This document shows, piece by piece, positions 1 through 57,504 of a stretch of DNA of 57,504 bases. Source of the DNA: Planctomycetota bacterium (GTDB taxonomy: Bacteria; Planctomycetota; Phycisphaerae; Sedimentisphaerales; Anaerobacaceae); contig JACNGQ010000425.1 of assembly GCA_014384025.1 (NCBI GenBank), positions 1 to 57,504 of the forward strand, in the 5' to 3' direction. The position numbers and the translations under genes are program-made. Positions within the stretch are counted from its first letter, which is position 1; every line of letters starts with the position of its first letter. A model generated the notes under the pieces. That model saw only the letters and a list, made by a program, of their open reading frames with translations. It made no database searches and was not told the origin of the DNA.

Positions 1-14
1 CCGGGGACAAGCTC
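1..14. repeat. 14-bp direct repeat, left copy
   Basis: CCGGGGACAAGCTC occupies the first 14 bases and recurs exactly at 2894-2907, on the other side of the STAND-nuclease gene. The left copy is cut by the window edge, so its full length is unknown. It may be a target-site-like duplication or just a dispersed intergenic phrase. Confidence 0.6.
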
Positions 15-201
15 ATATTATCTAATGGGACAAGAATGTGGTTGATCCGTTCGACTTCGCTCAGGTTGAAGAAGCATAAGATTATAGAATAATAGGGATT
101 TTGGGTTGGTTTTTGAGTGTTTTTTGTCGAAAATTGAGGTTATTTTGACTGTTTTAGAGAAAAAAACAGTGAAATACACTTATTTGTACGACCTTTTTCT
201 A

Positions 202-229
202 TTGAGATACGAACTAAATCACCTATAAT
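202..229 (+). promoter_or_regulatory. predicted sigma-70 promoter of the STAND-nuclease gene
   Basis: TTGAGA (202-207), a 16-base spacer and a perfect TATAAT (224-229) lie about 55 bases before the start codon at 284. This would give a short leader. The match is by eye only. Confidence 0.5.
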
Positions 230-283
230 TTCGCTAAAGTATGCGGAATTACTTGCGTTGACGAGAAATGGCGGTTTTGGAAA

Positions 284-2683
284 ATGCTAAGGTACGATTT
301 AGATAAATTGGGATGGTACGAATTTGAATATCTATGCCAGGTATTATTAAAGCATAAATTTGGTTTTGGAATTGAAGCGTGGGGTGGTACGAAAGACTGG
401 GGGCGAGATGCTTATTTTGAAGGCGAATTAAATTATCCCACAAAAAGGGAAGTTGGCCCCTTTCTTTTTCAATGTAAATTTGTAAATGGAGCAAACTCTG
501 CTGGTGCAAAAAACGACAAATTAATAATGAATTCGGTTAAAGCAGAATGCAATTCGATAAAGAACAAATTGCCTGATCAAAATGTTGAATTGAGTAAAAC
601 AGGAAGAAAAAGTGAATGGGATAACACTCCTAAAATATACACATTTATGTCTAATGCAATTTTAAGACCTTCCCTTAGAAAAAAAGTTGAAACGTGCGTC
701 AAAACAGTTCTTCCTGATTGTACATTTGTTAAGCAAGACGGGAAAGACATATGTGCGATGATAGATTTAACAACGGGAATTACACAAAGGTTTCCACAAA
801 TCCTATCTTTAAACGACTTGGAAATTCTTTTGAGTGATTGTGTTAATAAGGCCATCTTAAATAGAAGCGAAGCGGCTATAGAAGAAGCAAAAGAAATATG
901 TAAAGTATTTGTACCTACAGAAGCATATGCCAAAGCCTTAAGTGTCTTACACAAATTTCACTATGTAGTTTTAGAAGGACCACCTGAAGTTGGTAAAACA
1001 GCAATAGCAAGGATGATTGCTTTATCTTATATACCTGAGAGGTGGGAAGCAATTGAATGCCAAGAGCCTAATGATTTCTTGAGGAAATACAAAAAAAACA
1101 GAAGCCAAATATTTGTAGTAGACGATTCATTTGGAAGGACGGAATATAAGCCTGACAGAGTAAGCCTTTGGCAAGATGACTTGCCGTCAATTCTTAGAAA
1201 GATTGATAAACATCATTTGCTATTACTGACAAGCCGAAAACATTTGTTGGAAATGGCAAAAGATAAATTAGATATACCAGGAGCAAATCGTGATTTCCCT
1301 TTACCTGCCGAAGTTCTTGTTGATGTTTCCAGTTTAACACAATTAGAGAAAACATTAATGCTTTATAAGCATATGAAGAATACTGGATTGGACAAATCCA
1401 GAAAGAAACTGGTTTGTATGCTTGCTAAAAATGTAATTAAACATAATGGTTTCACTCCTGAGCGGATAAGGGAATTGGCACAAAAGGCAAAAGGGGTACG
1501 TTTTACTCCAGCACTTATTGAGGAAACCTTAAAAAATCCTACTGATAGAATGAGTAAAACTTACAGAGAGCTTCCCGTTGCACATAAATGGTTTATGATT
1601 TCAGTTTTACTCTATCCATCATATTTTTTTTCACGTACAAACAAAATTAAGGGGCTTTATGAAGTATTGTGTCCATCTGAAGAAATGCTTAATTTTAATA
1701 AAATCAAAACTCAATTATCCGAAGCTTTTATAAAAATTAGTTTGTTTCGTGATAAAAAAGAGAAGATTAATTGGATACATCCAAGCTGTGGAGATATGGT
1801 AGCAAAAGAACTTTCTGATAATCCAAAAGATAGAATACATTTCTTAAATCACTGTGATATCTCAGGTCTTAAATATGCTGTTTCGGTTGGAGGTGGATCT
1901 AAAGGTTCAGAAGTTTTGCCTGTTCTTAAAAGTTCCGAAGATTGGAAAATATTTAAGGCACGATTCAATGACAATATTGACATCTCATTAATTAATAACG
2001 TTTTTGATTCATTACAACAATTATCAAAAAGTAAGAAACATAACAAAAAAAAGCAATTACTTGAAAACGTATTTAAAGAAGTCATTTTAAAAGCTGTTAA
2101 GCACTTTAATGAAAAAGGTTGGCCAAGCAGTGAGTTGATCGTAATATTTAAAATCATAAAGAATTATCCAGATATCAAATTGTCATGTATAAAATATAAA
2201 GAAGTCTGGTTTCAATATGCTGATTCTGTGATGGAAATATTAGAAAGTGATTACGCCGAATGGAATTCATACATGGATATTGATGTTTTTGGGTCATTGA
2301 CAAGAAACATTATAGATTATAATCCACCTTTTTTTGATGATGAAAAGGTAAAGCATAAGTGGAAAGATGTTATAGAAACTTTTCTAAGGCGTGGCGAAGA
2401 TGAATCTTTAACATGTATTTGTGATCCTGAACCTCAAATAGCAGAAGAATTGTATGATAGTTACGACAATTCTAAAAGAACATTCGAAAAATTTTCAACA
2501 ATGGTTGCAAGTGAAAAACAAAATGTGAAATTTATGGAAATAAGCGAGAACTTTAATACATTGATGGAAGAAGTTGCTGACTATCTTCCACCAGAACCTG
2601 ATTATGATGGACACAGGGACGATGATTTATTCTTTAATCATTCAGATGGATATAGTATTGAGCAAATATTCAAAGATTTATGA
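284..2683 (+). CDS. Mrr-like nuclease / STAND NTPase fusion, probable anti-phage protein
   Basis: An 799-residue protein. The first ~70 residues look like a restriction-endonuclease-fold (Mrr type) domain: a GRD motif (D42) followed by F-Q-C-K-F (Q63, K65), the usual D...(E/Q)xK catalytic set. A P-loop NTPase follows with Walker A GPPEVGKT (232-239), a Walker B-like hydrophobic strand ending in DD (280-281) followed by SFG, and a downstream TSR. This layout matches the nSTAND3-type NTPases found in Avs-like and other defence proteins. The remaining ~400 residues are a charged, mostly helical region that could be the sensor. The gene is clearly more AT-rich than its neighbours and stands alone, which suggests transfer. 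The start has only a weak GGA upstream. A nuclease effector triggered by a phage protein is inference; family membership is judged by motif. Confidence 0.75.
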   Translation: MLRYDLDKLGWYEFEYLCQVLLKHKFGFGIEAWGGTKDWGRDAYFEGELNYPTKREVGPFLFQCKFVNGANSAGAKNDKLIMNSVKAECNSIKNKLPDQNVELSKTGRKSEWDNTPKIYTFMSNAILRPSLRKKVETCVKTVLPDCTFVKQDGKDICAMIDLTTGITQRFPQILSLNDLEILLSDCVNKAILNRSEAAIEEAKEICKVFVPTEAYAKALSVLHKFHYVVLEGPPEVGKTAIARMIALSYIPERWEAIECQEPNDFLRKYKKNRSQIFVVDDSFGRTEYKPDRVSLWQDDLPSILRKIDKHHLLLLTSRKHLLEMAKDKLDIPGANRDFPLPAEVLVDVSSLTQLEKTLMLYKHMKNTGLDKSRKKLVCMLAKNVIKHNGFTPERIRELAQKAKGVRFTPALIEETLKNPTDRMSKTYRELPVAHKWFMISVLLYPSYFFSRTNKIKGLYEVLCPSEEMLNFNKIKTQLSEAFIKISLFRDKKEKINWIHPSCGDMVAKELSDNPKDRIHFLNHCDISGLKYAVSVGGGSKGSEVLPVLKSSEDWKIFKARFNDNIDISLINNVFDSLQQLSKSKKHNKKKQLLENVFKEVILKAVKHFNEKGWPSSELIVIFKIIKNYPDIKLSCIKYKEVWFQYADSVMEILESDYAEWNSYMDIDVFGSLTRNIIDYNPPFFDDEKVKHKWKDVIETFLRRGEDESLTCICDPEPQIAEELYDSYDNSKRTFEKFSTMVASEKQNVKFMEISENFNTLMEEVADYLPPEPDYDGHRDDDLFFNHSDGYSIEQIFKDL

Positions 2684-2893
2684 TTTCAAGAGATATCTCT
2701 GGCCGAGTGGGATTGTCCCTACGTGGGGATGATGAGATTATATAGCATTTCTACCGGAGGCCAGCATGAGCATCATACAGTCACGCAGACACGAAGTGGT
2801 GGAGTGAAAAAAAATAGTGCGAACCGCAGGTAGAAATGCCCCCGACAGAAAAGCAGGTGAGCAGACACCGGGGGTAAACTAAGAAAGTAGCCG

Positions 2894-2907
2894 CCGGGGA
2901 CAAGCTC
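2894..2907. repeat. 14-bp direct repeat, right copy
   Basis: Exact second copy of CCGGGGACAAGCTC seen at 1-14. Together they bracket the STAND-nuclease gene and ~210 bases of its 3' flank. Confidence 0.6.
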
Positions 2908-2942
2908 TTTAAAATGATAATTGACGAATGATTTTTTTCTGG

Positions 2943-2962
2943 ATTCCTGCTTTCGCAGGAAT
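2943..2962. repeat. small palindromic repeat (8-bp stem, TTTC loop)
   Basis: ATTCCTGC, TTTC, GCAGGAAT form a perfect stem-loop followed by GACA. Elements of this type (GGATTCCTGC..GCAGGAATGAC) are common as dispersed intergenic palindromes in many bacteria. No T-run follows, so a terminator is less likely. Confidence 0.6.
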
Positions 2963-3016
2963 GACAGATAAAAAAACGGTGGGGCAGGCCGTTTCGATTG
3001 AATATTTACTATTGAC

Positions 3017-3124
3017 TATTTACTATTGGATTTGAGGAAAAGATTTTAGATTTAAGCTTTCATATTCGTTGGCTTTTCTTTGTACATATGTATGAATGAT
3101 TTAGATCGTGTGCCAGATCCCTCC
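3017..3124. repeat. diverged ~100-bp repeat, copy A
   Basis: It runs from TATTTACTATTGG to GTGTGCCAGATCC(C/T)TCC and aligns with 4096-4196 over its whole length, with small gaps. The best-kept parts are the two ends and the middle GGCTT..CTTT. The SDR gene sits between the two copies. Confidence 0.55.
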
Positions 3125-3349
3125 ACTCGGCTGCGCCTCGGTCGGGATGACAAACGAACGAGAATGAAAATTGCAGATCCTGACAGAAGTATACTGATGA
3201 TCCCCGGTAGTAAGCTTGGTGGGGCAGGCCCCACCTTACAAATTCGGGCAACCACTTGGGATTGCCACAACATTTGGATTGAATATTTACTATTTACTAT
3301 TTATTATTGTAAAGAATATTGCAGTAACATTTTTAATTGGAGATACATT

Positions 3350-4069
3350 ATGGAACTCAAAGGTAAAGTCGCAGTTATTACGGGGGCATCGAGCGGTATT
3401 GGTGAAGGGACGGCACGCGAATTAGCTAATGCGGGAATGAAGCTGGTGCTTACCGCCCGGCGCAAAGAGCTGCTCGATAAAATCGCGGCAAAGCTCGATA
3501 CGGAAACAGCCGTTATAGCCGGCGATATTACCGACGAGTCGTTACCACAGAAGCTGATTGACACGGCGACGGAAAGATTCGGCTCATGTGACGTGGTTTT
3601 TAACAACGCGGGCGTTATGATTGTCGGCAAGGCAGAGGACATTGACCTCGAAGCAGTCTGTAAGATGGTGCGTATCAATGTAGAGGCGGTGTTTCGATTG
3701 GCGATAATCGCGATGCGCCATATGATAAAGCAGGGCAGCGGTTACCTAATCAATACATCAAGCATCCTCGGCATGAAGGTGCGTATGACAACCGGAGCAT
3801 ACGCCGGGACGAAGTACGCCGTCGAAGCGCTAACCGAGGACCTGCGTATGCAGGCGTCCGGCACGGGTGTTCGTGTCTGCTGCCTTGAGCCCGGGCTTGT
3901 CGAAACACATTTGCAGGACCACTTCCCGGTCCACCCCAAGGACATGCTCAATATCAAGGCCCTGGTTCAGCCGGCAGATATCGGGCGGGTGATCCGCTTC
4001 GTGCTCGAACAGCCGGACCATGTGGCGATCCCGCGTATTCTCGTGTCACCTGCGGACCAGGGAATGTAG
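3350..4069 (+). CDS. short-chain dehydrogenase/reductase (SDR)
   Basis: A 239-residue classical SDR, the usual family length. It shows the Rossmann glycine motif TGASSGIG near residues 11-18, the NNAG structural motif, the catalytic serine in INTSS and YxxxK (Y-A-G-T-K). An arginine-rich stretch (TARR) after the second strand suggests NADP(H) preference. The start at 3350 is chosen because GGAG lies 7 bases upstream and translation begins directly at the Rossmann strand; a longer reading frame from 3080 is repeat DNA. The substrate cannot be told from sequence. It stands alone between two copies of a diverged repeat, so its context says nothing about pathway. Confidence 0.9.
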   Translation: MELKGKVAVITGASSGIGEGTARELANAGMKLVLTARRKELLDKIAAKLDTETAVIAGDITDESLPQKLIDTATERFGSCDVVFNNAGVMIVGKAEDIDLEAVCKMVRINVEAVFRLAIIAMRHMIKQGSGYLINTSSILGMKVRMTTGAYAGTKYAVEALTEDLRMQASGTGVRVCCLEPGLVETHLQDHFPVHPKDMLNIKALVQPADIGRVIRFVLEQPDHVAIPRILVSPADQGM

Positions 4070-4095
4070 CTTTCAAATGATTATTGATTATTGAT

Positions 4096-4196
4096 TATTT
4101 ACTATTGGGGTTGAGTGAAGGATTTCAAATTTCAGATTTGCCGGCTTGCCTTTATTTACACGTTTACAAATGTAATGCCGTGTGCCAGATCCTTCC
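4096..4196. repeat. diverged ~100-bp repeat, copy B
   Basis: Counterpart of 3017-3124, in the same orientation, beginning 27 bases after the SDR stop codon. It is preceded by ATTGATTATTGATT, part of the AT-rich element family also seen near 2996, 3277, 14699 and 43958. Confidence 0.55.
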
Positions 4197-4255
4197 GATT
4201 CGACTTCGCATTGCCTGGCTCAAGATAACGATATTATCCCCAAGGGAGAATATTG

Positions 4256-5710
4256 TTATTTCTTAGGTACCGGGATAGTGATGTCGATCTCTTTCACTGA
4301 GCCCAATACCGAGAGTGGTTCATCGAAATCCTCGGGCCTGCCAACGGCAAGGATTTGTACCTCATCGGGCCTGAGATATTTTTTAGCAACGCGGAGAACA
4401 TCCTTTTTGGTGACCTTCTCAACGTTTTCTTTGGTCTTCTGTAAAAAATCCAGCGGATAGTCATAATATGCATAGGTCATCAATCTTCCGACAATTTCAC
4501 CCTTTGTATCGAAATTGAATACAAACGAGTTCAGATAGCTGTCTTTAGCGAGGGCCAGCTCCTCGTCCGTAACCTCACTTTCAGTCATCTTTCTGACCTC
4601 ATCGGTCATAGCGCGAATGGCCTTTATGGTAGCCTCGGATTTGGTCTGGCAACCAACATAAAAAAGGCCGGGAAAGTCATAGTTGGCCGAATAGATTCCA
4701 AAAACAGAATATGCCAGTCCCTCGCGAGATCGTACGTTTTTGAAAAGACGGCTGGTAAATCCGCTGCCGAGAATGCGATTCATCAGAATTAACGCAAAAT
4801 AATCAGGGTCGCTCCTCAAACCGCCGATATGTCCAAGGTAGATGTTCGACTGGTTGACATCGTCTTTACGAATCATATTCACTGTTTTGGGGAATTCATA
4901 TTCTACCGAGGGGACCTTCGGTAATTGCTTATCGACTTTCTCCCACCCTTCGAAAGCTTTTTCGATTTTCCTTATCATTATGTCGGTGTCGAAATCACCC
5001 CAAATCCCAAGCATCATATTGTCGGGGCCAAAGAACTTTTTGTGAAAAGCAACCAGGTCATCACGGCTGATGCTGCCGATTGTGGCATACTCGGTATGCC
5101 TCGCGTAAACACTGTCAGAGCCGTAGATAAGCTTCTCAAATTCCCGGGCGGCTATTGACCCGACATCATCATTACGGCGGGCAATAGAGCTTTGATGCTG
5201 GATCTTTGCCAGCATGATTTTATCTTCACGAAAAGCCGGATTCATCAGCACATCGGCGAGGATGTCCAGCCCAACATCGATATCATTTTTCAGCACAGAA
5301 ACAGAGGCCGAACCGGAATTTAGACCGATGCCGGTTTCCACTGAGGCGGCTATAAGCTCCAACTGCTCGTCAATCTCGTCACCCGTCCTGCTGACCGTCC
5401 CGCCTGTGCGCATCACTGTTCCGGTGATGGCGGCCAAACCAATCTTGTCGGGCGGCTCATAAATCGAACCAGCCCGGATCCGGGCTGAGACACTGATAAG
5501 CGGCAGTTCATGGTCTTCGAGAAGAAACAACCGCATCCCATTTGTAAGGGTAACCTGCTGAACCTCAGGTATCTGTATGTCACCCAGTTTAGAATATTTC
5601 AACTGTTTGTAATGAAGGGGGGAGTTTTGTGTACAGCTTGTGACTATAAAGCACAATACAAGAATTCCAAAAATAACAGTTCTCCCGGCGGACGATTTAT
5701 AAGCTCTCAT
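4256..5710 (-). CDS. M16-family lipoprotein lacking the zinc motif (non-catalytic partner)
   Basis: A 484-residue protein with the insulinase/processing-peptidase fold: LTNGMRLFLLED opening strand, then an RAGS segment and a conserved C-terminal half. At the place of the HxxEH zinc motif it has GLAAITGTVMRTGG, so zinc ligands are missing and it should not be catalytic alone. The N-terminus is a lipoprotein signal (hydrophobic run, then VTSC with C26). AGGAG precedes the ATG. It lies 21 bases downstream of the active M16 gene and is surely co-transcribed. Paired active and inactive M16 subunits that form a heterodimer are well known (mitochondrial MPP and many bacterial pairs), so a periplasmic heterodimer is the natural reading. 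Confidence 0.85.
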   Translation of the reverse strand: MRAYKSSAGRTVIFGILVLCFIVTSCTQNSPLHYKQLKYSKLGDIQIPEVQQVTLTNGMRLFLLEDHELPLISVSARIRAGSIYEPPDKIGLAAITGTVMRTGGTVSRTGDEIDEQLELIAASVETGIGLNSGSASVSVLKNDIDVGLDILADVLMNPAFREDKIMLAKIQHQSSIARRNDDVGSIAAREFEKLIYGSDSVYARHTEYATIGSISRDDLVAFHKKFFGPDNMMLGIWGDFDTDIMIRKIEKAFEGWEKVDKQLPKVPSVEYEFPKTVNMIRKDDVNQSNIYLGHIGGLRSDPDYFALILMNRILGSGFTSRLFKNVRSREGLAYSVFGIYSANYDFPGLFYVGCQTKSEATIKAIRAMTDEVRKMTESEVTDEELALAKDSYLNSFVFNFDTKGEIVGRLMTYAYYDYPLDFLQKTKENVEKVTKKDVLRVAKKYLRPDEVQILAVGRPEDFDEPLSVLGSVKEIDITIPVPKK

Positions 5711-5731
5711 TTCGCTTCTCCTGTGAAAAAA

Positions 5732-7264
5732 TCATTTTTCAGTAATGGTAGTATCGATAATGCCCACTGTCTGGTTTTTGTTTGTAAAATATTGCTTGGC
5801 AACACGCTGGATATCCTCAGCGATAACTTTATCGATATCGTCAAGCTGCTTAAACAGATTTCGCCAATCGCCGGTAACAACATCGTAGAAAGTCAACTGG
5901 GAAGCAAGCCCGGAATTGGAATCAAGCTGTCGTATCAGGCCTGCCCGACTGCGTGTTTTTGCTTTGGCCAGCTCTTCGGGTAATACGGGTTCTGTTTTCA
6001 GCTTTTCGATTTCGGCGTAGATGGCCTCTTCACATTCCTGATTCGTATGGTCCCTGGCCGGTACAGCATAAAACAAAAACAAACCCGGATATTTGTTCCC
6101 GGGCATGCCCGGAAATCCCGAGGCGGCAACAGCAACCTTTTTTTCTTTGACAAGACTTTTGTATAACCGTGACGTGCGGCCGATACCTGCGATTTCCGTT
6201 ATAGCATCAAAGACCGCATTGTCAGAATGATTAATATTCGGCTTATGATAACCTATCAGTACAAAAGGCTGCGCCGGGTCCTGTACAATTACGCGGCGCT
6301 GCCCGAGTTGCGGCGGTTCGACAGTTTCGACCGGGTCGGGCTTGGGGCCGCTGGGAATTCGACTAAAATACTTCTCCGCCAGCTCTTTTATTTGCTTGGG
6401 ATTCACGTCCCCGACTATCGCAACGGTAAGATTGCTCGGTAAATAATACTTTTTGAAAAACATCTCAGCTTCGGAACGCGTGAGTGTCTCCAAGTCACTC
6501 ATATGCCCGACTATCGGCTCACCGTAAGGATGGGCTTTGTAAGCAATGGCTAAAAATTCCTCCAAGAGGCGTCCGACCGGCTGGCTTTCGGTGCTCAGAC
6601 GCCGCTCCTCCATTACCACGTCTTTTTCTTTATAGAATTCCCGCAGCACGGGATTGGCGAACCGGTCCGATTCCATAGACATCCAAAGTTCGATTTTATT
6701 TGAGGGAAGACTGAGTATATACTGGGTAGCATCCTGGCTGGTATAAGCATTGAAACCGGCGCCGCCCTCGCGGACTAAAGCCTCCTCAAATTCATCATGT
6801 ACCAGGTACTTTTGGATTTCTTCCTGCGCTTGCTCTAATTGCTTCTGGAGCTCTTCCAGCTTTACTTTATGCGCCCTGTCGCCTTTCCTTCGCTCGAGTT
6901 TCATCGCCTCAAAAGCCTGGTCGGCCAGTGCCAAAGCCTTAGCTTCCGACTCGTAGTCTGTGGTGCCAACAGTCCTGGTTCCCTTAAATGCCATATGCTC
7001 AAAGAGATGTGCCATACCTGTGATTCCCTTGACCTCGTCAACCGCACCAACATCGGCATAAGTGTGGAATGAAACCACGGGAGCTTCGTGCCGTTCAAGG
7101 ACCAAGAATTTCATGCCGTTGTCCAATGTAAATTCCGTCATCCGCTTTTCGAATGTCAACAAATCCTGAGCCCGGGCCGATTTTGGAGCCACAGTGGTCA
7201 TAACAAAAAGCAGAAGCATCACACCAATTACAAGGTACCTTAATTTTCGGATTTTATGCTTCAT
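5732..7264 (-). CDS. M16-family zinc metallopeptidase, exported
   Basis: A 510-residue insulinase-type peptidase. It carries the inverted zinc motif HLFEH (H86, E89, H90) and a plausible third ligand E198 in the MESDRF segment. About 60 residues of highly charged, Lys/Glu/Gln-rich sequence (roughly 104-165) sit between them and look like a coiled-coil insertion, longer than in typical M16 enzymes. The N-terminus is a Sec signal peptide ending near SARAQ. The start at 7264 has AGGAG 8 bases upstream; an upstream in-frame start at 7315 is less likely. It is the first gene of a two-gene unit with the zinc-less M16 lipoprotein. The likely role is periplasmic peptide or protein degradation. Confidence 0.9.
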   Translation of the reverse strand: MKHKIRKLRYLVIGVMLLLFVMTTVAPKSARAQDLLTFEKRMTEFTLDNGMKFLVLERHEAPVVSFHTYADVGAVDEVKGITGMAHLFEHMAFKGTRTVGTTDYESEAKALALADQAFEAMKLERRKGDRAHKVKLEELQKQLEQAQEEIQKYLVHDEFEEALVREGGAGFNAYTSQDATQYILSLPSNKIELWMSMESDRFANPVLREFYKEKDVVMEERRLSTESQPVGRLLEEFLAIAYKAHPYGEPIVGHMSDLETLTRSEAEMFFKKYYLPSNLTVAIVGDVNPKQIKELAEKYFSRIPSGPKPDPVETVEPPQLGQRRVIVQDPAQPFVLIGYHKPNINHSDNAVFDAITEIAGIGRTSRLYKSLVKEKKVAVAASGFPGMPGNKYPGLFLFYAVPARDHTNQECEEAIYAEIEKLKTEPVLPEELAKAKTRSRAGLIRQLDSNSGLASQLTFYDVVTGDWRNLFKQLDDIDKVIAEDIQRVAKQYFTNKNQTVGIIDTTITEK

Positions 7265-7425
7265 ATCGAATACTCCTTGGCTATTACATACTTTCGTGTT
7301 CTTTACCTTAAACACAGAAAAACTTAATACTCTTGCGACAATATTTTCAATAACAGATACAGATATTGATAGTCATTTTTTTCAAAAGTTGAAAAAGAAC
7401 TCATAGAAACGTACAATTCCCGGGA

Positions 7426-8955
7426 CTAATTGTACATAAAGTACGCCGTCGCTTTGCAATCATCACTTACTCCGATCCTTACCCAGTGCGCTGAAAAACC
7501 ATCCGGAAAAACGTGGTAGTTATATCCTCTCTCGCCCGGAACTTTAACCGGTTCGTACGATTTCCACGTTCCATTACCGAGAAAATCAACTTCTATCCAG
7601 AACCATACATCCTGCCTTGAGTCATGAGCAAAATGCACGACCTTCTTATCAAAGCCGGTCATCAAAAACGGGTCAGAAACCGTTCCAGCTTTCACAGGTG
7701 TTTCCCACCAGGGCCCGCCCCAGCCGCAGGGCTTACCCATCGACCACAAGTCATCAATATTTCCAAACCACAAACCCGACTGAGGCTGTCCCTGGTCATG
7801 GTCAATCTGGTCGGAAGCCATGACAAATAATCCGCGCCAGCAGCAAAAATCAGGAACGACGCGCAAATGACTACAAATTGGACGAATCCCCCATATCCGA
7901 CCTTCATAAGCAAAAGGCGGAAGGTCGTAAAACATCCCGTGAATATCCATCAACAAACGTTCGGTCTGAGCATGACGGATACGCATCCATTCGGTGTTCC
8001 ATGCATGATCCCATGAGTGTCCGGCCTTGGGAAGCAGATATCGAAGCCATTTACCCTGAACGAGCACGCGAAGCACAACAGAAGATTTCGTCCAGCCCGT
8101 GGCATAAATCGTATTACCGCCGTAAGAGTCACCTGAGGCGCTGCCGTGGACTTCCACGAAAGGATTTCGCTCGATAATCGTCCATTTTTTACCATCCCAT
8201 TGAGCCAATCTCCCGGCATCTCTCTGGCCGAGAAATTCCTTCTGGTCATAAGTATTGTTGGCAACAACAACCCGGCCCTGGGCGGTGTAGGCACTTTTGA
8301 AATGCTCTTTGGCATTTTTGATTTCCAGCTCCTTAACCAGATTGAACAGGAGCTTTGCTTTGAGGCTATGCACGTCAACCTCCCAGAAGCGGCCTTCCAT
8401 ACCAAGGAAATAGACTTTATTGTTCGGGTCGGTCAAGTGACTGACAGTGGCGGTCAAACGATAGTTCTTAAGTTGTTCAATTGTTCGAACGTTTCCATCG
8501 GCATCGATGGCGTGCGGGCCTATGAACGCCTGCCCGGATGGCCAGTGTGACATCCGATTTGCAAACGTTCCGGTAATCGAGGCCGGATGCCGCCGCATCG
8601 TCATATCTTCGCTTATCTCATAAAGACCGAGCCCCTTACCCTTAATATGCGATACATAGCCAATCGCCCAAAGCTTATCCGCCCAGGGAATCAGTGCTCC
8701 AATGCCGGCTTCAGAGTTACTGCCCAAACCCGGGGCCATAACCGTCAGATTGGGAAAGACCCCGTTTACGTGAATCGGAAGTTGTCCGGCACTAACATCG
8801 TCGCCGGAGGGAGTATTCGCATCAAGACCCTGAGCATACCCATATCCGCTGCCAAGAGCCAATGTCCACAGTACAGTTAAAGCGAACCATGCCCAACGCC
8901 GAAGATTTGTTGAATTACATATTTCCGAATATTGCAACCTTCCGCATTGCTTCAT
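7426..8955 (-). CDS. secreted protein of unknown function, propeller-like
   Basis: A 509-residue protein with an N-terminal signal peptide (hydrophobic run after RRWAW, ending near GYAQG). The mature part is rich in Trp, Gly and Asp with recurring short strands such as DKLWAIGYV, NKVYFLG and GRIWGI. That spacing suggests a beta-propeller or related all-beta fold, but I recognise no named family and see no catalytic motif. The start at 8955 is preferred over a TTG 18 bases upstream because AAGGA lies 7 bases before the ATG. It is on the same strand as the M16 pair, 161 bases upstream of it, and could be read with it or alone. Function is unknown. Confidence 0.75.
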   Translation of the reverse strand: MKQCGRLQYSEICNSTNLRRWAWFALTVLWTLALGSGYGYAQGLDANTPSGDDVSAGQLPIHVNGVFPNLTVMAPGLGSNSEAGIGALIPWADKLWAIGYVSHIKGKGLGLYEISEDMTMRRHPASITGTFANRMSHWPSGQAFIGPHAIDADGNVRTIEQLKNYRLTATVSHLTDPNNKVYFLGMEGRFWEVDVHSLKAKLLFNLVKELEIKNAKEHFKSAYTAQGRVVVANNTYDQKEFLGQRDAGRLAQWDGKKWTIIERNPFVEVHGSASGDSYGGNTIYATGWTKSSVVLRVLVQGKWLRYLLPKAGHSWDHAWNTEWMRIRHAQTERLLMDIHGMFYDLPPFAYEGRIWGIRPICSHLRVVPDFCCWRGLFVMASDQIDHDQGQPQSGLWFGNIDDLWSMGKPCGWGGPWWETPVKAGTVSDPFLMTGFDKKVVHFAHDSRQDVWFWIEVDFLGNGTWKSYEPVKVPGERGYNYHVFPDGFSAHWVRIGVSDDCKATAYFMYN

Positions 8956-9223
8956 AATGATTTCCTTCCTCAAAAACCTCAGAGCACCTACTTAAAATCA
9001 TTGCTTCCGAATTGGTTACAAATTTAAGATTAAAGATATTACGGTCAGCCAACTATGTCAATGATTAAAATTCCCAATAAGATAATCGTGCAGTGTATTG
9101 AGTTTGTATCAATGAAATGTATTCAAGATCAGATAAATACACAGCGAAATGAATAATGAGGTGTCGAGAAAAAATCTTTGCTGAATAAGGCGAATTCTCA
9201 GTACATAAGTCAGACGCTAATTT

Positions 9224-9922
9224 TTATCCGGGACGGCAACTGTCGCATTCCGGCCTATAACGCCGACAGCTCTCACAATCACAGACTCCAATGTGCCTTA
9301 GATGTGAGACTCCGGCTAACCTCTTAGTTTCAATCAACTTCGCTCCCTTAGTCTCCATCTTGCGAAGTGCAAGCTTAGCTTCCCTTTTATTATGAGAGCC
9401 TACTGCATCGATTACAACAGTTACCTGTCTGCCTCGCTGCAATAATCCCAGTGTGGTGGCCGCGACAGCACCTTCGAGACTGATACCAACGACAATAAAC
9501 TCACTGGCTCGCACTTCACTGAGCAATCTGTCAATACGAGGCTCATTAAACGGGTCAATGCACCGCTTATGAAGTATGACCTGCTTGTACTTTCGCAGCA
9601 TATCTCTCGGCAAATCAGTATTTCCATCGGCCGTAAAACTTATACGGTTATTAAATAATGAGTAACTTATTTTCTTCTGCCCATCGGTACCATCAATACA
9701 GTAATCGACCTGTGTTTCCCCATTCTGATTGGCGTGAACCTCAGCGGTGGAAATTATGGGGACATTCCGATATCTTGCCCAGGCCATGACCCTGCGTATA
9801 TGAGCCAAAACCCTTCTGTGGTTTCCGATACATGCTTTGCCGCCCGCAATTAGAAAGTCTTTCTGGGTATCAATATCTAATAAAATCTGCTTACGCTTTG
9901 TTCTGATTAGCTGTAGAATCAT
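9224..9922 (-). CDS. isochorismatase-fold protein without the catalytic cysteine, with C-terminal Cys cluster
   Basis: A 232-residue cysteine-hydrolase (isochorismatase) fold protein. The acid of the triad is present in DTQKDF (D18) and a lysine in HKR (K119). At the nucleophile position the family pattern VVG(x)3-(x)-C-V reads VVGISLEGAV, so alanine (A152) replaces cysteine. The last 20 residues add five cysteines spaced C-x-C-x2-C-x6-C-x2-C (C214-C229), which looks like a zinc- or metal-binding knuckle and is not part of the family core. AAGGAAG precedes the ATG. It stands alone, divergent from trmB. It is therefore a likely pseudoenzyme with a binding or regulatory role, or uses another chemistry; no substrate can be named. 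Confidence 0.8.
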   Translation of the reverse strand: MILQLIRTKRKQILLDIDTQKDFLIAGGKACIGNHRRVLAHIRRVMAWARYRNVPIISTAEVHANQNGETQVDYCIDGTDGQKKISYSLFNNRISFTADGNTDLPRDMLRKYKQVILHKRCIDPFNEPRIDRLLSEVRASEFIVVGISLEGAVAATTLGLLQRGRQVTVVIDAVGSHNKREAKLALRKMETKGAKLIETKRLAGVSHLRHIGVCDCESCRRYRPECDSCRPG

Positions 9923-10149
9923 TTTAGGGCTTCCTTATCCTGGCTTCTACGATTCAGTCCTATAATGAATACGTATCAGCCAACAATCAGGTTCATTGAT
10001 TCTTATCGAACAGTCTGAGCAGCCACTTTAATCACAGCAAAATCACAAAAGTAATTTCAACCTTAGCCCAAACGGCTGTTATTCTGTATAATACATATGC
10101 TGAATGCCCGTTATCGTTTTTTTGTGTATATTTTTAGTTGATTTTACAA

Positions 10150-10773
10150 ATGGCACGTACATTAAAGGAATATCCTTCGGTCTTACTAAAATCCGAGGAG
10201 ATAGACAACAGAATCGATTTTGTCCGGATTTTCGGACGTACCGGCCCGGTCCATATCGAAATCGGTTCGGGCAAGGGGACCTTCCTAATTAATCAAGCAA
10301 GAGCCAGGCCGGGTGACAATTTCCTCGGTATCGAATGGGCCCGTAAATACTACCGGTATGCAATTGACCGCATCGGCCGATGGGGCCTGACAAACGTACG
10401 GATAATCCGCACCGATGCCGCTGTTTTTTTGGCTGATTTTATTACCGACAGCTCCGTAGAGTGTTTCCATATTTATTTTCCCGATCCCTGGCCGAAAAAA
10501 CGTCACCACAAAAGACGTTTTATCAGCCCGGCTAACCTGGAGCATCTAATTCGCTGCTTAAAGACGGGCGGACAGTTAAAAATCGCCACCGACCACGAAG
10601 ATTATTTCCAGGTAATACAAGAGCTAATTACTGACCAAGACAAAGGACTTGAAGAAATTCAATTTCTCCCCACGGCTGGTGCAGATAAAGGAGAATGGGT
10701 CGGTACAAACTTCGAACGCAAATATCTCAAAGACCAAAGGTCAATTTATACCATCGCAGTGAAAAAAATATAA
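10150..10773 (+). CDS. trmB: tRNA (guanine-N7-)-methyltransferase
   Basis: A 207-residue SAM-dependent methyltransferase that makes m7G46 in tRNA. Recognisable signatures are the SAM-binding loop HIEIGSGKGTF, GIEWARKY, the catalytic-region motif FPDPWPKKRHHKRRF and ATDHEDYF near the C-terminus, all characteristic of TrmB. The length is normal for a bacterial enzyme. No Shine-Dalgarno sequence is visible. The ATG at 10150 is the most conventional start, but a TTG at 10138 cannot be excluded. The gene is monocistronic and converges on the nitrilase gene; a 15-base palindrome (TGATAA-GCG-TTATCA, 10781-10795) lies between them. Confidence 0.95.
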   Translation: MARTLKEYPSVLLKSEEIDNRIDFVRIFGRTGPVHIEIGSGKGTFLINQARARPGDNFLGIEWARKYYRYAIDRIGRWGLTNVRIIRTDAAVFLADFITDSSVECFHIYFPDPWPKKRHHKRRFISPANLEHLIRCLKTGGQLKIATDHEDYFQVIQELITDQDKGLEEIQFLPTAGADKGEWVGTNFERKYLKDQRSIYTIAVKKI

Positions 10774-10820
10774 ATTCCATTGATAAGCGTTATCACTCCT
10801 TGCGAGCGACAGACCGCAAA

Positions 10821-12197
10821 TCAGTATTTTGAGCTACGCTGCGCCTTCAGCAAGGGTCCATAACTCTTTATCATGCGGTGACGCGGCCCAATAGAACGCC
10901 AGTAACCGACCCATTGGAGATTTTCTCGCACATTAAGGTCAACCTCTGCCCAGAAGACGCCTTCTTTACCAGCACTGCTTGCCAGTATTCTTCCCATCGG
11001 GTCAATCACAAGGCTATTGCCGTCGTACACAGATGGAACCATATAGAGTCCGTTATCACGGGCGCGAACCCGGAATGTCGATTCACCATCCACCCGGCCA
11101 GCCTGGTCAGGCAGTGTATTTCCCCAGGTCGGTGCAAAGATAATCTCCGCCCCCTTAAGGGCAAAAATTTCAGCCGGCTCAGGAAAGAACCAGTCGTAAC
11201 AAATCTGAATCGCCACCTTTCCGAAATCCGTTTCAAAAACGGGATATTCATGGCCCGGCCTGATACCATTCTTCCATTCCTCACGAGGCAGATGAACCTT
11301 TCTGTACTTGCCCGTAATCCGTCCCATACGGTCCAGCAGTACAGCGGTATTGTAAACAACATCGCCAGCCTGTTCTGTAATACCAGCCACCACCCAAATA
11401 CGGTTTCTCCTCGCAGCTTTAGCCAACTGCAAAGTAACCGGCCCGGGTATCGGCTTGGCACAGTCTTCTACCGTACAATCGGTGCCAACTATAGTAATAG
11501 CCTCACCAAGACATACAATATCCAGTCCGAGCTTACCGGCTGCATCAATCTGTCCACACCACAGCTTCAGATTATTTTCCGGTGTACTTTGTCTGGGTCT
11601 TAGATACACAGTGCCAATTTTCACCTTCCGCGGCTCCGGCCTGGCCGTCGGCTGTAAACTCACCTGCTTCCAAATCACCGAACCGTCACCGGGCCATTTA
11701 ATCTCCAGTGACAATTGTGCGCCATCAGCTCCTTCAGGTGCGACAAGCACATCTTCAAAACTCGCTATATCTTCTTTAAGCGTCGGCCCTCGCAACAGCA
11801 TGCCCGCCGGATGAAGGGACTTGCCACTACGTCTCCAGATTATACGCGCCAGTATCGACTGATAAGGGTTGGAAATATTGCGCAATCGACAAACCGCTTT
11901 AATCTCATAAGCCTGTCCACTCTCGATACCCCTGATTTCCTGAATAATTCCACCGACAGCGTACGGGTCCTCCGCCGCTTTAACCAAAAGCCCATCGCCG
12001 GTACTTTCAAATCTGCATGCCGTCTTTTCCAGCACAGGTTTCCAGAGAGACCAACCGTTTGGTAATTGCTCATCGCCGGACGATTTGAATGTCGGATTGG
12101 CTACTAATTCCTTCGCCTCAACACCCTGAACACCAGGGAAAATAATCCCACCGAAACAAACAACTACCAATATCCTAAAGACAAATCGCTTCCACAT
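10821..12197 (-). CDS. exported nitrilase-superfamily amidohydrolase with N-terminal beta domain
   Basis: A 458-residue protein with a signal peptide (to about residue 28). Residues ~29-185 form a predicted beta-sandwich like carbohydrate-binding or galactose-binding modules (NPTF...LPNGWSLW opening). A complete carbon-nitrogen hydrolase domain follows, with the Glu-Lys-Cys triad E232 (LGEAI), K300 (YRKVHLP) and C333 (QICYDWFFPE). These enzymes cleave C-N bonds of amides or carbamoyl compounds; the substrate is unknown. AAGGAG six bases before the ATG fixes the start, and a TTG two codons earlier is unlikely. Nitrilases are usually cytoplasmic, so export plus a binding module is less common and suggests action on an extracellular substrate. 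The sulfatase gene lies upstream on the same strand (116 bases). Confidence 0.88.
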   Translation of the reverse strand: MWKRFVFRILVVVCFGGIIFPGVQGVEAKELVANPTFKSSGDEQLPNGWSLWKPVLEKTACRFESTGDGLLVKAAEDPYAVGGIIQEIRGIESGQAYEIKAVCRLRNISNPYQSILARIIWRRSGKSLHPAGMLLRGPTLKEDIASFEDVLVAPEGADGAQLSLEIKWPGDGSVIWKQVSLQPTARPEPRKVKIGTVYLRPRQSTPENNLKLWCGQIDAAGKLGLDIVCLGEAITIVGTDCTVEDCAKPIPGPVTLQLAKAARRNRIWVVAGITEQAGDVVYNTAVLLDRMGRITGKYRKVHLPREEWKNGIRPGHEYPVFETDFGKVAIQICYDWFFPEPAEIFALKGAEIIFAPTWGNTLPDQAGRVDGESTFRVRARDNGLYMVPSVYDGNSLVIDPMGRILASSAGKEGVFWAEVDLNVRENLQWVGYWRSIGPRHRMIKSYGPLLKAQRSSKY

Positions 12198-12313
12198 TTT
12201 CAACTCCTTGGTTTATCCCAACGCAGGCAAGAAAAATAACCTGCTTTTTTAATTATAAGCTCGGTGATATAACCTATTTAGCTCTTCATTTTATTCAGGC
12301 TTTGTGCTATTTG

Positions 12314-14530
12314 TCATTCCAACTGTTCGATCGTAGTAAGTGCTACCCGCTGTACATAGTTATCCGAATCCTTCTGGGCAATCTTGATCTGAGGCAGGGC
12401 CGGGCGTGCTTTTTCACCAATTTTATTTAGAGCAATAATCGCATACAGCCGGGCTTTATCCGTCTTATCTTTCAGTTCTTCAACTAATACAGGCAGCGCC
12501 TCTTTCTCCTGACCCCAGTCGCACAGCGCGTGTGCCGCTGCGATACGGACAATTGCTGCGGGATCTTTCAGCGATTTTTCAAACGCCGTCTTTGCACGCG
12601 TGATATCGGAAGAGCTTTTACAATTATTGTGCAAACCTATCACTGCCCAATAACGAACAGAAGCATGCTTATCATCCAAAGCCATGAGATATTTTGGTAT
12701 TGCTTTTGTGCCCTGGCCGTCCAGCTCTTTAATCCTGCTCAGGCTTTCGAGCAAGTCGGTTTGATTGAGCTTGTTCCGCCAGTGCCGGGCGTCCTTTGTA
12801 GGTGTTTGAGGACGCTGTGAAGTTGTGACTTTGTCATCGAATTTAAAGCGGACCTCGCCGCTGTCGGTAAAACCGATACGGCAGGCTTTAGCATGCAGTA
12901 TTTTATCCGGCGTAAGCCATACGGATTTTTTATATAGTTTCCAATCGGTCTGACCCACTCCGTCGCCGGTTATTCTGTAAACAATAGAAGCTCCGGCTGT
13001 CGGACAGGCGATTGTAATCCGACGCGCATCCTGGCCCGGCTGCCACTTCGGTGACCAGAAAACAGGTTCCGCCGTCTGTTGGTACTTACCACCGGGCCGC
13101 TTCATTTCGTCAAATTCAGGCTCAGGAATCAATCCGATATCACCGGTTTCTTTCACCCATTTTTTATGAGCTTTGCGCATTCGGTCAAGCACCTTTTTAT
13201 ACTTCGGATCATTTGCCAGATTATTAACCTCATGCGGATCGTTAAGTGTGTCATATAATTCTTCAACCGGCTTGGTTTCCTCAAAATACTGCTTCTGAGG
13301 CCCCTTTAGTTTCCCTTCTGCGTTGAGGCGGCGCATCTCCTGCATTGCCGGCATCTGGTTCATATAGTCGATATCCTGGCCCCGAGTTAAGTGCCACATA
13401 TAGTTTCGAATATATTTGTAACGCTTGTCGCGCACCGCGCGGATAAGGTCATACGCTTCATCCATCCGATCCCTTGCAGCGTAAATATACTCTCGCGGCC
13501 CGGCCTTTTGAGAGCCCAGGAAAGCCCTGCCCTGTATGTGCTGTGGTATCTTTATACCAGTAAGCGACAACATAGTAGGTGCAAAATCAATAAAAGCCAC
13601 GAGGTCGTCATTTACGGTGCCGGGCTCGAGTGCGCCGTGAGTTCCCGGCATTGCAAGCTCTTTTAATTTCTTTGGTACGCGAATAACCAGCGGAACTCTC
13701 AGCCCCGAATCATAAATCCATCGCTTACCGCGAGGCAGGCCCCGCCCGTGGTCGCCCCAGAACCACACTATCGTATCATCGGCAAGTCCCTCGTCTTCGA
13801 GCTGCTTGAGAATGTCACCAACCTGCTTATCCATAAGCGTAATAACATCGTAATACTGGGCCCAGTCTTTTCGAACAACCGGCGTATCAGGATAGTAAGG
13901 CGGCAGGACAGCTTTAGCCGGGTCGTGTTTCTCGTTTGGCCCAAGATCCGCCAAACGCTTTAGCATAGTTTTGCTCCTGTTGCGTATTTGACTTTCGTGC
14001 GAAGTTGTGAAATTGAACACAGCGAAGAACGGCTGGCCTTCGGCACGACCTCGCCAATGTGCCTTACGACCGTTCTCGTCCCATGCACTTAGCGGAGGAT
14101 CAAATTGATAATCGGTTTTGGAATTATTAGTGCAATAATATCCCGCAGCCCTGAGGTACTCACTGAAACATTTAACATAGGCCGGCGGCACACCCTTACA
14201 TCGCATATGATGTGTCCCAATAGTGGTTGTGTACATCCCGGTGATTATACCCGAACGTGTCGGGGCGCAAACGCCTGAGTGCGAATATACATTGTCATAG
14301 CGCACACCCTGAGAGGCAAGCTTGTCGATATTAGGGGAAACTGCGTAACTATCACCATAACAGCCAAGGTCCGGACTGATGTCCTCGCAACTGACCCAGA
14401 GGATGTTCGGCTGTGTTTTCGAGGTTTCCTCTGCATTAACGGGAATTTGGGGTAAGAACATCGCGGCAACCGAACCTGTTCCAATCTGCAGGAACCTGCG
14501 CCTGTTTACGTTGTTTTGGGAACTTGTCAT
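12314..14530 (-). CDS. Tat-exported sulfatase with C-terminal HEAT-like repeats
   Basis: A 738-residue type I sulfatase. The N-terminus has a twin-arginine signal (NRRRFLQIGTG). The sulfatase domain begins at PNILWVSCED and carries the formylglycine motif C-A-P-T-R (C88, matured from Cys), plus WFWGDHGRGLPRGKRW metal and active-site segments. The domain ends near residue 500. A Fn3-like or CHB_HEX-type stretch follows, then about 150 residues of HEAT-like helical repeats (LMALDDKHASVRYWAVIGL, then DPAAIVRIAAAHALCDWG). This whole layout resembles planctomycetal heparan/choline-type sulfatases, but the sulfated substrate cannot be assigned. AAGG lies 8 bases before the ATG at 14530; an ATG six codons earlier is less likely. 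The maturase is not in the window. Confidence 0.92.
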   Translation of the reverse strand: MTSSQNNVNRRRFLQIGTGSVAAMFLPQIPVNAEETSKTQPNILWVSCEDISPDLGCYGDSYAVSPNIDKLASQGVRYDNVYSHSGVCAPTRSGIITGMYTTTIGTHHMRCKGVPPAYVKCFSEYLRAAGYYCTNNSKTDYQFDPPLSAWDENGRKAHWRGRAEGQPFFAVFNFTTSHESQIRNRSKTMLKRLADLGPNEKHDPAKAVLPPYYPDTPVVRKDWAQYYDVITLMDKQVGDILKQLEDEGLADDTIVWFWGDHGRGLPRGKRWIYDSGLRVPLVIRVPKKLKELAMPGTHGALEPGTVNDDLVAFIDFAPTMLSLTGIKIPQHIQGRAFLGSQKAGPREYIYAARDRMDEAYDLIRAVRDKRYKYIRNYMWHLTRGQDIDYMNQMPAMQEMRRLNAEGKLKGPQKQYFEETKPVEELYDTLNDPHEVNNLANDPKYKKVLDRMRKAHKKWVKETGDIGLIPEPEFDEMKRPGGKYQQTAEPVFWSPKWQPGQDARRITIACPTAGASIVYRITGDGVGQTDWKLYKKSVWLTPDKILHAKACRIGFTDSGEVRFKFDDKVTTSQRPQTPTKDARHWRNKLNQTDLLESLSRIKELDGQGTKAIPKYLMALDDKHASVRYWAVIGLHNNCKSSSDITRAKTAFEKSLKDPAAIVRIAAAHALCDWGQEKEALPVLVEELKDKTDKARLYAIIALNKIGEKARPALPQIKIAQKDSDNYVQRVALTTIEQLE

Positions 14531-14548
14531 AAACGTTACCTTACACAT

Positions 14549-14847
14549 CAGGGATTAGATTGTTTTTTTAACTATTCTCTGTAAAAAATACTTATATGAG
14601 GCAAGATTATCCGCCAGCATATATTTTTTCTATAGCTTTTTATTATAACCCGTTGAAGTCAATAAGCAATTCAAATTCCAATGAGTGAAGACTTTACAAT
14701 TGATTATTGAATGTCGATTGTTTACTATTTCGTTTTGACGGATTCGGAAATTCCGAGTATGGTATTGCATGAAAGTTCGTACGGTTTATTAGGTTCTTTT
14801 TTAAGACAATATAATTACTAATTCAGTGTCGTAAAGAGGAAGATAAA
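14549..14847. promoter_or_regulatory. divergent intergenic region with AT-rich repeat and candidate promoter
   Basis: This 299-base gap separates the sulfatase from the ferritin-like gene. It contains a TTTACTATT-type element (14699-14731) and a TATAAT at 14810-14815 about 33 bases before the ferritin-like ATG. The -35 box is weak. No gene is seen. Confidence 0.35.
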
Positions 14848-15303
14848 ATGGCAAAACCTGAGAGCGATGATGAGATTTTACAGCTCGCGATTGACAAAGA
14901 GGTGGAAGCATACAACTTTTACCTGGCATTGGCGAACCGTGTGGCAGATCAGCACATACGCGAGGCCTTTGAAGATTTGGCCAAAGAAGAATTAGAGCAT
15001 AAGGCCATGCTGGAGCTGGAAGTTATGAAGACAGGGAAAACAATTACAGTTGAGCAAAATCCGGCCCGACCAGAGAGAAGCTATATTGTATCAAATGACC
15101 CGTCACCTCTGGATATGGATTACAAGGATATGCTTATGCTGGGAATGGAAAAGGAAGAAGCAGCATTCAGGACTTATGTAAATTTGGCGGCAAGCGTTAA
15201 TAACGAGAAATCGCGAGAAGTGCTTTTGGCATTAGCCGAGGAAGAAGTCAAACACAAACTTCGGTTCCAAACCGAATATGATATACTGCTTAAGAAGCGA
15301 TAA
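14848..15303 (+). CDS. ferritin-like (rubrerythrin-type) diiron protein
   Basis: A 151-residue four-helix protein made of two similar halves. Each half has a glutamate in helix one (DKEVEAYNFY; GMEKEEAAF) and an ExxH pair in helix two (KEELEHKAM; EEEVKHKLRF), the diiron ligands of the rubrerythrin/ferritin-like group. There is no C-terminal rubredoxin domain, so it is a short erythrin-type protein. Roles in peroxide removal or iron handling are typical of the family. AGAGGAAG lies just before the ATG. The next gene, a cupin, follows 94 bases later on the same strand. Confidence 0.88.
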   Translation: MAKPESDDEILQLAIDKEVEAYNFYLALANRVADQHIREAFEDLAKEELEHKAMLELEVMKTGKTITVEQNPARPERSYIVSNDPSPLDMDYKDMLMLGMEKEEAAFRTYVNLAASVNNEKSREVLLALAEEEVKHKLRFQTEYDILLKKR

Positions 15304-15397
15304 GCTGCAATTCAAAACACGGCTTTGTTTTCCTGCGGATACAAATTAGGGGCATGGAAAATAAGTTGAAAGGGTCGATTTTATTTGGTAGCTGATT

Positions 15398-15763
15398 ATG
15401 TTCTTGAAGTATTTGAAAGACTGCCGGGAATTCATCGCCGGTGATGATTCAATTCTGCGTGAGCTTTTGCACCCCGATCAAACAGGCCTGCAAATTCGTT
15501 ACAGCCTGGCTCATGCAGAGGTCCGGGCCGGCCAAATGACCAAACCACATAAACTTAAGGCAGCCGAGGTTTATTATATAACAGCCGGAGAAGGTCTGAT
15601 GCACATAGATGATGATTCACACGAAGTTGGTCCTGAGTGTGCTGTTTACATTCCACCGGATTCGATGCAATATATCGAAAATACAGGGAATTCCGACTTG
15701 AAATTCCTGTGCATAGTTGATCCTGCATGGCGAGAAGAGGATGAGGAGGTTTTTGGTAATTGA
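15398..15763 (+). CDS. single-domain cupin protein
   Basis: A 121-residue protein with the cupin beta-barrel pattern: motif 1 around KPHKLKAAEVYYITAGEGLM, motif 2 around VYIPPDSMQYIENTG. It has histidine and glutamate at usual metal positions (H52, E57 by count), though one motif-2 His is replaced by Q in MQYIEN. The C-terminus is strongly acidic. No signal peptide is seen, so it is cytoplasmic. Function is unassigned; cupins of this size may be isomerases, dioxygenases or binding proteins. No strong ribosome site is visible before the ATG. Confidence 0.8.
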   Translation: MFLKYLKDCREFIAGDDSILRELLHPDQTGLQIRYSLAHAEVRAGQMTKPHKLKAAEVYYITAGEGLMHIDDDSHEVGPECAVYIPPDSMQYIENTGNSDLKFLCIVDPAWREEDEEVFGN

Positions 15764-15929
15764 TACTTCAAGAGACTCACAAAGGAGCGAAGGAACAGAA
15801 ACTCAAAGTTCACGAATTAGCATCAGCAATTGAAGTTGCTATTGACTAATTTGAAAATTATGACTATTGTATGACGTAAACATAGTAAAATTATAACTGT
15901 GAGCAGTTTTATGAAAGGAGAATTTGGAA

Positions 15930-16709
15930 ATGAACAGACGAGAATTTCTAACAGCGGGGAGCATTGCCGGAGTAACAGGTATGAGTCTTTCGGCATCAAC
16001 CGCAGTGGGTGGTGAGAGCAAACAAGAATATTTAGAGTTCAGACAATATCGTCTGCACGTTGGTTCAAAGAAAAACCTTCTCGGTGATTTTCTGCGTAAG
16101 GTTGGAATACCTGCGATGAACCGTATAGGTATAAGGTCGGTCGGGGTCTTCAATGCGATGTATGGGCCTAACAATCCGACGCTTTACGTTCTGCTTGTAC
16201 ACAAATCTTTGGACACAGTGATGAACTCCGCCCAAATGCTGATGGATGACAAAGAGTATCGACAGGCAGGAGCTGATTTTGTTGATGCGCCCCTGTCTGA
16301 GCCGACCTTTGTACGTATGGAAAGCTCGCTGATGATAGCATTTAAGGACATGCCAAAACTGGAAGTGCCGGAGAAGAAAGGCAGACTTTTCGAGCTTCGC
16401 ACCTATGAAAGTCACAGTATTAAAGCATCCAAGAAGAAAATTGAGATGTTTAACGAAGGCGGCGAGATAGCTATTTTCAAAAAGACAGGTTTGCAACCGG
16501 TATTTTTTGGTGAGACATTAATCGGTCCGTTAATGCCGAATCTGACCTATATGCTGGTCTTTGAGGACATGGCCGACCGTGACAAAAAATGGAAGGTATT
16601 CGGCGGCCACCCGGACTGGAGGAAACTCAGTTCCAATCCCGCCTATAAGGATACTGTTTCCAACATAACCGATATAATCCTGCGACCGGCGAACTATTCG
16701 CAGATATAA
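15930..16709 (+). CDS. Tat-exported NIPSNAP-domain protein
   Basis: A 259-residue protein. The N-terminal RREFLTAGS is a twin-arginine signal. Two NIPSNAP (dimeric alpha-beta barrel) repeats follow: the first starts at EYLEFRQYRLH and the second at LFELRTYESH, each with the family's FE/ELRxY opening strand. AAGGAG lies 9 bases before the ATG at 15930; a TTG two codons earlier is unlikely. The biochemical role of bacterial NIPSNAP proteins is unknown. The gene ends 28 bases before a large palindrome that separates it from the convergent AsmA-like gene. Confidence 0.88.
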   Translation: MNRREFLTAGSIAGVTGMSLSASTAVGGESKQEYLEFRQYRLHVGSKKNLLGDFLRKVGIPAMNRIGIRSVGVFNAMYGPNNPTLYVLLVHKSLDTVMNSAQMLMDDKEYRQAGADFVDAPLSEPTFVRMESSLMIAFKDMPKLEVPEKKGRLFELRTYESHSIKASKKKIEMFNEGGEIAIFKKTGLQPVFFGETLIGPLMPNLTYMLVFEDMADRDKKWKVFGGHPDWRKLSSNPAYKDTVSNITDIILRPANYSQI

Positions 16710-16736
16710 CAGCTAATGTTTAATAAGCAACAAACC

Positions 16737-16780
16737 AGCCGCCTTAGCTCCATCACTGCAGCGATGGAGCTAAGGCGGCT
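16737..16780. terminator. 44-base perfect palindrome between convergent genes
   Basis: An 18-bp arm (16737-16754) pairs perfectly with 16763-16780 around an 8-base loop (ACTGCAGC). It sits between two converging genes, as a bidirectional terminator would. No T-run follows on the plus strand, so factor-independent termination is uncertain and it may instead be a dispersed palindromic element. Confidence 0.6.
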
Positions 16781-16786
16781 AATGAA

Positions 16787-19700
16787 TTAACGTGTATCTG
16801 TTTTTTCCCCGAGAATTCTGAGAGTTTCTCTGAAGACAGGTAAGGCTTCGGTTTGAACATCAGGGTCGTAAAAATCACCTGTTACTTTCATTTTGATAAC
16901 GGCCCGTCCAAGACCTTCGGTAAGCGACTGCCAAACAGAAGGGTCGTCAGTGGCAAGACGCCGGCCTCGGGCAGTAAGCACCAAATCCACATTTCTTGTT
17001 TTCAAATCCATCAGGCCTGAGCCATAAAATGCTACGTCCTGGCCTGAGAGGTCGAGCTTCTTAACAAGCAGGTCATTGCGCCTGATATAAGAATCAACGA
17101 ACATCTGGTCAAAAGCAAAGTCCTTATGCTCATTCAGCTTCAATACCTGCAAAAGTTTACCCAGGGGCGAAAGCTGTCCTACCTGCATATCTCTCATCGT
17201 GAGTTTGCAAACACCGAGGCGTGAGGAACTATCACCAATAATCGCATTAACGCTCAATGAACCGTCCATTCTCCCGCTTGTATATCGGTTTTCTGCAACC
17301 TCTCTACCCTTTGTATCCGAGAGAAACTGCTGTAAATCGACATTGTCAAAAACCACCTGCAGTAGATACTCCGAAGGTTTTCCAGCCGGTTGTTGTAACT
17401 CAAACTTTCCTATTGATTTCCCACCGTAATAATCTGCGATTAAATCTTCGGTTGACCATCGCCGCAAGTCAGGATCATAAAAGATATCGGCCTTTAGATT
17501 AGTGAAAGATTTGCCCTGAATCCTGAGGGTACCGCCATCAACAGTTGCCCGGCAATTACTTAGTCCCTGGCCGGTATTATATATGCCTTTTATTTTTAGG
17601 ACCGCATCCAATTCGGTTTCGGCATCAGACAATTTGAAACTACAGTTTTTGAACGTGACGTCACCAGTGAAATCAACGGACTTTTGTCCATCATCCACGG
17701 GCGAGATTCGGACATCCTTAAAATCCATATCAAATCGGCCTGAAGGTGCCAGTCCGTCAGATAACGACCGAATATGTTTCGGCAAGAATGTAGCCAGGCA
17801 TTCGTCGAGAAAAATGTCTTTAGCGGATATATTTTTGAAAAAGGCTCTACTGAAAGAATTATCAGCCAAGTCTATTATACCATTCAGTTTGATAGTTGAG
17901 TTATCCTCTGTCGCGGAAATATTATCATCTAAAGTTGCGGCAATCTCTTCAAGAGTGACACTGTCTTTTGTTATCGACAAGGAGCCGGTGATGTCTTTGA
18001 GGGGAAATGGAAGCTGTGGAAAATCAGCGCTGTCACCCAAGCAATCCATAGTTATCCTGTAATCAGGCGGGATTGCCGGGCCCTCTTTGTTCAAATCGAC
18101 AACGAGATTAAGCTTGCCCTGTGGTTTCAATTCGGTAACGATTTCTTTCAGCGACTCAGGGACGAAACCAAACAAATCATCGTTTAACATTATCTGCTCA
18201 AAATTCAGTGACAACTGATAGCATGATTGACGGCTTTCCCGATCCTGCCATATTCTGCCGGCCATCTTAACCGAACCATCACCATAGCTGCCGGAGAAAT
18301 CCTTTACAGTTATCGAGTCAGGTTTAAAAACGGCATTGGCCGATATATCAGATACAGGCAATGAAAAGCGGTCGGATATCAAAGAAGCTTTTTTGAAAGA
18401 CAAGTCGGCTGTAAAATCAGCCGGCTCGTAACCCCGACCTGAAATCTCTATCGATCCGTCAGCCAGACCCGCGGGATGTATTTGATTGTACAATTTCCTT
18501 TGTCCGGTCGGCAGTGAAGCCTCGATCGCTGAATCGAGGGGGACATTATTTACTTTGACCGATACATCATATACTGAGTTACTATCGGTATTGTTTACTA
18601 CTTCGCCATTTATGGTTATTTTGCACTCGTTCACCTGCGAAACCACATCCGAAAAAATTATATTGTCGTGTTCGAAAAAGAGCCGTCCTGTAAGATTTTT
18701 TAATGGATAAGGAAAACGCCGATATACAGCTTCGGCACCACGCAGCTCGACGGCTAATTTCCTTTCATGGTCTATTTGTGAACGCCGGTTGAGCTGGTAA
18801 TCTATTGCTGCGAATCCATTCGGAGAAAAAGCAGACCAGGATTCTTTCTGTTTTGTGCTCAGTACACTATACAAGTCATTATCCAAGGCGATATTGTCAC
18901 TCTTAATCCTGACCTGGTACTTCCAATCCGGCCCGAAATCCCAACTCCGGCCATTAAAAAAAAGCTCAACATCGCCGTGTTTACCCTTCAGATTGTTCAG
19001 TGTCACGCTATTTTTGGTAAAATCTATCCGGCCATCCAAATTCTTTACAGTATAGGGAAACATATAATAGCAAAAAGCAACATCCTTACAATATACTTCA
19101 CCGGACAACGTGCTTTCGCTAAGTCGGTTCAAATTACCTGATGCGTCAAGATCAAGATCTATTCGTCCATAAGGTTGATACTGGTTGAAAAATTTTTGCA
19201 AAGCGGCAAAAGGGCCGGACTTTTCCAAAAATGCCGGCCCGATCAACGCCAATTTGTTAAGTGCCGGACTACGTTTGGAATGTAAGTCATCTATTCTGAG
19301 CTTCAGCGAGAAGTCATTATCCCTGTCATATTTCAGTTCAGCAGCCAGGCTTTTTTCAATTATCCAGGCCATTTCAAGCTCAGGAACATCCACAGATGAA
19401 ATCCCCCCGGTAATTTCAATATAGCCCGGCCTCCAAAAACCGGTCAGTCGGCTTTGACCATGACCGTGGAACATTGTGGCCGTCGTCATTTCAAAGCCAT
19501 GGCCTTTTTGAGTTTCCTCATCGAGCCTAAATATTGCATTAAGAGGTATTGAAAGAGCAACTTTAACCTGCCCGTCTGAAATTTTGCTGTATTGCAATGT
19601 TCCCGCTTTGAGATGAATACGCGGCATTTTTCCGGAGGTTCCTTTCGGCGGCTTTATAGTAAGTGCCGACAAATTCCACCAGCCCGTATCCAGGTCGTAT

Positions 19701-20065
19701 TGAGCGTTGAATGCAAAATCATTGACATCAATAACTTTCAGCCGTGGCCGCAGTAAAAATAAGCTCCTTAGACTAAAGCGTGCATATACTGTTTGGGCTT
19801 TAAGTATTGTATCATCATCGTCTCGCTTCTCGTAGGGGCTGATGACAAGCTCTTTAATGAGGACCGAACCATCCGTGTGAAAATTAACAGATTCGGTTTT
19901 TATCTTCGTGTTGGTCAGCTCGGCAATCTGCGACAGGGCAATATGGCACAAAGCCCGGCCTGCAAGGATGAAAAACAGCCATAGAAGAACAGCCAGAATC
20001 AAGACTTCTGCAAGCCATCGAATTACACCTTTGGATTCCAGATTTTCAATTTTGATCCGGGCCAT
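16787..20065 (-). CDS. AsmA/TamB/YhdP-like envelope protein
   Basis: A 1092-residue protein with one N-terminal membrane segment (about residues 17-42, LAEVLILAVLLWLFFILAG) followed by a long beta-rich periplasmic region. Repeating segments of the type DNIALDNDLYS, KNLTGRLFFEHDNIIFSDV and GDVELFFNG recur, and the C-terminus (VGQLSPLGKLLQVL...DVAFYGSGLMDLKTRNVDLVLTARG) matches the AsmA-like C-terminal domain. Proteins of this superfamily bridge inner and outer membranes and take part in phospholipid transport or outer-membrane assembly. The start at 20065 has no clear ribosome site; a TTG start five codons earlier is possible. The gene is 85 bases downstream of purD on the same strand. Confidence 0.85.
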   Translation of the reverse strand: MARIKIENLESKGVIRWLAEVLILAVLLWLFFILAGRALCHIALSQIAELTNTKIKTESVNFHTDGSVLIKELVISPYEKRDDDDTILKAQTVYARFSLRSLFLLRPRLKVIDVNDFAFNAQYDLDTGWWNLSALTIKPPKGTSGKMPRIHLKAGTLQYSKISDGQVKVALSIPLNAIFRLDEETQKGHGFEMTTATMFHGHGQSRLTGFWRPGYIEITGGISSVDVPELEMAWIIEKSLAAELKYDRDNDFSLKLRIDDLHSKRSPALNKLALIGPAFLEKSGPFAALQKFFNQYQPYGRIDLDLDASGNLNRLSESTLSGEVYCKDVAFCYYMFPYTVKNLDGRIDFTKNSVTLNNLKGKHGDVELFFNGRSWDFGPDWKYQVRIKSDNIALDNDLYSVLSTKQKESWSAFSPNGFAAIDYQLNRRSQIDHERKLAVELRGAEAVYRRFPYPLKNLTGRLFFEHDNIIFSDVVSQVNECKITINGEVVNNTDSNSVYDVSVKVNNVPLDSAIEASLPTGQRKLYNQIHPAGLADGSIEISGRGYEPADFTADLSFKKASLISDRFSLPVSDISANAVFKPDSITVKDFSGSYGDGSVKMAGRIWQDRESRQSCYQLSLNFEQIMLNDDLFGFVPESLKEIVTELKPQGKLNLVVDLNKEGPAIPPDYRITMDCLGDSADFPQLPFPLKDITGSLSITKDSVTLEEIAATLDDNISATEDNSTIKLNGIIDLADNSFSRAFFKNISAKDIFLDECLATFLPKHIRSLSDGLAPSGRFDMDFKDVRISPVDDGQKSVDFTGDVTFKNCSFKLSDAETELDAVLKIKGIYNTGQGLSNCRATVDGGTLRIQGKSFTNLKADIFYDPDLRRWSTEDLIADYYGGKSIGKFELQQPAGKPSEYLLQVVFDNVDLQQFLSDTKGREVAENRYTSGRMDGSLSVNAIIGDSSSRLGVCKLTMRDMQVGQLSPLGKLLQVLKLNEHKDFAFDQMFVDSYIRRNDLLVKKLDLSGQDVAFYGSGLMDLKTRNVDLVLTARGRRLATDDPSVWQSLTEGLGRAVIKMKVTGDFYDPDVQTEALPVFRETLRILGEKTDTR

Positions 20066-20150
20066 AGAGGACACACACAATTCAGGATACGTAGTTGTCA
20101 GTCCTTTGTTCGTTACCTACAAACATCCAACTATCAACTCTATTCGACAA

Positions 20151-21431
20151 TCAATTGCCACTTCCTTTAATCGCTTTATCCGCGATATCCCGACGGTAAT
20201 AAGCACCGTCGAATTTTATTTTTTCCACCCCTCTATATGCCCTTTCCTTTGCATCCTTGATTGTATCCCCCAAAGCGGTTACACCCAGGACTCTGCCGCC
20301 GTTTGTAACAATATCTCCGTTTATCTCTTTGGTGCCTGCATGGAATACGATAACATCTTCGATCTGCTGAGCTTCTTCGAGACCGACTATTTTTTTGCCT
20401 TTTTCATAATCACCGGGATAACCCCCAGAAGCCATCACTACACACACAGCCGGTCGCCGGTCCCATTCGAGGGTAATCCGGTCTAATGTGCCGTCACAGA
20501 CAGCCAGAAGAACTTCCAGCAAATCGCTTTTGAGCCTTGCCAGAATTGGCTGCGTTTCAGGGTCACCAAATCTCACATTAAATTCCAGAACTCTCGGCCC
20601 GCCGCCGGTAATCATAATTCCCGCGTATAACACGCCCTTATACGGTGTTCCATTTCGATTCATTCCATCAACCACCGGGACCAGAATTTCATGCGTTATA
20701 TGACTTATCAACTCCTCAGTAACTACAGGCGCAGGACAGTAAGCCCCCATACCTCCTGTATTAGGGCCTGTATCGCCGTCCCCGATGGCCTTGTGGTCCT
20801 GTGAGGATTCCATAACATAGATATTTCGCCCATCCACAAAGGCAAGTATCGATGCCTCTTCGCCGAGCAGTTTGTCTTCGACGATGATTTTGTTACCTGC
20901 ATCTCCGAATATTTCGTCACACATTATTTTTTCGGCAGCCAGGATTCCATCTGCAGGGTCATCACAGACAAAAACCCCTTTGCCCTTAGCAAGACCAGCA
21001 GCCTTTATCACAACCGATTCGTCCCTGCTGGCGATATATGCCTTGGCATCGCTGAATCTATCGAAGCATCTTCCTTCAGCCGTAGAGATGGAACTGGATC
21101 GCATAAGCTGCTTTGCAAACGCTTTATCCGCTTCGAGCTGTGCGGCGCCTCCGCTTGGGCCGAACGCCTTTATGCCCGCAGCTTCAAACTTATCAACAAG
21201 ACCCGCGGCAAGAGGGTCTTCCGGGCCAACCACCACAAGACCAATATCATTCTGATTCGAAAATTCCAAAAGCTCTTCGGCATTATCAGGGCTGACAGGA
21301 ATATTTTCCCCACATTGTGCTGTACCCGGATTTCCCGGTGCTATGTAAAGCCTGGTTAAGTTTTTCGATTGAGCTAATTTCCAGGCAATGGCATGCTCAC
21401 GTCCACCGTTACCAATTAACAGTACATTCAT
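20151..21431 (-). CDS. purD: phosphoribosylamine-glycine ligase
   Basis: A 426-residue ATP-grasp enzyme of purine synthesis (phosphoribosylamine + glycine + ATP to GAR). Signatures include MNVLLIGNGGREHAIAWKL at the N-terminus, GPEDPLAAGLVD, KAAGLAKGKGVFV, SQDHKAIGDGDTGPNTGGMGAYCPAP and EFNVRFGDPETQ. The length is standard. The C-terminal domain ends with FDGAYYRRDIADKAI. AGGTAAC lies before the ATG. It is not clustered with other pur genes here. Confidence 0.98.
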   Translation of the reverse strand: MNVLLIGNGGREHAIAWKLAQSKNLTRLYIAPGNPGTAQCGENIPVSPDNAEELLEFSNQNDIGLVVVGPEDPLAAGLVDKFEAAGIKAFGPSGGAAQLEADKAFAKQLMRSSSISTAEGRCFDRFSDAKAYIASRDESVVIKAAGLAKGKGVFVCDDPADGILAAEKIMCDEIFGDAGNKIIVEDKLLGEEASILAFVDGRNIYVMESSQDHKAIGDGDTGPNTGGMGAYCPAPVVTEELISHITHEILVPVVDGMNRNGTPYKGVLYAGIMITGGGPRVLEFNVRFGDPETQPILARLKSDLLEVLLAVCDGTLDRITLEWDRRPAVCVVMASGGYPGDYEKGKKIVGLEEAQQIEDVIVFHAGTKEINGDIVTNGGRVLGVTALGDTIKDAKERAYRGVEKIKFDGAYYRRDIADKAIKGSGN

Positions 21432-21561
21432 CTGTTACCTCAAAATAATTGATTTCCATTTTTTCTTTCCGGTAAAATTTTACGCAGACAATATTCTAAC
21501 AGAGGTAACGGTTTTGCTCAAGCTGATATCTTACGGCTTTATGTCAGGGCAAATGGAGATA

Positions 21562-22251
21562 TTATTGCTCAATACCCCACAGTCGAATGTCATCAAATTG
21601 GCCTGTGTCGTCAAATGAGCCAATACCGATACCACCCCAGTCAAAACGATCGTTCACGGCGGTCATTATCGGCTCAGGCCTGTCATCGAAAAAGACCTCA
21701 ATTGTGCCTTTTTCAGCGTCGCGCACCAATCGCACAGTATGCCAGCCCTCATCCCACTTCGTTCCTTCGGTCCGTGTCTGGGCAATAGATACTCGAGGTT
21801 CGGCATTAACAATAAATATAGAATTCGCATTAGCATCGGATTCGTTGGCAATATGCACATAATAAAAATGAGTCGGGTCCTGGTGTCCGAAAATCAGGCA
21901 CATATCCCGATGGCCGTAATCCTTTGTGGTAGAACGCATCTTTAACTCCAGTATGAAACTGCCTACAACCACATTCCGAATAAGGTTTATATTAAAAGGT
22001 GAGCGGACTTGCGGTACATATTCGCTTTGTTTGTGCAGGGCCAGCACCTTGCCGCCATTTCCGGATTCGATTCTCCATGCGATCGGGTCGGTAGCCTTCC
22101 AGTCACCAATTCCGTCATCCTCAAAATCAGCTTCGAACAACAACGGCACTTTCTTTCCGCCGACCACCTCGCTTAATCCGTTACATCCGGTTGTCGCAGT
22201 GAGCAACATCATTAATACAATAGCTGCTTTCAAAAATATTGCTGTTCTCAT
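21562..22251 (-). CDS. lipoprotein with laminin-G/concanavalin-like domain
   Basis: A 229-residue protein. The N-terminus is a lipoprotein signal ending in TATTGC. The mature part opens with LFEADFEDDGIGDWKATDP and has the beta-jelly-roll pattern of LamG/DUF1080-type domains (ILELKMRSTTKDYGHRDMCL, HFYYVHIAN, WHTVRLVRD, GIGSFDDTGQFDDIRLWG). Such domains in planctomycetes often bind or cleave glycans, but no catalytic residues are evident. It sits between purD and ispD on the same strand without tight spacing. Function is unknown; the fold call is moderate. Confidence 0.8.
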   Translation of the reverse strand: MRTAIFLKAAIVLMMLLTATTGCNGLSEVVGGKKVPLLFEADFEDDGIGDWKATDPIAWRIESGNGGKVLALHKQSEYVPQVRSPFNINLIRNVVVGSFILELKMRSTTKDYGHRDMCLIFGHQDPTHFYYVHIANESDANANSIFIVNAEPRVSIAQTRTEGTKWDEGWHTVRLVRDAEKGTIEVFFDDRPEPIMTAVNDRFDWGGIGIGSFDDTGQFDDIRLWGIEQ

Positions 22252-22319
22252 CTTTGAGTCTCCTTTTTAATAAATATGTACTTTATTTCCTTTGAGTTTC
22301 ATCCCAGTGTATTGAAATG

Positions 22320-23060
22320 TCACCATTGAGCCTCAATGTAAGGGCCTATGGGACCTTTCGGCATAAGCCTGGGCCTGGACTTGAGGATGGCTTCGGCTAT
22401 TGCAATATCATTTTGCCGGGTAATTTTAATATTAGAAGAGTCCGCTTCCACAATCGTCACCTTTTGGCCTAATGCTTCGACCAATTGCGCATCATCGCTG
22501 ATCCTGCTTTGGTCCAGATTCTTCAGATTTTCATATGCCTTTTTGAGCAGTTCAACCGCAACAACCTGTGGTGTTTGAGCTTCGTAGAGATTCTCCCTAT
22601 CAACGGTCCTGATTATCGTGTTATCCTGTGCCTCTTTTATAGTTGCCGTTACCGGGCAGGCCGGTATGGCAGCACCTTTTTCAGCGGCAGCGGCAATAAC
22701 TTTGTCAATCAATTCCAGGGTAACACAACATCGACAGGCATCGTGGACAGCAATAAAATCAATATCATCTTTAACAAGCTCGATGCCCTTATTGACGGTA
22801 TCAAAACGCTCATCACCACCCAGGAAGATTGTCGTATCGTAAAACTTCAGATTAGGCCCCCACTTGATATTTACCAGCTCTTCGTCTTCCGGCGAAATGC
22901 CTAATAGAACCTGCTTTACATCATCCCGGCTGGCGAAAATCTCGACGCTTCTGAGAAAAACCGCCCTGCCGGCCACATCGACAAATGCTTTCTTTCTTTT
23001 TCCACCGAATCGGCTGCTCGCTCCGGCGGCACAAATAATTGCAGCAACACTTTGACTCAT
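22320..23060 (-). CDS. ispD: 2-C-methyl-D-erythritol 4-phosphate cytidylyltransferase
   Basis: A 246-residue enzyme of the non-mevalonate isoprenoid pathway (MEP + CTP to CDP-ME). It has the nucleotide-binding opening IICAAGASSRFGGKRKKAF, GGDERFDTVNKGI, VHDACRCC (usual VHDAARP) and PVTATIKE followed by VDRENLYEAQTPQ, the last a hallmark of IspD. The HDACRCC variant keeps the aspartate but has cysteines where A-R-P is typical. GGAG lies 8 bases before the ATG at 23060. The cobO gene is 52 bases upstream. Confidence 0.93.
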   Translation of the reverse strand: MSQSVAAIICAAGASSRFGGKRKKAFVDVAGRAVFLRSVEIFASRDDVKQVLLGISPEDEELVNIKWGPNLKFYDTTIFLGGDERFDTVNKGIELVKDDIDFIAVHDACRCCVTLELIDKVIAAAAEKGAAIPACPVTATIKEAQDNTIIRTVDRENLYEAQTPQVVAVELLKKAYENLKNLDQSRISDDAQLVEALGQKVTIVEADSSNIKITRQNDIAIAEAILKSRPRLMPKGPIGPYIEAQW

Positions 23061-23112
23061 ACTCAAAGCTCCCGTTTACGCTTTTGTTGTTTTCTAATCC
23101 TCAAATCCATGT

Positions 23113-23655
23113 TTAAAATTCGATGCCGCGTCTTGCAGGCAGGCCTTTATCAAACGGATGCTTGATTTTTTTCATTTCCGTCACTAAATCCGCCATCTCC
23201 ATCAATTCGCCGGTCGCACCGGCTCCGGTCAAAACAATCTCAACAGCAGGATCTTTTCTGTCAATAATACTTTTAATATCTTCCAATCTGGCCAGACCTT
23301 TTGAAAGGCAAAACACAATCTCGTCAAGTATAAGGACATCGTAAAACCTTTTTTCCGCAGTTTGAGCAATTCTTTCAAGGGCTTCGCTGATTGCTGTCCG
23401 CATCCGAGCAACGGCTTGCTCGTCTTTTAGAGATTCAGACATATCCCAGGGCATATCGACAGCTTCAGCCCTGATTCTGACAGCACCCAATTCCAGTGCA
23501 AAGCGCTCTCCAATATCAAGAGAGGGCGGTTTTAAAAATTGATATATCAGGACTTTGTGTCCCTGCCCGGCAGCACGCAGTGCCAATCCGAACGCAGCAG
23601 TGGTTTTACCCTTGCCGTCTCCAGTATAAATCTGGATAAGTCCTTTTTCCAACAT
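23113..23655 (-). CDS. cobO: cob(I)yrinic acid a,c-diamide adenosyltransferase
   Basis: A 180-residue CobA/CobO/BtuR-type ATP:corrinoid adenosyltransferase that attaches the upper adenosyl ligand to cobalamin. It begins at once with IQIYTGDGKGKTTAAFGLALRA, the P-loop typical of this family, and has VLILDEIVFCLSKGL. The C-terminus ends MKKIKHPFDKGLPARRGIEF, matching the family's HPxxxGxxARxGIE ending. No other corrin genes are near, so it may serve salvage. It is read in the same direction as ispD with a 52-base gap. Confidence 0.95.
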   Translation of the reverse strand: MLEKGLIQIYTGDGKGKTTAAFGLALRAAGQGHKVLIYQFLKPPSLDIGERFALELGAVRIRAEAVDMPWDMSESLKDEQAVARMRTAISEALERIAQTAEKRFYDVLILDEIVFCLSKGLARLEDIKSIIDRKDPAVEIVLTGAGATGELMEMADLVTEMKKIKHPFDKGLPARRGIEF

Positions 23656-23770
23656 AAGAGTATATTAAAAGAATAAGGAACAAATTAAAATAAAAAAAGA
23701 AACTTTGAAAAGTGTTATTTCTCAATCCCACGAAGTGTCTATCTCGTCAAAAGCCTTACCATCCGTATTT

Positions 23771-24448
23771 TTATTTGCCGGAATTAGAAACCTGGTCTTC
23801 GGAAGCTGTCCAGCCGGGAAGCTCGCCTGCGGCCTGGGAAGAAGGGTCTTCTAAAATAGATATATCAGTTGTGTATTCGGGATAAGAAAGAGAGAATATC
23901 TTCTTGAAAGTAAGCTTGGTTTTGTCCCGAAGCAGATCCAGGACGTAGAATTCATTTACATTTTGTAGCGCATTACTTCTGGCTTCATTGTCAAGTGCAA
24001 GTACTTCATCGGAGCTGAAATCCTCTACTATGTCATACTTCCAGGGAACATTCTCAGCTTTTTCCAAAGGCAGCTTGTAAAATTTCCTGTTGTAGATTTC
24101 ACAGCTTAAAATTCTCGGGTTCGGAAGCACGATTTGAATCAGCTTTTGTGAATCATCAATAGTGTAATCCATCTGGTCCAGCTCAAAACCGACTTTCAGC
24201 TTCGCCGTATATCTCAATAAGCCCCTTTTCCAGCGAACAGTAATAAGGCTGGTCTTCTTTTCTTTTATCTCCGTAACACCTTCGGTTATGTATTCCAGAA
24301 CCGCTAATTCCGCAATCGCCTGGATGGATTTAATCAGAAAGGTTGTTGTTTTCGATTCAGCCTTTGGCGAGGCAGCCTTTTTTTTCCCTATAAAAAAAGC
24401 TAACAGCCCTATGATAACAATACTGGTAATGTAAATAGCATACCACAT
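23771..24448 (-). CDS. membrane-anchored DUF4230-like protein
   Basis: A 225-residue protein with one N-terminal membrane segment (WYAIYITSIVIIGLLAFFIG) and a soluble domain with the features of DUF4230: AIAELAVLEYITEGV, RGLLRYTAKLKVGFEL and IQIVLPNPRILSCEI. The function of that family is unknown. The start at 24448 is preferred because AAAGGA lies 8 bases upstream and it begins right at the membrane segment; a longer frame starts 22 codons earlier. The C-terminal 25 residues are low-complexity. It follows the CBS gene on the same strand. Confidence 0.75.
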   Translation of the reverse strand: MWYAIYITSIVIIGLLAFFIGKKKAASPKAESKTTTFLIKSIQAIAELAVLEYITEGVTEIKEKKTSLITVRWKRGLLRYTAKLKVGFELDQMDYTIDDSQKLIQIVLPNPRILSCEIYNRKFYKLPLEKAENVPWKYDIVEDFSSDEVLALDNEARSNALQNVNEFYVLDLLRDKTKLTFKKIFSLSYPEYTTDISILEDPSSQAAGELPGWTASEDQVSNSGK

Positions 24449-24562
24449 TCTATTTGTCCTTTCGGCCCCTATTAGATGTATTTGTCTGCAATACAGTGAG
24501 GTTGAACATCGCAAGGAGATCCATTTACATTTATTTAAACAACTGTGCGGCCTGATATTTTT

Positions 24563-24967
24563 TTAGCTCACGACTTTATCTTTGTGTCTTAGCTGTAAGA
24601 TATATTTGATGAGGTCCTTTCTGCTGATGATACCCACCAGTTTTCCTTCCGAAGTTATTGTGACTCTTCGAAAATGGTTCTTTATGAGACACTCGGCAAT
24701 ATCAATTACACTATCCTCCTGATTAAAACTGACGATGCCTTTAGTCATAAAGTCTTCAACTTTTCCGGGCTTATCTTCGATATCATACAACAGCCTGAGT
24801 ACGTCTTTTTCTGAGATCAAACCCGCCAGAGTCATATCATCATTAACAACAGGTAAACCCGTAATATTTTTTTCAACCAGAATCCCTATGGCCTCATATA
24901 TCGGGGTCTGCTTTTTAACATAAGCGATATCAGTTGTCATAATGGTCTTTGCTTTGAATATCTCCAT
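24563..24967 (-). CDS. CBS-domain-pair protein
   Basis: A 134-residue stand-alone Bateman module of two CBS domains (KAKTIMTTDIAYVKKQTPIYEA...; EDFMTKGIVSFNQEDSVIDIA...). CBS pairs bind adenine nucleotides and act as energy or redox sensors for partner proteins. It is a clear paralogue of the protein at 43340-43744, sharing GLPVV(N/E)DDMTLAG(L/I)(L/I)SEKDV and the FRRV..TS.GKL(V/I)GIIS core. GGAG precedes the ATG. The partner is not evident. Confidence 0.92.
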   Translation of the reverse strand: MEIFKAKTIMTTDIAYVKKQTPIYEAIGILVEKNITGLPVVNDDMTLAGLISEKDVLRLLYDIEDKPGKVEDFMTKGIVSFNQEDSVIDIAECLIKNHFRRVTITSEGKLVGIISRKDLIKYILQLRHKDKVVS

Positions 24968-25200
24968 ATTATTCTCCTTTTTTAGCCGATTCGCGAAAAA
25001 CCATACTTTCAGGCAATAAAATACCTATAACCAACGGCAACGTCAAAACAAAAATCCACAACCATAGAAACATAAATCTCGAATCCCTGACAGACAAATT
25101 TAATTTTTGTGAGCCTGCTTACAATAGCAGAAACTTTTGTGCAGATTATCGATGATTTTGGCGGGGCAGCCTGGAAACAGGCGAGTTCGAATTCGCAATA

Positions 25201-25746
25201 TTACATTCCGGCAAACTCGTTTTGGGACAATTCGGCGCTGTGTATTTCAACCACCGAATCAAGCAGGTTTTTGTTTTCCATATTCCTTTTGATATATATA
25301 CTTTTTGTTCCTGCCCGAACCTGAGACGATTCTATCTTATGGAGAAAATCAACAAGCTCACCCAGCGACAAGCTCTCCAGTCTTACCTCAACAATTGTCT
25401 CGGAGTAATTTGAATCTATTTGCAATACATCCCTTTTCATTGTATCAAGATTTCTTGCAAGGCCGCATTCCTTGATTAATGATTCTAAAAAAGGCAGCAG
25501 CTCAATCGTTTCTTTTTGGGAAGCAATATTTGTGTGCAAATTATCGAGCCTGCTTCTCAGTAAGATATATTTTTTGCTTATCGCACGAACTTTTTCAAGC
25601 TCCTGCTGATTTTCAGGTATAACCCGACTGAGCGTCTCAAGCCTGGCAAGAGCGGGCTTGACTGCGACAGTAAATAAAGACCATGATGCTATGAAAACAA
25701 GCAAACCTCCGGCCAATAATCTTTCTCTTCGTACTAAACGTATCAT
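25201..25746 (-). CDS. gspM: type II secretion protein GspM/PilO-like
   Basis: A 181-residue bitopic protein: one N-terminal membrane helix (LLAGGLLVFIASWSLFTVAV), a coiled-coil stretch (ARLETLSRV...RAISKKYILLRSRLDNLHTN) and a small ferredoxin-like periplasmic domain. It is the last gene of the gsp operon and overlaps the end of the upstream PilM/GspL-like gene by ATGA, with AGGAG inside that gene. In type II systems GspM joins GspL in the inner-membrane assembly platform. Sequence identity in this family is low, so the call rests on topology plus position. Confidence 0.8.
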   Translation of the reverse strand: MIRLVRRERLLAGGLLVFIASWSLFTVAVKPALARLETLSRVIPENQQELEKVRAISKKYILLRSRLDNLHTNIASQKETIELLPFLESLIKECGLARNLDTMKRDVLQIDSNYSETIVEVRLESLSLGELVDFLHKIESSQVRAGTKSIYIKRNMENKNLLDSVVEIHSAELSQNEFAGM

Positions 25747-27221
25747 TTGGGCTCCTGTGTCGATAAAGACAGCAGCATAGTAAAGTGTACCACACCGCTT
25801 TTTGACTGTTTTTGTATATCCTTCACGTCAACAAATGTGAAGCCGGGGTCTTCCTGTAAAAGCTGCTGCCATTGGTACACCGGCTCGAACGAATCGCATG
25901 TGCCATTAATCCTGACTGTATCGGCAGCTATCAATATATCAACAACTTTTATATTTTCCCGCAAAGGACCGTTCGCACTTATTTTGTAAAGAGCATCAAG
26001 CGGCGATAAACCGCTATCAGACAAAGAGGCAAAAAGCCTGGAATCCCTGCGGAACGACTCGATCTTCTGCTCTAACTGGAGAAGGGGATTTACAATATTT
26101 TTTTCCTGGGGCAATGTCGCCTGAAAAATCTCTGTGGTTTCATTCTTTATGCGTGCGTAAGCAGCTTCCAAATGCGACAATCGCGTAAACAGGCCAACCA
26201 GTAAGAAAACGGCTATTAAGCACATTAGTGTTGCACAAAAAACAAACTCTTTTCTCAGGTTCAATGCCGAGGCGGCATCTGTTTTGCACGCTTCGAGAAA
26301 GTTAATACCTTTAGTTTTTTCAGGCGCCAAAATCCTCAAAGCCAGACCTTCTGCAACACATACCGGTATCTCCATCATGTGCCGGGACAGATTTTCTACT
26401 GTGGCATAACAATCAACAATAGTGGTTTTAGAATGCAGATTTTCTTCAATCTTCTCCACCAGATGGTCAGAGGATTTGCCGGTTGTTATCAGGTAAATTT
26501 GAGTGTCCCGCTCGATATCCGCTCCGAACACTTTTCGCCATGTGACCCGGGCTTCCCGGGATATGACCTGGGCAATCCGCTCCTGAACAGACTTAATATC
26601 ACTGTCAGATTCGGTAATAATTGGAAACCTTCTAACAGCTAAAATATCGTCGCTGCGTGTAACCGCCAAAGTAAGATAACACTCATCTATATAGGCAATG
26701 ATGGCCTGACCGGTCATAATTTCCGGGTAATTTACCGCAACCGTTGAATGAACAGCAAAAATCGGTGCTTCCACCAGACCGGGGTGCATTTTCGCCTCAG
26801 TGAAGATGTTGAGTCTTTCTTGAAGCGATTGCCTTGCCGAGGCAGCGGTAAGAACAGAATATTTTCCATTCGGTATTGGATGGTATGAATATACCTGAGC
26901 AACAATTTCGTCCGCACCGACAGGAAAATTATGCTCCAGAGCAGACCAATTTCGTTCACGGATTTTTTCCAGTCCCTCAGCATCAGTTTCCAGGTTTCTG
27001 AAGAAAACGGCATCATGCGGCATAGAAATTGCAACATCCGCACGCTTGTCAAAGCCATATCGGTTGAAAAACAGCTTTAGCATCTCTTCAGGCGAGTCCG
27101 TACTCCGACGTATTTGTGTGCCGAAGACTTTTTCAATGCAGAACTCCTCATCTGTGCGCACAACCTGTACCGCACATAAATAGAAAGGACCAATATCTAT
27201 GCCGATACACCTCTTAACCAT
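25743..27221 (-). CDS. gspL: PilM/PilN-like GspL of the type II secretion platform
   Basis: A 492-residue protein. Residues 1-~320 are an actin-like ATPase fold as in PilM (MVKRCIGIDIGPFYLCAVQV opening; GQAIIAYIDECYLTLAV second phosphate loop region). One membrane helix follows (FCATLMCLIAVFLLVGLF), then a coiled coil and a PilN/GspL-like periplasmic domain. In type IV pilus systems these two parts are separate proteins (PilM and PilN), while GspL of type II systems is a fusion like this one. It recruits the ATPase GspE to the platform. AGGAG precedes the ATG; the stop overlaps the gspM start. Confidence 0.82.
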   Translation of the reverse strand: MVKRCIGIDIGPFYLCAVQVVRTDEEFCIEKVFGTQIRRSTDSPEEMLKLFFNRYGFDKRADVAISMPHDAVFFRNLETDAEGLEKIRERNWSALEHNFPVGADEIVAQVYSYHPIPNGKYSVLTAASARQSLQERLNIFTEAKMHPGLVEAPIFAVHSTVAVNYPEIMTGQAIIAYIDECYLTLAVTRSDDILAVRRFPIITESDSDIKSVQERIAQVISREARVTWRKVFGADIERDTQIYLITTGKSSDHLVEKIEENLHSKTTIVDCYATVENLSRHMMEIPVCVAEGLALRILAPEKTKGINFLEACKTDAASALNLRKEFVFCATLMCLIAVFLLVGLFTRLSHLEAAYARIKNETTEIFQATLPQEKNIVNPLLQLEQKIESFRRDSRLFASLSDSGLSPLDALYKISANGPLRENIKVVDILIAADTVRINGTCDSFEPVYQWQQLLQEDPGFTFVDVKDIQKQSKSGVVHFTMLLSLSTQEPK

Positions 27222-27270
27222 TATCTCTTCTCCTGCTTATCTTTATACAAATAACGCAATCGGCGCATAT

Positions 27271-28260
27271 CTAAAGCTCTTTGTATAAAATCACATCAAC
27301 ATTTTCAGTTTCCATATTTCTGGCAAGAACAGCAACTGTCGTACGACTAAGCCCGTCAGCAGTCCCTTTTGAAGAAACACGATAGTATTGTTTTTCGGAA
27401 TTAACCGTAACAATCTTTTCTATTGCCTGATAAATACTATCCGTCAAACCGGGAATTTCGCGCAGTTCCATAACGCTGCCAAAAGGTTTAATTTTTCGGC
27501 GGTCCATTATCATCTGAGCCAATACAGGGTCCATACTCTCCGACAAGCTCTGGATCACATGCTTTGATGCCCAATTAATGTTAATTTTGTCATCACCTCT
27601 CACCGTGATACAGTCCCGTAAGCAGCTGAAAACCTGCTGTGTTACGCCTTTGATCAACAGGAGATCTTCAGTTGTCTCGAACGAGTTATTCCTGCAGCGA
27701 TATGGAGGTGTCAAGCTACTATAGTAATCTGACTCCGCCCCAGAATTTTCATGCTTTACGAAGGGCAGAGACGTAACCTCATCATCGCTGTCAATCCAGT
27801 CGATAATTGAAGGGACCAGCTCATAACTGATATGAAAATCGCCAAAGTTTTCGCGATTCAGCAGATCGATAAGCCGAAGTAACTGGTCTATTACAGCTCT
27901 ATTTAGTGCACCGTTCTTATTTCTTATCAGGTTGATATTGAGCTTGCCGCTTTCTTCGGTTACAGTTATTGAACAGTTCCCCTCATCGATAGAAACAGTA
28001 TTTTCTCCCGAAAACAAATTTTGTAACTTCCTGTTTGTCTGCAAGTCTTCGTTATTCCTGACAGCAGCAATCGCTATATTCAGGCCTGCTCTTGCACAAT
28101 TGCGTGCTTGTTCGAACTTTCGAAAGTCATCGGCGGCAAGCAGGCCGGTACGGCTCTTATAGTTGAATCCAAACAGCAAAATCCCCAACATGATGACCAT
28201 ACACAGGACAACAACAAGCACAAATCCACTATGTTCTTTTGATGCAATTTTCAGTCTCAT
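27271..28260 (-). CDS. gspK: type II secretion minor pseudopilin GspK
   Basis: A 329-residue protein with a prepilin-type leader HSGFVLVVVLCMVIMLGILL. Residue +5 is Val, not the Glu found in most pseudopilins; lack of Glu5 is a known feature of GspK, the tip subunit. The large globular domain is of the expected size, with PSIIDWIDSDDEVT and KININWASKHVIQSL (helix-hairpin-helix like region with GSVMELREIPGL). Its ATG overlaps the gspJ stop by one base (TAATG), showing translational coupling. Confidence 0.9.
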   Translation of the reverse strand: MRLKIASKEHSGFVLVVVLCMVIMLGILLFGFNYKSRTGLLAADDFRKFEQARNCARAGLNIAIAAVRNNEDLQTNRKLQNLFSGENTVSIDEGNCSITVTEESGKLNINLIRNKNGALNRAVIDQLLRLIDLLNRENFGDFHISYELVPSIIDWIDSDDEVTSLPFVKHENSGAESDYYSSLTPPYRCRNNSFETTEDLLLIKGVTQQVFSCLRDCITVRGDDKININWASKHVIQSLSESMDPVLAQMIMDRRKIKPFGSVMELREIPGLTDSIYQAIEKIVTVNSEKQYYRVSSKGTADGLSRTTVAVLARNMETENVDVILYKEL

Positions 28261-29042
28261 TATTTACCAACCAATGTTTTAGAAAGAGTTTCTCGATCCT
28301 GGTTACTGGAGCAATCCACATAGGCAATAGTACCATAGTGGCATTGCCGAGAATTCTCGTCCTTACTGGTAATACCAATTTTCACTGCAGCGGGGAGTTT
28401 TTTCTTTTGCTCGAAATCCCATTCTGAAAACCATTGCCGCCCATCAAAAAAGTCTAATTCTACAGACTCAACGTTTACGAGAAGTTCTCGCCACTTTCTA
28501 TCTTCAAGGTGCTCTTTGGCTGTACCAACGAAGCTCCTCTGGCTCAGATAAAGCGTACCGCTGTTTTTATCAAATTTGTAAGCAATATCAACGAGCCCAT
28601 TCGCATATCCATCATCGCAGAAAAGCCTGTGAGAAGTTACCAGAGACAAAATACCACTGCCAGGAGCATCCGGTTCATAGCTAAAATAGATGACTGGACT
28701 CTTTCTGATTTTACTTGTATGACTGGAATCTGTTCCGGCCAATTCCGTATCCTCAGACATTTTGCCGATGTACGAACAGCGTATCTGTTGAGCCATCCAC
28801 CTCAGAACTTTCTGAGTCTGTCCGGACGCAGCCATCCTGGCTTGGTACACATCGGCTGATTTTGCCGTTGCAAAATAGCTGCCGTAAACCATTGAAACAA
28901 TCGTAACGATTATTGTCACAGCCACAAGAATCTCGATCAATGTAAACCCGGCTCTAAGCCGACGTCGAATCCGCAGAGGCGGTTTGTAAACCGCCCCTAA
29001 TTCTAACGGCGTAACGTTATATTTAACGGATTTACTTTTCAC
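28260..29042 (-). CDS. gspJ: type II secretion minor pseudopilin GspJ
   Basis: A 260-residue protein starting with GTG at 29042, chosen because AGGAG lies 6 bases upstream and the codon overlaps the gspI stop (GTGA). After a long basic leader (RIRRRLRA) the prepilin motif is G/FTLIEILVAVTIIVTIVS with Glu at +5. The globular part (YIGKMSEDTEL...VIYFSYEPDAPGSGILSLVTSH) fits GspJ. It is part of the I-J-K tip complex. The 30-residue leader is longer than usual. Confidence 0.88.
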   Translation of the reverse strand: MKSKSVKYNVTPLELGAVYKPPLRIRRRLRAGFTLIEILVAVTIIVTIVSMVYGSYFATAKSADVYQARMAASGQTQKVLRWMAQQIRCSYIGKMSEDTELAGTDSSHTSKIRKSPVIYFSYEPDAPGSGILSLVTSHRLFCDDGYANGLVDIAYKFDKNSGTLYLSQRSFVGTAKEHLEDRKWRELLVNVESVELDFFDGRQWFSEWDFEQKKKLPAAVKIGITSKDENSRQCHYGTIAYVDCSSNQDRETLSKTLVGK

Positions 29043-29440
29043 GGTAATCTCCTGTCGGCAACATAAGTTGACATTTGCAGACTTTTGGAACCGCTCCCCT
29101 GCTTCCAGCCAACCTCGACACATATTTTTCGCAACCCGGTAATATCAGCTTCGACCAACTGAGGTGACTGCAAACCTGTGACTTCAGTTTGCCAGTGCAG
29201 ACTATGAGCATTTTTTTCTACAGTGCCGGAGGTGGTTCCTTCTTTCGGGTATCCGAGGGCCATGGTCTCTGCGATTTTCTCTTCTGCTAAAAGAACAGCC
29301 TGCGAAGTCATCTCTGCCGCATCAGCCATACTTATGCTTATTAGATGTAGTCTTATTAAACCGAGCAGAGAGATTGAGACTATAACCAGTGCCACAATAA
29401 CTTCCACCAAAGTAAATGCTTTCCACTTTCTCGTCTTCAT
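29039..29440 (-). CDS. gspI: type II secretion minor pseudopilin GspI
   Basis: A 133-residue pseudopilin. The leader MKTRKWKA is followed by FTLVEVIVALVIVSISLLGL, with Glu at +5. The residue before the cleavage site is Ala rather than Gly, which is tolerated but unusual. The short globular domain is typical of GspI. The start at 29440 is preferred over a GTG eight codons upstream, because the leader then has normal length. The stop overlaps the gspJ start. Confidence 0.88.
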   Translation of the reverse strand: MKTRKWKAFTLVEVIVALVIVSISLLGLIRLHLISISMADAAEMTSQAVLLAEEKIAETMALGYPKEGTTSGTVEKNAHSLHWQTEVTGLQSPQLVEADITGLRKICVEVGWKQGSGSKSLQMSTYVADRRLP

Positions 29441-29466
29441 GCCTATGCGCCTACTTCCCCACACTA

Positions 29467-29913
29467 TCAGCGTTGTTCATCCAGGTTCCAGCTTTCAATA
29501 TCAGCACTGTCTTCAGCGCCGCCACTCTCACCATCTTGACCGTAGGATTTCAAATCATAATCCCTGCCGTTTACTCCCGGAGAAATATAGACGTATTTAT
29601 TACCCCAGGGATCCGATGGCACTTTATCGAGATATCCCTCAGCGTTATATCCTTTTATGCCCTGATTTGACACGAGCACCTCAAGACCTTCGGAAGTAGC
29701 AGGGAAACGGCCTGTGTCGGTTTTGAATAGGGCTAATGCCGATTCAATGCCGCGTATATCAACTTTGGCCTTCATTCTCCGGGCCTGTTCGGGTCTATCG
29801 AGAATCTTCGGCATAATTATGGTCGCCAACATACCTAAAATAACCACCACAATCATAAGCTCAATCAGGGTAAAACCAGTATTGCTCAATTGTTGTTTCT
29901 TTACTCTTGGCAT
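29467..29913 (-). CDS. gspG: type II secretion major pseudopilin GspG
   Basis: A 148-residue major pseudopilin. Leader ...NTG is followed by FTLIELMIVVVILGMLATI with Glu at +5. The globular domain has the GspG hallmarks RFPATSEGLEVL, DPWGNKYVY and GxxxDYDLKSYGQDGESGG (calcium-site loop). It builds the periplasmic pseudopilus. The Gly-1 needed by the prepilin peptidase is present; that peptidase (GspO) is not encoded in this window. Confidence 0.95.
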   Translation of the reverse strand: MPRVKKQQLSNTGFTLIELMIVVVILGMLATIIMPKILDRPEQARRMKAKVDIRGIESALALFKTDTGRFPATSEGLEVLVSNQGIKGYNAEGYLDKVPSDPWGNKYVYISPGVNGRDYDLKSYGQDGESGGAEDSADIESWNLDEQR

Positions 29914-29928
29914 AACCTCAGTACTCCT

Positions 29929-31149
29929 CTAAAGAACCTGATTTATCTCAAATATTGGCAGTAAAATAGCCAGTACTATAAAGCCGATAACAGCACCCAT
30001 AATAAGAAGTATTACCGGCTCAATGAGTGAGGTCAACGTTTTAGCTGTCATCTCAACTTCGTCGTCATACATATCAGCAATATCCATCAGGCCATTTTCA
30101 ATATTTCCGCTCATTTGGCCCGTGGCCATTATGTGAATCACGATAGGTGGAAATAGTCCGGTCTTTCTTATTGCTCCCGCGATATCACTGCCTTTGCTAA
30201 CTCTGTCTTTAACAGAATCCAGAGCACCTGCAATAAAACTATTCTGGACAATACTTTTTACAATTCCCAGAGCACTAAGTATCGGGATACCACTTGTAAG
30301 AAGTATGCCCAATGTCCTGGCCAAACGGGCTGTTTCCACTTTAAGGAAGAGTTTACCAAAGAGAGGCACTTTTAGTTTGTAACGGTCCCATCTAAATCTC
30401 CCGTCTTTGGTTCTTTTCCAGGCTCCGATTCCAAAGAAAACCGCACAAACCATAATGACAATCGGCACAAAATATGTTTTCATAAAAGCACTGGTTGAGA
30501 TAAGCAGTCTTGTCGGCCGCGGAAGGGTGCGATCCATCTCAAGAAAAATCTGCGTTATGCTCGGCACTACGAAAGACAAAAGGAACACTACCACTGTTAC
30601 CGCAACCACCGTCATCATTAGCGGATAAGCTATAGCGGATTTGACTTTGTTCGTAAGATGTACACGTTTTTCCAGCATTTCCGCCAATCTCAGAAAAACA
30701 TCTTCCAGGGTTCCGCTTGTTTCCCCAGCCGCGACCATATTCACGAACACGTTTGAAAAAACATCCGGATGCCTGCCAAGCGCATCCGAAAGTGCGCTTC
30801 CCGTATTCACACTGTTGCAAACTTCTTTCATAACCAGCGCCAGTGGATTTTCCCTGCTTCCCAAACTTATCATTTTGCGTTCGGAACTTCCCTGCAACTG
30901 CTCGACTAATGCCGATAAAGCAGGCACAAGCGGCATACCGGCACGCAACAGTGTAGCCAACTGGCGCGCTATTCTGCAAATGTCCCTGGTCCTGGTCCTT
31001 CTGAAAATGTCCTTCCCGGATATCTTTGTATCAGTACAAGTATTATTGCGGGCCTCCACACATGACATATGGTCGTTGGTCTCCGTCTGTGCCATCTGAG
31101 AAGATGGAAATGACTTTTCAGCCTGTAAATTGTATTCAGCCACCGACAT
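29929..31149 (-). CDS. gspF: type II secretion inner-membrane platform protein GspF
   Basis: A 406-residue protein with two GspF domains and three hydrophobic helices (YPLMMTVVAVTVVVFLLSFV; YFVPIVIMVCAVFFGIGAW; the C-terminal PVILLIMGAVIGFIVLAIL). Typical motifs are GMPLVPALSAL, GSALSDALGRHPDVF and MVAAGETSGTLEDVFLRLAE, repeated in the second half as ATGQMSGNIENGL. The ATG at 31149 lies inside the gspE 3' end (14-base overlap) with AAAGGTGAG upstream, so the two are coupled. The ~50-residue N-terminal extension is not conserved-looking. Confidence 0.95.
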   Translation of the reverse strand: MSVAEYNLQAEKSFPSSQMAQTETNDHMSCVEARNNTCTDTKISGKDIFRRTRTRDICRIARQLATLLRAGMPLVPALSALVEQLQGSSERKMISLGSRENPLALVMKEVCNSVNTGSALSDALGRHPDVFSNVFVNMVAAGETSGTLEDVFLRLAEMLEKRVHLTNKVKSAIAYPLMMTVVAVTVVVFLLSFVVPSITQIFLEMDRTLPRPTRLLISTSAFMKTYFVPIVIMVCAVFFGIGAWKRTKDGRFRWDRYKLKVPLFGKLFLKVETARLARTLGILLTSGIPILSALGIVKSIVQNSFIAGALDSVKDRVSKGSDIAGAIRKTGLFPPIVIHIMATGQMSGNIENGLMDIADMYDDEVEMTAKTLTSLIEPVILLIMGAVIGFIVLAILLPIFEINQVL

Positions 31150-32875
31150 GTTCACTCACCTTTAAACTTGTATGAACACTATCTTGTGTAACCCTGCAAA
31201 CCTCTTCAAGTGTAGTTTCACCAGCCAGCGCTTTGCGTAATCCATCCTCCCGCAAAGTACTCATACCTTTTTCAACAGCCACCTGCTTGATAACATGTGA
31301 ACCGGCCCGTTTAGTCGTCAGCTCCTTGATGTCGTCATCAATGACCAGCATCTCAAGAATTCCTGTCCTGCCCATATAGCCGGTTTGAATGCAACTCTCG
31401 CACCCGGCCCCCTTATAGAACTGCCCACGGACCAATGAGGCCTTCTCTTTCTCGCTCCAAAGTGAAATCATTTGCTCCTGCTGTCCATAAGGGCTTTTGC
31501 AGTGCGGGCATATAACTCGGATAAGACGTTGCGCCATAGCGGCAATAACCGATGATGAAATCAAGTAAGGTTCAATACCCATATCAATCAATCGAGTTAT
31601 GGCTGAGGCAGAATCGTTAGTATGCAAAGTACTTAAAACCAAATGACCAGTAAGAGAGGCCTGAATCGCAATCTCTGCAGTTTCAAGGTCACGAATTTCT
31701 CCTATCATAATCACGTCCGGGTCCTGCCTGAGAATATGGCGGAAACAACTGGCAAAAGTAAGGTTTATCTTCGGCTTTACCTGCATTTGCCCAATCCCGG
31801 GAAGTTGATACTCAATCGGGTCTTCGACAGTAAGAATATTTCGCTCTTCGCAATTAAGCTCGTTGAGAGCGGCATAGAGCGTCGTCGTTTTGCCACTGCC
31901 TGTAGGACCCGTGAGTAAAATTATACCGTGAGGAAGGTTGATCAAATTTCTAAAATAACTAAGCATCTCGGGGCTAAATCCCACCTGCTCCAAACCCAAC
32001 TGGCCTCGGCTCTTATCGAGCAACCTGAGCATCACACGTTCGCCGCCCAATGTCGGGATGACGGAAACTCGAATATCCACCAGATCTCGGCCTATTTTAA
32101 TCCGGCTCTGGCCATCCTGGGGCAATCTTCGCTCGGCAATATTAAGATTAGCCATGATTTTTAGGCGTGACAGAAGCGCCGCAATCTGGTGCGTTGGCAA
32201 AGTAACCACATCGCGCAGCACCCCATCAATCCTGAAACGTACACGAGCTTCATTCTCGTAAGGCTCAATGTGAATATCGCTGGCTCTGCGGTGTACAGCC
32301 TGGAAAAGGATGTTATTAACCAGCTTTACAATCGGTGCTTTGTTGGCAATATTCAGCAGGTCCTCAGCGTGGGTTTGAATGCCAGTCTCGCCAGAGCCAC
32401 TTCCCTGGCTCACTAAAGCCTGCATATCGGAATTATCGTTATCACTACAGGCGAATGTGTTTTGATGATAGTAACAACGACTTATAGCCTTCTCTATTTC
32501 AGAAGCGGGACACGTAATTCGACTGCATTGCTGCCCCGGCTCCCAAAGCCCTTTTATCGCCTCCTGTGTTCCTGCTAAGATACTTAAAATCGCATCATAC
32601 GCTTCTACATTAAGCGCATCTGCAAGAGCAATTGCCACCCGGCCGTCTTCCAAAATGACCGGAATAGCACATTGACTCTTAAGAAACTCAAGGGGCAGTT
32701 TCCTCACCAGTTCCGGATTCAGCTGCTCCGGTGAAATAGTTTCCAAATACTCACCAGTCTCGGAGTCTGCCTTGCTGTCTTTTACTAAATTAGAACCCGT
32801 CCCGATACACTTTTGCCCATTTGGGGTTTCAAAGCGCTTTTGGCTTGCGACTTGTCCTTGTTGCTCTTTATCCAC
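31136..32875 (-). CDS. gspE: type II secretion ATPase GspE
   Basis: A 579-residue hexameric ATPase driving pseudopilus assembly. It has the N-terminal T2SSE domain, the Asp box RRASDIHIEPYE, Walker A GPTGSGKTTTLYAAL, a Walker B region DPDVIMIGEIRDLETAEIAIQA (20 residues at most shown here in part), a His box (TGHLVLSTLHTNDS) and the tetracysteine metal site CPHC...CESC. GTG at 32875 lies 7 bases after AGGAGG; a TTG one codon earlier is only 4 bases from it. About 40 extra N-terminal residues look disordered. Confidence 0.97.
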   Translation of the reverse strand: MDKEQQGQVASQKRFETPNGQKCIGTGSNLVKDSKADSETGEYLETISPEQLNPELVRKLPLEFLKSQCAIPVILEDGRVAIALADALNVEAYDAILSILAGTQEAIKGLWEPGQQCSRITCPASEIEKAISRCYYHQNTFACSDNDNSDMQALVSQGSGSGETGIQTHAEDLLNIANKAPIVKLVNNILFQAVHRRASDIHIEPYENEARVRFRIDGVLRDVVTLPTHQIAALLSRLKIMANLNIAERRLPQDGQSRIKIGRDLVDIRVSVIPTLGGERVMLRLLDKSRGQLGLEQVGFSPEMLSYFRNLINLPHGIILLTGPTGSGKTTTLYAALNELNCEERNILTVEDPIEYQLPGIGQMQVKPKINLTFASCFRHILRQDPDVIMIGEIRDLETAEIAIQASLTGHLVLSTLHTNDSASAITRLIDMGIEPYLISSSVIAAMAQRLIRVICPHCKSPYGQQEQMISLWSEKEKASLVRGQFYKGAGCESCIQTGYMGRTGILEMLVIDDDIKELTTKRAGSHVIKQVAVEKGMSTLREDGLRKALAGETTLEEVCRVTQDSVHTSLKVSEHVGG

Positions 32876-32920
32876 CAATTGACCTCCTCGAAGCCAGTAA
32901 CAAATACTAAATCTTTAATC

Positions 32921-35206
32921 CTACTCGTTATTTTGCTCAAAATCTTCCAAAGCCGAGCCAATTTCCTTCTTCTTGTCTTCGGTTATCTGCTCCAAATCCT
33001 CCTGGCTGACCGCAATATGGGGTGTTATAAAAAACAGCAGATTTGTTTTTTGAAGCTGGTCTTTCCTGAATTTAAATAGACCACCAACCAGAGGAATATC
33101 ACCAATCAAAGGCACTTTCTTCTCGATAGTAATTTTATCATCTCGAATAAGGCCGCCAATCACCACTGTCGAGCCGCTGTTCATAGAAACGATTGTCTCA
33201 GCCTCTCGTTTAGCCGTGGTAGGAGTATCTACGGAAACGGTGGTAACATCTTCGATAAGCTTCGTGAACTCACTTTTAATTTCAAGCCTTATAAGCCCAC
33301 CCTGACTGATGTGGGGAGTTATCTCCATAGTAATACCTACATCTTTGTATTCGAATGTTTTTATTACTGTCGGTGTAAGAGGGTCCCCTTCGGTAATTTT
33401 AGATTGCGTAACAAAAGCCCTGCTTTCACCGACGATTATCTTGGCCTTATTGTGGTTTGAGGTCAGGATATGCGGTGTCGAAAGAATGTTAACTCCGGAC
33501 TGCTTTTCCAAAGCGTGCAGCATACTTCCAATTCTTACACCTGTGCCGCTTCCTCTCCACAGTCCAACCGCCAGTCCTTCAAGGGTTCCACTGGCAAAAT
33601 CCACACGAGGACCAAAATTAGTTGCTGCGAAACCTCGGGTACTGCCGTCCACCGACTGATCAAGCGTTGCCCAGTCAACGCCGATTTTCCTTAGGCCGTC
33701 CTCGCCGACTTCCATAATGAGCATCTCAACGAAAACCTGCTCACGGAAAATATCGAGCTTATCGATAATTTCGGCAAGAACCTCGAAGTCCTGCGCCGAA
33801 GCGGCAATAATTAACGCATTCGTACCTTCATCAGCAGTAACGTGGACCTGCTGGGTGGCTTCGAGCGCACCGGCGATTTGTAAATTCGACAGTGCTGCTG
33901 TCAGGGATTTTGCAACTTCTACGGCCTGACCGTTCTTAAGGTAAACCACGTGAACGTTGTTAGTGCCTATCGGACGTTGAATATCAAGCTGACTTATCAG
34001 CCCATCAATCGTGTCTGTGTCCTGGGCATTGGCAACAACAATAAGAGAATTCGTTCTTGCATCAGGCAGAATTTTTATACCTGTCTCAATCTGCGGAGTA
34101 TTTCGGCTTCGCCCGGCCTGTGAAGAAGCTGATTTGTGTTTTTCCATTATCCGGGTTATATGCTCACTGAGGACTTGTGCAGAAGCATATTCCAGGCCGA
34201 ACACCGTAACCTGCTCTTGAGAGCCTGTTACATCAAGCTTTTGAATAATAGTGGCAATATGATGTATATTCGAACTGGTATCCGTAATAACAATCGAATT
34301 TGTTCTGGGATATATCGCCATCTGTGAGCCCGTAGCCAAAAACGGCTGCACTATTTGACTGACCTCTGCCGCATCTGCATAGCTCAACGGTAAAATCTGG
34401 GTAATAATAGAATCGCTTTTAGGAATTTCCACAGGATTACTGCCAACACGAACCTGTAGGTTGCGTTTTGCAGCATCCGCTCTTGGGACTATCTTGACAA
34501 GGTTTTCGGCAGGCACAGCCGCATATCCCCGCACCTCCAAAATCGATTCCAAATACCCATAGAGTTCGCCCAGGCGTATCTTCGTAGGTGACATCAGCGT
34601 AACAGTGCCGCGGACATTTTCATCCACCACAAAATTAATACCGGTTATATCTCCAATGGTTTTGAGAACCGTCCGAATATCAACCTGCTCAAAGTTCACG
34701 GATATAAGCTCATCAGCCATACCAGGTTGATCAAGTACCGGCATATTTACCAAGTGTGGGCGTTCTTGTGAAAACAACTGCTCTGAAGCCATATCCGGCC
34801 CGTTGTTTTGAGCCAGGTGTTCTCCGAAGGAATAAACCTGTGTCTTTACTGCAGGCGGGGTGTTTTCCATAACGTCAATGGCAAGCTTCGGACTATATCC
34901 TGAGTCTCCGGTGATATTGCCGCTTGTTTTAGTCTGCGGAAAATCCGTCAAAACCCCTGACTTGTTATTGACAGCATAATTAGTATCAATTTTGTTTAGT
35001 TGCTCAATCTGCCTGGCAACAATATTTTCGGAACGAACGTTTTCATTCGGCCGCATAATCTCCTCTTGCCGGGGCTGAACTGTAACAGGTGTGGAATCCG
35101 ACTCGCAGCCTGCAAAATCAATGCAAAACATACATATTAAACAAAGAAAGTTTTTTAATAGCTTATTTGCTATTTGCTCATTCGTTTTTAATCTTTTTAA
35201 TACCAT
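32921..35206 (-). CDS. gspD: type II secretion secretin GspD
   Basis: A 761-residue outer-membrane secretin. The N-terminus is a probable lipoprotein signal (LCLICMFCIDFAGC, C34). A ~130-residue low-complexity linker precedes the N0 domain (ISVNFEQVDIRTVLKTIGDI), then N1-N3 repeats (ILPLSYADAAEVSQIV, VFGLEYASAQVLSEHI, VVYLKNGQAVEVAKSL), then the secretin core with VPLIGDIPLVGGLFKF and LLFFITPHI. It would form the exit channel. A lipidated secretin may need no separate pilotin. It lies between gspC and gspE with short gaps. Confidence 0.96.
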   Translation of the reverse strand: MVLKRLKTNEQIANKLLKNFLCLICMFCIDFAGCESDSTPVTVQPRQEEIMRPNENVRSENIVARQIEQLNKIDTNYAVNNKSGVLTDFPQTKTSGNITGDSGYSPKLAIDVMENTPPAVKTQVYSFGEHLAQNNGPDMASEQLFSQERPHLVNMPVLDQPGMADELISVNFEQVDIRTVLKTIGDITGINFVVDENVRGTVTLMSPTKIRLGELYGYLESILEVRGYAAVPAENLVKIVPRADAAKRNLQVRVGSNPVEIPKSDSIITQILPLSYADAAEVSQIVQPFLATGSQMAIYPRTNSIVITDTSSNIHHIATIIQKLDVTGSQEQVTVFGLEYASAQVLSEHITRIMEKHKSASSQAGRSRNTPQIETGIKILPDARTNSLIVVANAQDTDTIDGLISQLDIQRPIGTNNVHVVYLKNGQAVEVAKSLTAALSNLQIAGALEATQQVHVTADEGTNALIIAASAQDFEVLAEIIDKLDIFREQVFVEMLIMEVGEDGLRKIGVDWATLDQSVDGSTRGFAATNFGPRVDFASGTLEGLAVGLWRGSGTGVRIGSMLHALEKQSGVNILSTPHILTSNHNKAKIIVGESRAFVTQSKITEGDPLTPTVIKTFEYKDVGITMEITPHISQGGLIRLEIKSEFTKLIEDVTTVSVDTPTTAKREAETIVSMNSGSTVVIGGLIRDDKITIEKKVPLIGDIPLVGGLFKFRKDQLQKTNLLFFITPHIAVSQEDLEQITEDKKKEIGSALEDFEQNNE

Positions 35207-35236
35207 CTCTTCCGCCTGTTCTATTTTCCTAATGAC

Positions 35237-36130
35237 TTACGGCAAAGTAAGTGATAGCTTCTTAGTTTCGCCATCGCTTAACAGATCCATATTCACAGTA
35301 GCCTCTGACCGTGCTTTTTTAAAAACCTGGAAAGCCTTCTGCTTGCTGGTCAATCGATGTCCATTAACCCGGCGAATAATGTCACCTTCCTTTAAGCCGA
35401 AAGCCTTTGCCATCGGTATTGTGTCTAAATTGGATATCTTAAGTCCTTCGACCTGGTCATCAACAAGATAAGGCTCAATGGTCGCGTTGGTTAATATCGT
35501 CTCCAAAAGTGTTATTTTCGTTGGAGTCTCGTCGAAGGACTGTTTAACCGGCAAAACAGGACTCTCAGATTCGCCGGTTTCGCTAACAGCGGCCCGCGAA
35601 AGCATCTGTGTATTATTTTTATTATCTCTTCCGGTCCTGTTCAGTATCAACATTTTTCTTTGTCCGTTATGAAGTAGAATGACGGCATTCTCTTCTATGC
35701 TCTTAATACGAGCGTCCCCTATGTTCTGTCCTGTTTTGTACATGCCCAGCAGCTTAGTTTTAGTATTTATTATGATCGCACGAGAAACCGCCGTATTGCC
35801 ACAAACGGTCCCGAGCAATTCCAGGCTGAGCTCCTCCTCCGCTAACTTAATCACACCATCAAACTTTTTTACCTGTAAGGATTTGTTTTCCATATCCGAT
35901 GAATCTGCACCACCAAATATATTTTTTGCGGCGATAACTGAATAGTCTTTGACCGCAGTCTGGGCCGGATTTTCAGCCCTGTTGGCACTTATATTTTCAG
36001 TACCAACTGCTGAGACCGGAGTAAAAATCCCTGCCGGGTGCTGTGGCATTATCACCATCCTGATAATCACAAAAGAAAGCACCAGAACAAGAGCTAACTT
36101 AAATGCTAACAAAACCTTACGAATATACAA
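35237..36130 (-). CDS. gspC: type II secretion protein GspC with PDZ domain
   Basis: A 297-residue bitopic protein and first gene of the gsp operon. It has a membrane helix near the N-terminus (KLALVLVLSFVIIRMVIM), an HR region (LSLELLGTVCGNTAVSRAII...ILLHNGQRKMLIL) and a C-terminal PDZ-like domain (GLKISNLDTIPMAKAFGLKEGDIIRRVNGHRL). GspC links the inner platform with the secretin and helps select substrates. The reading frame starts with TTG at 36130 behind GGTGG; no in-frame ATG precedes the helix. Confidence 0.92.
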   Translation of the reverse strand: MYIRKVLLAFKLALVLVLSFVIIRMVIMPQHPAGIFTPVSAVGTENISANRAENPAQTAVKDYSVIAAKNIFGGADSSDMENKSLQVKKFDGVIKLAEEELSLELLGTVCGNTAVSRAIIINTKTKLLGMYKTGQNIGDARIKSIEENAVILLHNGQRKMLILNRTGRDNKNNTQMLSRAAVSETGESESPVLPVKQSFDETPTKITLLETILTNATIEPYLVDDQVEGLKISNLDTIPMAKAFGLKEGDIIRRVNGHRLTSKQKAFQVFKKARSEATVNMDLLSDGETKKLSLTLP

Positions 36131-36973
36131 TTTACCACCGTCCTTCTCTATAAACGCACCTTCTCTAACCTCTAAAATTTATCGTCTTATATCCGGCTGC
36201 ACTTAACCCAGAGACCCTCGCGTTATACCCTTCGCACGCTGTTAATAAGCAGCTCATTCAAAAATCTCTTTTATGGGGCTATACAGATAGCAGGATATTG
36301 CTCTACACAGAAGATAATTGCTCTGTACCTGCGTTTTGGCCTAACGCTGCTGGCATTTCACACAAGTGGGTATTGGCCCGCCCCGGAAATAAAATCACTG
36401 TAAGTAACGAACTGGTCCGAATAAATAAATAAGCCCTATATACCGCTGTTGTGTTATACCAAAAGCATTACTCAGTCCCCTCGCCGGATCATTTTTATAT
36501 ATATCTTCTTCAGCTCTCGTTTTACTTCTGTCATAAGGAATTCCCCGATACGAAAAAGAGTAGTTCGCCTGATAGTAAAAACAGGTTCTACACCGATTTA
36601 CAGTCGCTTAACATTTGTTAATATAGGACTACGGTTTCGCAGTACTGTAAACATGGAAAATATAGAGAGTGGAAACAACATTCATCAACCTCCTTCAGGC
36701 TGGGCTTGGCAGTTCAGACGATATTGGGCTGGCAAGCCTGGCAGAAAAAAACGCGGCGATAAAGAGCTGCGATTAATATATTGATTAATCATACATGTAT
36801 TGTGGTTTTCAGCAGCTCCGCCGGGTATGACAGCATGCAAACAGCAAAAGGATTGAAATAAGGTTTTTTATCGGACTTTCGACAAAAAAACATTGGTGCT
36901 GTCCATACACAGGACCATACTCTCCGTAATGGAAAATATTTTTCCTTAACTTTCTGTTTTTCCCTTTTTTTTC

Positions 36974-37002
36974 TGGACATTCGGCTCGGAATTTGATATA
37001 AT
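36974..37002 (+). promoter_or_regulatory. promoter TGGACA-N17-TATAAT of the first PEP-CTERM gene
   Basis: TGGACA (36974-36979) and a perfect TATAAT (36997-37002) are 17 bases apart. The bases before the -35 (TTTTTTTTC) and around the -10 (TTGATATAATAATA) are shared with the promoter at 38194-38222. Transcription from here would give a ~255-base leader. Confidence 0.7.
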
Positions 37003-37136
37003 AATATACAATAAAGATGTTCCTCAAGGGGGGGGAGCTTATCCATTATTATCTTAACGATGTGCTGTTAGTTTATTCGAGACAATTCAAAAGAAAATGG
37101 GGGAGAAATATTAACTTTTACGGTATCCGCAAGCTT

Positions 37137-37162
37137 GGCCTGGCAACACATGAGTACAGGCC
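37137..37162 (+). promoter_or_regulatory. stem-loop in the 5' leader of the PEP-CTERM gene
   Basis: GGCCTG (37137-37142) pairs with CAGGCC (37157-37162) around a 14-base loop; a second GGCC follows at 37168-37171. The position, about 100 bases before the start codon in a long leader, suggests a structured regulatory RNA. No known riboswitch class could be matched with confidence. Confidence 0.3.
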
Positions 37163-37263
37163 CTGTAGGCCGACTGTCAAATTACAAAAGTCAGCATAAT
37201 ATTATATTTTTGCTTTTTTGTCGGGTGTGCTGAAGTAATAAAGTCAGAGGGGAATGAAAAGAA

Positions 37264-37875
37264 GTGAAGAAGAAGTTTATAACAATTTTTGTATTCATAG
37301 CATTGATGCTGTCAATCAACAGCCCAGCTGATGCAAGCATTACAATTATGGACATGGTTGATTCGTCCGATGGCCAGGCAAACACATATTTCAGCAGTAT
37401 TCCAACCGATACCGACAGCTCCCGGCCATCCTCAACGGATACCTATCGTTGGTGGAATGAAGACTGGGGCTGGACACATACCTTTAGCCCGCCCGGTCCA
37501 ACGCCTTCGGCGATAATTTCTGCAACATTGGAAATCAGGGCATGGGATGTGGACATTCCTTCTGAAATAAATATCATATTTGGCAGCAGCCCCAGCGGCA
37601 CAAACATAGGAACTCTTCAGGGCGGCGATGATATATGGGCAACAAGCATCCTGTCCCTCTCCCCCGATTTATTTGCCGATTTGATGGATGGGAATATTGA
37701 TATATGGATGGATATCGATTCTTCGAACACTTATAACATGGACATGTGGGCGGTAACATTGGAATCATCCAAGCTTACAGTTACTTACAATCCGATACCT
37801 GCTCCCGGCGCTGTTTTGTTAAGCAGCATTGGTGTTGGCTTTGTCGGCTGGCTCAGAAGAAGAAAAACACTGTAA
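37264..37875 (+). CDS. PEP-CTERM-type exported protein
   Basis: A 203-residue exported protein. It starts with GTG (GAGGGG upstream), has a Sec signal peptide ([17 protein letters not shown]...ADAS) and ends in a sorting tail: PAPGA, a hydrophobic stretch [12 protein letters not shown] and the basic end LRRRKTL. This is the PEP-CTERM plan with PAP in place of PEP. Such tails are recognised by an exosortase, which is not in the window. The body is a Ser/Thr/Asp-rich beta-type domain ([40 protein letters not shown]) of unknown role, with the pattern of small planctomycetal surface proteins. The last ~25 codons are nearly identical to those of the gene at 39189. Confidence 0.88.
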
Positions 37876-38064
37876 AAATAAGTCAATCAAACCTAAGGCA
37901 AAAGGGCAAAGCTATACAATCTCGCCTTTTTGTTCAAGTTTTGATAAGTTATTTCTACTTTAAATTCGATTTTCGGCCCTACTACGGCCAGTAAAATAAA
38001 TTACACCATGCCTGTCAAGGTCATCTGCACGAAATTTCACAAATCTTAGCTTAAACGGCTTTAG

Positions 38065-38085
38065 AGCCCCAAAAAAGGGGCTTTT
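38065..38085 (+). terminator. rho-independent terminator
   Basis: AGCCCC, six A, GGGGCT, then TTT: a short GC stem with a T-run, 190 bases after the PEP-CTERM stop codon. It would close that transcription unit before the next promoter. Confidence 0.65.
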
Positions 38086-38193
38086 CGACTATTTGTCCTC
38101 TCCTAAAACCCCATAATTCCAACGACAAACTCATCTATCAAAGGTGACATTACTATAAAAAAAGGAGATTTTCTCAAAAATGATATTTTTTTC

Positions 38194-38222
38194 TGGACAT
38201 AAGTCATGGTACTTGATAGAAT
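38194..38222 (+). promoter_or_regulatory. promoter TGGACA-N17-TAGAAT, twin of 36974-37002
   Basis: TGGACA (38194-38199), 17 bases, TAGAAT (38217-38222). The flanks TTTTTTTC before the -35 and TTGATA.AATAATA around the -10 match the promoter upstream of the first PEP-CTERM gene. It would drive the exported-protein gene at 38334. Confidence 0.68.
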
Positions 38223-38333
38223 AATAGCCTATAAGGACAATCCTCTTTGGAGGAGGATTATCACGTTTATTATAGTACGTTACTTTGCTTGGTTGATAGT
38301 GCGCTAATCTCCAAAATAGTAAAGGAGCGAGGA

Positions 38334-38957
38334 GTGAGGTCAGGAAAGAATAGCATATTTCTGATTATTTTTGTGTCGCTTATCGCGGCCACGACCGTGA
38401 GCGCTGCACCAGCAATCACCTGCCCAGCTCCAAAAACACACATCCTCGAAATACCTGGAAAAAGCAACATTACCGAAATTTACAATTGCGCCATGGCGGC
38501 TATCGGCACAGATATTGTAATCCCGCCCGCCGAGTTCACAAACTCGTCATCCGCCGGCGCCGGGACCTTCAATCCTAACACAACGGTTTTTATAGTCCTA
38601 ACTGGATTCCTCTGTGTTTCATTGGTAATTGACCGCAAACTCTGGCTGGCAACTTTGACTGCTCCGCAGCAGCCTGGTCAAAGTGGATTGTATTCTATCC
38701 CACAATCAACTGGAATACCGGCCGGAATTATAACTTTCCCATCCTATATTAGCACGCACGATACAAACCGACAGAAACACAATATTCAACACGCAATATG
38801 CATTACGAATGCAGTTCTTAAATTCGCTATAAAGCACTTTTCATCCTTACACAAACCCGCATTGATATGTATGGCTTTGAGTTATGAGCAGAACAAATCT
38901 TTTTCACCAGCTTTTATTTTTGTTCGATTAGCTCGCGGCCCGCCTATCCTGACCTGA
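38334..38957 (+). CDS. exported protein of unknown family with internal hydrophobic anchor
   Basis: A 207-residue protein starting with GTG, chosen because AAAGGAG lies 6-7 bases upstream and a Sec signal peptide follows directly (SIFLIIFVSLIAATTVSAAP). After ~60 mature residues there is FNPNTTVFIVLTGFLCVSLV followed by the basic DRKLW. This has the plan short motif, hydrophobic stretch, basic cluster, as in sorting tails, but it is internal. About 100 further residues follow, rich in His, Ile and Pro, ending LARGPPILT. I recognise no family. It lies between two PEP-CTERM genes and shares a promoter with the first. The C-terminal part could be read-through of a decayed gene, so the full length is less certain than the N-terminus. 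Confidence 0.6.
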   Translation: MRSGKNSIFLIIFVSLIAATTVSAAPAITCPAPKTHILEIPGKSNITEIYNCAMAAIGTDIVIPPAEFTNSSSAGAGTFNPNTTVFIVLTGFLCVSLVIDRKLWLATLTAPQQPGQSGLYSIPQSTGIPAGIITFPSYISTHDTNRQKHNIQHAICITNAVLKFAIKHFSSLHKPALICMALSYEQNKSFSPAFIFVRLARGPPILT

Positions 38958-38966
38958 GAACTAATA

Positions 38967-39024
38967 TTAACCTTCATTTCGTAAAGGGGTACTAGCGCGC
39001 TACTCCTTTAGGCAGTAAGGTTGA
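38967..39024. promoter_or_regulatory. nested stem-loop between exported-protein genes
   Basis: TTAACCTT (38967-38974) pairs with AAGGTTGA (39017-39024, one G.U); inside it TAAAGG (38982-38987) pairs with CCTTTA (39005-39010), and TAGCGCGCTA (38993-39002) is itself a palindrome. It starts 10 bases after the upstream stop codon and lies 165 bases before the next gene. No T-run follows, so terminator or leader structure is open. Confidence 0.5.
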
Positions 39025-39188
39025 TATGCTTCTTATTTGTGACCCTCCACGTACAAAATAAAGAAGAATATTGGAGTAAACGAATAGTAAAGGAGAAATG
39101 AAAAAAAATATGTATTTCCAAAAAACATGAAATTGAATTTAACGAATCTCATTTTTCACAATGATAAGTGAGAGGAGGAGTTGAACTG

Positions 39189-39815
39189 ATGAAAAAGAAA
39201 TTAATGATATTATGTATAGCATTGAGTTTGGCACTTGCGGCGCCATCATTCGCAGCGCCCACTATTATTGATCTCGATGGGGATGAGTTCACAGGTGTAA
39301 GTGGAAATTATACTTATACTACCCCCCCCCTCGGCTCGATCAAATTTGACGGAGAAATAATGACCCCAGGTCTATGGGTAGATACTGAAATGGTAACCGC
39401 CGGGTCCACTGGAAACGTATTCGACGTCATTGCTGCGAATACATGGGTCACATTGACTTTTGATTTCTCCGATGGATTTCAAGTCACGGACGTATCATTC
39501 ATATACGGTGGTAACGCTGATCGCATTATCATCGAGGCCTGGGATGATAGCTCTATCCCCATTATGCTTGCTTCACTTGACGCATCCACAGGCAATGGAG
39601 CTTCCGCCGGCCCGGTAACTTGGTATGCCGGTTCTGGAAACTCTATCAAAACCCTTAGATGGAAAGACCCAGGCGGCAGCAACCCCGAATTATTGTACAA
39701 TTTCGCAGCATTGGATAACATCAGCATTACAGTTATTCCTGCTCCTGGTGCTATTCTGTTAGGTAGTATTGGTGTAGGTTTTGTCGGCTGGCTCAGAAGA
39801 AGAAGGACACTGTAA
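39189..39815 (+). CDS. PEP-CTERM-type exported protein with C9 tract
   Basis: A 208-residue protein. AGGAGGAG lies 8 bases before the ATG. A Sec signal peptide (KKKLMILCIALSLALAAPSFAAP) is followed by a beta-rich domain (LDGDEFTGVSGNYTYTTPPLGSIKFDGE...; WVTLTFDFSDGFQVTDVSF) and the sorting tail [25 protein letters not shown]. The body resembles the jelly-roll-type domains common in PEP-CTERM proteins but is not related by eye to the body of the one at 37264. Codons 45-48 sit on a run of nine C (39322-39330), which could slip. The exosortase is outside the window. Confidence 0.88.
   Translation: MKKKLMILCIALSLALAAPSFAAPTIIDLDGDEFTGVSGNYTYTTPPLGSIKFDGEIMTPGLWVDTEMVTAGSTGNVFDVIAANTWVTLTFDFSDGFQVTDVSFIYGGNADRIIIEAWDDSSIPIMLASLDASTGNGASAGPVTWYAGSGNSIKTLRWKDPGGSNPELLYNFAALDNISITVIPAPGAILLGSIGVGFVGWLRRRRTL
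39322..39330. repeat. C9 homopolymer inside a PEP-CTERM gene
   Basis: Nine consecutive C lie early in the coding sequence (Thr-Pro-Pro-Leu codons). One-base slippage would shift the frame upstream of the sorting tail. Confidence 0.9.
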
Positions 39816-39838
39816 CAAGACGTAAACACTAAAATCGA

Positions 39839-39874
39839 TAAGGGCGAAGCTATATACTTCGCCCTTATTTTTTT
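39839..39874 (+). terminator. strong rho-independent terminator
   Basis: TAAGGGCGAAG (39839-39849) pairs perfectly with CTTCGCCCTTA (39857-39867) around a 7-base loop, followed by seven T. It ends the PEP-CTERM unit 24 bases after its stop codon. Confidence 0.95.
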
Positions 39875-39924
39875 GCTCTTGTTAATAATGAAATTTTTGA
39901 TTTATCGGCGATAAGGTTCGATAT

Positions 39925-40734
39925 TCAAACAAGTGAAGGTTGACGCCAGTTTCCAATGCTATCCCACCAAACACCAATGTAATCAACAACAGGCTTATTC
40001 CTTTCTTTAGCTAAGTCTATCGCCATATCGCGAAGCTCACTCATACAGCTTAGCCCCCCAATTTGCCATGCTTGTACGCCTATTCCAACGGCCTCACATT
40101 CTATCTTCTTGAAGTCAATCTCATCATCAGCCAACATTCCTGCTAATATTTCAGCCTTCGGTTTTAACACTTCCCGCCATTGCTGACGCTGCTGTTCTTC
40201 TTTTACAAATACATCTTTTAACAAACTCTCATGGCTCTCTTGCCTTGTTTGCCGCAGAGCTTTAGCCCGGGCAATCCGCTGTGATCGATGCCTTCGGCTC
40301 ACAGAGGGCAAGAGCATCTCCAGCAACCCGATTAAAGGGTCAACAATCACCCATACCAAAAACGTCATCCCCAATGTTCCTAATGCAACCCCCGATGCGA
40401 ATTGGCCAACTGTACTGATGCCTATCATTCCGAGGCAACCCGCAAATCCGCCCAAAAGAGGCGTTATCACATAAAATACCCTATAATAACTCGTGCTGGT
40501 AAGTTGGTGTTCTATTTGCACCTTTTGGCTGCTGCTAATCCCTCTGAAAATTGCAAATAAATACAGACTAATTAATATCAGAGCTATTAACAAACCGTGC
40601 CCGGACAGAGAAAATACAATCCACCAACGAACACCCGCCTGCCTTAACGTTAAAATTAAAATATAAACGATGCAAATGATGAACCAGACTGTGCTGGTTA
40701 GATGAATTAACTGCAATGTCCTCTGTCTGGACAT
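39925..40734 (-). CDS. membrane protein of unknown function
   Basis: A 269-residue protein. Four hydrophobic segments fill the first ~145 residues (STVWFIICIVYILILTL; LIALILISLYLFAIF; VFYVITPLLGGFAGCLGMIG; GTLGMTFLVWVIVDPLIGLL). A basic, Gln/Arg-rich cytoplasmic part follows (RRHRSQRIARAKALRQTRQE) and a small folded C-terminal domain (IECEAVGIGVQAWQIGG). I recognise no family. GAGGGGA lies 9 bases before the ATG at 40734; a GTG six codons earlier is possible. It is 71 bases downstream of the export lipoprotein on the same strand, so the two may form a unit. Confidence 0.7.
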   Translation of the reverse strand: MSRQRTLQLIHLTSTVWFIICIVYILILTLRQAGVRWWIVFSLSGHGLLIALILISLYLFAIFRGISSSQKVQIEHQLTSTSYYRVFYVITPLLGGFAGCLGMIGISTVGQFASGVALGTLGMTFLVWVIVDPLIGLLEMLLPSVSRRHRSQRIARAKALRQTRQESHESLLKDVFVKEEQQRQQWREVLKPKAEILAGMLADDEIDFKKIECEAVGIGVQAWQIGGLSCMSELRDMAIDLAKERNKPVVDYIGVWWDSIGNWRQPSLV

Positions 40735-40805
40735 GATTATATGTCCCCTCACAACCCTGCCCGCCTTATCAACTTCTTATATAAGTACTGTTGCTTGAAA
40801 ACTTA

Positions 40806-41576
40806 TCAATACCTTTGGCCGCCGTAGTACCCTGTGCCCTGGTAACCTCCGGTTGCGGCTCTCTCAGCCATATAAGCCCCGGACAATGCCCGGCCAAGCG
40901 GCGTAATGAACTCTTCGAGCTTCATTGCTATAGCAGCTAATATCGTAGGCGGCACAAAAACTACATCGTCTTCCTGCAATAACACATCTTTACTCATTTC
41001 GCCATGAGCGCCCATGCGGTCCCAATTCACTTCAAAAATTTTGGCCTTAACATTTTCATCTCTCGACGGTCTAATTACCTGGATACGGTCCACCCAGGCC
41101 AGATTAGTGGGTTGTGCATAAGCAAGAGCACTGAATAGTGTATCACGGCCGGAATAGACTTTCGGTCCGGGGCGTGAAACCTGCCCCAATACATAAAACT
41201 TTTTGCTCTGGTATGTAATAATACGAATATTTACAGGATTATCACCTTCTAATTTATAAAGCTCTAAAACCTTACCTCGCAGGATATTTGCAAGTTGTTC
41301 AGGGGTTCTGCCCGCAGCTTCTATCTCGCCAATATCTTCAAAACCTATCTTGCCATCCGGGCGAATCAGCTGCGCCTGCCCGTTTATCTCAGGCACCTCG
41401 GAACAGTGCACCACAATCTGATCCGGCGGCTGCAAAATATAATTTTCAGATGTAACATCGACCTTATGCGGCATCAGATAAGCGTCTATGTCTGCCGGAT
41501 GAGATGAAAAACAACCTGTTAGACTAATCGTAATTAGAGAGACAATAATCATTGATAGTAAACGTAAGCATTTCAC
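40806..41576 (-). CDS. polysaccharide-export (Wza-like) lipoprotein
   Basis: A 256-residue lipoprotein (lipobox SLTGC). It has the poly-export domain (NYILQPPDQIVVHCSEVPE; IRPDGKIGFEDIGEIEAAG; LANILRGKVLEL) and an SLBB domain (KFYVLGQVSRPGPKVYSGRD). These proteins form outer-membrane channels for exopolysaccharide. No glycosyltransferase or Wzc-like kinase is adjacent, so it is an orphan here. The C-terminus is a Gly/Tyr-rich tail (GGYQGTGYYGGQRY). GGAG precedes the ATG. Confidence 0.92.
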   Translation of the reverse strand: MKCLRLLSMIIVSLITISLTGCFSSHPADIDAYLMPHKVDVTSENYILQPPDQIVVHCSEVPEINGQAQLIRPDGKIGFEDIGEIEAAGRTPEQLANILRGKVLELYKLEGDNPVNIRIITYQSKKFYVLGQVSRPGPKVYSGRDTLFSALAYAQPTNLAWVDRIQVIRPSRDENVKAKIFEVNWDRMGAHGEMSKDVLLQEDDVVFVPPTILAAIAMKLEEFITPLGRALSGAYMAERAATGGYQGTGYYGGQRY

Positions 41577-41753
41577 TGTTATTCTCCTTAAAATCTTTGT
41601 ATTATCGGGTTTTTCGCATTCACCTTTTTCATATGAAAACTAATATCGGAAGATATTATAATTAATATCACCTTTTTTCTAATATTTTCTCAAATTTCTC
41701 TCAGGTTAATATGTGCTGTCTATAGAACTTACTAATTTTTTCCGTCAAACTGA

Positions 41754-41783
41754 TTGACAGCATATATTGTAAGTTGTTATGCT
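41754..41783 (+). promoter_or_regulatory. promoter of the tRNA-Met/tRNA-Glu unit
   Basis: A perfect TTGACA (41754-41759), an 18-base spacer and TATGCT (41778-41783) with an extended -10 TG one base upstream, ending 20 bases before tRNA-Met. Confidence 0.7.
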
Positions 41784-41803
41784 ATTACCCGCTTATAAAT
41801 GCT

Positions 41804-41877
41804 GGCGGCGTAGCTCAGTTGGTTAGAGCATGGGATTCATAAGCCCAGGGTCGTTGGTTCGAATCCAACCGCCGCTA
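41804..41877 (+). tRNA. tRNA-Met (CAT anticodon)
   Basis: A 74-nt cloverleaf: acceptor GGCGGCG/CGCCGCT with a G.U first pair, D-stem GCTC/GAGC, anticodon loop TTCATAA, T-arm GTTGG-TTCGAAT-CCAAC, discriminator A. CCA is not encoded. The three G-C pairs of the anticodon stem are not at the initiator position and the first acceptor pair is not a C-A mismatch, so elongator Met is likeliest; tRNA-Ile with a modified CAT anticodon cannot be ruled out. The pair next to the loop (31-39) is A.G, a mismatch. Confidence 0.92.
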
Positions 41878-41909
41878 TTAGATCGAAATAGAAAACGGCA
41901 AATTATTTT

Positions 41910-41982
41910 GCCCCCATCGTCTAGTGGCCTAGGATATCAGGTTCTCATCCTGGAGACAGGGGTTCGACTCCCCTTGGGGGTA
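41910..41982 (+). tRNA. tRNA-Glu (CTC anticodon)
   Basis: A 73-nt cloverleaf with acceptor GCCCCCA/TGGGGGT, anticodon loop around TTCTCAT, T-arm AGGGG-TTCGACT-CCCCT and discriminator A. CCA is not encoded. It lies 32 bases after tRNA-Met, presumably in the same transcript. Confidence 0.95.
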
Positions 41983-42498
41983 CTTTTTTATCAGCCAAGA
42001 TTGCGGTTTTTAGCATGTCTTGGCTGTTTTTATTTCTATGTTCGTATAGAAGCTGTTTGAAAACTCAATTTCCACAACGAACGGCTGCAATTCAATAATT
42101 TGAGCTTCATCCGGTTAACGATTAGGCGCTCCGCTTGAAATTGGCTTTGTTTGGATTTGTTTTGGCTTTATTTGTCTGAATTTACCAAATGTCCAATTAC
42201 TCGTATTTATTTGTCATAAAAGAGCTTAGGTTAAATTTCGCCTACTTGACATTGGGTAGGGGTATAGTTTTGGATTTTCGAGAGACAAGGCTACGAGGGA
42301 TGGGAGGGGAATTTTGTGGTTTTTTGTTGCTTTCATTTCCACCCTCTGTATATAATTACATTTGCAATACGAAGGTGGGTATGTGCGGAAACCAAACCGA
42401 ATCCTCTGACAAATACAATCAATGCCGCGATTCTGTTGTTTCGTGCATTTGAGAGATATTCTTTAAGTGGCTTATACACAGGCCAAGGAGAAGAATCA
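41983..42498. other. 516-bp region: tRNA terminator and long cold-shock leader
   Basis: It starts with the tRNA-unit terminator. The rest has no gene and probably includes a long 5' leader of the cold-shock gene, as is common for csp genes. A TTGACA at 42246 has a TATAGT only 11 bases later, too close for a normal promoter, so the csp promoter is not defined. Confidence 0.45.
41992..42031 (+). terminator. terminator of the tRNA unit
   Basis: CAGCCAAGA (41992-42000) pairs with TCTTGGCTG (42018-42026), followed by TTTTTATTT, ten bases after tRNA-Glu. Confidence 0.85.
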
Positions 42499-42708
42499 GT
42501 GAGTAAAGGCACAGTAAAATGGTTCAGTTCAAGAAAGGGATTTGGTTTTATTGTCCCGGATGGTGAGAGCGAAGAATTGTTTGTCCACCGCTCAGAGATC
42601 AAGATGGACGGCTACGCTACTCTTGATGAAGGGCAGAGGGTGGAATTTGAGATTGAGCAGGGTGAAAAAGGCCCACATGTGACTCATGTAATCCCCGTCA
42701 CAAGTTAA
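42499..42708 (+). CDS. csp: cold-shock-domain protein
   Basis: A 69-residue single OB-fold cold-shock protein. RNP-1 is KGFGFIV and RNP-2 is ELFVHRSEI, preceded by the family opening KGTVKWFSSRKGFGF. These proteins bind single-stranded RNA/DNA and act as RNA chaperones. The GTG at 42499 is chosen because AAGGAG lies 8 bases upstream and the protein then has family length; a much longer upstream frame is leader. A stem CCTGCGG/CCGCAGG (42728-42770) follows and may end the transcript. Confidence 0.95.
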   Translation: MSKGTVKWFSSRKGFGFIVPDGESEELFVHRSEIKMDGYATLDEGQRVEFEIEQGEKGPHVTHVIPVTS

Positions 42709-42783
42709 ATAAAAAGAACTTCACATCCCTGCGGATTATCTCGCTTTTCCCTTTCCTTCCGCACCGCAGGTGCTTTTATATTG

Positions 42784-42987
42784 TTAGGCTGTTGTTGGCT
42801 CACTTTCGGCTGATTCTGTATTATCTACCCCTGCTATATACTGACCTCTTCTTGGTGGTTCTATGTTACCCCCATTTTCGACGTACTGACCTCTTCGTTG
42901 CTGCTCTTCATATACTTCCTCTTGAAATTTCTGGATAGCTGTTTTTTGTAGATCTTCCGGAACCTGAGGTTTTTCTTCGGTACTCAT
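42784..42987 (-). CDS. small Gln/Glu-rich protein with two RRGQY repeats
   Basis: A 67-residue hydrophilic protein. Two copies of the motif (Q/P)RRGQY(V/I) lie ~19 residues apart in the middle, each followed by an acidic/Asn-Gly stretch. It has no signal peptide or membrane segment and looks disordered. AGGTGAT lies before the ATG, and its start overlaps the stop of an upstream frame (ATGA). Family and function are unknown to me. The clean repeat and ribosome site favour a real gene. Confidence 0.55.
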   Translation of the reverse strand: MSTEEKPQVPEDLQKTAIQKFQEEVYEEQQRRGQYVENGGNIEPPRRGQYIAGVDNTESAESEPTTA

Positions 42988-43175
42988 AATTCATCACCTT
43001 CATAAGTAAATACATTTAACTTTTCATAACAGTCTATCGGCGTGTTCAGGCAGGGACTTTGGCCTTTTGTTAACCAGATTGAGGATTTACGAGGTCTATA
43101 TCGGGGATTATCCCACTGTGTTTTATCTGTGCAATAGTTTATTATGTGGTTATCTGCAACGTGGGCTGAGAACAT
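42984..43175 (-). CDS. possible small ORF upstream of the RRGQY protein
   Basis: A 63-codon frame whose stop overlaps the next start as ATGA, an arrangement typical of coupled genes. The product (start MFSAHVADNHIINYC) resembles nothing I know, and no ribosome site precedes its ATG. It may be chance. Given as a weak call. Confidence 0.2.
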   Translation of the reverse strand: MFSAHVADNHIINYCTDKTQWDNPRYRPRKSSIWLTKGQSPCLNTPIDCYEKLNVFTYEGDEL

Positions 43176-43339
43176 GGAAGTTTAAGGCCTTATACAACTT
43201 TGTTAAAGCTCCTGCTCTCACTTAAAGCCACTATGTAGCAGAGGCTTTTTTATTTGTTAATGATTGAACTCGCATATAGACAATAGTGTCGCTGAGCAGA
43301 CATAAAAGTGAAGTCACAGTGTAATAAAAGGAGTTACCG
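42988..43339. other. 352-bp region before the second CBS gene
   Basis: Apart from the doubtful small frame on the minus strand, nothing coding is seen. AAAGCC (43224-43229) pairs with GGCTTT (43243-43248) followed by T-residues and looks like a plus-strand terminator. Confidence 0.4.
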
Positions 43340-43744
43340 GTGCTCAAAGCAAGAGACATTATGATTAAAAATGTAGTTAGTGTGAAAAAAGACACCCCGA
43401 TATTTGAGGCGGCAAAGCTCCTGGTGGAACATAACATCTCGGGTCTGCCGGTAGTGGAAGATGATATGACCCTGGCAGGAATTCTTTCAGAAAAAGATGT
43501 CGTAGATTTATTCTACGAAAGTAAAAATGCGGAGAAAAAGACAGTTAATGACTATATGACAGAGCCGGCGGTTCATTTTGATGAAAATAGTGATCTTGCG
43601 AATATCTGTGACTTTTTGCAAAAGAACATATTTCGAAGAGTCCCGGTCACATCAAATGGCAAGCTCATAGGCATAATCAGTGTAAAGGATGTCCTCAACG
43701 CTGTCCTTCAGCTAAGGCAGGAAAAAGTAGGCAGCACAGATTAA
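43340..43744 (+). CDS. CBS-domain-pair protein (paralogue)
   Basis: A 134-residue two-CBS-domain protein starting with GTG (AAAGGAG 6 bases upstream). The two CBS units begin at KARDIMIKNVVSVKKDTPIFEA and NDYMTEPAVHFDENSDLANI. It is a paralogue of the protein at 24563-24967, same length, and keeps the FRRVPVTSNGKLIGIIS nucleotide-site segment. It stands alone on the plus strand. A nucleotide-sensing role is the family norm; its partner is unknown. Confidence 0.92.
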   Translation: MLKARDIMIKNVVSVKKDTPIFEAAKLLVEHNISGLPVVEDDMTLAGILSEKDVVDLFYESKNAEKKTVNDYMTEPAVHFDENSDLANICDFLQKNIFRRVPVTSNGKLIGIISVKDVLNAVLQLRQEKVGSTD

Positions 43745-44174
43745 GAGATGACACTCGTCATAGAATTTGTCGGTTGATTACGAAGACACAGAATATTTTA
43801 AGAGTAATTGCAGAATAAAAACTACGGAGCTGTGAGCATCCGCTTGCGGCCCTTTTTTCGTTAACTCAGCCAATCCATATACAACCCCTCATCTCAATTT
43901 AAAGCGCTCAAGAGTTCATTTAAGTTACGAACTTGTCTTGAGGGGTGTTTTTTATTGCCTATTGATTATTTACTATTGACTATTGTTTTAAACTGATAAT
44001 TATCAGAGGTCAGCGAAAACATGTTCGATTTAATTGAGTCGGCAGAAAAGAATTTGCTTTGCGATGAAATAACCGTGTATAAAAAATAATTAGAATCTTG
44101 TAATGCGATTAAGTATAATCACTTCATTTGCACAAGCAGCGATGCTGTATGTCAATCATAGTTGGTAGAAACCA
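43745..44174. other. 430-bp region with AT-rich element, palindrome and a 22-codon ORF
   Basis: It contains CCGC-TT-GCGG with six T (43840-43858, weak terminator), a TTTACTATTGACTATTG-type element (43958-43990), a perfect 14-base palindrome CTGATAATTATCAG (43993-44006) and, 15 bases later, a 22-codon frame (44021-44089; MFDLIESAEKNLLCDEITVY...) with AGAGG upstream. TATAAT at 44114-44119 could be the tadA -10. No larger gene. Confidence 0.4.
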
Positions 44175-44657
44175 TTGATATTGAGTAATGATATAGACAA
44201 TAATTTTATGAAGCTTGCCATCCAGCAGGCCCAGATAGCCGAGGAAAACGGCGATGTTCCTATCGGTGCGGTTATTGTCTATAAAAACCAGATAATCGGT
44301 AAGGCATATAATCAGCGAGAGCAGCTCAAAGACCCAACCGCCCATGCAGAGATTATCGCCCTGACACAGGCGGCGTCTTTTATCGAAAGCTGGCGATTGC
44401 ATGACTGCACAATATATGTCACTCTGGAGCCGTGCCCTATGTGCGCAGGAGCTTTAGTTCTTGCAAGGATGGACAGGCTCGTTTACGGCTGCGATGACCC
44501 GAAAGCAGGTGCGTGCAAAAGCCTGTATAATATTGTTCAGGATGAAAGGTTCAACCACAGACTTGAAGTTACCGGCGGTGTATTAGCCGAGGAATGCAGC
44601 AGGTTACTCCAGAAATTTTTTCAACGCCGCAGATACGAAAATAATCAGCAGTCATAA
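44175..44657 (+). CDS. tadA: tRNA-specific adenosine deaminase
   Basis: A 160-residue zinc deaminase that converts A34 to inosine in tRNA-Arg(ACG). The metal and catalytic motif HAE (H57, E59) and PCPMC (C87, C90) are in the usual places, with VPIGAVIV and RLVYGCDDPKAGA typical of TadA rather than cytidine deaminases. The start is probably the TTG at 44175 (or TTG 44181), because the conserved first helix (FMKLAIQQAQIAEENG) needs residues before its Met. No Shine-Dalgarno site is visible. Confidence 0.93.
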   Translation: MILSNDIDNNFMKLAIQQAQIAEENGDVPIGAVIVYKNQIIGKAYNQREQLKDPTAHAEIIALTQAASFIESWRLHDCTIYVTLEPCPMCAGALVLARMDRLVYGCDDPKAGACKSLYNIVQDERFNHRLEVTGGVLAEECSRLLQKFFQRRRYENNQQS

Positions 44658-44705
44658 GATGGCCTTTAATCCATAAGGATATAACTTTACACCATGTCAA
44701 TAGAT

Positions 44706-45107
44706 TTAGCCGGGAGTCTTTTTCGCTTGTTTCCAGAACACGAGTATGAGAGCACCGAGCACCAGACAGCTTAAAGAATCACCCATGAACCACCAAAAAG
44801 CCATTTTTGTTAGCAGCCCGGCTATCGCACAGACCACGCCGACAAACACTGCACCCAAACCCGAGAACGGCACCATTATTCCGTATCTCAGAGGGTCCAA
44901 AGCCAGAATTATAAAAAATATCCCCACTCCAGCGTACGTGCCTGACCCCACACGAACCGCATAACTGAACTGCGGCAAATTCGGAACCGATTCAATCCCA
45001 AATAATTTGGCAATGGACTGCCATGACGAAACAGGTAAGACCATTCCAAACAGCGATAGCAGACAACCAATACCGGCTATCCACAGACAAATTTTTAATG
45101 CACGCAT
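44706..45107 (-). CDS. small integral membrane protein
   Basis: A 133-residue protein with four hydrophobic helices (LKICLWIAGIGCLLSLFGMV; TYAGVGIFFIILAL; GAVFVGVVCAIAGLLTKM; LSCLVLGALILVFWK). No family is recognised. It follows the DUF6768-like gene by 34 bases on the same strand and may belong to the sigma-factor unit. AAAGGGCA precedes the ATG. Confidence 0.7.
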   Translation of the reverse strand: MRALKICLWIAGIGCLLSLFGMVLPVSSWQSIAKLFGIESVPNLPQFSYAVRVGSGTYAGVGIFFIILALDPLRYGIMVPFSGLGAVFVGVVCAIAGLLTKMAFWWFMGDSLSCLVLGALILVFWKQAKKTPG

Positions 45108-45141
45108 ATTACTGCCCTTTCAATAAATAATAGACTTCTTG

Positions 45142-45501
45142 TCACTTGTTTTTCACAGTCTCGTTCAGTTCAGCGATGCGAAGCTCCAGCCTTTTTATTT
45201 CCCGGCTGGTATTGATTTTGTAGAGCATTTGCCAGTACTTGGCTTTACTGAAAATACAAAATTGTATACAGCAGACAAAGATGGCGGCATACATAATCTG
45301 GTATTGGGTCTGGTCTGTCTTGAAGAATTTAATGCCGCAAAAGACAGCCCCAACTATAAAAGGCAAGGAGTATGCGCCGTGGACAATCATGCTTGGGACC
45401 ATTTTCTGGCTGTAGAGCTGCCCTACCATCGACAATAATGTATCTTCTCTCGATTCATCGTAGGTACCATCGATTATCTTTTTGATTTCTTCTTCGTTCA
45501 T
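45142..45501 (-). CDS. small membrane protein downstream of the sigma factor (DUF6768-like)
   Basis: A 119-residue protein with a short acidic N-terminal region (MNEEEIKKIIDGTYDES), two hydrophobic helices (SLPFIVGAVFCGIKFF; YAAIFVCCIQFCIFS) and a C-terminal coiled coil (REIKRLELRIAELNETVK). The layout is that of small proteins encoded with ECF sigma factors (DUF6768-like), with a possible anti-sigma role. AAGGA lies 8 bases before the ATG at 45501. It begins 21 bases after the sigma-factor stop codon and is surely co-transcribed. The family match is tentative. Confidence 0.7.
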   Translation of the reverse strand: MNEEEIKKIIDGTYDESREDTLLSMVGQLYSQKMVPSMIVHGAYSLPFIVGAVFCGIKFFKTDQTQYQIMYAAIFVCCIQFCIFSKAKYWQMLYKINTSREIKRLELRIAELNETVKNK

Positions 45502-45521
45502 ATTTTTATTCCTTAACATTT

Positions 45522-46052
45522 TTATTCAATATATTTTTGGTAAAGTTTTTTCAGTTCTTTTCTTGCTTTGTGAAGCCGTGATTTAACGGTCCCTTTTGGA
45601 ACCTTGAGAGCTACACTAATTTCTGAGATGTTAAGCTGTTCGAAGTAATATAAGGTGAGAACAACTTTTTTTTCCATATTTAATTTTTCCAGCAGCTCTT
45701 TAACGCCTGTGTCTTTTTTCCGGCTTGCTTGTTGTTCTTCAATTTCATCTATGCTGGTGTGCTTTACAGCTTTACTTTTTCTTATCCAGTCGATTGATTT
45801 ATTTGTTGTTATTTTATATGCCCAGGCCTTGAAATTGGCCGGATCGCGTAATTTTCTTACACCTTTTATGATGCTCAGCCAGCTATCCTGCGTTATATCC
45901 CACGAGGCCTCGAAATTTCCAGTCAGCTTATATGCATATTGCCAGAGACGCTTCTGCCAGCGTGAGACTAATATTTCCATGGCCTTAACACTGCCGGCCT
46001 GGCAATCCAATACTAATATTTCGTCAACAAGTTGTTCAACCGATCTGTCCAC
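45522..46052 (-). CDS. ECF-type RNA polymerase sigma factor
   Basis: A 176-residue sigma-70-family factor with region 2 (LVSRWQKRLWQYAYKLTGN, DITQDSWLSIIKGV, NFKAWAYKITTNKSIDWIR) and region 4 (KKVVLTLYYFEQLNISEISVALKVPKGTVKSRLHKARKEL, given here in outline). Region 3 is absent, so it is an ECF (group 4) factor. It starts with GTG behind AAGG. Two membrane-protein genes follow directly and may regulate it. Its target promoters are unknown. Confidence 0.93.
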   Translation of the reverse strand: MDRSVEQLVDEILVLDCQAGSVKAMEILVSRWQKRLWQYAYKLTGNFEASWDITQDSWLSIIKGVRKLRDPANFKAWAYKITTNKSIDWIRKSKAVKHTSIDEIEEQQASRKKDTGVKELLEKLNMEKKVVLTLYYFEQLNISEISVALKVPKGTVKSRLHKARKELKKLYQKYIE

Positions 46053-46254
46053 TCTATCTACCTTAGTCTGTCTCGGCCGCCGCGCGGTTCACTCTTTTCT
46101 ACAAATTCCATAATAATTCCGCGTTTCTATGGTTATTTGTAATTGCATAGGCCTCATTTTTCCGCTATATATATTGATTACAAAATTAGAACAATCAAAA
46201 TCTTATATTGAAATAAAAAACTCAAGTACAAAATAACCAATATTAAAAGCCATT

Positions 46255-46342
46255 GGAGAGGTGTCGGAGTGGCTGATCGAGCAGCCTTGGAAAGGCTGTG
46301 TAGGGCTTGTCCCTACCGCGGGTTCGAATCCCGCCCTCTCCG
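46255..46342 (+). tRNA. tRNA-Ser (GGA anticodon)
   Basis: An 88-nt tRNA with acceptor GGAGAGG/CCTCTCC, discriminator G, anticodon TGGAAA loop and the long variable arm (TAGGGCTTGTCCCTA) of class II tRNAs. CCA is not encoded. The VOC lipoprotein gene starts 33 bases later on the same strand, so they may share a transcript. Confidence 0.96.
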
Positions 46343-46375
46343 TTTATTTTGGGTCGGCCAGAAAGGAGCTGTAGA

Positions 46376-46900
46376 ATGACACGGAGACATCAAACAAGCA
46401 GGCTGCAAACGGTTATTCTTGTGCTGGGGGCATTAGTCTTTGCGGGCTGTGCCGCTGAGTCGGGCAAAACAAATGATGCCTTTACCTCTGGAGGTAAGAA
46501 CCGAATACGCCTCGAACACGTTGCAATCAATGTCGAGGATCCCGCCGCGATGGCAAGGTGGTATAGAGATAATTTGGGTATGAAGATTGTCAGGGAAGGC
46601 CCGCCGCCGGCTAATATGCGCTTTATCTCCGACTCCGGCGGGAACATGATGCTGGAGCTTTACAATAATCCGCCGGATGAAGTACCGGATTATCCGGCGA
46701 TGAATCCTCTGTCTCTTCATATTGCCTTTATGGTTGACGATGTAAAAGCAATTACCAAAAAGCTGATTGGGGCCGGGGCAACAATTGCTGTGGAGATGAA
46801 CACTACGGATGCAGGTGACGAATTAATTATTCTGCGCGATCCATGGGGTGTTCCAATACAGTTTCTTAAGCGGGCCAAGCCGATGTTACCGCACAAATAG
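46376..46900 (+). CDS. lipoprotein with VOC (glyoxalase-like) domain
   Basis: A 174-residue protein. The start at 46376 has AAGGAG 9 bases upstream and opens a lipoprotein signal (LGALVFAGC); the longer frame overlaps tRNA-Ser and is not used. The mature domain is a single vicinal-oxygen-chelate module: LEHVAINVEDPAAMARWYRDNLG, MLELYNNP and LHIAFMVDDVKAITKKL, then LRDPWGVPIQFLKR. Likely metal ligands are His, His/Glu in these strands. A membrane-anchored periplasmic VOC protein is less usual; substrate is unknown. Confidence 0.88.
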   Translation: MTRRHQTSRLQTVILVLGALVFAGCAAESGKTNDAFTSGGKNRIRLEHVAINVEDPAAMARWYRDNLGMKIVREGPPPANMRFISDSGGNMMLELYNNPPDEVPDYPAMNPLSLHIAFMVDDVKAITKKLIGAGATIAVEMNTTDAGDELIILRDPWGVPIQFLKRAKPMLPHK

Positions 46901-46975
46901 ATAATACGAATTCGAAGGCCAGAGTTTAAAGCTCTTTACTGTGATATTTTATACACTTGCTAAGGATAGCTAACA

Positions 46976-48724
46976 ATGGCAGAAACAGAAGCCGGCGAAA
47001 AAAGAACCATCCGCAGGGGACCTTATCCGGAACTGACGCTGACCTCTGTTCTTGTCGGTTATGTTCTCGGTGTTCTCATTACTATCAGTATGGGCTACGC
47101 CTGCCTGATTCTGGGATTCTCACATGAGGGCTCGGAACTGGCCGCCATCCTGGGCTTTGGCGTGCTCAGGGGTATTCTCCGCCGGAACAGTATTATCGAA
47201 AACAACATAAGCCAGACCGTCGCCAGCAGTGTGAACGGCGCCTCGGCGGGCGTCATGTTTTCCGTGCCCGCACTGTTCATTTTGGGGGAAACCGATTTTA
47301 ATCCCTATCTTATGGTCTTTGGGTGCATCGCCGGGGGAATTCTTGGCATAGCCTTTATCATCCCGTTGCGTAAGCAGATGATTGATTTCGAACGACTAAC
47401 TTATCCAGGCGGAGTTGCCGTAGCAACCGTTCTCAAATCACCCGGGGCCGGTGTTCACAAAGCAATACTCCTTATGATTGGGATCGCCCTGAGCGGCACA
47501 ATGAGCTTCATCAGCAATGTGACAAAGTTCGAGAACTGGGCATTAGGCCAGCATCTCGGTATGCCGAACTACATGAACGGCATCTGGTTCGTTTCGTTGT
47601 TGACTATTGGAATCGCTTTTATCGCAGGTAAGGGCGGGCTTTGTTTTGTGATCGGGGGTTATGCCTGCTATTGGGTTCTAGCGCCGATTCTGGCGAGGAT
47701 GAACCTGCTGCCTTCGCCTGAACAACTGCAGGAACTTGGGCAGACGATGCCGGGGTATTTACGGATTGCGCTGTTCAGGCCCGTCGGAATCGGAATGTTA
47801 GTCGGCGGCGCATTGACTGGAATTGTACTGGCGCTTCCCTTGATTATCAGTGCAATCCGGAGCATGCAATCGGCAGCTAAAACCGGTGCCGCAATGTCGA
47901 AGGATGAGATGCCAATCAAACTGCTCTATGTAGGCATAATCGGAGCGGTCATCGTTTTGGGCGTCGTTGCGGTTACATCCGTAGAAGAGATGGGTATTGT
48001 TCGGGGCATTGTTATGGCCGTGCTTGGTACGATTTGGATCTGGATGGCAGGTGTGATTCTCTCAGAGTGCATCGGTAGGACGAACTGGTCGCCCATGAGC
48101 GGTATGACCCTGATTGCCGTGACGATTCTCATAGTGATTACAAGAGGTTTGGGTGACAGAGCGGCCATTATATCGTCGGTAATGGTCGGCGCCGCCACCT
48201 GCATGGCGATGTCGCAGGCGACAGACCTGATGCTTGATTTGAAAACAGGCTATCTGGTTGGCGCTATTCCAAGAAGACAGCAGATGGGACAGTTTCTTGC
48301 AACATGGCTTGGTCCGATTCTGATGATAGGCCTCTTGTTCGTGCTTCATAAAGCATACGGCCTTGGCAGTGAAAAATTACCGGCGCCACAAGGGACAGTG
48401 CTGGCGAGCATGATGAAGGGAATTCTCGAAGGTAATGTCCCTGTTTACAAGTATCTGGCCGGCGCTGGCCTGGGTGCGCTGCTCAGTACAACAGGTATCG
48501 GCGGACTCGGTATTCAGGTGGGTCTTGGATTCTATCTGCCGTTCAGTATTGTTCTGACATATACCATCGGCACAATTCTTCGGATTGCCAGCGATAAAAT
48601 AAAGGGGCAGCACTTTAGCGAGCAGGTTGGTATCCCCATCGCGGCTGGATTGATTATTGGCGAGGGGATTGTTGGGGTTGGTTTTGCCATCTACTACATT
48701 ATCTCAGGAATGCAGGGGGGGTAG
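46976..48724 (+). CDS. OPT-family oligopeptide transporter
   Basis: A 582-residue polytopic protein with about 14 hydrophobic helices. OPT signatures include the N-terminal GPYPELTLTSVLVGYVLGV, RNSIIENNISQTVASS, a GFxxG-like YPGGVAVATVLKS and ATDLMLDLKTGYLVGA. OPT proteins import peptides or metal chelates using the proton gradient; the exact substrate is unknown. The gene is followed at 9 bases by a small membrane protein and then an exported C1 peptidase on the same strand. A second OPT gene lies on the minus strand at 52080. Confidence 0.93.
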   Translation: MAETEAGEKRTIRRGPYPELTLTSVLVGYVLGVLITISMGYACLILGFSHEGSELAAILGFGVLRGILRRNSIIENNISQTVASSVNGASAGVMFSVPALFILGETDFNPYLMVFGCIAGGILGIAFIIPLRKQMIDFERLTYPGGVAVATVLKSPGAGVHKAILLMIGIALSGTMSFISNVTKFENWALGQHLGMPNYMNGIWFVSLLTIGIAFIAGKGGLCFVIGGYACYWVLAPILARMNLLPSPEQLQELGQTMPGYLRIALFRPVGIGMLVGGALTGIVLALPLIISAIRSMQSAAKTGAAMSKDEMPIKLLYVGIIGAVIVLGVVAVTSVEEMGIVRGIVMAVLGTIWIWMAGVILSECIGRTNWSPMSGMTLIAVTILIVITRGLGDRAAIISSVMVGAATCMAMSQATDLMLDLKTGYLVGAIPRRQQMGQFLATWLGPILMIGLLFVLHKAYGLGSEKLPAPQGTVLASMMKGILEGNVPVYKYLAGAGLGALLSTTGIGGLGIQVGLGFYLPFSIVLTYTIGTILRIASDKIKGQHFSEQVGIPIAAGLIIGEGIVGVGFAIYYIISGMQGG

Positions 48725-48733
48725 GGATTAGCT

Positions 48734-49294
48734 ATGAAATTAATTGGCTTTCTATTGGTTACAGTTGGTTTCATCGCAGCGGCTTTGGCGGCGGTTGTCG
48801 ATGAAAGTGTCGTCAGATGGTTGTGGTATATACCGGCGCTTGGACTCGGTGTGGCGGGAGTTATTACAATCAGGATTGATATTGCACGACACAGTAAAAC
48901 GGAGCATCATGTTGCTTCCAGGATTGAAACTGTAGAAAGCAGCCTTGAAAAAATAGCAACCAATATCAACAAACTCAATACCGACAAGCACTCGATTAAT
49001 ACATACGATATGCGCCACCGGATCGATGAACTATTCGTTGATGATCTTGCTATGTTTGTTGATGCCCGCAAAAGCATCGCCCATCGTTACGGTCTCGCCG
49101 CATACGGTGAGGTAATGAGCACTTTCGCCGCCGGGGAGCGGTACCTCAACCGCGTATGGTCGGCCTCAGCCGACGGATATATAGATGAAGTTAACGCCTA
49201 TCTGGAAAAAGCCAAAGAGCAATTCGTCGATAGTCTTGAGAAAATCCGCCAGCTAAAAACAAATCCCGATTTGCAAACTTCAACTTTCTCATAA
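48734..49294 (+). CDS. membrane-anchored protein of unknown function
   Basis: A 186-residue protein: two N-terminal membrane helices (LIGFLLVTVGFIAAALAAVV; WYIPALGLGVAGVITI), then a helical cytoplasmic or periplasmic domain with coiled-coil character (IETVESSLEKIATNINKLN; EVNAYLEKAKEQFVDSLEKI). I know no family. It sits 9 bases after the OPT gene and 17 before the C1 peptidase gene, so it is part of that unit; an accessory role to the transporter is possible. Confidence 0.75.
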   Translation: MKLIGFLLVTVGFIAAALAAVVDESVVRWLWYIPALGLGVAGVITIRIDIARHSKTEHHVASRIETVESSLEKIATNINKLNTDKHSINTYDMRHRIDELFVDDLAMFVDARKSIAHRYGLAAYGEVMSTFAAGERYLNRVWSASADGYIDEVNAYLEKAKEQFVDSLEKIRQLKTNPDLQTSTFS

Positions 49295-49311
49295 TCAAAG
49301 GAGGAGTCATT

Positions 49312-50718
49312 ATGAAACGCTGTTCTAAACGACAGTCCGTCTTCGTCGTCCAATTGGTATTATTTTTTGTCGTATCATCGCTTTTTGCCGACGAAGGTGC
49401 ATTGACAAGCAAGACAATCGATAAATTTCAGTCATCTTTTGAAATGGATACACATACCAGGGCGATGTATAATTCCATCACGAACAACGATATCAGCAGT
49501 CTTGCCCTGAACCGGGAAGTACTGCGCCGGCACAATGAAATTTTCAGCCATAAAATCGAAACGAAAGGCATCACGAATCAGAAAAAAAGCGGCCGGTGCT
49601 GGCTTTTCGCCGGGCTTAACATCCTGCGACCGAAAGTAATCGAAAACAACGACCTCGAAAGCTTCGAGTTCTCACAAAACTATCTCGCCTTCTGGGACAA
49701 ACTCGAAAAAGCAAATTGCTTCCTCGAAAACATCATTGGATTCGCAGACCGTGACATCCTCAACCGTGAAATGGAGTTCCTCCTTCGCACGCCCATCCCC
49801 GACGGAGGCTACTGGGAAAACGTCGTCAACCTCGTGGAAAAATACGGCGCCGTTCCCCAGGAAATTATGCCCGAGACAAACAGCTCCGGAAATACAAGCA
49901 TGATGAACAACCTTATCAGCAGAAAGCTCCGCGCAGACGCCGTAAAACTCCGAAATATGCATAAACAAAAAAAGTCACTCAAGAAAATTCGCACGGAAAA
50001 AACGGAGATGCTCGCCCATGTTTATAAAATGCTTGTGCTGAACCTCGGTCAGCCGCCAAGTGAGTTCCAGTGGCGATTCGAAGACGCCAATTCCGTTGTA
50101 AGTAAAATCCGCACTTACAGCCCGAAGAGCTTTTATAAGGAATTCGTTGGTGTCGATTTGGGGCAATACGTGGACATCTTTAACGACCCTTCAAAAGAAT
50201 ACGGAAAACATTACAGCATTAATCTTACAAGAAATGTCCGTGACGGTGACGATGCCCACTTTGCAAACGTCAAAATGCAAATCCTCAAAGACATCGCCGT
50301 CAAGGCTGTTCTCGACGACGAACCAATCTGGTTCGCCTGTGATGTCGGTAAAGACCAGAGCAGGGAACATGGGATAATGTCCATGGGAATGTTCGATTAT
50401 GATTCTATTTACCTGACCGATATGGCCATGACCAAGGCCCAGCGTTCACTGTTCCGTGAAAGCGTCCCCAACCATGCTATGGTCTTTATCGGCGTCGATA
50501 TGCAAAAAGACAAACCTGCAAAGTGGCTTGTTGAAAACAGTTGGGGAGACGACAAGGGCAGCAAAGGCCTCTGGACCATTTACGATTCATGGTTCGACAC
50601 CAACGTTTACAGCATCATCGTAAAGAAAAAATATGTCCCCGAAGATATCCTGAATATTTACAAACAATCCGCTATAAAGCTGCCCCCCTGGGACCCGATA
50701 TATTCTTTCGTGCAGTAG
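49312..50718 (+). CDS. exported bleomycin-hydrolase-type C1 aminopeptidase
   Basis: A 468-residue papain-fold peptidase of the C1B (bleomycin hydrolase/PepC) group. The oxyanion Gln (Q90) and nucleophile C96 lie in ITNQKKSGRCWLFAGLN; the catalytic His is in VPNHAMVFIGVD and the Asn in VENSWGDDKG. The C-terminus (LPPWDPIYSFVQ) fits the family, whose tail reaches into the active site. Unlike the usual cytoplasmic enzymes it has a signal peptide (FVVQLVLFFVVSSLFADE). AAAGGAGGAG precedes the ATG. It is the third gene of the OPT unit and probably trims peptides outside the cell or in the periplasm. Confidence 0.92.
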   Translation: MKRCSKRQSVFVVQLVLFFVVSSLFADEGALTSKTIDKFQSSFEMDTHTRAMYNSITNNDISSLALNREVLRRHNEIFSHKIETKGITNQKKSGRCWLFAGLNILRPKVIENNDLESFEFSQNYLAFWDKLEKANCFLENIIGFADRDILNREMEFLLRTPIPDGGYWENVVNLVEKYGAVPQEIMPETNSSGNTSMMNNLISRKLRADAVKLRNMHKQKKSLKKIRTEKTEMLAHVYKMLVLNLGQPPSEFQWRFEDANSVVSKIRTYSPKSFYKEFVGVDLGQYVDIFNDPSKEYGKHYSINLTRNVRDGDDAHFANVKMQILKDIAVKAVLDDEPIWFACDVGKDQSREHGIMSMGMFDYDSIYLTDMAMTKAQRSLFRESVPNHAMVFIGVDMQKDKPAKWLVENSWGDDKGSKGLWTIYDSWFDTNVYSIIVKKKYVPEDILNIYKQSAIKLPPWDPIYSFVQ

Positions 50719-50811
50719 TGCTGCAAACGGATAGTGCACTTGCCTCTATGGCTCGTTGTTTTTCCGGTCACGCAATATAACGATTGGCACTCAGGCATAC
50801 AAGGCGTATAG

Positions 50812-52014
50812 ATGACAAAAAAGAAAATTCTGTATGTCAGTGGTTCGATAGGATTAGGGCATGTCACCCGAGATTTAGCAATAGCCCGGCAATTGCGAAG
50901 ACAATGCCCTGAAGCAGAGTTATCCTGGCTGGCTTGCCATCCTGCAACCTTATTGCTCAAGGAAGCAGGCGAAAAGCTTCTTCCAGAAGCCGACATATAT
51001 GCCAACGCCAATATTCACGCCGAAAATATCGCTAAAGGCTTTGAGATGAGCACCTTGAAGTACGCCTTACACGAAAGCAAAGTCCTTAAACACAACAGAA
51101 AAATCTACAAGAAAATATTCAATAGGGAAAAATACGATCTGGTTATAAGTGATGAGGCCTATGATCTTATCACAGCTCTGGCGATGAAATTCATCCGATT
51201 AGAAGCCCCATTTGTGATGATCTATGATTTCCTCGGCATGGACTCGGTAACAAAGAATCCCTTTGAGAAGTTACTTGTGAATATCACCAACCTTATCTGG
51301 ACAAAGTGGGACCACAAACTGTTTTCCGGCTCGAAAAATCTGGCTCTTTTCGCAGGTGAGATTGAAGATATTCCTGATAACAAACTTGCTTTTCTTCACT
51401 TAAACCGTCGTGACCACGCCAAAGAATTCTACAAGTTCACAGGTTATGTTTTGCCATTCGACCCGACAGAATATACTGACAAAACAAAAATCAGAACAAA
51501 GTTAGGCTATGGTCCGGAGCCCCTGGTTGTCTGCTCTATCGGCGGGACATCTATCGGCAAAGATCTTCTGGAACTTTGCGGAGAGGCTTATAAGATTATA
51601 AAGCAGAAAGTTCCTGATTTACACATGGTTCTGATATGTGGTCCCCGCCTTGCGGCCGATGAACTGAAAGTTCCGGAGGAGATTGAAGTCAAAGGGTATG
51701 TTCCAGCTCTTTATGAGCACTTCGCCGCGAGCGATTTGGCTATTGTTCAGGGAGGTGGTACTACCACGATTGAATTAACCGCGTTAAACAGACCATTTCT
51801 TTATTTTCCCCTGGCGATGCACTGCGAACAGCAGATACACGTCGCAGGGCGATTAGCCAGACATCAGGCTGGTATCAAGATGGTATATGCCCACACTACT
51901 CCCGAGATTCTGGCTGATATGGTGATTGGCAATCTTGGTAAGGATGTAAATTATCCCCCAATCTCTGTAAATGGCGCTGAGAAGGCAGCTCAATTCATAA
52001 GCGAACTCATATGA
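50812..52014 (+). CDS. GT-B glycosyltransferase (MurG/UGT-like)
   Basis: A 400-residue protein with the two-Rossmann GT-B plan. The N-terminal half has KILYVSGSIGLGHVTRDLAIAR, the C-terminal half the donor-site motif IVQGGGTTTIELTALNRPFLYFP followed by HCEQQIHVAGRL. It is like MurG and other GT28/GT1-type enzymes that use nucleotide sugars. The acceptor is unknown. No ribosome site is strong; the ATG follows a GCGTAT. Its place between peptidase and peptide-transporter genes is unexplained. Confidence 0.88.
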   Translation: MTKKKILYVSGSIGLGHVTRDLAIARQLRRQCPEAELSWLACHPATLLLKEAGEKLLPEADIYANANIHAENIAKGFEMSTLKYALHESKVLKHNRKIYKKIFNREKYDLVISDEAYDLITALAMKFIRLEAPFVMIYDFLGMDSVTKNPFEKLLVNITNLIWTKWDHKLFSGSKNLALFAGEIEDIPDNKLAFLHLNRRDHAKEFYKFTGYVLPFDPTEYTDKTKIRTKLGYGPEPLVVCSIGGTSIGKDLLELCGEAYKIIKQKVPDLHMVLICGPRLAADELKVPEEIEVKGYVPALYEHFAASDLAIVQGGGTTTIELTALNRPFLYFPLAMHCEQQIHVAGRLARHQAGIKMVYAHTTPEILADMVIGNLGKDVNYPPISVNGAEKAAQFISELI

Positions 52015-52079
52015 TATAACATGCCAACTAATTTGCTGCTTGACGGAGCATTCTGTCGCATTTTCCAAACAGTTTGCTC

Positions 52080-54026
52080 TTAGTTGTCATTTGTTGACCT
52101 GCAAGCAGTAGAATACAGCCAGTAAGCCACACCTATCAGCAGAACTGCGCCAAGCCAGCCTCCGAACGGTATGGTTTTACCGAAAAAGTGCTTGATAATC
52201 GGCAGGTCAATTTTGTATTGCTTGAGGATGACGATCGGGATCGCCAGGAGGATGCCCGTCAGTGCTTCGCCGGTTATAAGACCTGAAGCAAAGAGCAGGC
52301 CGCTTCGGTTTGATTTTTCGATTTGCTCCGAACTGGTATTTTGCCGCTTGTGGAAACTTTTTATCGCCCAATGTATGATGCCGCCTCCAAAGATAGGCAC
52401 TGAAAGCTCCAGCGGCAGATAAAATCCAATCGCCACGGCAAGCACAGGCGTTCGGAACGAACTTTTTCGAGCTTCGAGAAAAAGGTCAAGAATAATAATC
52501 CCCGCAGCGACACCCATCCCGATAAATGCGAAATTCCAGGGCATGTCGCCTTTGAAAACACCCCTTGCGACCGAGGCCATAAGATTAGCCTGAACAGCCG
52601 AGAGAGCGTCCGAACCGGTGCCCGGCTGTCCTTTGAAGCCGTATGCCTCGTGGAGGAGCATGAGAACCGGTGCTATTATGACGGCCCCGGACAATGTGCC
52701 CACCATCTGCATAACCTGCTGTTTCCATGGTGTTGCGCCGACAAGCCTGCCAGCCTTGAGGTCCTGCATATTGTCGCCTGCAATCGCTGCTGCACAGCAC
52801 ACAACCGAACCAATGATGATCGCTGCGGCAGGGCCATTTTCGGCATCTTTGCCCATGAGCACGAGCAGCAGAAGAGAGGAAACGACTATAGTGGCGATGG
52901 TAATGCCTGAGATAGGATTATTGGATGAACCGACCAGGCCCGCCATATAACCGGCCACAGCAGAGAATAAAAATCCTGCGATTAGCATGACAACCGCCAT
53001 TGGCAGTGAGATCGACACGTCTGCAACGAATGTCTGGTAAACAAGAAACAGCGGAACAATCGAACCAACAATCAGCATAAGTATCCATTTCATGGGCATG
53101 TCCTGTTCAGTTCTCTCGATTTCAGTTGTGCCCTGTCCCATCGCCTGGTATGCCTTCAATCCGCTCTTTACTCCGCTCAGAAGCGAGCCTCTCATCTTGA
53201 AAATAGTCCACAGCCCACCGATGAGCATCGCCCCAACGCCAATATACCGCGTTTGGGCCGACCATATCCCGTAAGCCCTGTCCACTGTATCAACATTTGT
53301 TGCTGCCTCAGACATCGCCGCACAGATAGGAATGGCAATGTACCAGTTGACGACACCACCCAGGAAAATTAGAACAGCAATATTAAGCCCGACAATATAA
53401 CCTACCGACAGCAATGCAGGGCTCAGGTTCGAGCCGCCGTAAATAAGTGTCCGGCCGATTCCTTTGGCCCCCTCTATAGCCTCGGGCCAGAGCCCGATAC
53501 CTTTAGCACATACCTTAAACAATCCGCCTACAAGAGACGCCTTTGCAATAGTCCAGACTCCTTTGCCGCCCTCCTGGCCCGTCTCAAGAACCTCGGCAGT
53601 AGCAATACCTTCCGGAAACTGCAGCTCGCCCTCAACTATAAGGGAGCGTCGAAGCGGTATCGTAAACAGTACCCCCAGCAAGCCCCCAAACGCGGCGATG
53701 ATTGTAATCCACCAGTAATTTTTCCCTCCAAAACCGTCCCAATAGCCCATAATGACAAGTGCGGGCAAAGTGAAAATAACACCCGCAGCCAAAGACTCTC
53801 CCGCAGATGCCGCCGTCTGCACGATGTTGTTTTCTAAGATATTGCTACGCTTGAAGAACCTCAGCAATCCCATCGAGACAACCGCCGCAGGTATCGACGC
53901 CGAGACCGTCATACCGGCAAACAGTCCCAGATAGGCGTTTGCCGCCGCCAAGACCATCGAAAGCACGACACCTAAAACAAAAGCCTTAACTGTAATTTCC
54001 GGCAAATACTTTCCATCTGAATTCAT
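52080..54026 (-). CDS. OPT-family oligopeptide transporter (second)
   Basis: A 648-residue polytopic transporter, longer than the first OPT protein. Motifs are LPEITVKAFVLGVVLSMVLA, ANAYLGLFAGMTVSASIPAA, RSNILENNIVQTAASAGES and the conserved GDNMQDLKAGRLVGATPWKQQ. It is related to the 46976 protein but clearly diverged. GGAG lies 6 bases before the ATG at 54026. It is 81 bases downstream of the HExxH lipoprotein peptidase gene and may be co-transcribed, giving a peptidase-transporter pair. Substrate (peptides or chelates) is not decided by sequence. Confidence 0.95.
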   Translation of the reverse strand: MNSDGKYLPEITVKAFVLGVVLSMVLAAANAYLGLFAGMTVSASIPAAVVSMGLLRFFKRSNILENNIVQTAASAGESLAAGVIFTLPALVIMGYWDGFGGKNYWWITIIAAFGGLLGVLFTIPLRRSLIVEGELQFPEGIATAEVLETGQEGGKGVWTIAKASLVGGLFKVCAKGIGLWPEAIEGAKGIGRTLIYGGSNLSPALLSVGYIVGLNIAVLIFLGGVVNWYIAIPICAAMSEAATNVDTVDRAYGIWSAQTRYIGVGAMLIGGLWTIFKMRGSLLSGVKSGLKAYQAMGQGTTEIERTEQDMPMKWILMLIVGSIVPLFLVYQTFVADVSISLPMAVVMLIAGFLFSAVAGYMAGLVGSSNNPISGITIATIVVSSLLLLVLMGKDAENGPAAAIIIGSVVCCAAAIAGDNMQDLKAGRLVGATPWKQQVMQMVGTLSGAVIIAPVLMLLHEAYGFKGQPGTGSDALSAVQANLMASVARGVFKGDMPWNFAFIGMGVAAGIIILDLFLEARKSSFRTPVLAVAIGFYLPLELSVPIFGGGIIHWAIKSFHKRQNTSSEQIEKSNRSGLLFASGLITGEALTGILLAIPIVILKQYKIDLPIIKHFFGKTIPFGGWLGAVLLIGVAYWLYSTACRSTNDN

Positions 54027-54107
54027 AATTGACTCCATTCAAATTTACGGAAAATTTGTCACTATCTATTCAGACTATCACAGCCCTATATCAACCCATT
54101 TCGGAAC

Positions 54108-55787
54108 TCATTTAACGAACTGCTCAACATAATACTCCGGCGTCAGATATTCTCCGGTCGCCCTTTTAATCATCTCATTCCAATGATAAATCGCCCCGGC
54201 TTCAAAAACTTTTTCGCGGAGAAAATCACCGAGTTCACGCCGGCCAATATAGCTGAGATTTTTGTCCGATTCAAGCTTTAGGATTTCGCGGGTCATATGA
54301 TTATGCAACTGAGATGCCAGCAACTCACCTAACAAATAGTTATGGTAATAACAGGGGGCGATTGTAAAATGAATTTTAGCGGCCCAATCCGGCTCATTGC
54401 GACCCTGCGGTCTTTTGACAAGCTGATATTTCTCAACCATTTGCCACCAAAGCGAATTCAGGTCCTGCTCAGGGTCTGCATAAAGTTGTTTTTCAAAATT
54501 GTACATCACCATATCCCAGCGGGCAAAAATCAGTTGTTTGAGCTGTGAGTACTTGCTGCTTACTTTTTCAATTTCCGCCCGCTGCCTGTCGGTAAGAGCC
54601 AGCATTTGCTGCATCCATGCGGGATTGCGGCACAAACGGCCGAAGAACATTGCTATAGCTTCGGTGGTAAAAGCATGCACCGGTTTTCTCAGCAGAAACG
54701 GAACCTGAAGGTCGTGATATTTATCATAAACAGCGTGGCCTAATTCGTGTAATGTCACCTCCATCCAGTATTCGTTATTGTCAATATTACACAGAATACG
54801 TACATCACCTTCCCGGTCAATATCCGTACAAAAAGCATGCGGATTTTTACCTTCCCGTTCATACAGGTCACTGTTGGCAAGGATGGATTCCACAGGCAAA
54901 CCAATTCCAGCGTAGAACTCCTCGGCCAATTCCTTAACATCTTTATTTTCATAGTATACATCCAAATCAAGCTCATATACCAAGGGCGTTTCCTGGAAGA
55001 ACGGATCGTGATAATGCCAGGGCATAAGCTCGGCAACGGCAATACCGTACTTATCCGCCAGAATGCGATCCAGCTCTGCTTTTAATTTAGCATATGGCTC
55101 GTTGGTCAATTCGTAGAGCTGCTCGAAAATCCGGTCCATCTCTTTGACATCCTGCTCGGTAGTGGCCAGAGAAAGTGTATGATAATTGTCGAAGCCAAGC
55201 TTCCCGGCAGCCTCATTTCGCAGCTTCACCAATCGGATGATATCATCAGCTACTTCGACAGCAACCTGCTTGCTGGCCAGCCACGCCTGCTTTCTCTTGC
55301 CGGAATCCGTCTGGGATTTCAGAATTTCCTTAATTTCGTTGTCGGTAACTTTATTTCCATCAATTGTGCCACGGAAAGTGCTGAAGTTCTTTTCAATTTT
55401 TGTGCCTAAATCCACGATTTTCTTCAATAACTCCGGTTCTATCTGGCTCTCAAGATAATTGTTATACAAAACATCCAGTTGTCGAGCCAGGATGGCGTCG
55501 GTAACCTGTCCGGATTCTTTTGCATCTTTCAGAAAAGCAAACTCCTGAGGATTACTGTAAACCTGGCGGACCTTGAGCGTTAATTCACTGACTTTGTCAT
55601 AATCCTCCGGCTTACCGCTAATTGCAGCGGCCCATGAAGCAAGACTCACCTCCTTCGCCATCGGTTTAATTTTTTCCACATGCGATGTAATGAACTTGTC
55701 CAATTCCGCCTCCTTTGCGTTATGTGCACAACCAAAAAGAACTACGCTAATTGTCAACACAATGACTAATGTCGATAAAGTTTTCAT
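54108..55787 (-). CDS. lipoprotein zinc metallopeptidase (M2/M3-like gluzincin)
   Basis: A 559-residue lipoprotein (lipobox LFGC, C20). The zinc motif is HELGH (H347, E348, H351) with the third ligand E376 in HAFTTEAIAMFFG, the gluzincin pattern. The mostly helical body (NNYLESQIEPELLKKIV; FDNYHTLSLATTEQDV) resembles M2 (ACE-like) and M3 peptidases; M2 seems slightly closer because of the spacing to the third ligand. These enzymes cut oligopeptides. Export and lipidation place it in the periplasm or outer membrane. It is read toward the OPT gene. Confidence 0.88.
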   Translation of the reverse strand: MKTLSTLVIVLTISVVLFGCAHNAKEAELDKFITSHVEKIKPMAKEVSLASWAAAISGKPEDYDKVSELTLKVRQVYSNPQEFAFLKDAKESGQVTDAILARQLDVLYNNYLESQIEPELLKKIVDLGTKIEKNFSTFRGTIDGNKVTDNEIKEILKSQTDSGKRKQAWLASKQVAVEVADDIIRLVKLRNEAAGKLGFDNYHTLSLATTEQDVKEMDRIFEQLYELTNEPYAKLKAELDRILADKYGIAVAELMPWHYHDPFFQETPLVYELDLDVYYENKDVKELAEEFYAGIGLPVESILANSDLYEREGKNPHAFCTDIDREGDVRILCNIDNNEYWMEVTLHELGHAVYDKYHDLQVPFLLRKPVHAFTTEAIAMFFGRLCRNPAWMQQMLALTDRQRAEIEKVSSKYSQLKQLIFARWDMVMYNFEKQLYADPEQDLNSLWWQMVEKYQLVKRPQGRNEPDWAAKIHFTIAPCYYHNYLLGELLASQLHNHMTREILKLESDKNLSYIGRRELGDFLREKVFEAGAIYHWNEMIKRATGEYLTPEYYVEQFVK

Positions 55788-56060
55788 AACCTCATACCCC
55801 AATTAATTGTCATGTTGCTATTTTGTCACCAATGACCTTATTGCCTGATGGATATTAACACCTGCGACTACTGAAATCAAGGGGGTTTTGGAATTGCCGA
55901 CAGACAACCCTGCTATTTTTTACATCAGAGTATTTCTTCTTTGAATTCAGCCAATGACATATGTACTATATAACCCAATTATATTAACAGGGCCGAAAAG
56001 CATTATATCAGAAGCTTAAAAAGAAATTGTTTGTGTGAATAGAGAATCGGAGAAGTCATT
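55788..56060. promoter_or_regulatory. divergent promoter region, peptidase and POT transporter
   Basis: 273 bases with no gene. Both genes read away from it, so it must hold two promoters. I could not define clear -35/-10 pairs. Confidence 0.35.
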
Positions 56061-57419
56061 ATGGCCGAAAGCAAATATTTGAGAGCACCTGTACCATCTA
56101 AAAAAATGCCCGCCGGCATCCCCTACATACTCACCAACGAAGCATCTGAGCGATTCAGCTTCTACGGTTCAAGATGTATCCTTGTATTCTTTATGACCCA
56201 TCTGCTTGTGAACGCCAGAGGCCAACTTGCTCCTATGACTCCTGAGCAAAGCAAAACATGGTTTCATCTCTTCGTTTCGGCAGTCTATTTCATGCCTCTG
56301 CTCGGCGCTCTGATATCCGACATCTGGCTGAGCAAGTACAGAACCATTCTCTACTTTTCGATACTTTACTGTTTTGGCTTTTTGGCCCTTGCCGTTAATC
56401 AAACACGCCTGGGCCTGGCGGCTGGACTGATTCTGATCGCAGTCGGCTCAGGGATAATAAAGCCCTGCGTTTCTGCAAACGTGGGTGACCAATTCGGAAA
56501 AACCAACAAACATCTGATAAACAGAGTATATCATTGGTTCTACTTTGCAATCAATCTGGGCGCTTTCATCTCCAATTTATTAATACCTGAATTACTTGAC
56601 CGATACGGGCCTGCTGTCGCATTTGGCGTTCCCGGAGCCTTCATGATACTGGCTACAATAGCGTTTTGGCTCGGACGCAAAAAATTTGTCCATATACCGC
56701 GAGGCGGTATTGAATTTGTAAAGGATTGCTTCGGCGGCGAAGGTATTAAAGCAATCGGCAAGCTGTGTATTATTTATGTCTTCGTAGCGCCTTTTTGGGC
56801 ACTGTTCGACCAAATGGACTCGGCCTGGATGTTACAGGCCGAGAAGATGAACCGCAACTGGCTGGGACACCAGTGGCTGCCCACTCAGATAGTCGCTCTC
56901 AATCCGCTGTTGATACTGATTTTGATTCCCGTTTTTTCTTATGTAATATATCCGGCAATAAACAGGATATTTCCTTTGACTGCGCTGCGTAAAATAGGAT
57001 TGGGCCTGCTTCTGGCGGCTTCACCTTTTGTCGTCTCTTCCCTGATTGAAACCGGAATTGTTGCCGGCGGCACACCCAGCATCGGCTGGATGTTTCTTGC
57101 GTATGCGCTGCTTACCTCTGCAGAAATAATGGTCTCAATCACCTGTCTGGATTTCTCATATACTCAGGCACCAAAGAAAATGAAGTCATTCATTATGGCG
57201 GTCTTTCTCCTGTCGATTTCTCTCGGAAATGCCTTTACTGCAGCAGTTAATATCTTCATCCAAAATGAAGACGGCACAAGTAAGCTGCCGGGAGCCAGCT
57301 ATTACTGGTTCTTTGCAATAGTGATGCTGGTGACGGCGGTTATTTTCATACCTGTAGCACGTTGGTATAAACCAAAAGAATACATTCAGGATGAAACCTC
57401 GGCGAAATCTTCCGTTTGA
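56061..57419 (+). CDS. POT/PTR-family proton-dependent peptide transporter
   Basis: A 452-residue protein with about 12-14 hydrophobic helices. It carries the family signature E-x-x-E-R-F (NEASERFSFYG, E27, E30, R31) in helix 1 and the GSGIIKPCVSANVGDQFG segment typical of POT proteins. These import di- and tripeptides with protons. GGAG precedes the ATG. It diverges from the lipoprotein peptidase gene across a 273-base gap, so both may be regulated together. Confidence 0.95.
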   Translation: MAESKYLRAPVPSKKMPAGIPYILTNEASERFSFYGSRCILVFFMTHLLVNARGQLAPMTPEQSKTWFHLFVSAVYFMPLLGALISDIWLSKYRTILYFSILYCFGFLALAVNQTRLGLAAGLILIAVGSGIIKPCVSANVGDQFGKTNKHLINRVYHWFYFAINLGAFISNLLIPELLDRYGPAVAFGVPGAFMILATIAFWLGRKKFVHIPRGGIEFVKDCFGGEGIKAIGKLCIIYVFVAPFWALFDQMDSAWMLQAEKMNRNWLGHQWLPTQIVALNPLLILILIPVFSYVIYPAINRIFPLTALRKIGLGLLLAASPFVVSSLIETGIVAGGTPSIGWMFLAYALLTSAEIMVSITCLDFSYTQAPKKMKSFIMAVFLLSISLGNAFTAAVNIFIQNEDGTSKLPGASYYWFFAIVMLVTAVIFIPVARWYKPKEYIQDETSAKSSV

Positions 57420-57504
57420 CCGTACAGAGATATTATCTGGTCGTCATAATTAGTTAACTTTCGCACTTTTTTATTAAGGAAAACCTTATTAAACAAGCAT
57501 TTAG

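Follow-up and report, generated by a model that had tools for sequence, protein, structure and literature searches.

The window, by which we mean the whole 57,504-nucleotide stretch of Planctomycetota DNA that was analysed, carries on its minus strand, at 9224..9922, a 232-residue open reading frame with an ATG start, which its Pfam match and its orthologs identify as a putative pseudo-isochorismatase gene. The plus-strand frame across the same interval is interrupted by many stops. A trmB-like tRNA methyltransferase gene (PF02390), assigned by domain match and locus comparison, lies divergently on the plus strand at 10138..10773. In the 215 bases between the two genes, on the minus strand at 10003..10030, there is a sigma-28-like promoter sequence, TAAAGT-N16-CGATAA, with 80 bases from the end of the element to the ATG. 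No Rfam family matched the region 9000-10300.

The Pfam Isochorismatase profile (PF00857) matches residues 13-200 with an E-value of 1.7e-22 (80.8 bits against a cut-off of 27); in an NCBIfam search with the same protein all matches stayed far under the cut-offs. The AlphaFold model has a mean pLDDT of 77.6, with a low-confidence C-terminus, and the solved structures nearest to it in Foldseek are nicotinamidases and other isochorismatase-like hydrolases. The best PDB match is the Streptococcus pneumoniae nicotinamidase 3o94 (Z 21.4, rmsd 2.5, 178 residues). By profile and by its modeled alpha/beta fold, the protein is a member of the isochorismatase-like superfamily, as an earlier sequence-only reading of this DNA had claimed.

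A search for relatives returned 22 loci, 20 of them close. The gene is found in 86 of 150 genomes of the class (match at E 1e-5) and in 74 of 89 genomes of the family (E 1e-20), and the lineage is spread through the class (Phycisphaerae). The 195 matching loci were reduced to 151 distinct proteins by the removal of identical ones, and 82 of the 151, in families f1, f2, f4 and f5, are paired with the divergent trmB gene (hereafter, paired orthologs). Within the 151 proteins the pairing is absent from the unpaired paralogs of the order and from the group outside it, and across the order no neighbour other than the trmB-like gene has been retained consistently. A quick tree (LG+G4, SH-aLRT support only, nucleophile column masked) covered 144 of the 151 proteins, leaving out the fragments L002, L177 and L042 and four proteins shorter than 150 residues; 57 of its 141 inner branches are open. 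The window's genome also holds a short paralog fragment (G000:C297:7924-8067; L002, L094), 65% identical over residues 148-195, which likewise has Ala at the nucleophile place. No paper on an isochorismatase in Phycisphaerae was found, and the entries listed for isochorismatase together with planctomycetes or pseudoenzyme named no such protein.

Active-site residues and their drift

The sequence-only reading held that alanine replaces the catalytic cysteine, at residue 152 (codon 9467..9469, minus strand), while D18 (9869..9871, minus) and K119 (9566..9568, minus) remain. In a phmmer alignment with the Pyrococcus horikoshii pyrazinamidase 1ilw, D10 pairs with D18 and C133 with A152; D10 and C133 we take to be the catalytic residues of that enzyme. 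The two Cys-bearing relatives L024 and L025 place their Lys on K119 and their Cys on A152, and the assignment of K119 rests on this alignment because the one with 1ilw shifts the Lys by six residues. All three residues are as had been read. C121, which had been considered as a substitute nucleophile, is rejected: it lies two residues past K119, outside the nucleophile column, and is Cys in 62 of the 82 paired orthologs and Ser, Thr or Val in the others.

Beyond the window, the catalytic positions are much less constant. The 82 paired orthologs have D (32), N (42), G (5) or S (3) at position 18, K in 70 at position 119, and A (65), S (13), T (2), E (1) or C (1) at position 152, so that the D-K-C triad of cysteine hydrolases such as PncA and YcaC is broken at its third place in all of them except one. 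Positions 18 and 119 are both changed in 12 of the 82. The triad is wholly lost in L041, L043 and L055, which have G at 18, I, I and L, respectively, at 119, and S at 152. Outside the order (n = 43) the nucleophile position holds C in 12 proteins, S in 10, G in 9, A in 7, D and T in 2 each, and E in one.

The remainder of the protein is well kept. R120 and F125 are present in all 82 paired orthologs, and conservation reaches 1.00 (rounded) at D16, Q20, K84, Q114, R120, F125, P128, R129 and R132, as well as at G146, G159, L160, R163, V167, D172, G193 and G204; altogether 48 columns are at least 95% identical. The dN/dS ratios between the window gene and its congeners L004-L007 lie within 0.12-0.20, which corresponds to purifying selection. 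Unlike the paired orthologs, 18 of the 19 unpaired paralogs of the order (L020, L021, L202 and L207 are examples) retain both D18 and K119, while Ala or Ser occupies the place of the Cys; for this reason they may be Cys-less enzymes.

The replacement of Cys by Ala is in itself insufficient for the loss of enzymatic function that had been proposed. In EntB, Asp and Lys occur together with Gly at the nucleophile position. PhzD-like isochorismatases work as D-K-Gly without Cys (the triad of PhzD is D38-K122-G155; PMC5353710), so a protein with Ala, D18 and K119 could still be an enzyme. Such a Cys-independent enzyme would suit the window protein, which has Ala rather than Gly at the third place, and also the 18 unpaired paralogs. 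It is unlikely for the paired lineage, in which 50 of the 82 proteins have exchanged the Asp at position 18 for N, G or S and both residues have changed in 12, while R120 and F125 stay in every one; a pathway context is also missing, because trmB alone among the neighbours recurs across the order. This lineage has probably not preserved catalysis, since no more than 32 of the 82 retain D18 and some relatives are without any triad residue. What speaks for the loss of activity is that D18 and K119 decay although the gene is under purifying selection. Such a pattern fits a pseudoenzyme whose structural or binding role has been maintained, and we regard the protein as likely to be one. The lost triad residues, together with the frameshifted C-terminus of the window gene (see below), would also be expected of a functionless gene in decay. 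This explanation is very improbable in view of the dN/dS values against four congeners, the 48 nearly invariant columns and the presence of the gene in 74 of the 89 genomes of the family.

The cysteine tail

The C-terminal part of the reading frame contains five cysteines in the arrangement C-x-C-x2-C-x6-C-x2-C, which had been read as an added Cys cluster, suggestive of a metal-binding or regulatory protein. The first three (C214, C216 and C219; 9266..9283, minus strand) form a C-x-C-x2-C tail that is found in 72 of the 82 paired orthologs. The last two are of different origin. The codon at 9257..9259 (minus) has an extra base, at about 9258, relative to the four closest relatives (L004-L007), all of which lack it, and the C-terminus that follows (9224..9259, minus), with C226, C229 and the stop, is frameshifted. 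The neighbouring frame of the window ends in GRNATVAVPDKN and a stop, which matches the GRKATVGAPEKN and stop of L004-L007; C226 and C229 are consequently the product of a frameshift, whether real or from the assembly. A conserved cluster of five cysteines is therefore rejected and a conserved C-x-C-x2-C retained. This part of the reported cluster would mislead a study of metal binding.

The conserved cysteines of the tail are thus three; elsewhere in the protein C31 is kept in 72, C75 in 76 and C121 in 62 of the 82 paired orthologs. Among the unpaired paralogs of the order whose upstream sequence was long enough, 9 of 18 also have C-x-C-x2-C, as against none of 47 rows from outside (9/19 and 0/43, respectively, in the tree set). 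The tail is disordered in the AlphaFold model (pLDDT below 50) and missing from 10 of the 82 paired orthologs, and both points count against the explanation that we prefer. Binding of a metal by the tail is a tentative prediction, somewhat less probable than its absence.

The suggestion that the loss of the catalytic Cys and the gain of the tail go together did not hold, as 31 of the 43 tail-less proteins outside the order are also without the Cys. Of the 10 paired orthologs in which the tail is missing, 9 also have no Cys at the nucleophile position (L029, L211, L213, L214 and L217 are examples that speak against the coupling). On the tree there are 4 independent pairs that differ in the Cys, and the tail follows in about one; this number of pairs is too small to test the coupling.

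The promoter-like element and its sigma factor

In an alignment of 17 intergenic regions, which share 42% mean identity, TAAAGT and CGATA are invariant. An element with at least 9 of 11 positions matching and a spacer of exactly 16 is present at 80 of the 82 paired loci (the exceptions are L223 and L227), and at 53 of these all 11 positions match; of the 65 unpaired loci for which 300 or more upstream bases were available, 7 pass the same criterion. The 16 spacer bases are variable, so that their number is fixed and their sequence is not. For 73 of the 82 paired loci the score was never reached in 200 shuffles of the same base composition. Within family f1 the leader that separates the element from the start codon (9930-10000 in the window) contains a second conserved stretch, with the consensus GCGTATTCATTATAGGAC, which is perhaps a leader element or a second promoter. 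Outside the order, two of the three rows of f12 (L053 and L063) have an upstream near-match of 10/11 with a spacer of 16. A sigma-70 scan gave 3 promoter-like sites, compared with 3.4 expected.

The element closely resembles, in sequence and arrangement, a promoter of the sigma-28 (FliA/WhiG) type. For E. coli sigma-28 the consensus given in PMC2859248, TAAAGTTT-n11-GCCGATAA, places 15 bases between TAAAGT and CGATAA compared with 16 here. The -35 TAAA and -10 CGATAA at fixed spacing, as in a sigma-28 regulon, are found at 80 of the 82 paired loci, with the spacer one base over that of E. coli. In the window's genome, TAAAGT-N15-CGATAA stands upstream of a gene for a FliA-type sigma factor (contig C226) and TTAAGT-N15-CGATAA at two flagellin loci. 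The spacer of 16 is one base longer than in these sites, which we count against the sigma-28 assignment.

It also counts against the assignment that across the window's genome the pattern TAAAGTN{15,17}CGATAA is not enriched (it occurs 7 times, in part inside genes, and its reversed control 5 times), nor is a looser form (16 against 17). When seven other genomes from the order were scanned, TWAAGT-N16-CGATA matched 36 times and the reversed control 12 times. Thirty of the 36 were viewed as loci; six are the gene described here, and many lie inside genes or before unrelated genes, which is a further point against. The intergenic sites precede genes for FliD_N (G105), N_methyl pilin-like (G128), T2SSE with MshEN (G056, G146) and Poly_export (G128) proteins, as well as genes for a CDP-alcohol phosphatidyltransferase, a subtilase and an alginate-export-like protein. 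In the T2SSE/MshEN ATPase genes (L255 in G056 and L264 in G146, both distant members of the order) TTAAGT-N16-CGATA is located 40-42 bases upstream.

The element could instead serve as an operator or promoter mainly for trmB, or for both genes, and the isochorismatase-like protein would then be tied to tRNA modification. The conservation of trmB as sole neighbour throughout the order would agree with this, as would the distance from the element, which varies less towards trmB (sd 22) than towards the isochorismatase-like gene (sd 36). Against it, TAAA and CGATAA are in the sigma-28 order solely when read towards the latter gene, fliD-, pilin- and pilB-like genes have an element of this kind pointing towards them, and most unpaired paralogs are without it (2 of 19 have it). 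We judge a role centred on trmB to be distinctly improbable, and control of the isochorismatase-like gene by sigma-28 to be quite probable from the form and position of the element.

A FliA/WhiG-type sigma factor scores over the cut-off in all 20 gene-bearing genomes of the order in the class sample. Four of these (G081, G146, G116 and G128) have no flagellin, and the gene therefore does not follow flagellin, which is present in 107 of the 150 genomes of the class. In the class as a whole the gene occurs in none of 8 genomes that lack the sigma factor, whereas 86 of the 142 genomes that have this factor also carry the gene (p 0.0008 in a Fisher test that ignores kinship). Within the order the evidence that the gene follows the sigma factor is weak, because the three genomes that have neither are from one family (f3). 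At six loci, with neighbours named by eye from sequence, the sigma gene adjoins dapF and mostly also a gene for an FlhG-like ATPase, even in the absence of flagellin. Genomes of the order may have more than one FliA/WhiG-type copy; one of ~251-267 bits is found in all gene-bearing genomes, and the lower-scoring copies (~188-231 bits) are mostly in genomes with flagellin.

Proposed role and comparison with known systems

We propose that the paired lineage is a non-catalytic isochorismatase-fold protein, made in one order from a FliA/WhiG-type sigma-28 promoter. The gene would belong to a motility and cell-surface programme that includes flagella and type IV pilus-like genes, and the emptied active-site pocket would offer a surface for a ligand or a partner, so that the protein might act as an adaptor or regulator. 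To this reading, with the metal step excluded, we assign a probability of about 0.55. The exposed C-terminal C-x-C-x2-C could in addition bind a metal, with the fourth ligand provided by a partner or a second subunit. The combined evidence suggests that the protein takes part, without catalysis, in the control of motility or of the cell surface; the earlier proposal of a regulatory protein was a reasonable guess, which the sigma-28-like promoter now helps. A more specific version is rather unlikely: the Cys-tailed protein would be the most constant target of the sigma factor in the order, even without flagellin, and would regulate through a redox- or metal-responsive tail, for instance the sigma factor itself or the assembly of pili and flagella.

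The divergent pairing with trmB in the order and the TAAAGT-N16-CGATA element upstream of the paired orthologs are new, and give a lineage of probable isochorismatase-fold pseudoenzymes a regulatory setting that is strongly conserved and had not been expected. Annotation would describe this gene as an isochorismatase or cysteine hydrolase; the context given here is a different and testable one, in which the product is probably not an enzyme and is linked to a sigma factor of the flagellar type. Little is understood of the motility and surface programmes of these bacteria.

Compared with the nicotinamidase/pyrazinamidase PncA (3o94, 1ilw), the window protein has the same fold, the same positions of D18 and K119 and the same D-x-Q-x-D-F start, but it is without the nucleophilic Cys and has the C-x-C-x2-C tail and the sigma-28-like promoter. 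Positions 61 and 63, presumably metal ligands in PncA, are mostly changed (E61 is kept in 51 and H63 in 24 of the 82 paired orthologs). With PhzD and EntB it shares the absence of Cys at the nucleophile position and the kept Asp and Lys; it differs in having Ala or Ser instead of Gly there, in the disappearance of the Asp from most paired orthologs, and in the lack of a pathway context. For the regulatory setting the closest parallel is Rubrobacter, where, according to PMC8325347, a WhiG-type sigma factor controls type IV pili and not flagella. In common with that system, the FliA/WhiG sigma factor is kept here in genomes without flagellin, and TAAA...CGATAA promoter-like sites occur before pilus-like genes. 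Rubrobacter belongs to another phylum, and the most constant target seen here is the putative pseudo-isochorismatase.

Follow-up and report, generated by a model that had tools for sequence, protein, structure and literature searches.

In the window, that is, the whole stretch of 57,504 nucleotides of planctomycete DNA analysed here, an open frame runs from a GTG at 38334 to a stop at 38957 and encodes 207 residues. It lies between two PEP-CTERM genes, one on each side, as the initial annotation had stated, and its product is a member of a family without an existing name, called FAM in this work. The features of the locus are the following:

36967..37005, + strand: second copy of the promoter-like site, ahead of the upstream PEP-CTERM gene
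37264..37875, + strand: upstream PEP-CTERM gene
38187..38225, + strand: promoter-like site of the FAM gene
38334..38957, + strand: FAM gene (candidate arrest peptide of 207 aa; its GTG start comes after GGAGCGAGGA)
38334..38408, + strand: signal peptide region, residues 1-25 (...VSAAPA), from hydropathy, the family alignment and a helix at 4-23 in a low-confidence model
38574..38645, + strand: TM helix 1 plus IDRKLW, residues 81-104, the sorting-like segment, PEP-CTERM-like in relatives only
38901..38945, + strand: arrest-motif block FSPAFIFVRLARGPP, residues 190-204
38934..38945, + strand: RGPP codons CGC GGC CCG CCT, proposed stall site
38982..39010, + strand: RNA hairpin TAAAGGGGTAC-TAGCGCGC-TACTCCTTTA, one of a covarying family whose distance from RGPP is conserved
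39190..39815, + strand: downstream PEP-CTERM gene, presumed target (ATG at 39190; GTG at 39168 also possible)
39925..40752, - strand: conserved membrane protein that closes the array in most relatives, without a Pfam or NCBIfam match
40806..41576, - strand: Wza/EpsE-like gene for polysaccharide export, also closing the array (assigned to cluster c3; PF02563 and TIGR03027 match its relative)

The tails of the flanking PEP-CTERM genes read IPAPGA[VI]LL...GWLRRR[KR]TL. Exactly two copies of the promoter-like site, of the form TTTTTTCTGGACAT-N12-TTGATAnAATAAT, are present in the window (0 expected), and the count for the 6.7 Mb genome is likewise exactly two; they precede the PEP-CTERM gene at 37264 and the FAM gene. 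The shared promoter type noticed earlier holds for these two genes, but not for the PEP-CTERM gene at 39190, upstream of which there is no such site. Between its promoter and its start, FAM has a leader of about 140 nt (38187-38333) with a conserved CTCC-NNNN-GGAGGAGG stem-loop, followed in some relatives by GGCCATC...GGGTGGCC complementarity; comparison of the leader and the hairpin region with Rfam (E <= 1) gave nothing relevant. The promoter and leader of the upstream PEP-CTERM gene (36967-37263) resemble a duplicate of those of FAM, with no FAM copy behind them. On the opposite side of the array, the minus-strand membrane protein gene at 39925-40752 adjoins the Wza-like gene in 14 of 21 loci.

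Relatives of the window copy within the genus share 72-78% identity, and the frame is open in three species. Among these sister species dN/dS is 0.4-0.77 over the whole FAM gene, 0.6-0.9 in the linker and 0.05-0.39 over residues 181-204, the last value resting on few sites; the C-terminus is the part under the strongest constraint. The identity to relatives and these ratios indicate that the frame is more than a chance one. The earlier description of an exported protein with an internal segment followed by some 100 residues was borne out, the sorting-like segment FNPNTTVFIVLTGFLCVSLVIDRKLW occupying residues 79-104 with 103 residues after it. With 207 aa, a signal peptide and a TM segment by hydropathy, the product is a small protein (<300 aa) with an N-terminal localisation signal. 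Its comparison with Pfam and NCBIfam at curated thresholds gave no match. AlphaFold2 models were of low confidence (pLDDT 60 for the window protein with an alignment and 46 for a full-length relative without one), so that their usable parts are the signal peptide and the TM helices.

Distribution, architecture and neighbourhood of FAM

Profile searches placed FAM in one planctomycete order, with a single outlier from another class. About 30 clear homologues were obtained in a search of 148 relatives; 29 of 397 genomes of the class matched the profile, all from the same order, and two of 392 genomes of the phylum, namely the own genome and one from another class. The nearest named record belongs to a Phycisphaerae MAG. 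The own genome holds a single copy, and homologues carrying the conserved segment do exist.

Full-length members, mostly of 240-310 aa, contain, in this order, a signal peptide, the block SxLAxIGxExLxPP, the membrane hairpin LPAVPGALLMVLTGFLCVSLVKDRRVWLAALAGLLWLGQAGIxAxPQLA, the RSDIEG block RLRSDIEGTxYIGLLxHLAGIP, a variable linker and the last block FSPAFIFxxLARGPP, mostly with 3 more residues. In pairwise comparison, the mean identity reaches 0.60-0.73 in the membrane hairpin and 0.70 in both the RSDIEG block and the last block; it is 0.14-0.29 in the linkers and 0.20 after RGPP. The sorting-like segment is the first helix of the membrane hairpin, and a second hydrophobic helix comes next in the family. 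The window copy and those of two sister species have lost both this second helix (hydropathy of about 0 to 0.2 there, vs 1.0-1.9) and the RSDIEG block; two other species of the same genus keep both. The subgroup of the window retains the signal peptide, helix 1, the candidate arrest module and the RNA hairpin.

Several irregular copies were also observed. The linkers of L005, L010 and L014 contain in-frame stretches (e.g. SLRAQRSNL) resembling translated interspersed repeats. In L107 (G048:C81, ~3700-4200) a copy is cut off after helix 2 and runs directly into a PEP-CTERM frame, possibly by gene fusion or deletion. Genome G002 has two remnants of 43-44 codons (L036:41-172 on G002:C164, and L088, minus strand, ~699-820, on G002:C29), in which a signal-like stretch is joined to ...CSPAFIFQQLIRGPPNLT and a stop codon, directly ahead of other PEP-CTERM genes; one of them still has the RNA hairpin, and both look like internal deletions sparing the putative arrest module.

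A PEP-CTERM gene follows directly on the same strand in 42 of the 45 FAM copies, which makes it a conserved co-oriented downstream gene. In the 21 large loci, the genes after FAM are PAPGA-tailed PEP-CTERM genes on the same strand, with one exception at a contig edge. An EPS-type gene set lies on the upstream side in 11 of these loci (Tyr kinase, sugar transferase, PrsT-like TPR protein and mostly a LuxR-type regulator), and a type II secretion (T2SS) gene set in 5, the window included. In the two EPS-type loci where the stretch reaches the exosortase, this enzyme is fused to a nucleotidyltransferase/hexapeptide part. L038:9840-11828, minus strand, and L055:12046-14043, on contig C47 of the own genome, encode an exosortase behind such a domain within an EPS locus and match PF09721 plus PF00483/hexapeptide models. 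No exosortase was found on the window contig; the exosortases and the EPS locus of the own genome lie on other contigs. The homologue from another class (L140) has an EpsI-like gene on one side and a PEP-CTERM gene on the other. In a same-genus pair, G055 has neither a FAM copy nor any PAPGA-type PEP-CTERM tail and G020 has both, which suggests joint loss or gain.

The neighbourhood, with exosortase/EPS and PEP-CTERM genes, is that of an exosortase-system locus, and the earlier suggestion of a new partner gains from it: FAM stands almost always directly upstream of PAPGA-type PEP-CTERM genes, in about half of the loci beside an exosortase/EPS set, and the other-class homologue has comparable neighbours. 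Accessory proteins of exosortase loci (EpsI, PrsT and others; PMC1569441) resemble FAM in this respect, many of its relatives adjoining exosortase, EPS sugar transferase, PrsT-like TPR and PEP-CTERM genes; FAM differs in having no NCBIfam or Pfam match and another domain architecture.

The C-terminal RGPP motif and the RNA hairpin

The informative part of FAM proved to be its last 15 residues together with an RNA hairpin, which the initial annotation had missed. The 15-residue last block ends in an invariant G-P-P, preceded by a near-invariant R, in the identity analysis. A tetrapeptide of the form [RH][GASP]PP, comparable to RAPP, is conserved near the C-terminus in 42 of 45 copies: RGPP in 35, HGPP in 3, RPPP in 2, and RAPP and RSPP in 1 each. 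The copies without it are the truncated L107, L084 (genome G082) and L140. The motif mostly lies 3 residues before the stop; extensions of 6-48 residues past it exist in some members and argue against a strictly C-terminal signal. The R, G and P codons vary among copies, which makes the peptide the conserved thing. Such a motif is absent from the last 30 residues of all 262 neighbouring ORFs, which also have no RGPP anywhere, and the RGPP-containing ORFs ahead of other PAPGA genes were not FAM-like, amounting to a few short chance-like matches.

The variants found in the 45 copies are the set reported as ribosome stallers, since elongation is stalled by RxPP (x = Ser, Ala, Gly, Pro) and by HGPP (PMC7897499). 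The motifs of the RQH arrest family include R-G-P-P (PMC10987492). According to PMC12992588, RGPP is the most robust RAPP-like arrest motif, active with diverse upstream sequences, and the most avoided tetrapeptide in many phyla; RAPP/RGPP occur close to the C-terminal end of small proteins, secreted or membrane-bound, whose genes precede regulated ones.

About 44 nt downstream of RGPP lies the RNA hairpin. In a profile over 31 loci, the mean folding z-score falls to -2.09 for the 46-nt segment whose midpoint lies 43 nt after RGPP, and is near zero on either side. The 8-bp stem is 82% paired in the 24 copies with a palindromic loop (of the TCGCGA or GCGCGC type), which anchored the pair counts; 7 loop-less copies were excluded from these counts, but kept in the z-score profile. 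Covariation is 0.60, vs 0.28 in shuffled alignments (0/500) and at most 0.32 when the stem is slid. RNAalifold over the whole 3' region (31 sequences, many gaps) found nothing. A covariance model run on 492 kb of loci found the hairpin at FAM copies, together with faint reverse-strand matches that echo its near-palindromic form and a single weak match elsewhere (E 0.14), another weak match, L093, being itself at a FAM copy; in whole genomes it was found at FAM copies only. The G002 43-codon remnant, outside the training set, keeps RGPP, hairpin and PEP-CTERM gene.

The spacing of the hairpin has an SD of 3.9 nt from RGPP vs 14.8 nt from the stop. Stop-loss mutations alone could give this difference, so that it shows only that a fixed place of termination is not needed and that RGPP and hairpin stay together. 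The reading of the hairpin as an intrinsic terminator was rejected, as the AT-type copies have no U-tract. Sequestration of the downstream ribosome-binding site as in SecM showed no consistent effect, the mean unpaired probability being 0.42 when RGPP carries no ribosome and 0.45 when it does; a SecM-type readout is thus not supported.

Translation arrest as the proposed function

Taken together, the peptide motif and the variants it tolerates, the placement of FAM before PEP-CTERM genes throughout the family, and a covarying hairpin whose distance from RGPP is conserved point to FAM as probably an RGPP-type translation-arrest peptide, a regulatory nascent chain acting on PEP-CTERM genes, with the RNA hairpin taking part in the readout. 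Three parts may be distinguished: an N-terminal export signal, the membrane hairpin with the RSDIEGTxYIGLLxHLAGIP block, and the C-terminal RGPP arrest module. The export signal and the membrane hairpin would serve as sensor, RGPP as stall and the RNA hairpin as part of the readout. Elongation would halt once the first Pro of RGPP occupies the P site and the second the A site, at a time when the export or sorting machinery of the membrane has engaged the nascent chain; the stall, or its release, would then change the expression of the following PEP-CTERM genes. As the products of these genes are substrates and not machinery, a stall could serve to brake expression, to cause anti-termination or to tether the mRNA.

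Some observations count against arrest: the other-class homologue keeps the membrane hairpin and a PEP-CTERM neighbour and not RGPP, L084, a member of the order, is also devoid of RGPP, the window copy is without most of the putative sensor, the genes after FAM code for substrates, and the RNA hairpin begins further downstream than the leading edge to be expected for a ribosome halted at RGPP.

Compared with known systems, FAM is likely a new RAPP/RGPP arrest peptide confined to its lineage, in which both the class of target genes and the RNA element are new. Like ApdA, ApdP, ApcA, the RQH family and the Streptomyces lividans set, it is small, exported or membrane-bound, and has R-G/A-P-P a few codons before the stop, with co-oriented genes directly downstream. 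Unlike them, it has PEP-CTERM genes as candidate targets, which the main text of PMC12992588 does not name, a large conserved membrane-hairpin domain and the covarying downstream hairpin. SecM shares with FAM a signal sequence, a downstream mRNA structure and an arrest block that can be set against FSPAFIFVRLARGPPILT; it differs in having RAGP and not RGPP, and FAM neither sequesters the ribosome-binding site of the next gene nor lies upstream of secA. No overall homology to SecM is claimed. From SecM, MifM and VemP alike, FAM differs in that the genes downstream encode substrates.

The combination of a stall signal, a position ahead of PEP-CTERM genes and a hairpin suggests that the cell may gauge export or sorting while making these proteins. 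A more specific version, put forward tentatively and in itself doubtful, is that exosortase (or the insertion route) probes the PEP-CTERM-like membrane hairpin, the RGPP stall and the RNA hairpin adjusting PEP-CTERM output to sorting capacity. Exosortase is named here only because of the PEP-like helix and the neighbourhood. In the literature searched, nothing joined an arrest peptide with PEP-CTERM proteins or exosortase with ribosome stalling, and no monitor of exosortase/PEP-CTERM sorting was found.

Competing readings and significance

Among the alternatives, an ordinary membrane protein of exosortase loci, such as an accessory or assembly factor, fares best, although it appears unlikely: RGPP would serve protein function, and the RNA hairpin would be a separate element of mRNA processing or stability between two genes. 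The conservation of the membrane hairpin and the RSDIEG block agrees with it, as do the exosortase/EPS neighbourhood and the other-class homologue, which has kept the membrane part, the EpsI-like neighbour and the PEP-CTERM gene without RGPP. On the other hand, RGPP is reported to be strongly avoided and prone to arrest (PMC12992588), the variants found are those reported to stall, extensions of 6-48 residues past RGPP are tolerated, and the subgroup of the window has dropped most of the membrane part and kept RGPP and the RNA hairpin.

In XBP1u, pausing tethers the mRNA to the membrane. A comparable stall could hold the polycistronic mRNA of FAM at the membrane, so that PEP-CTERM proteins are made beside the export and sorting machinery with no sensing of capacity. 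An array for exported proteins whose first gene encodes a signal peptide, a TM helix and a stall motif would suit such a tether, but neither the conserved RSDIEG block nor a hairpin at a conserved distance would be needed, and we consider it quite improbable.

It is very improbable that FAM is itself a substrate of the PEP-CTERM kind, its sorting signal being internal, or, as first suggested, a new type of anchor. In many relatives the segment does resemble PEP-CTERM tails (TIGR02595/PF07589), with PxPGAxLL, a hydrophobic helix and basic residues, as in PAVPGALL... and PAVPGALLM...RR. With an HMM of PAPGA tails, relatives with PAVPGALLM reach up to 11.0 bits, and about ten outscore every non-PEP control (other ORFs, membrane proteins included; at most 1.8 bits), whereas true tails that the tail pattern had missed score 35-48 bits. 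The window copy, which reads FNPNTTVF and has lost the PxPG motif, obtains no score. The sorting-tail build is real but partial in relatives, and absent from the window copy. Moreover, in contrast to a sorting tail, the segment is internal, the second helix and 100-170 residues coming after it in the family, and FAM has neither a C-terminal tail nor a Pfam or NCBIfam match.

Finally, decay of the gene in this species, to which the lost second helix and RSDIEG block and the linker dN/dS might point, is hardly credible, given a frame open in three species at 72-78% identity, the low C-terminal dN/dS (0.05-0.39) and the retention of RGPP, hairpin and promoter.

RAPP/RGPP arrest peptides are already known to precede Sec, copper, TonB and other genes. 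If the arrest reading of FAM is true, exosortase sorting in planctomycetes would come under the same principle, and arrays of PEP-CTERM genes could be approached through a regulatory handle. The conserved spacing between RGPP and the covarying hairpin is a concrete candidate for an RNA readout, and the natural R/H-G/A/S/P-P-P variation provides an evolutionary check on the stalling rules derived in vitro.
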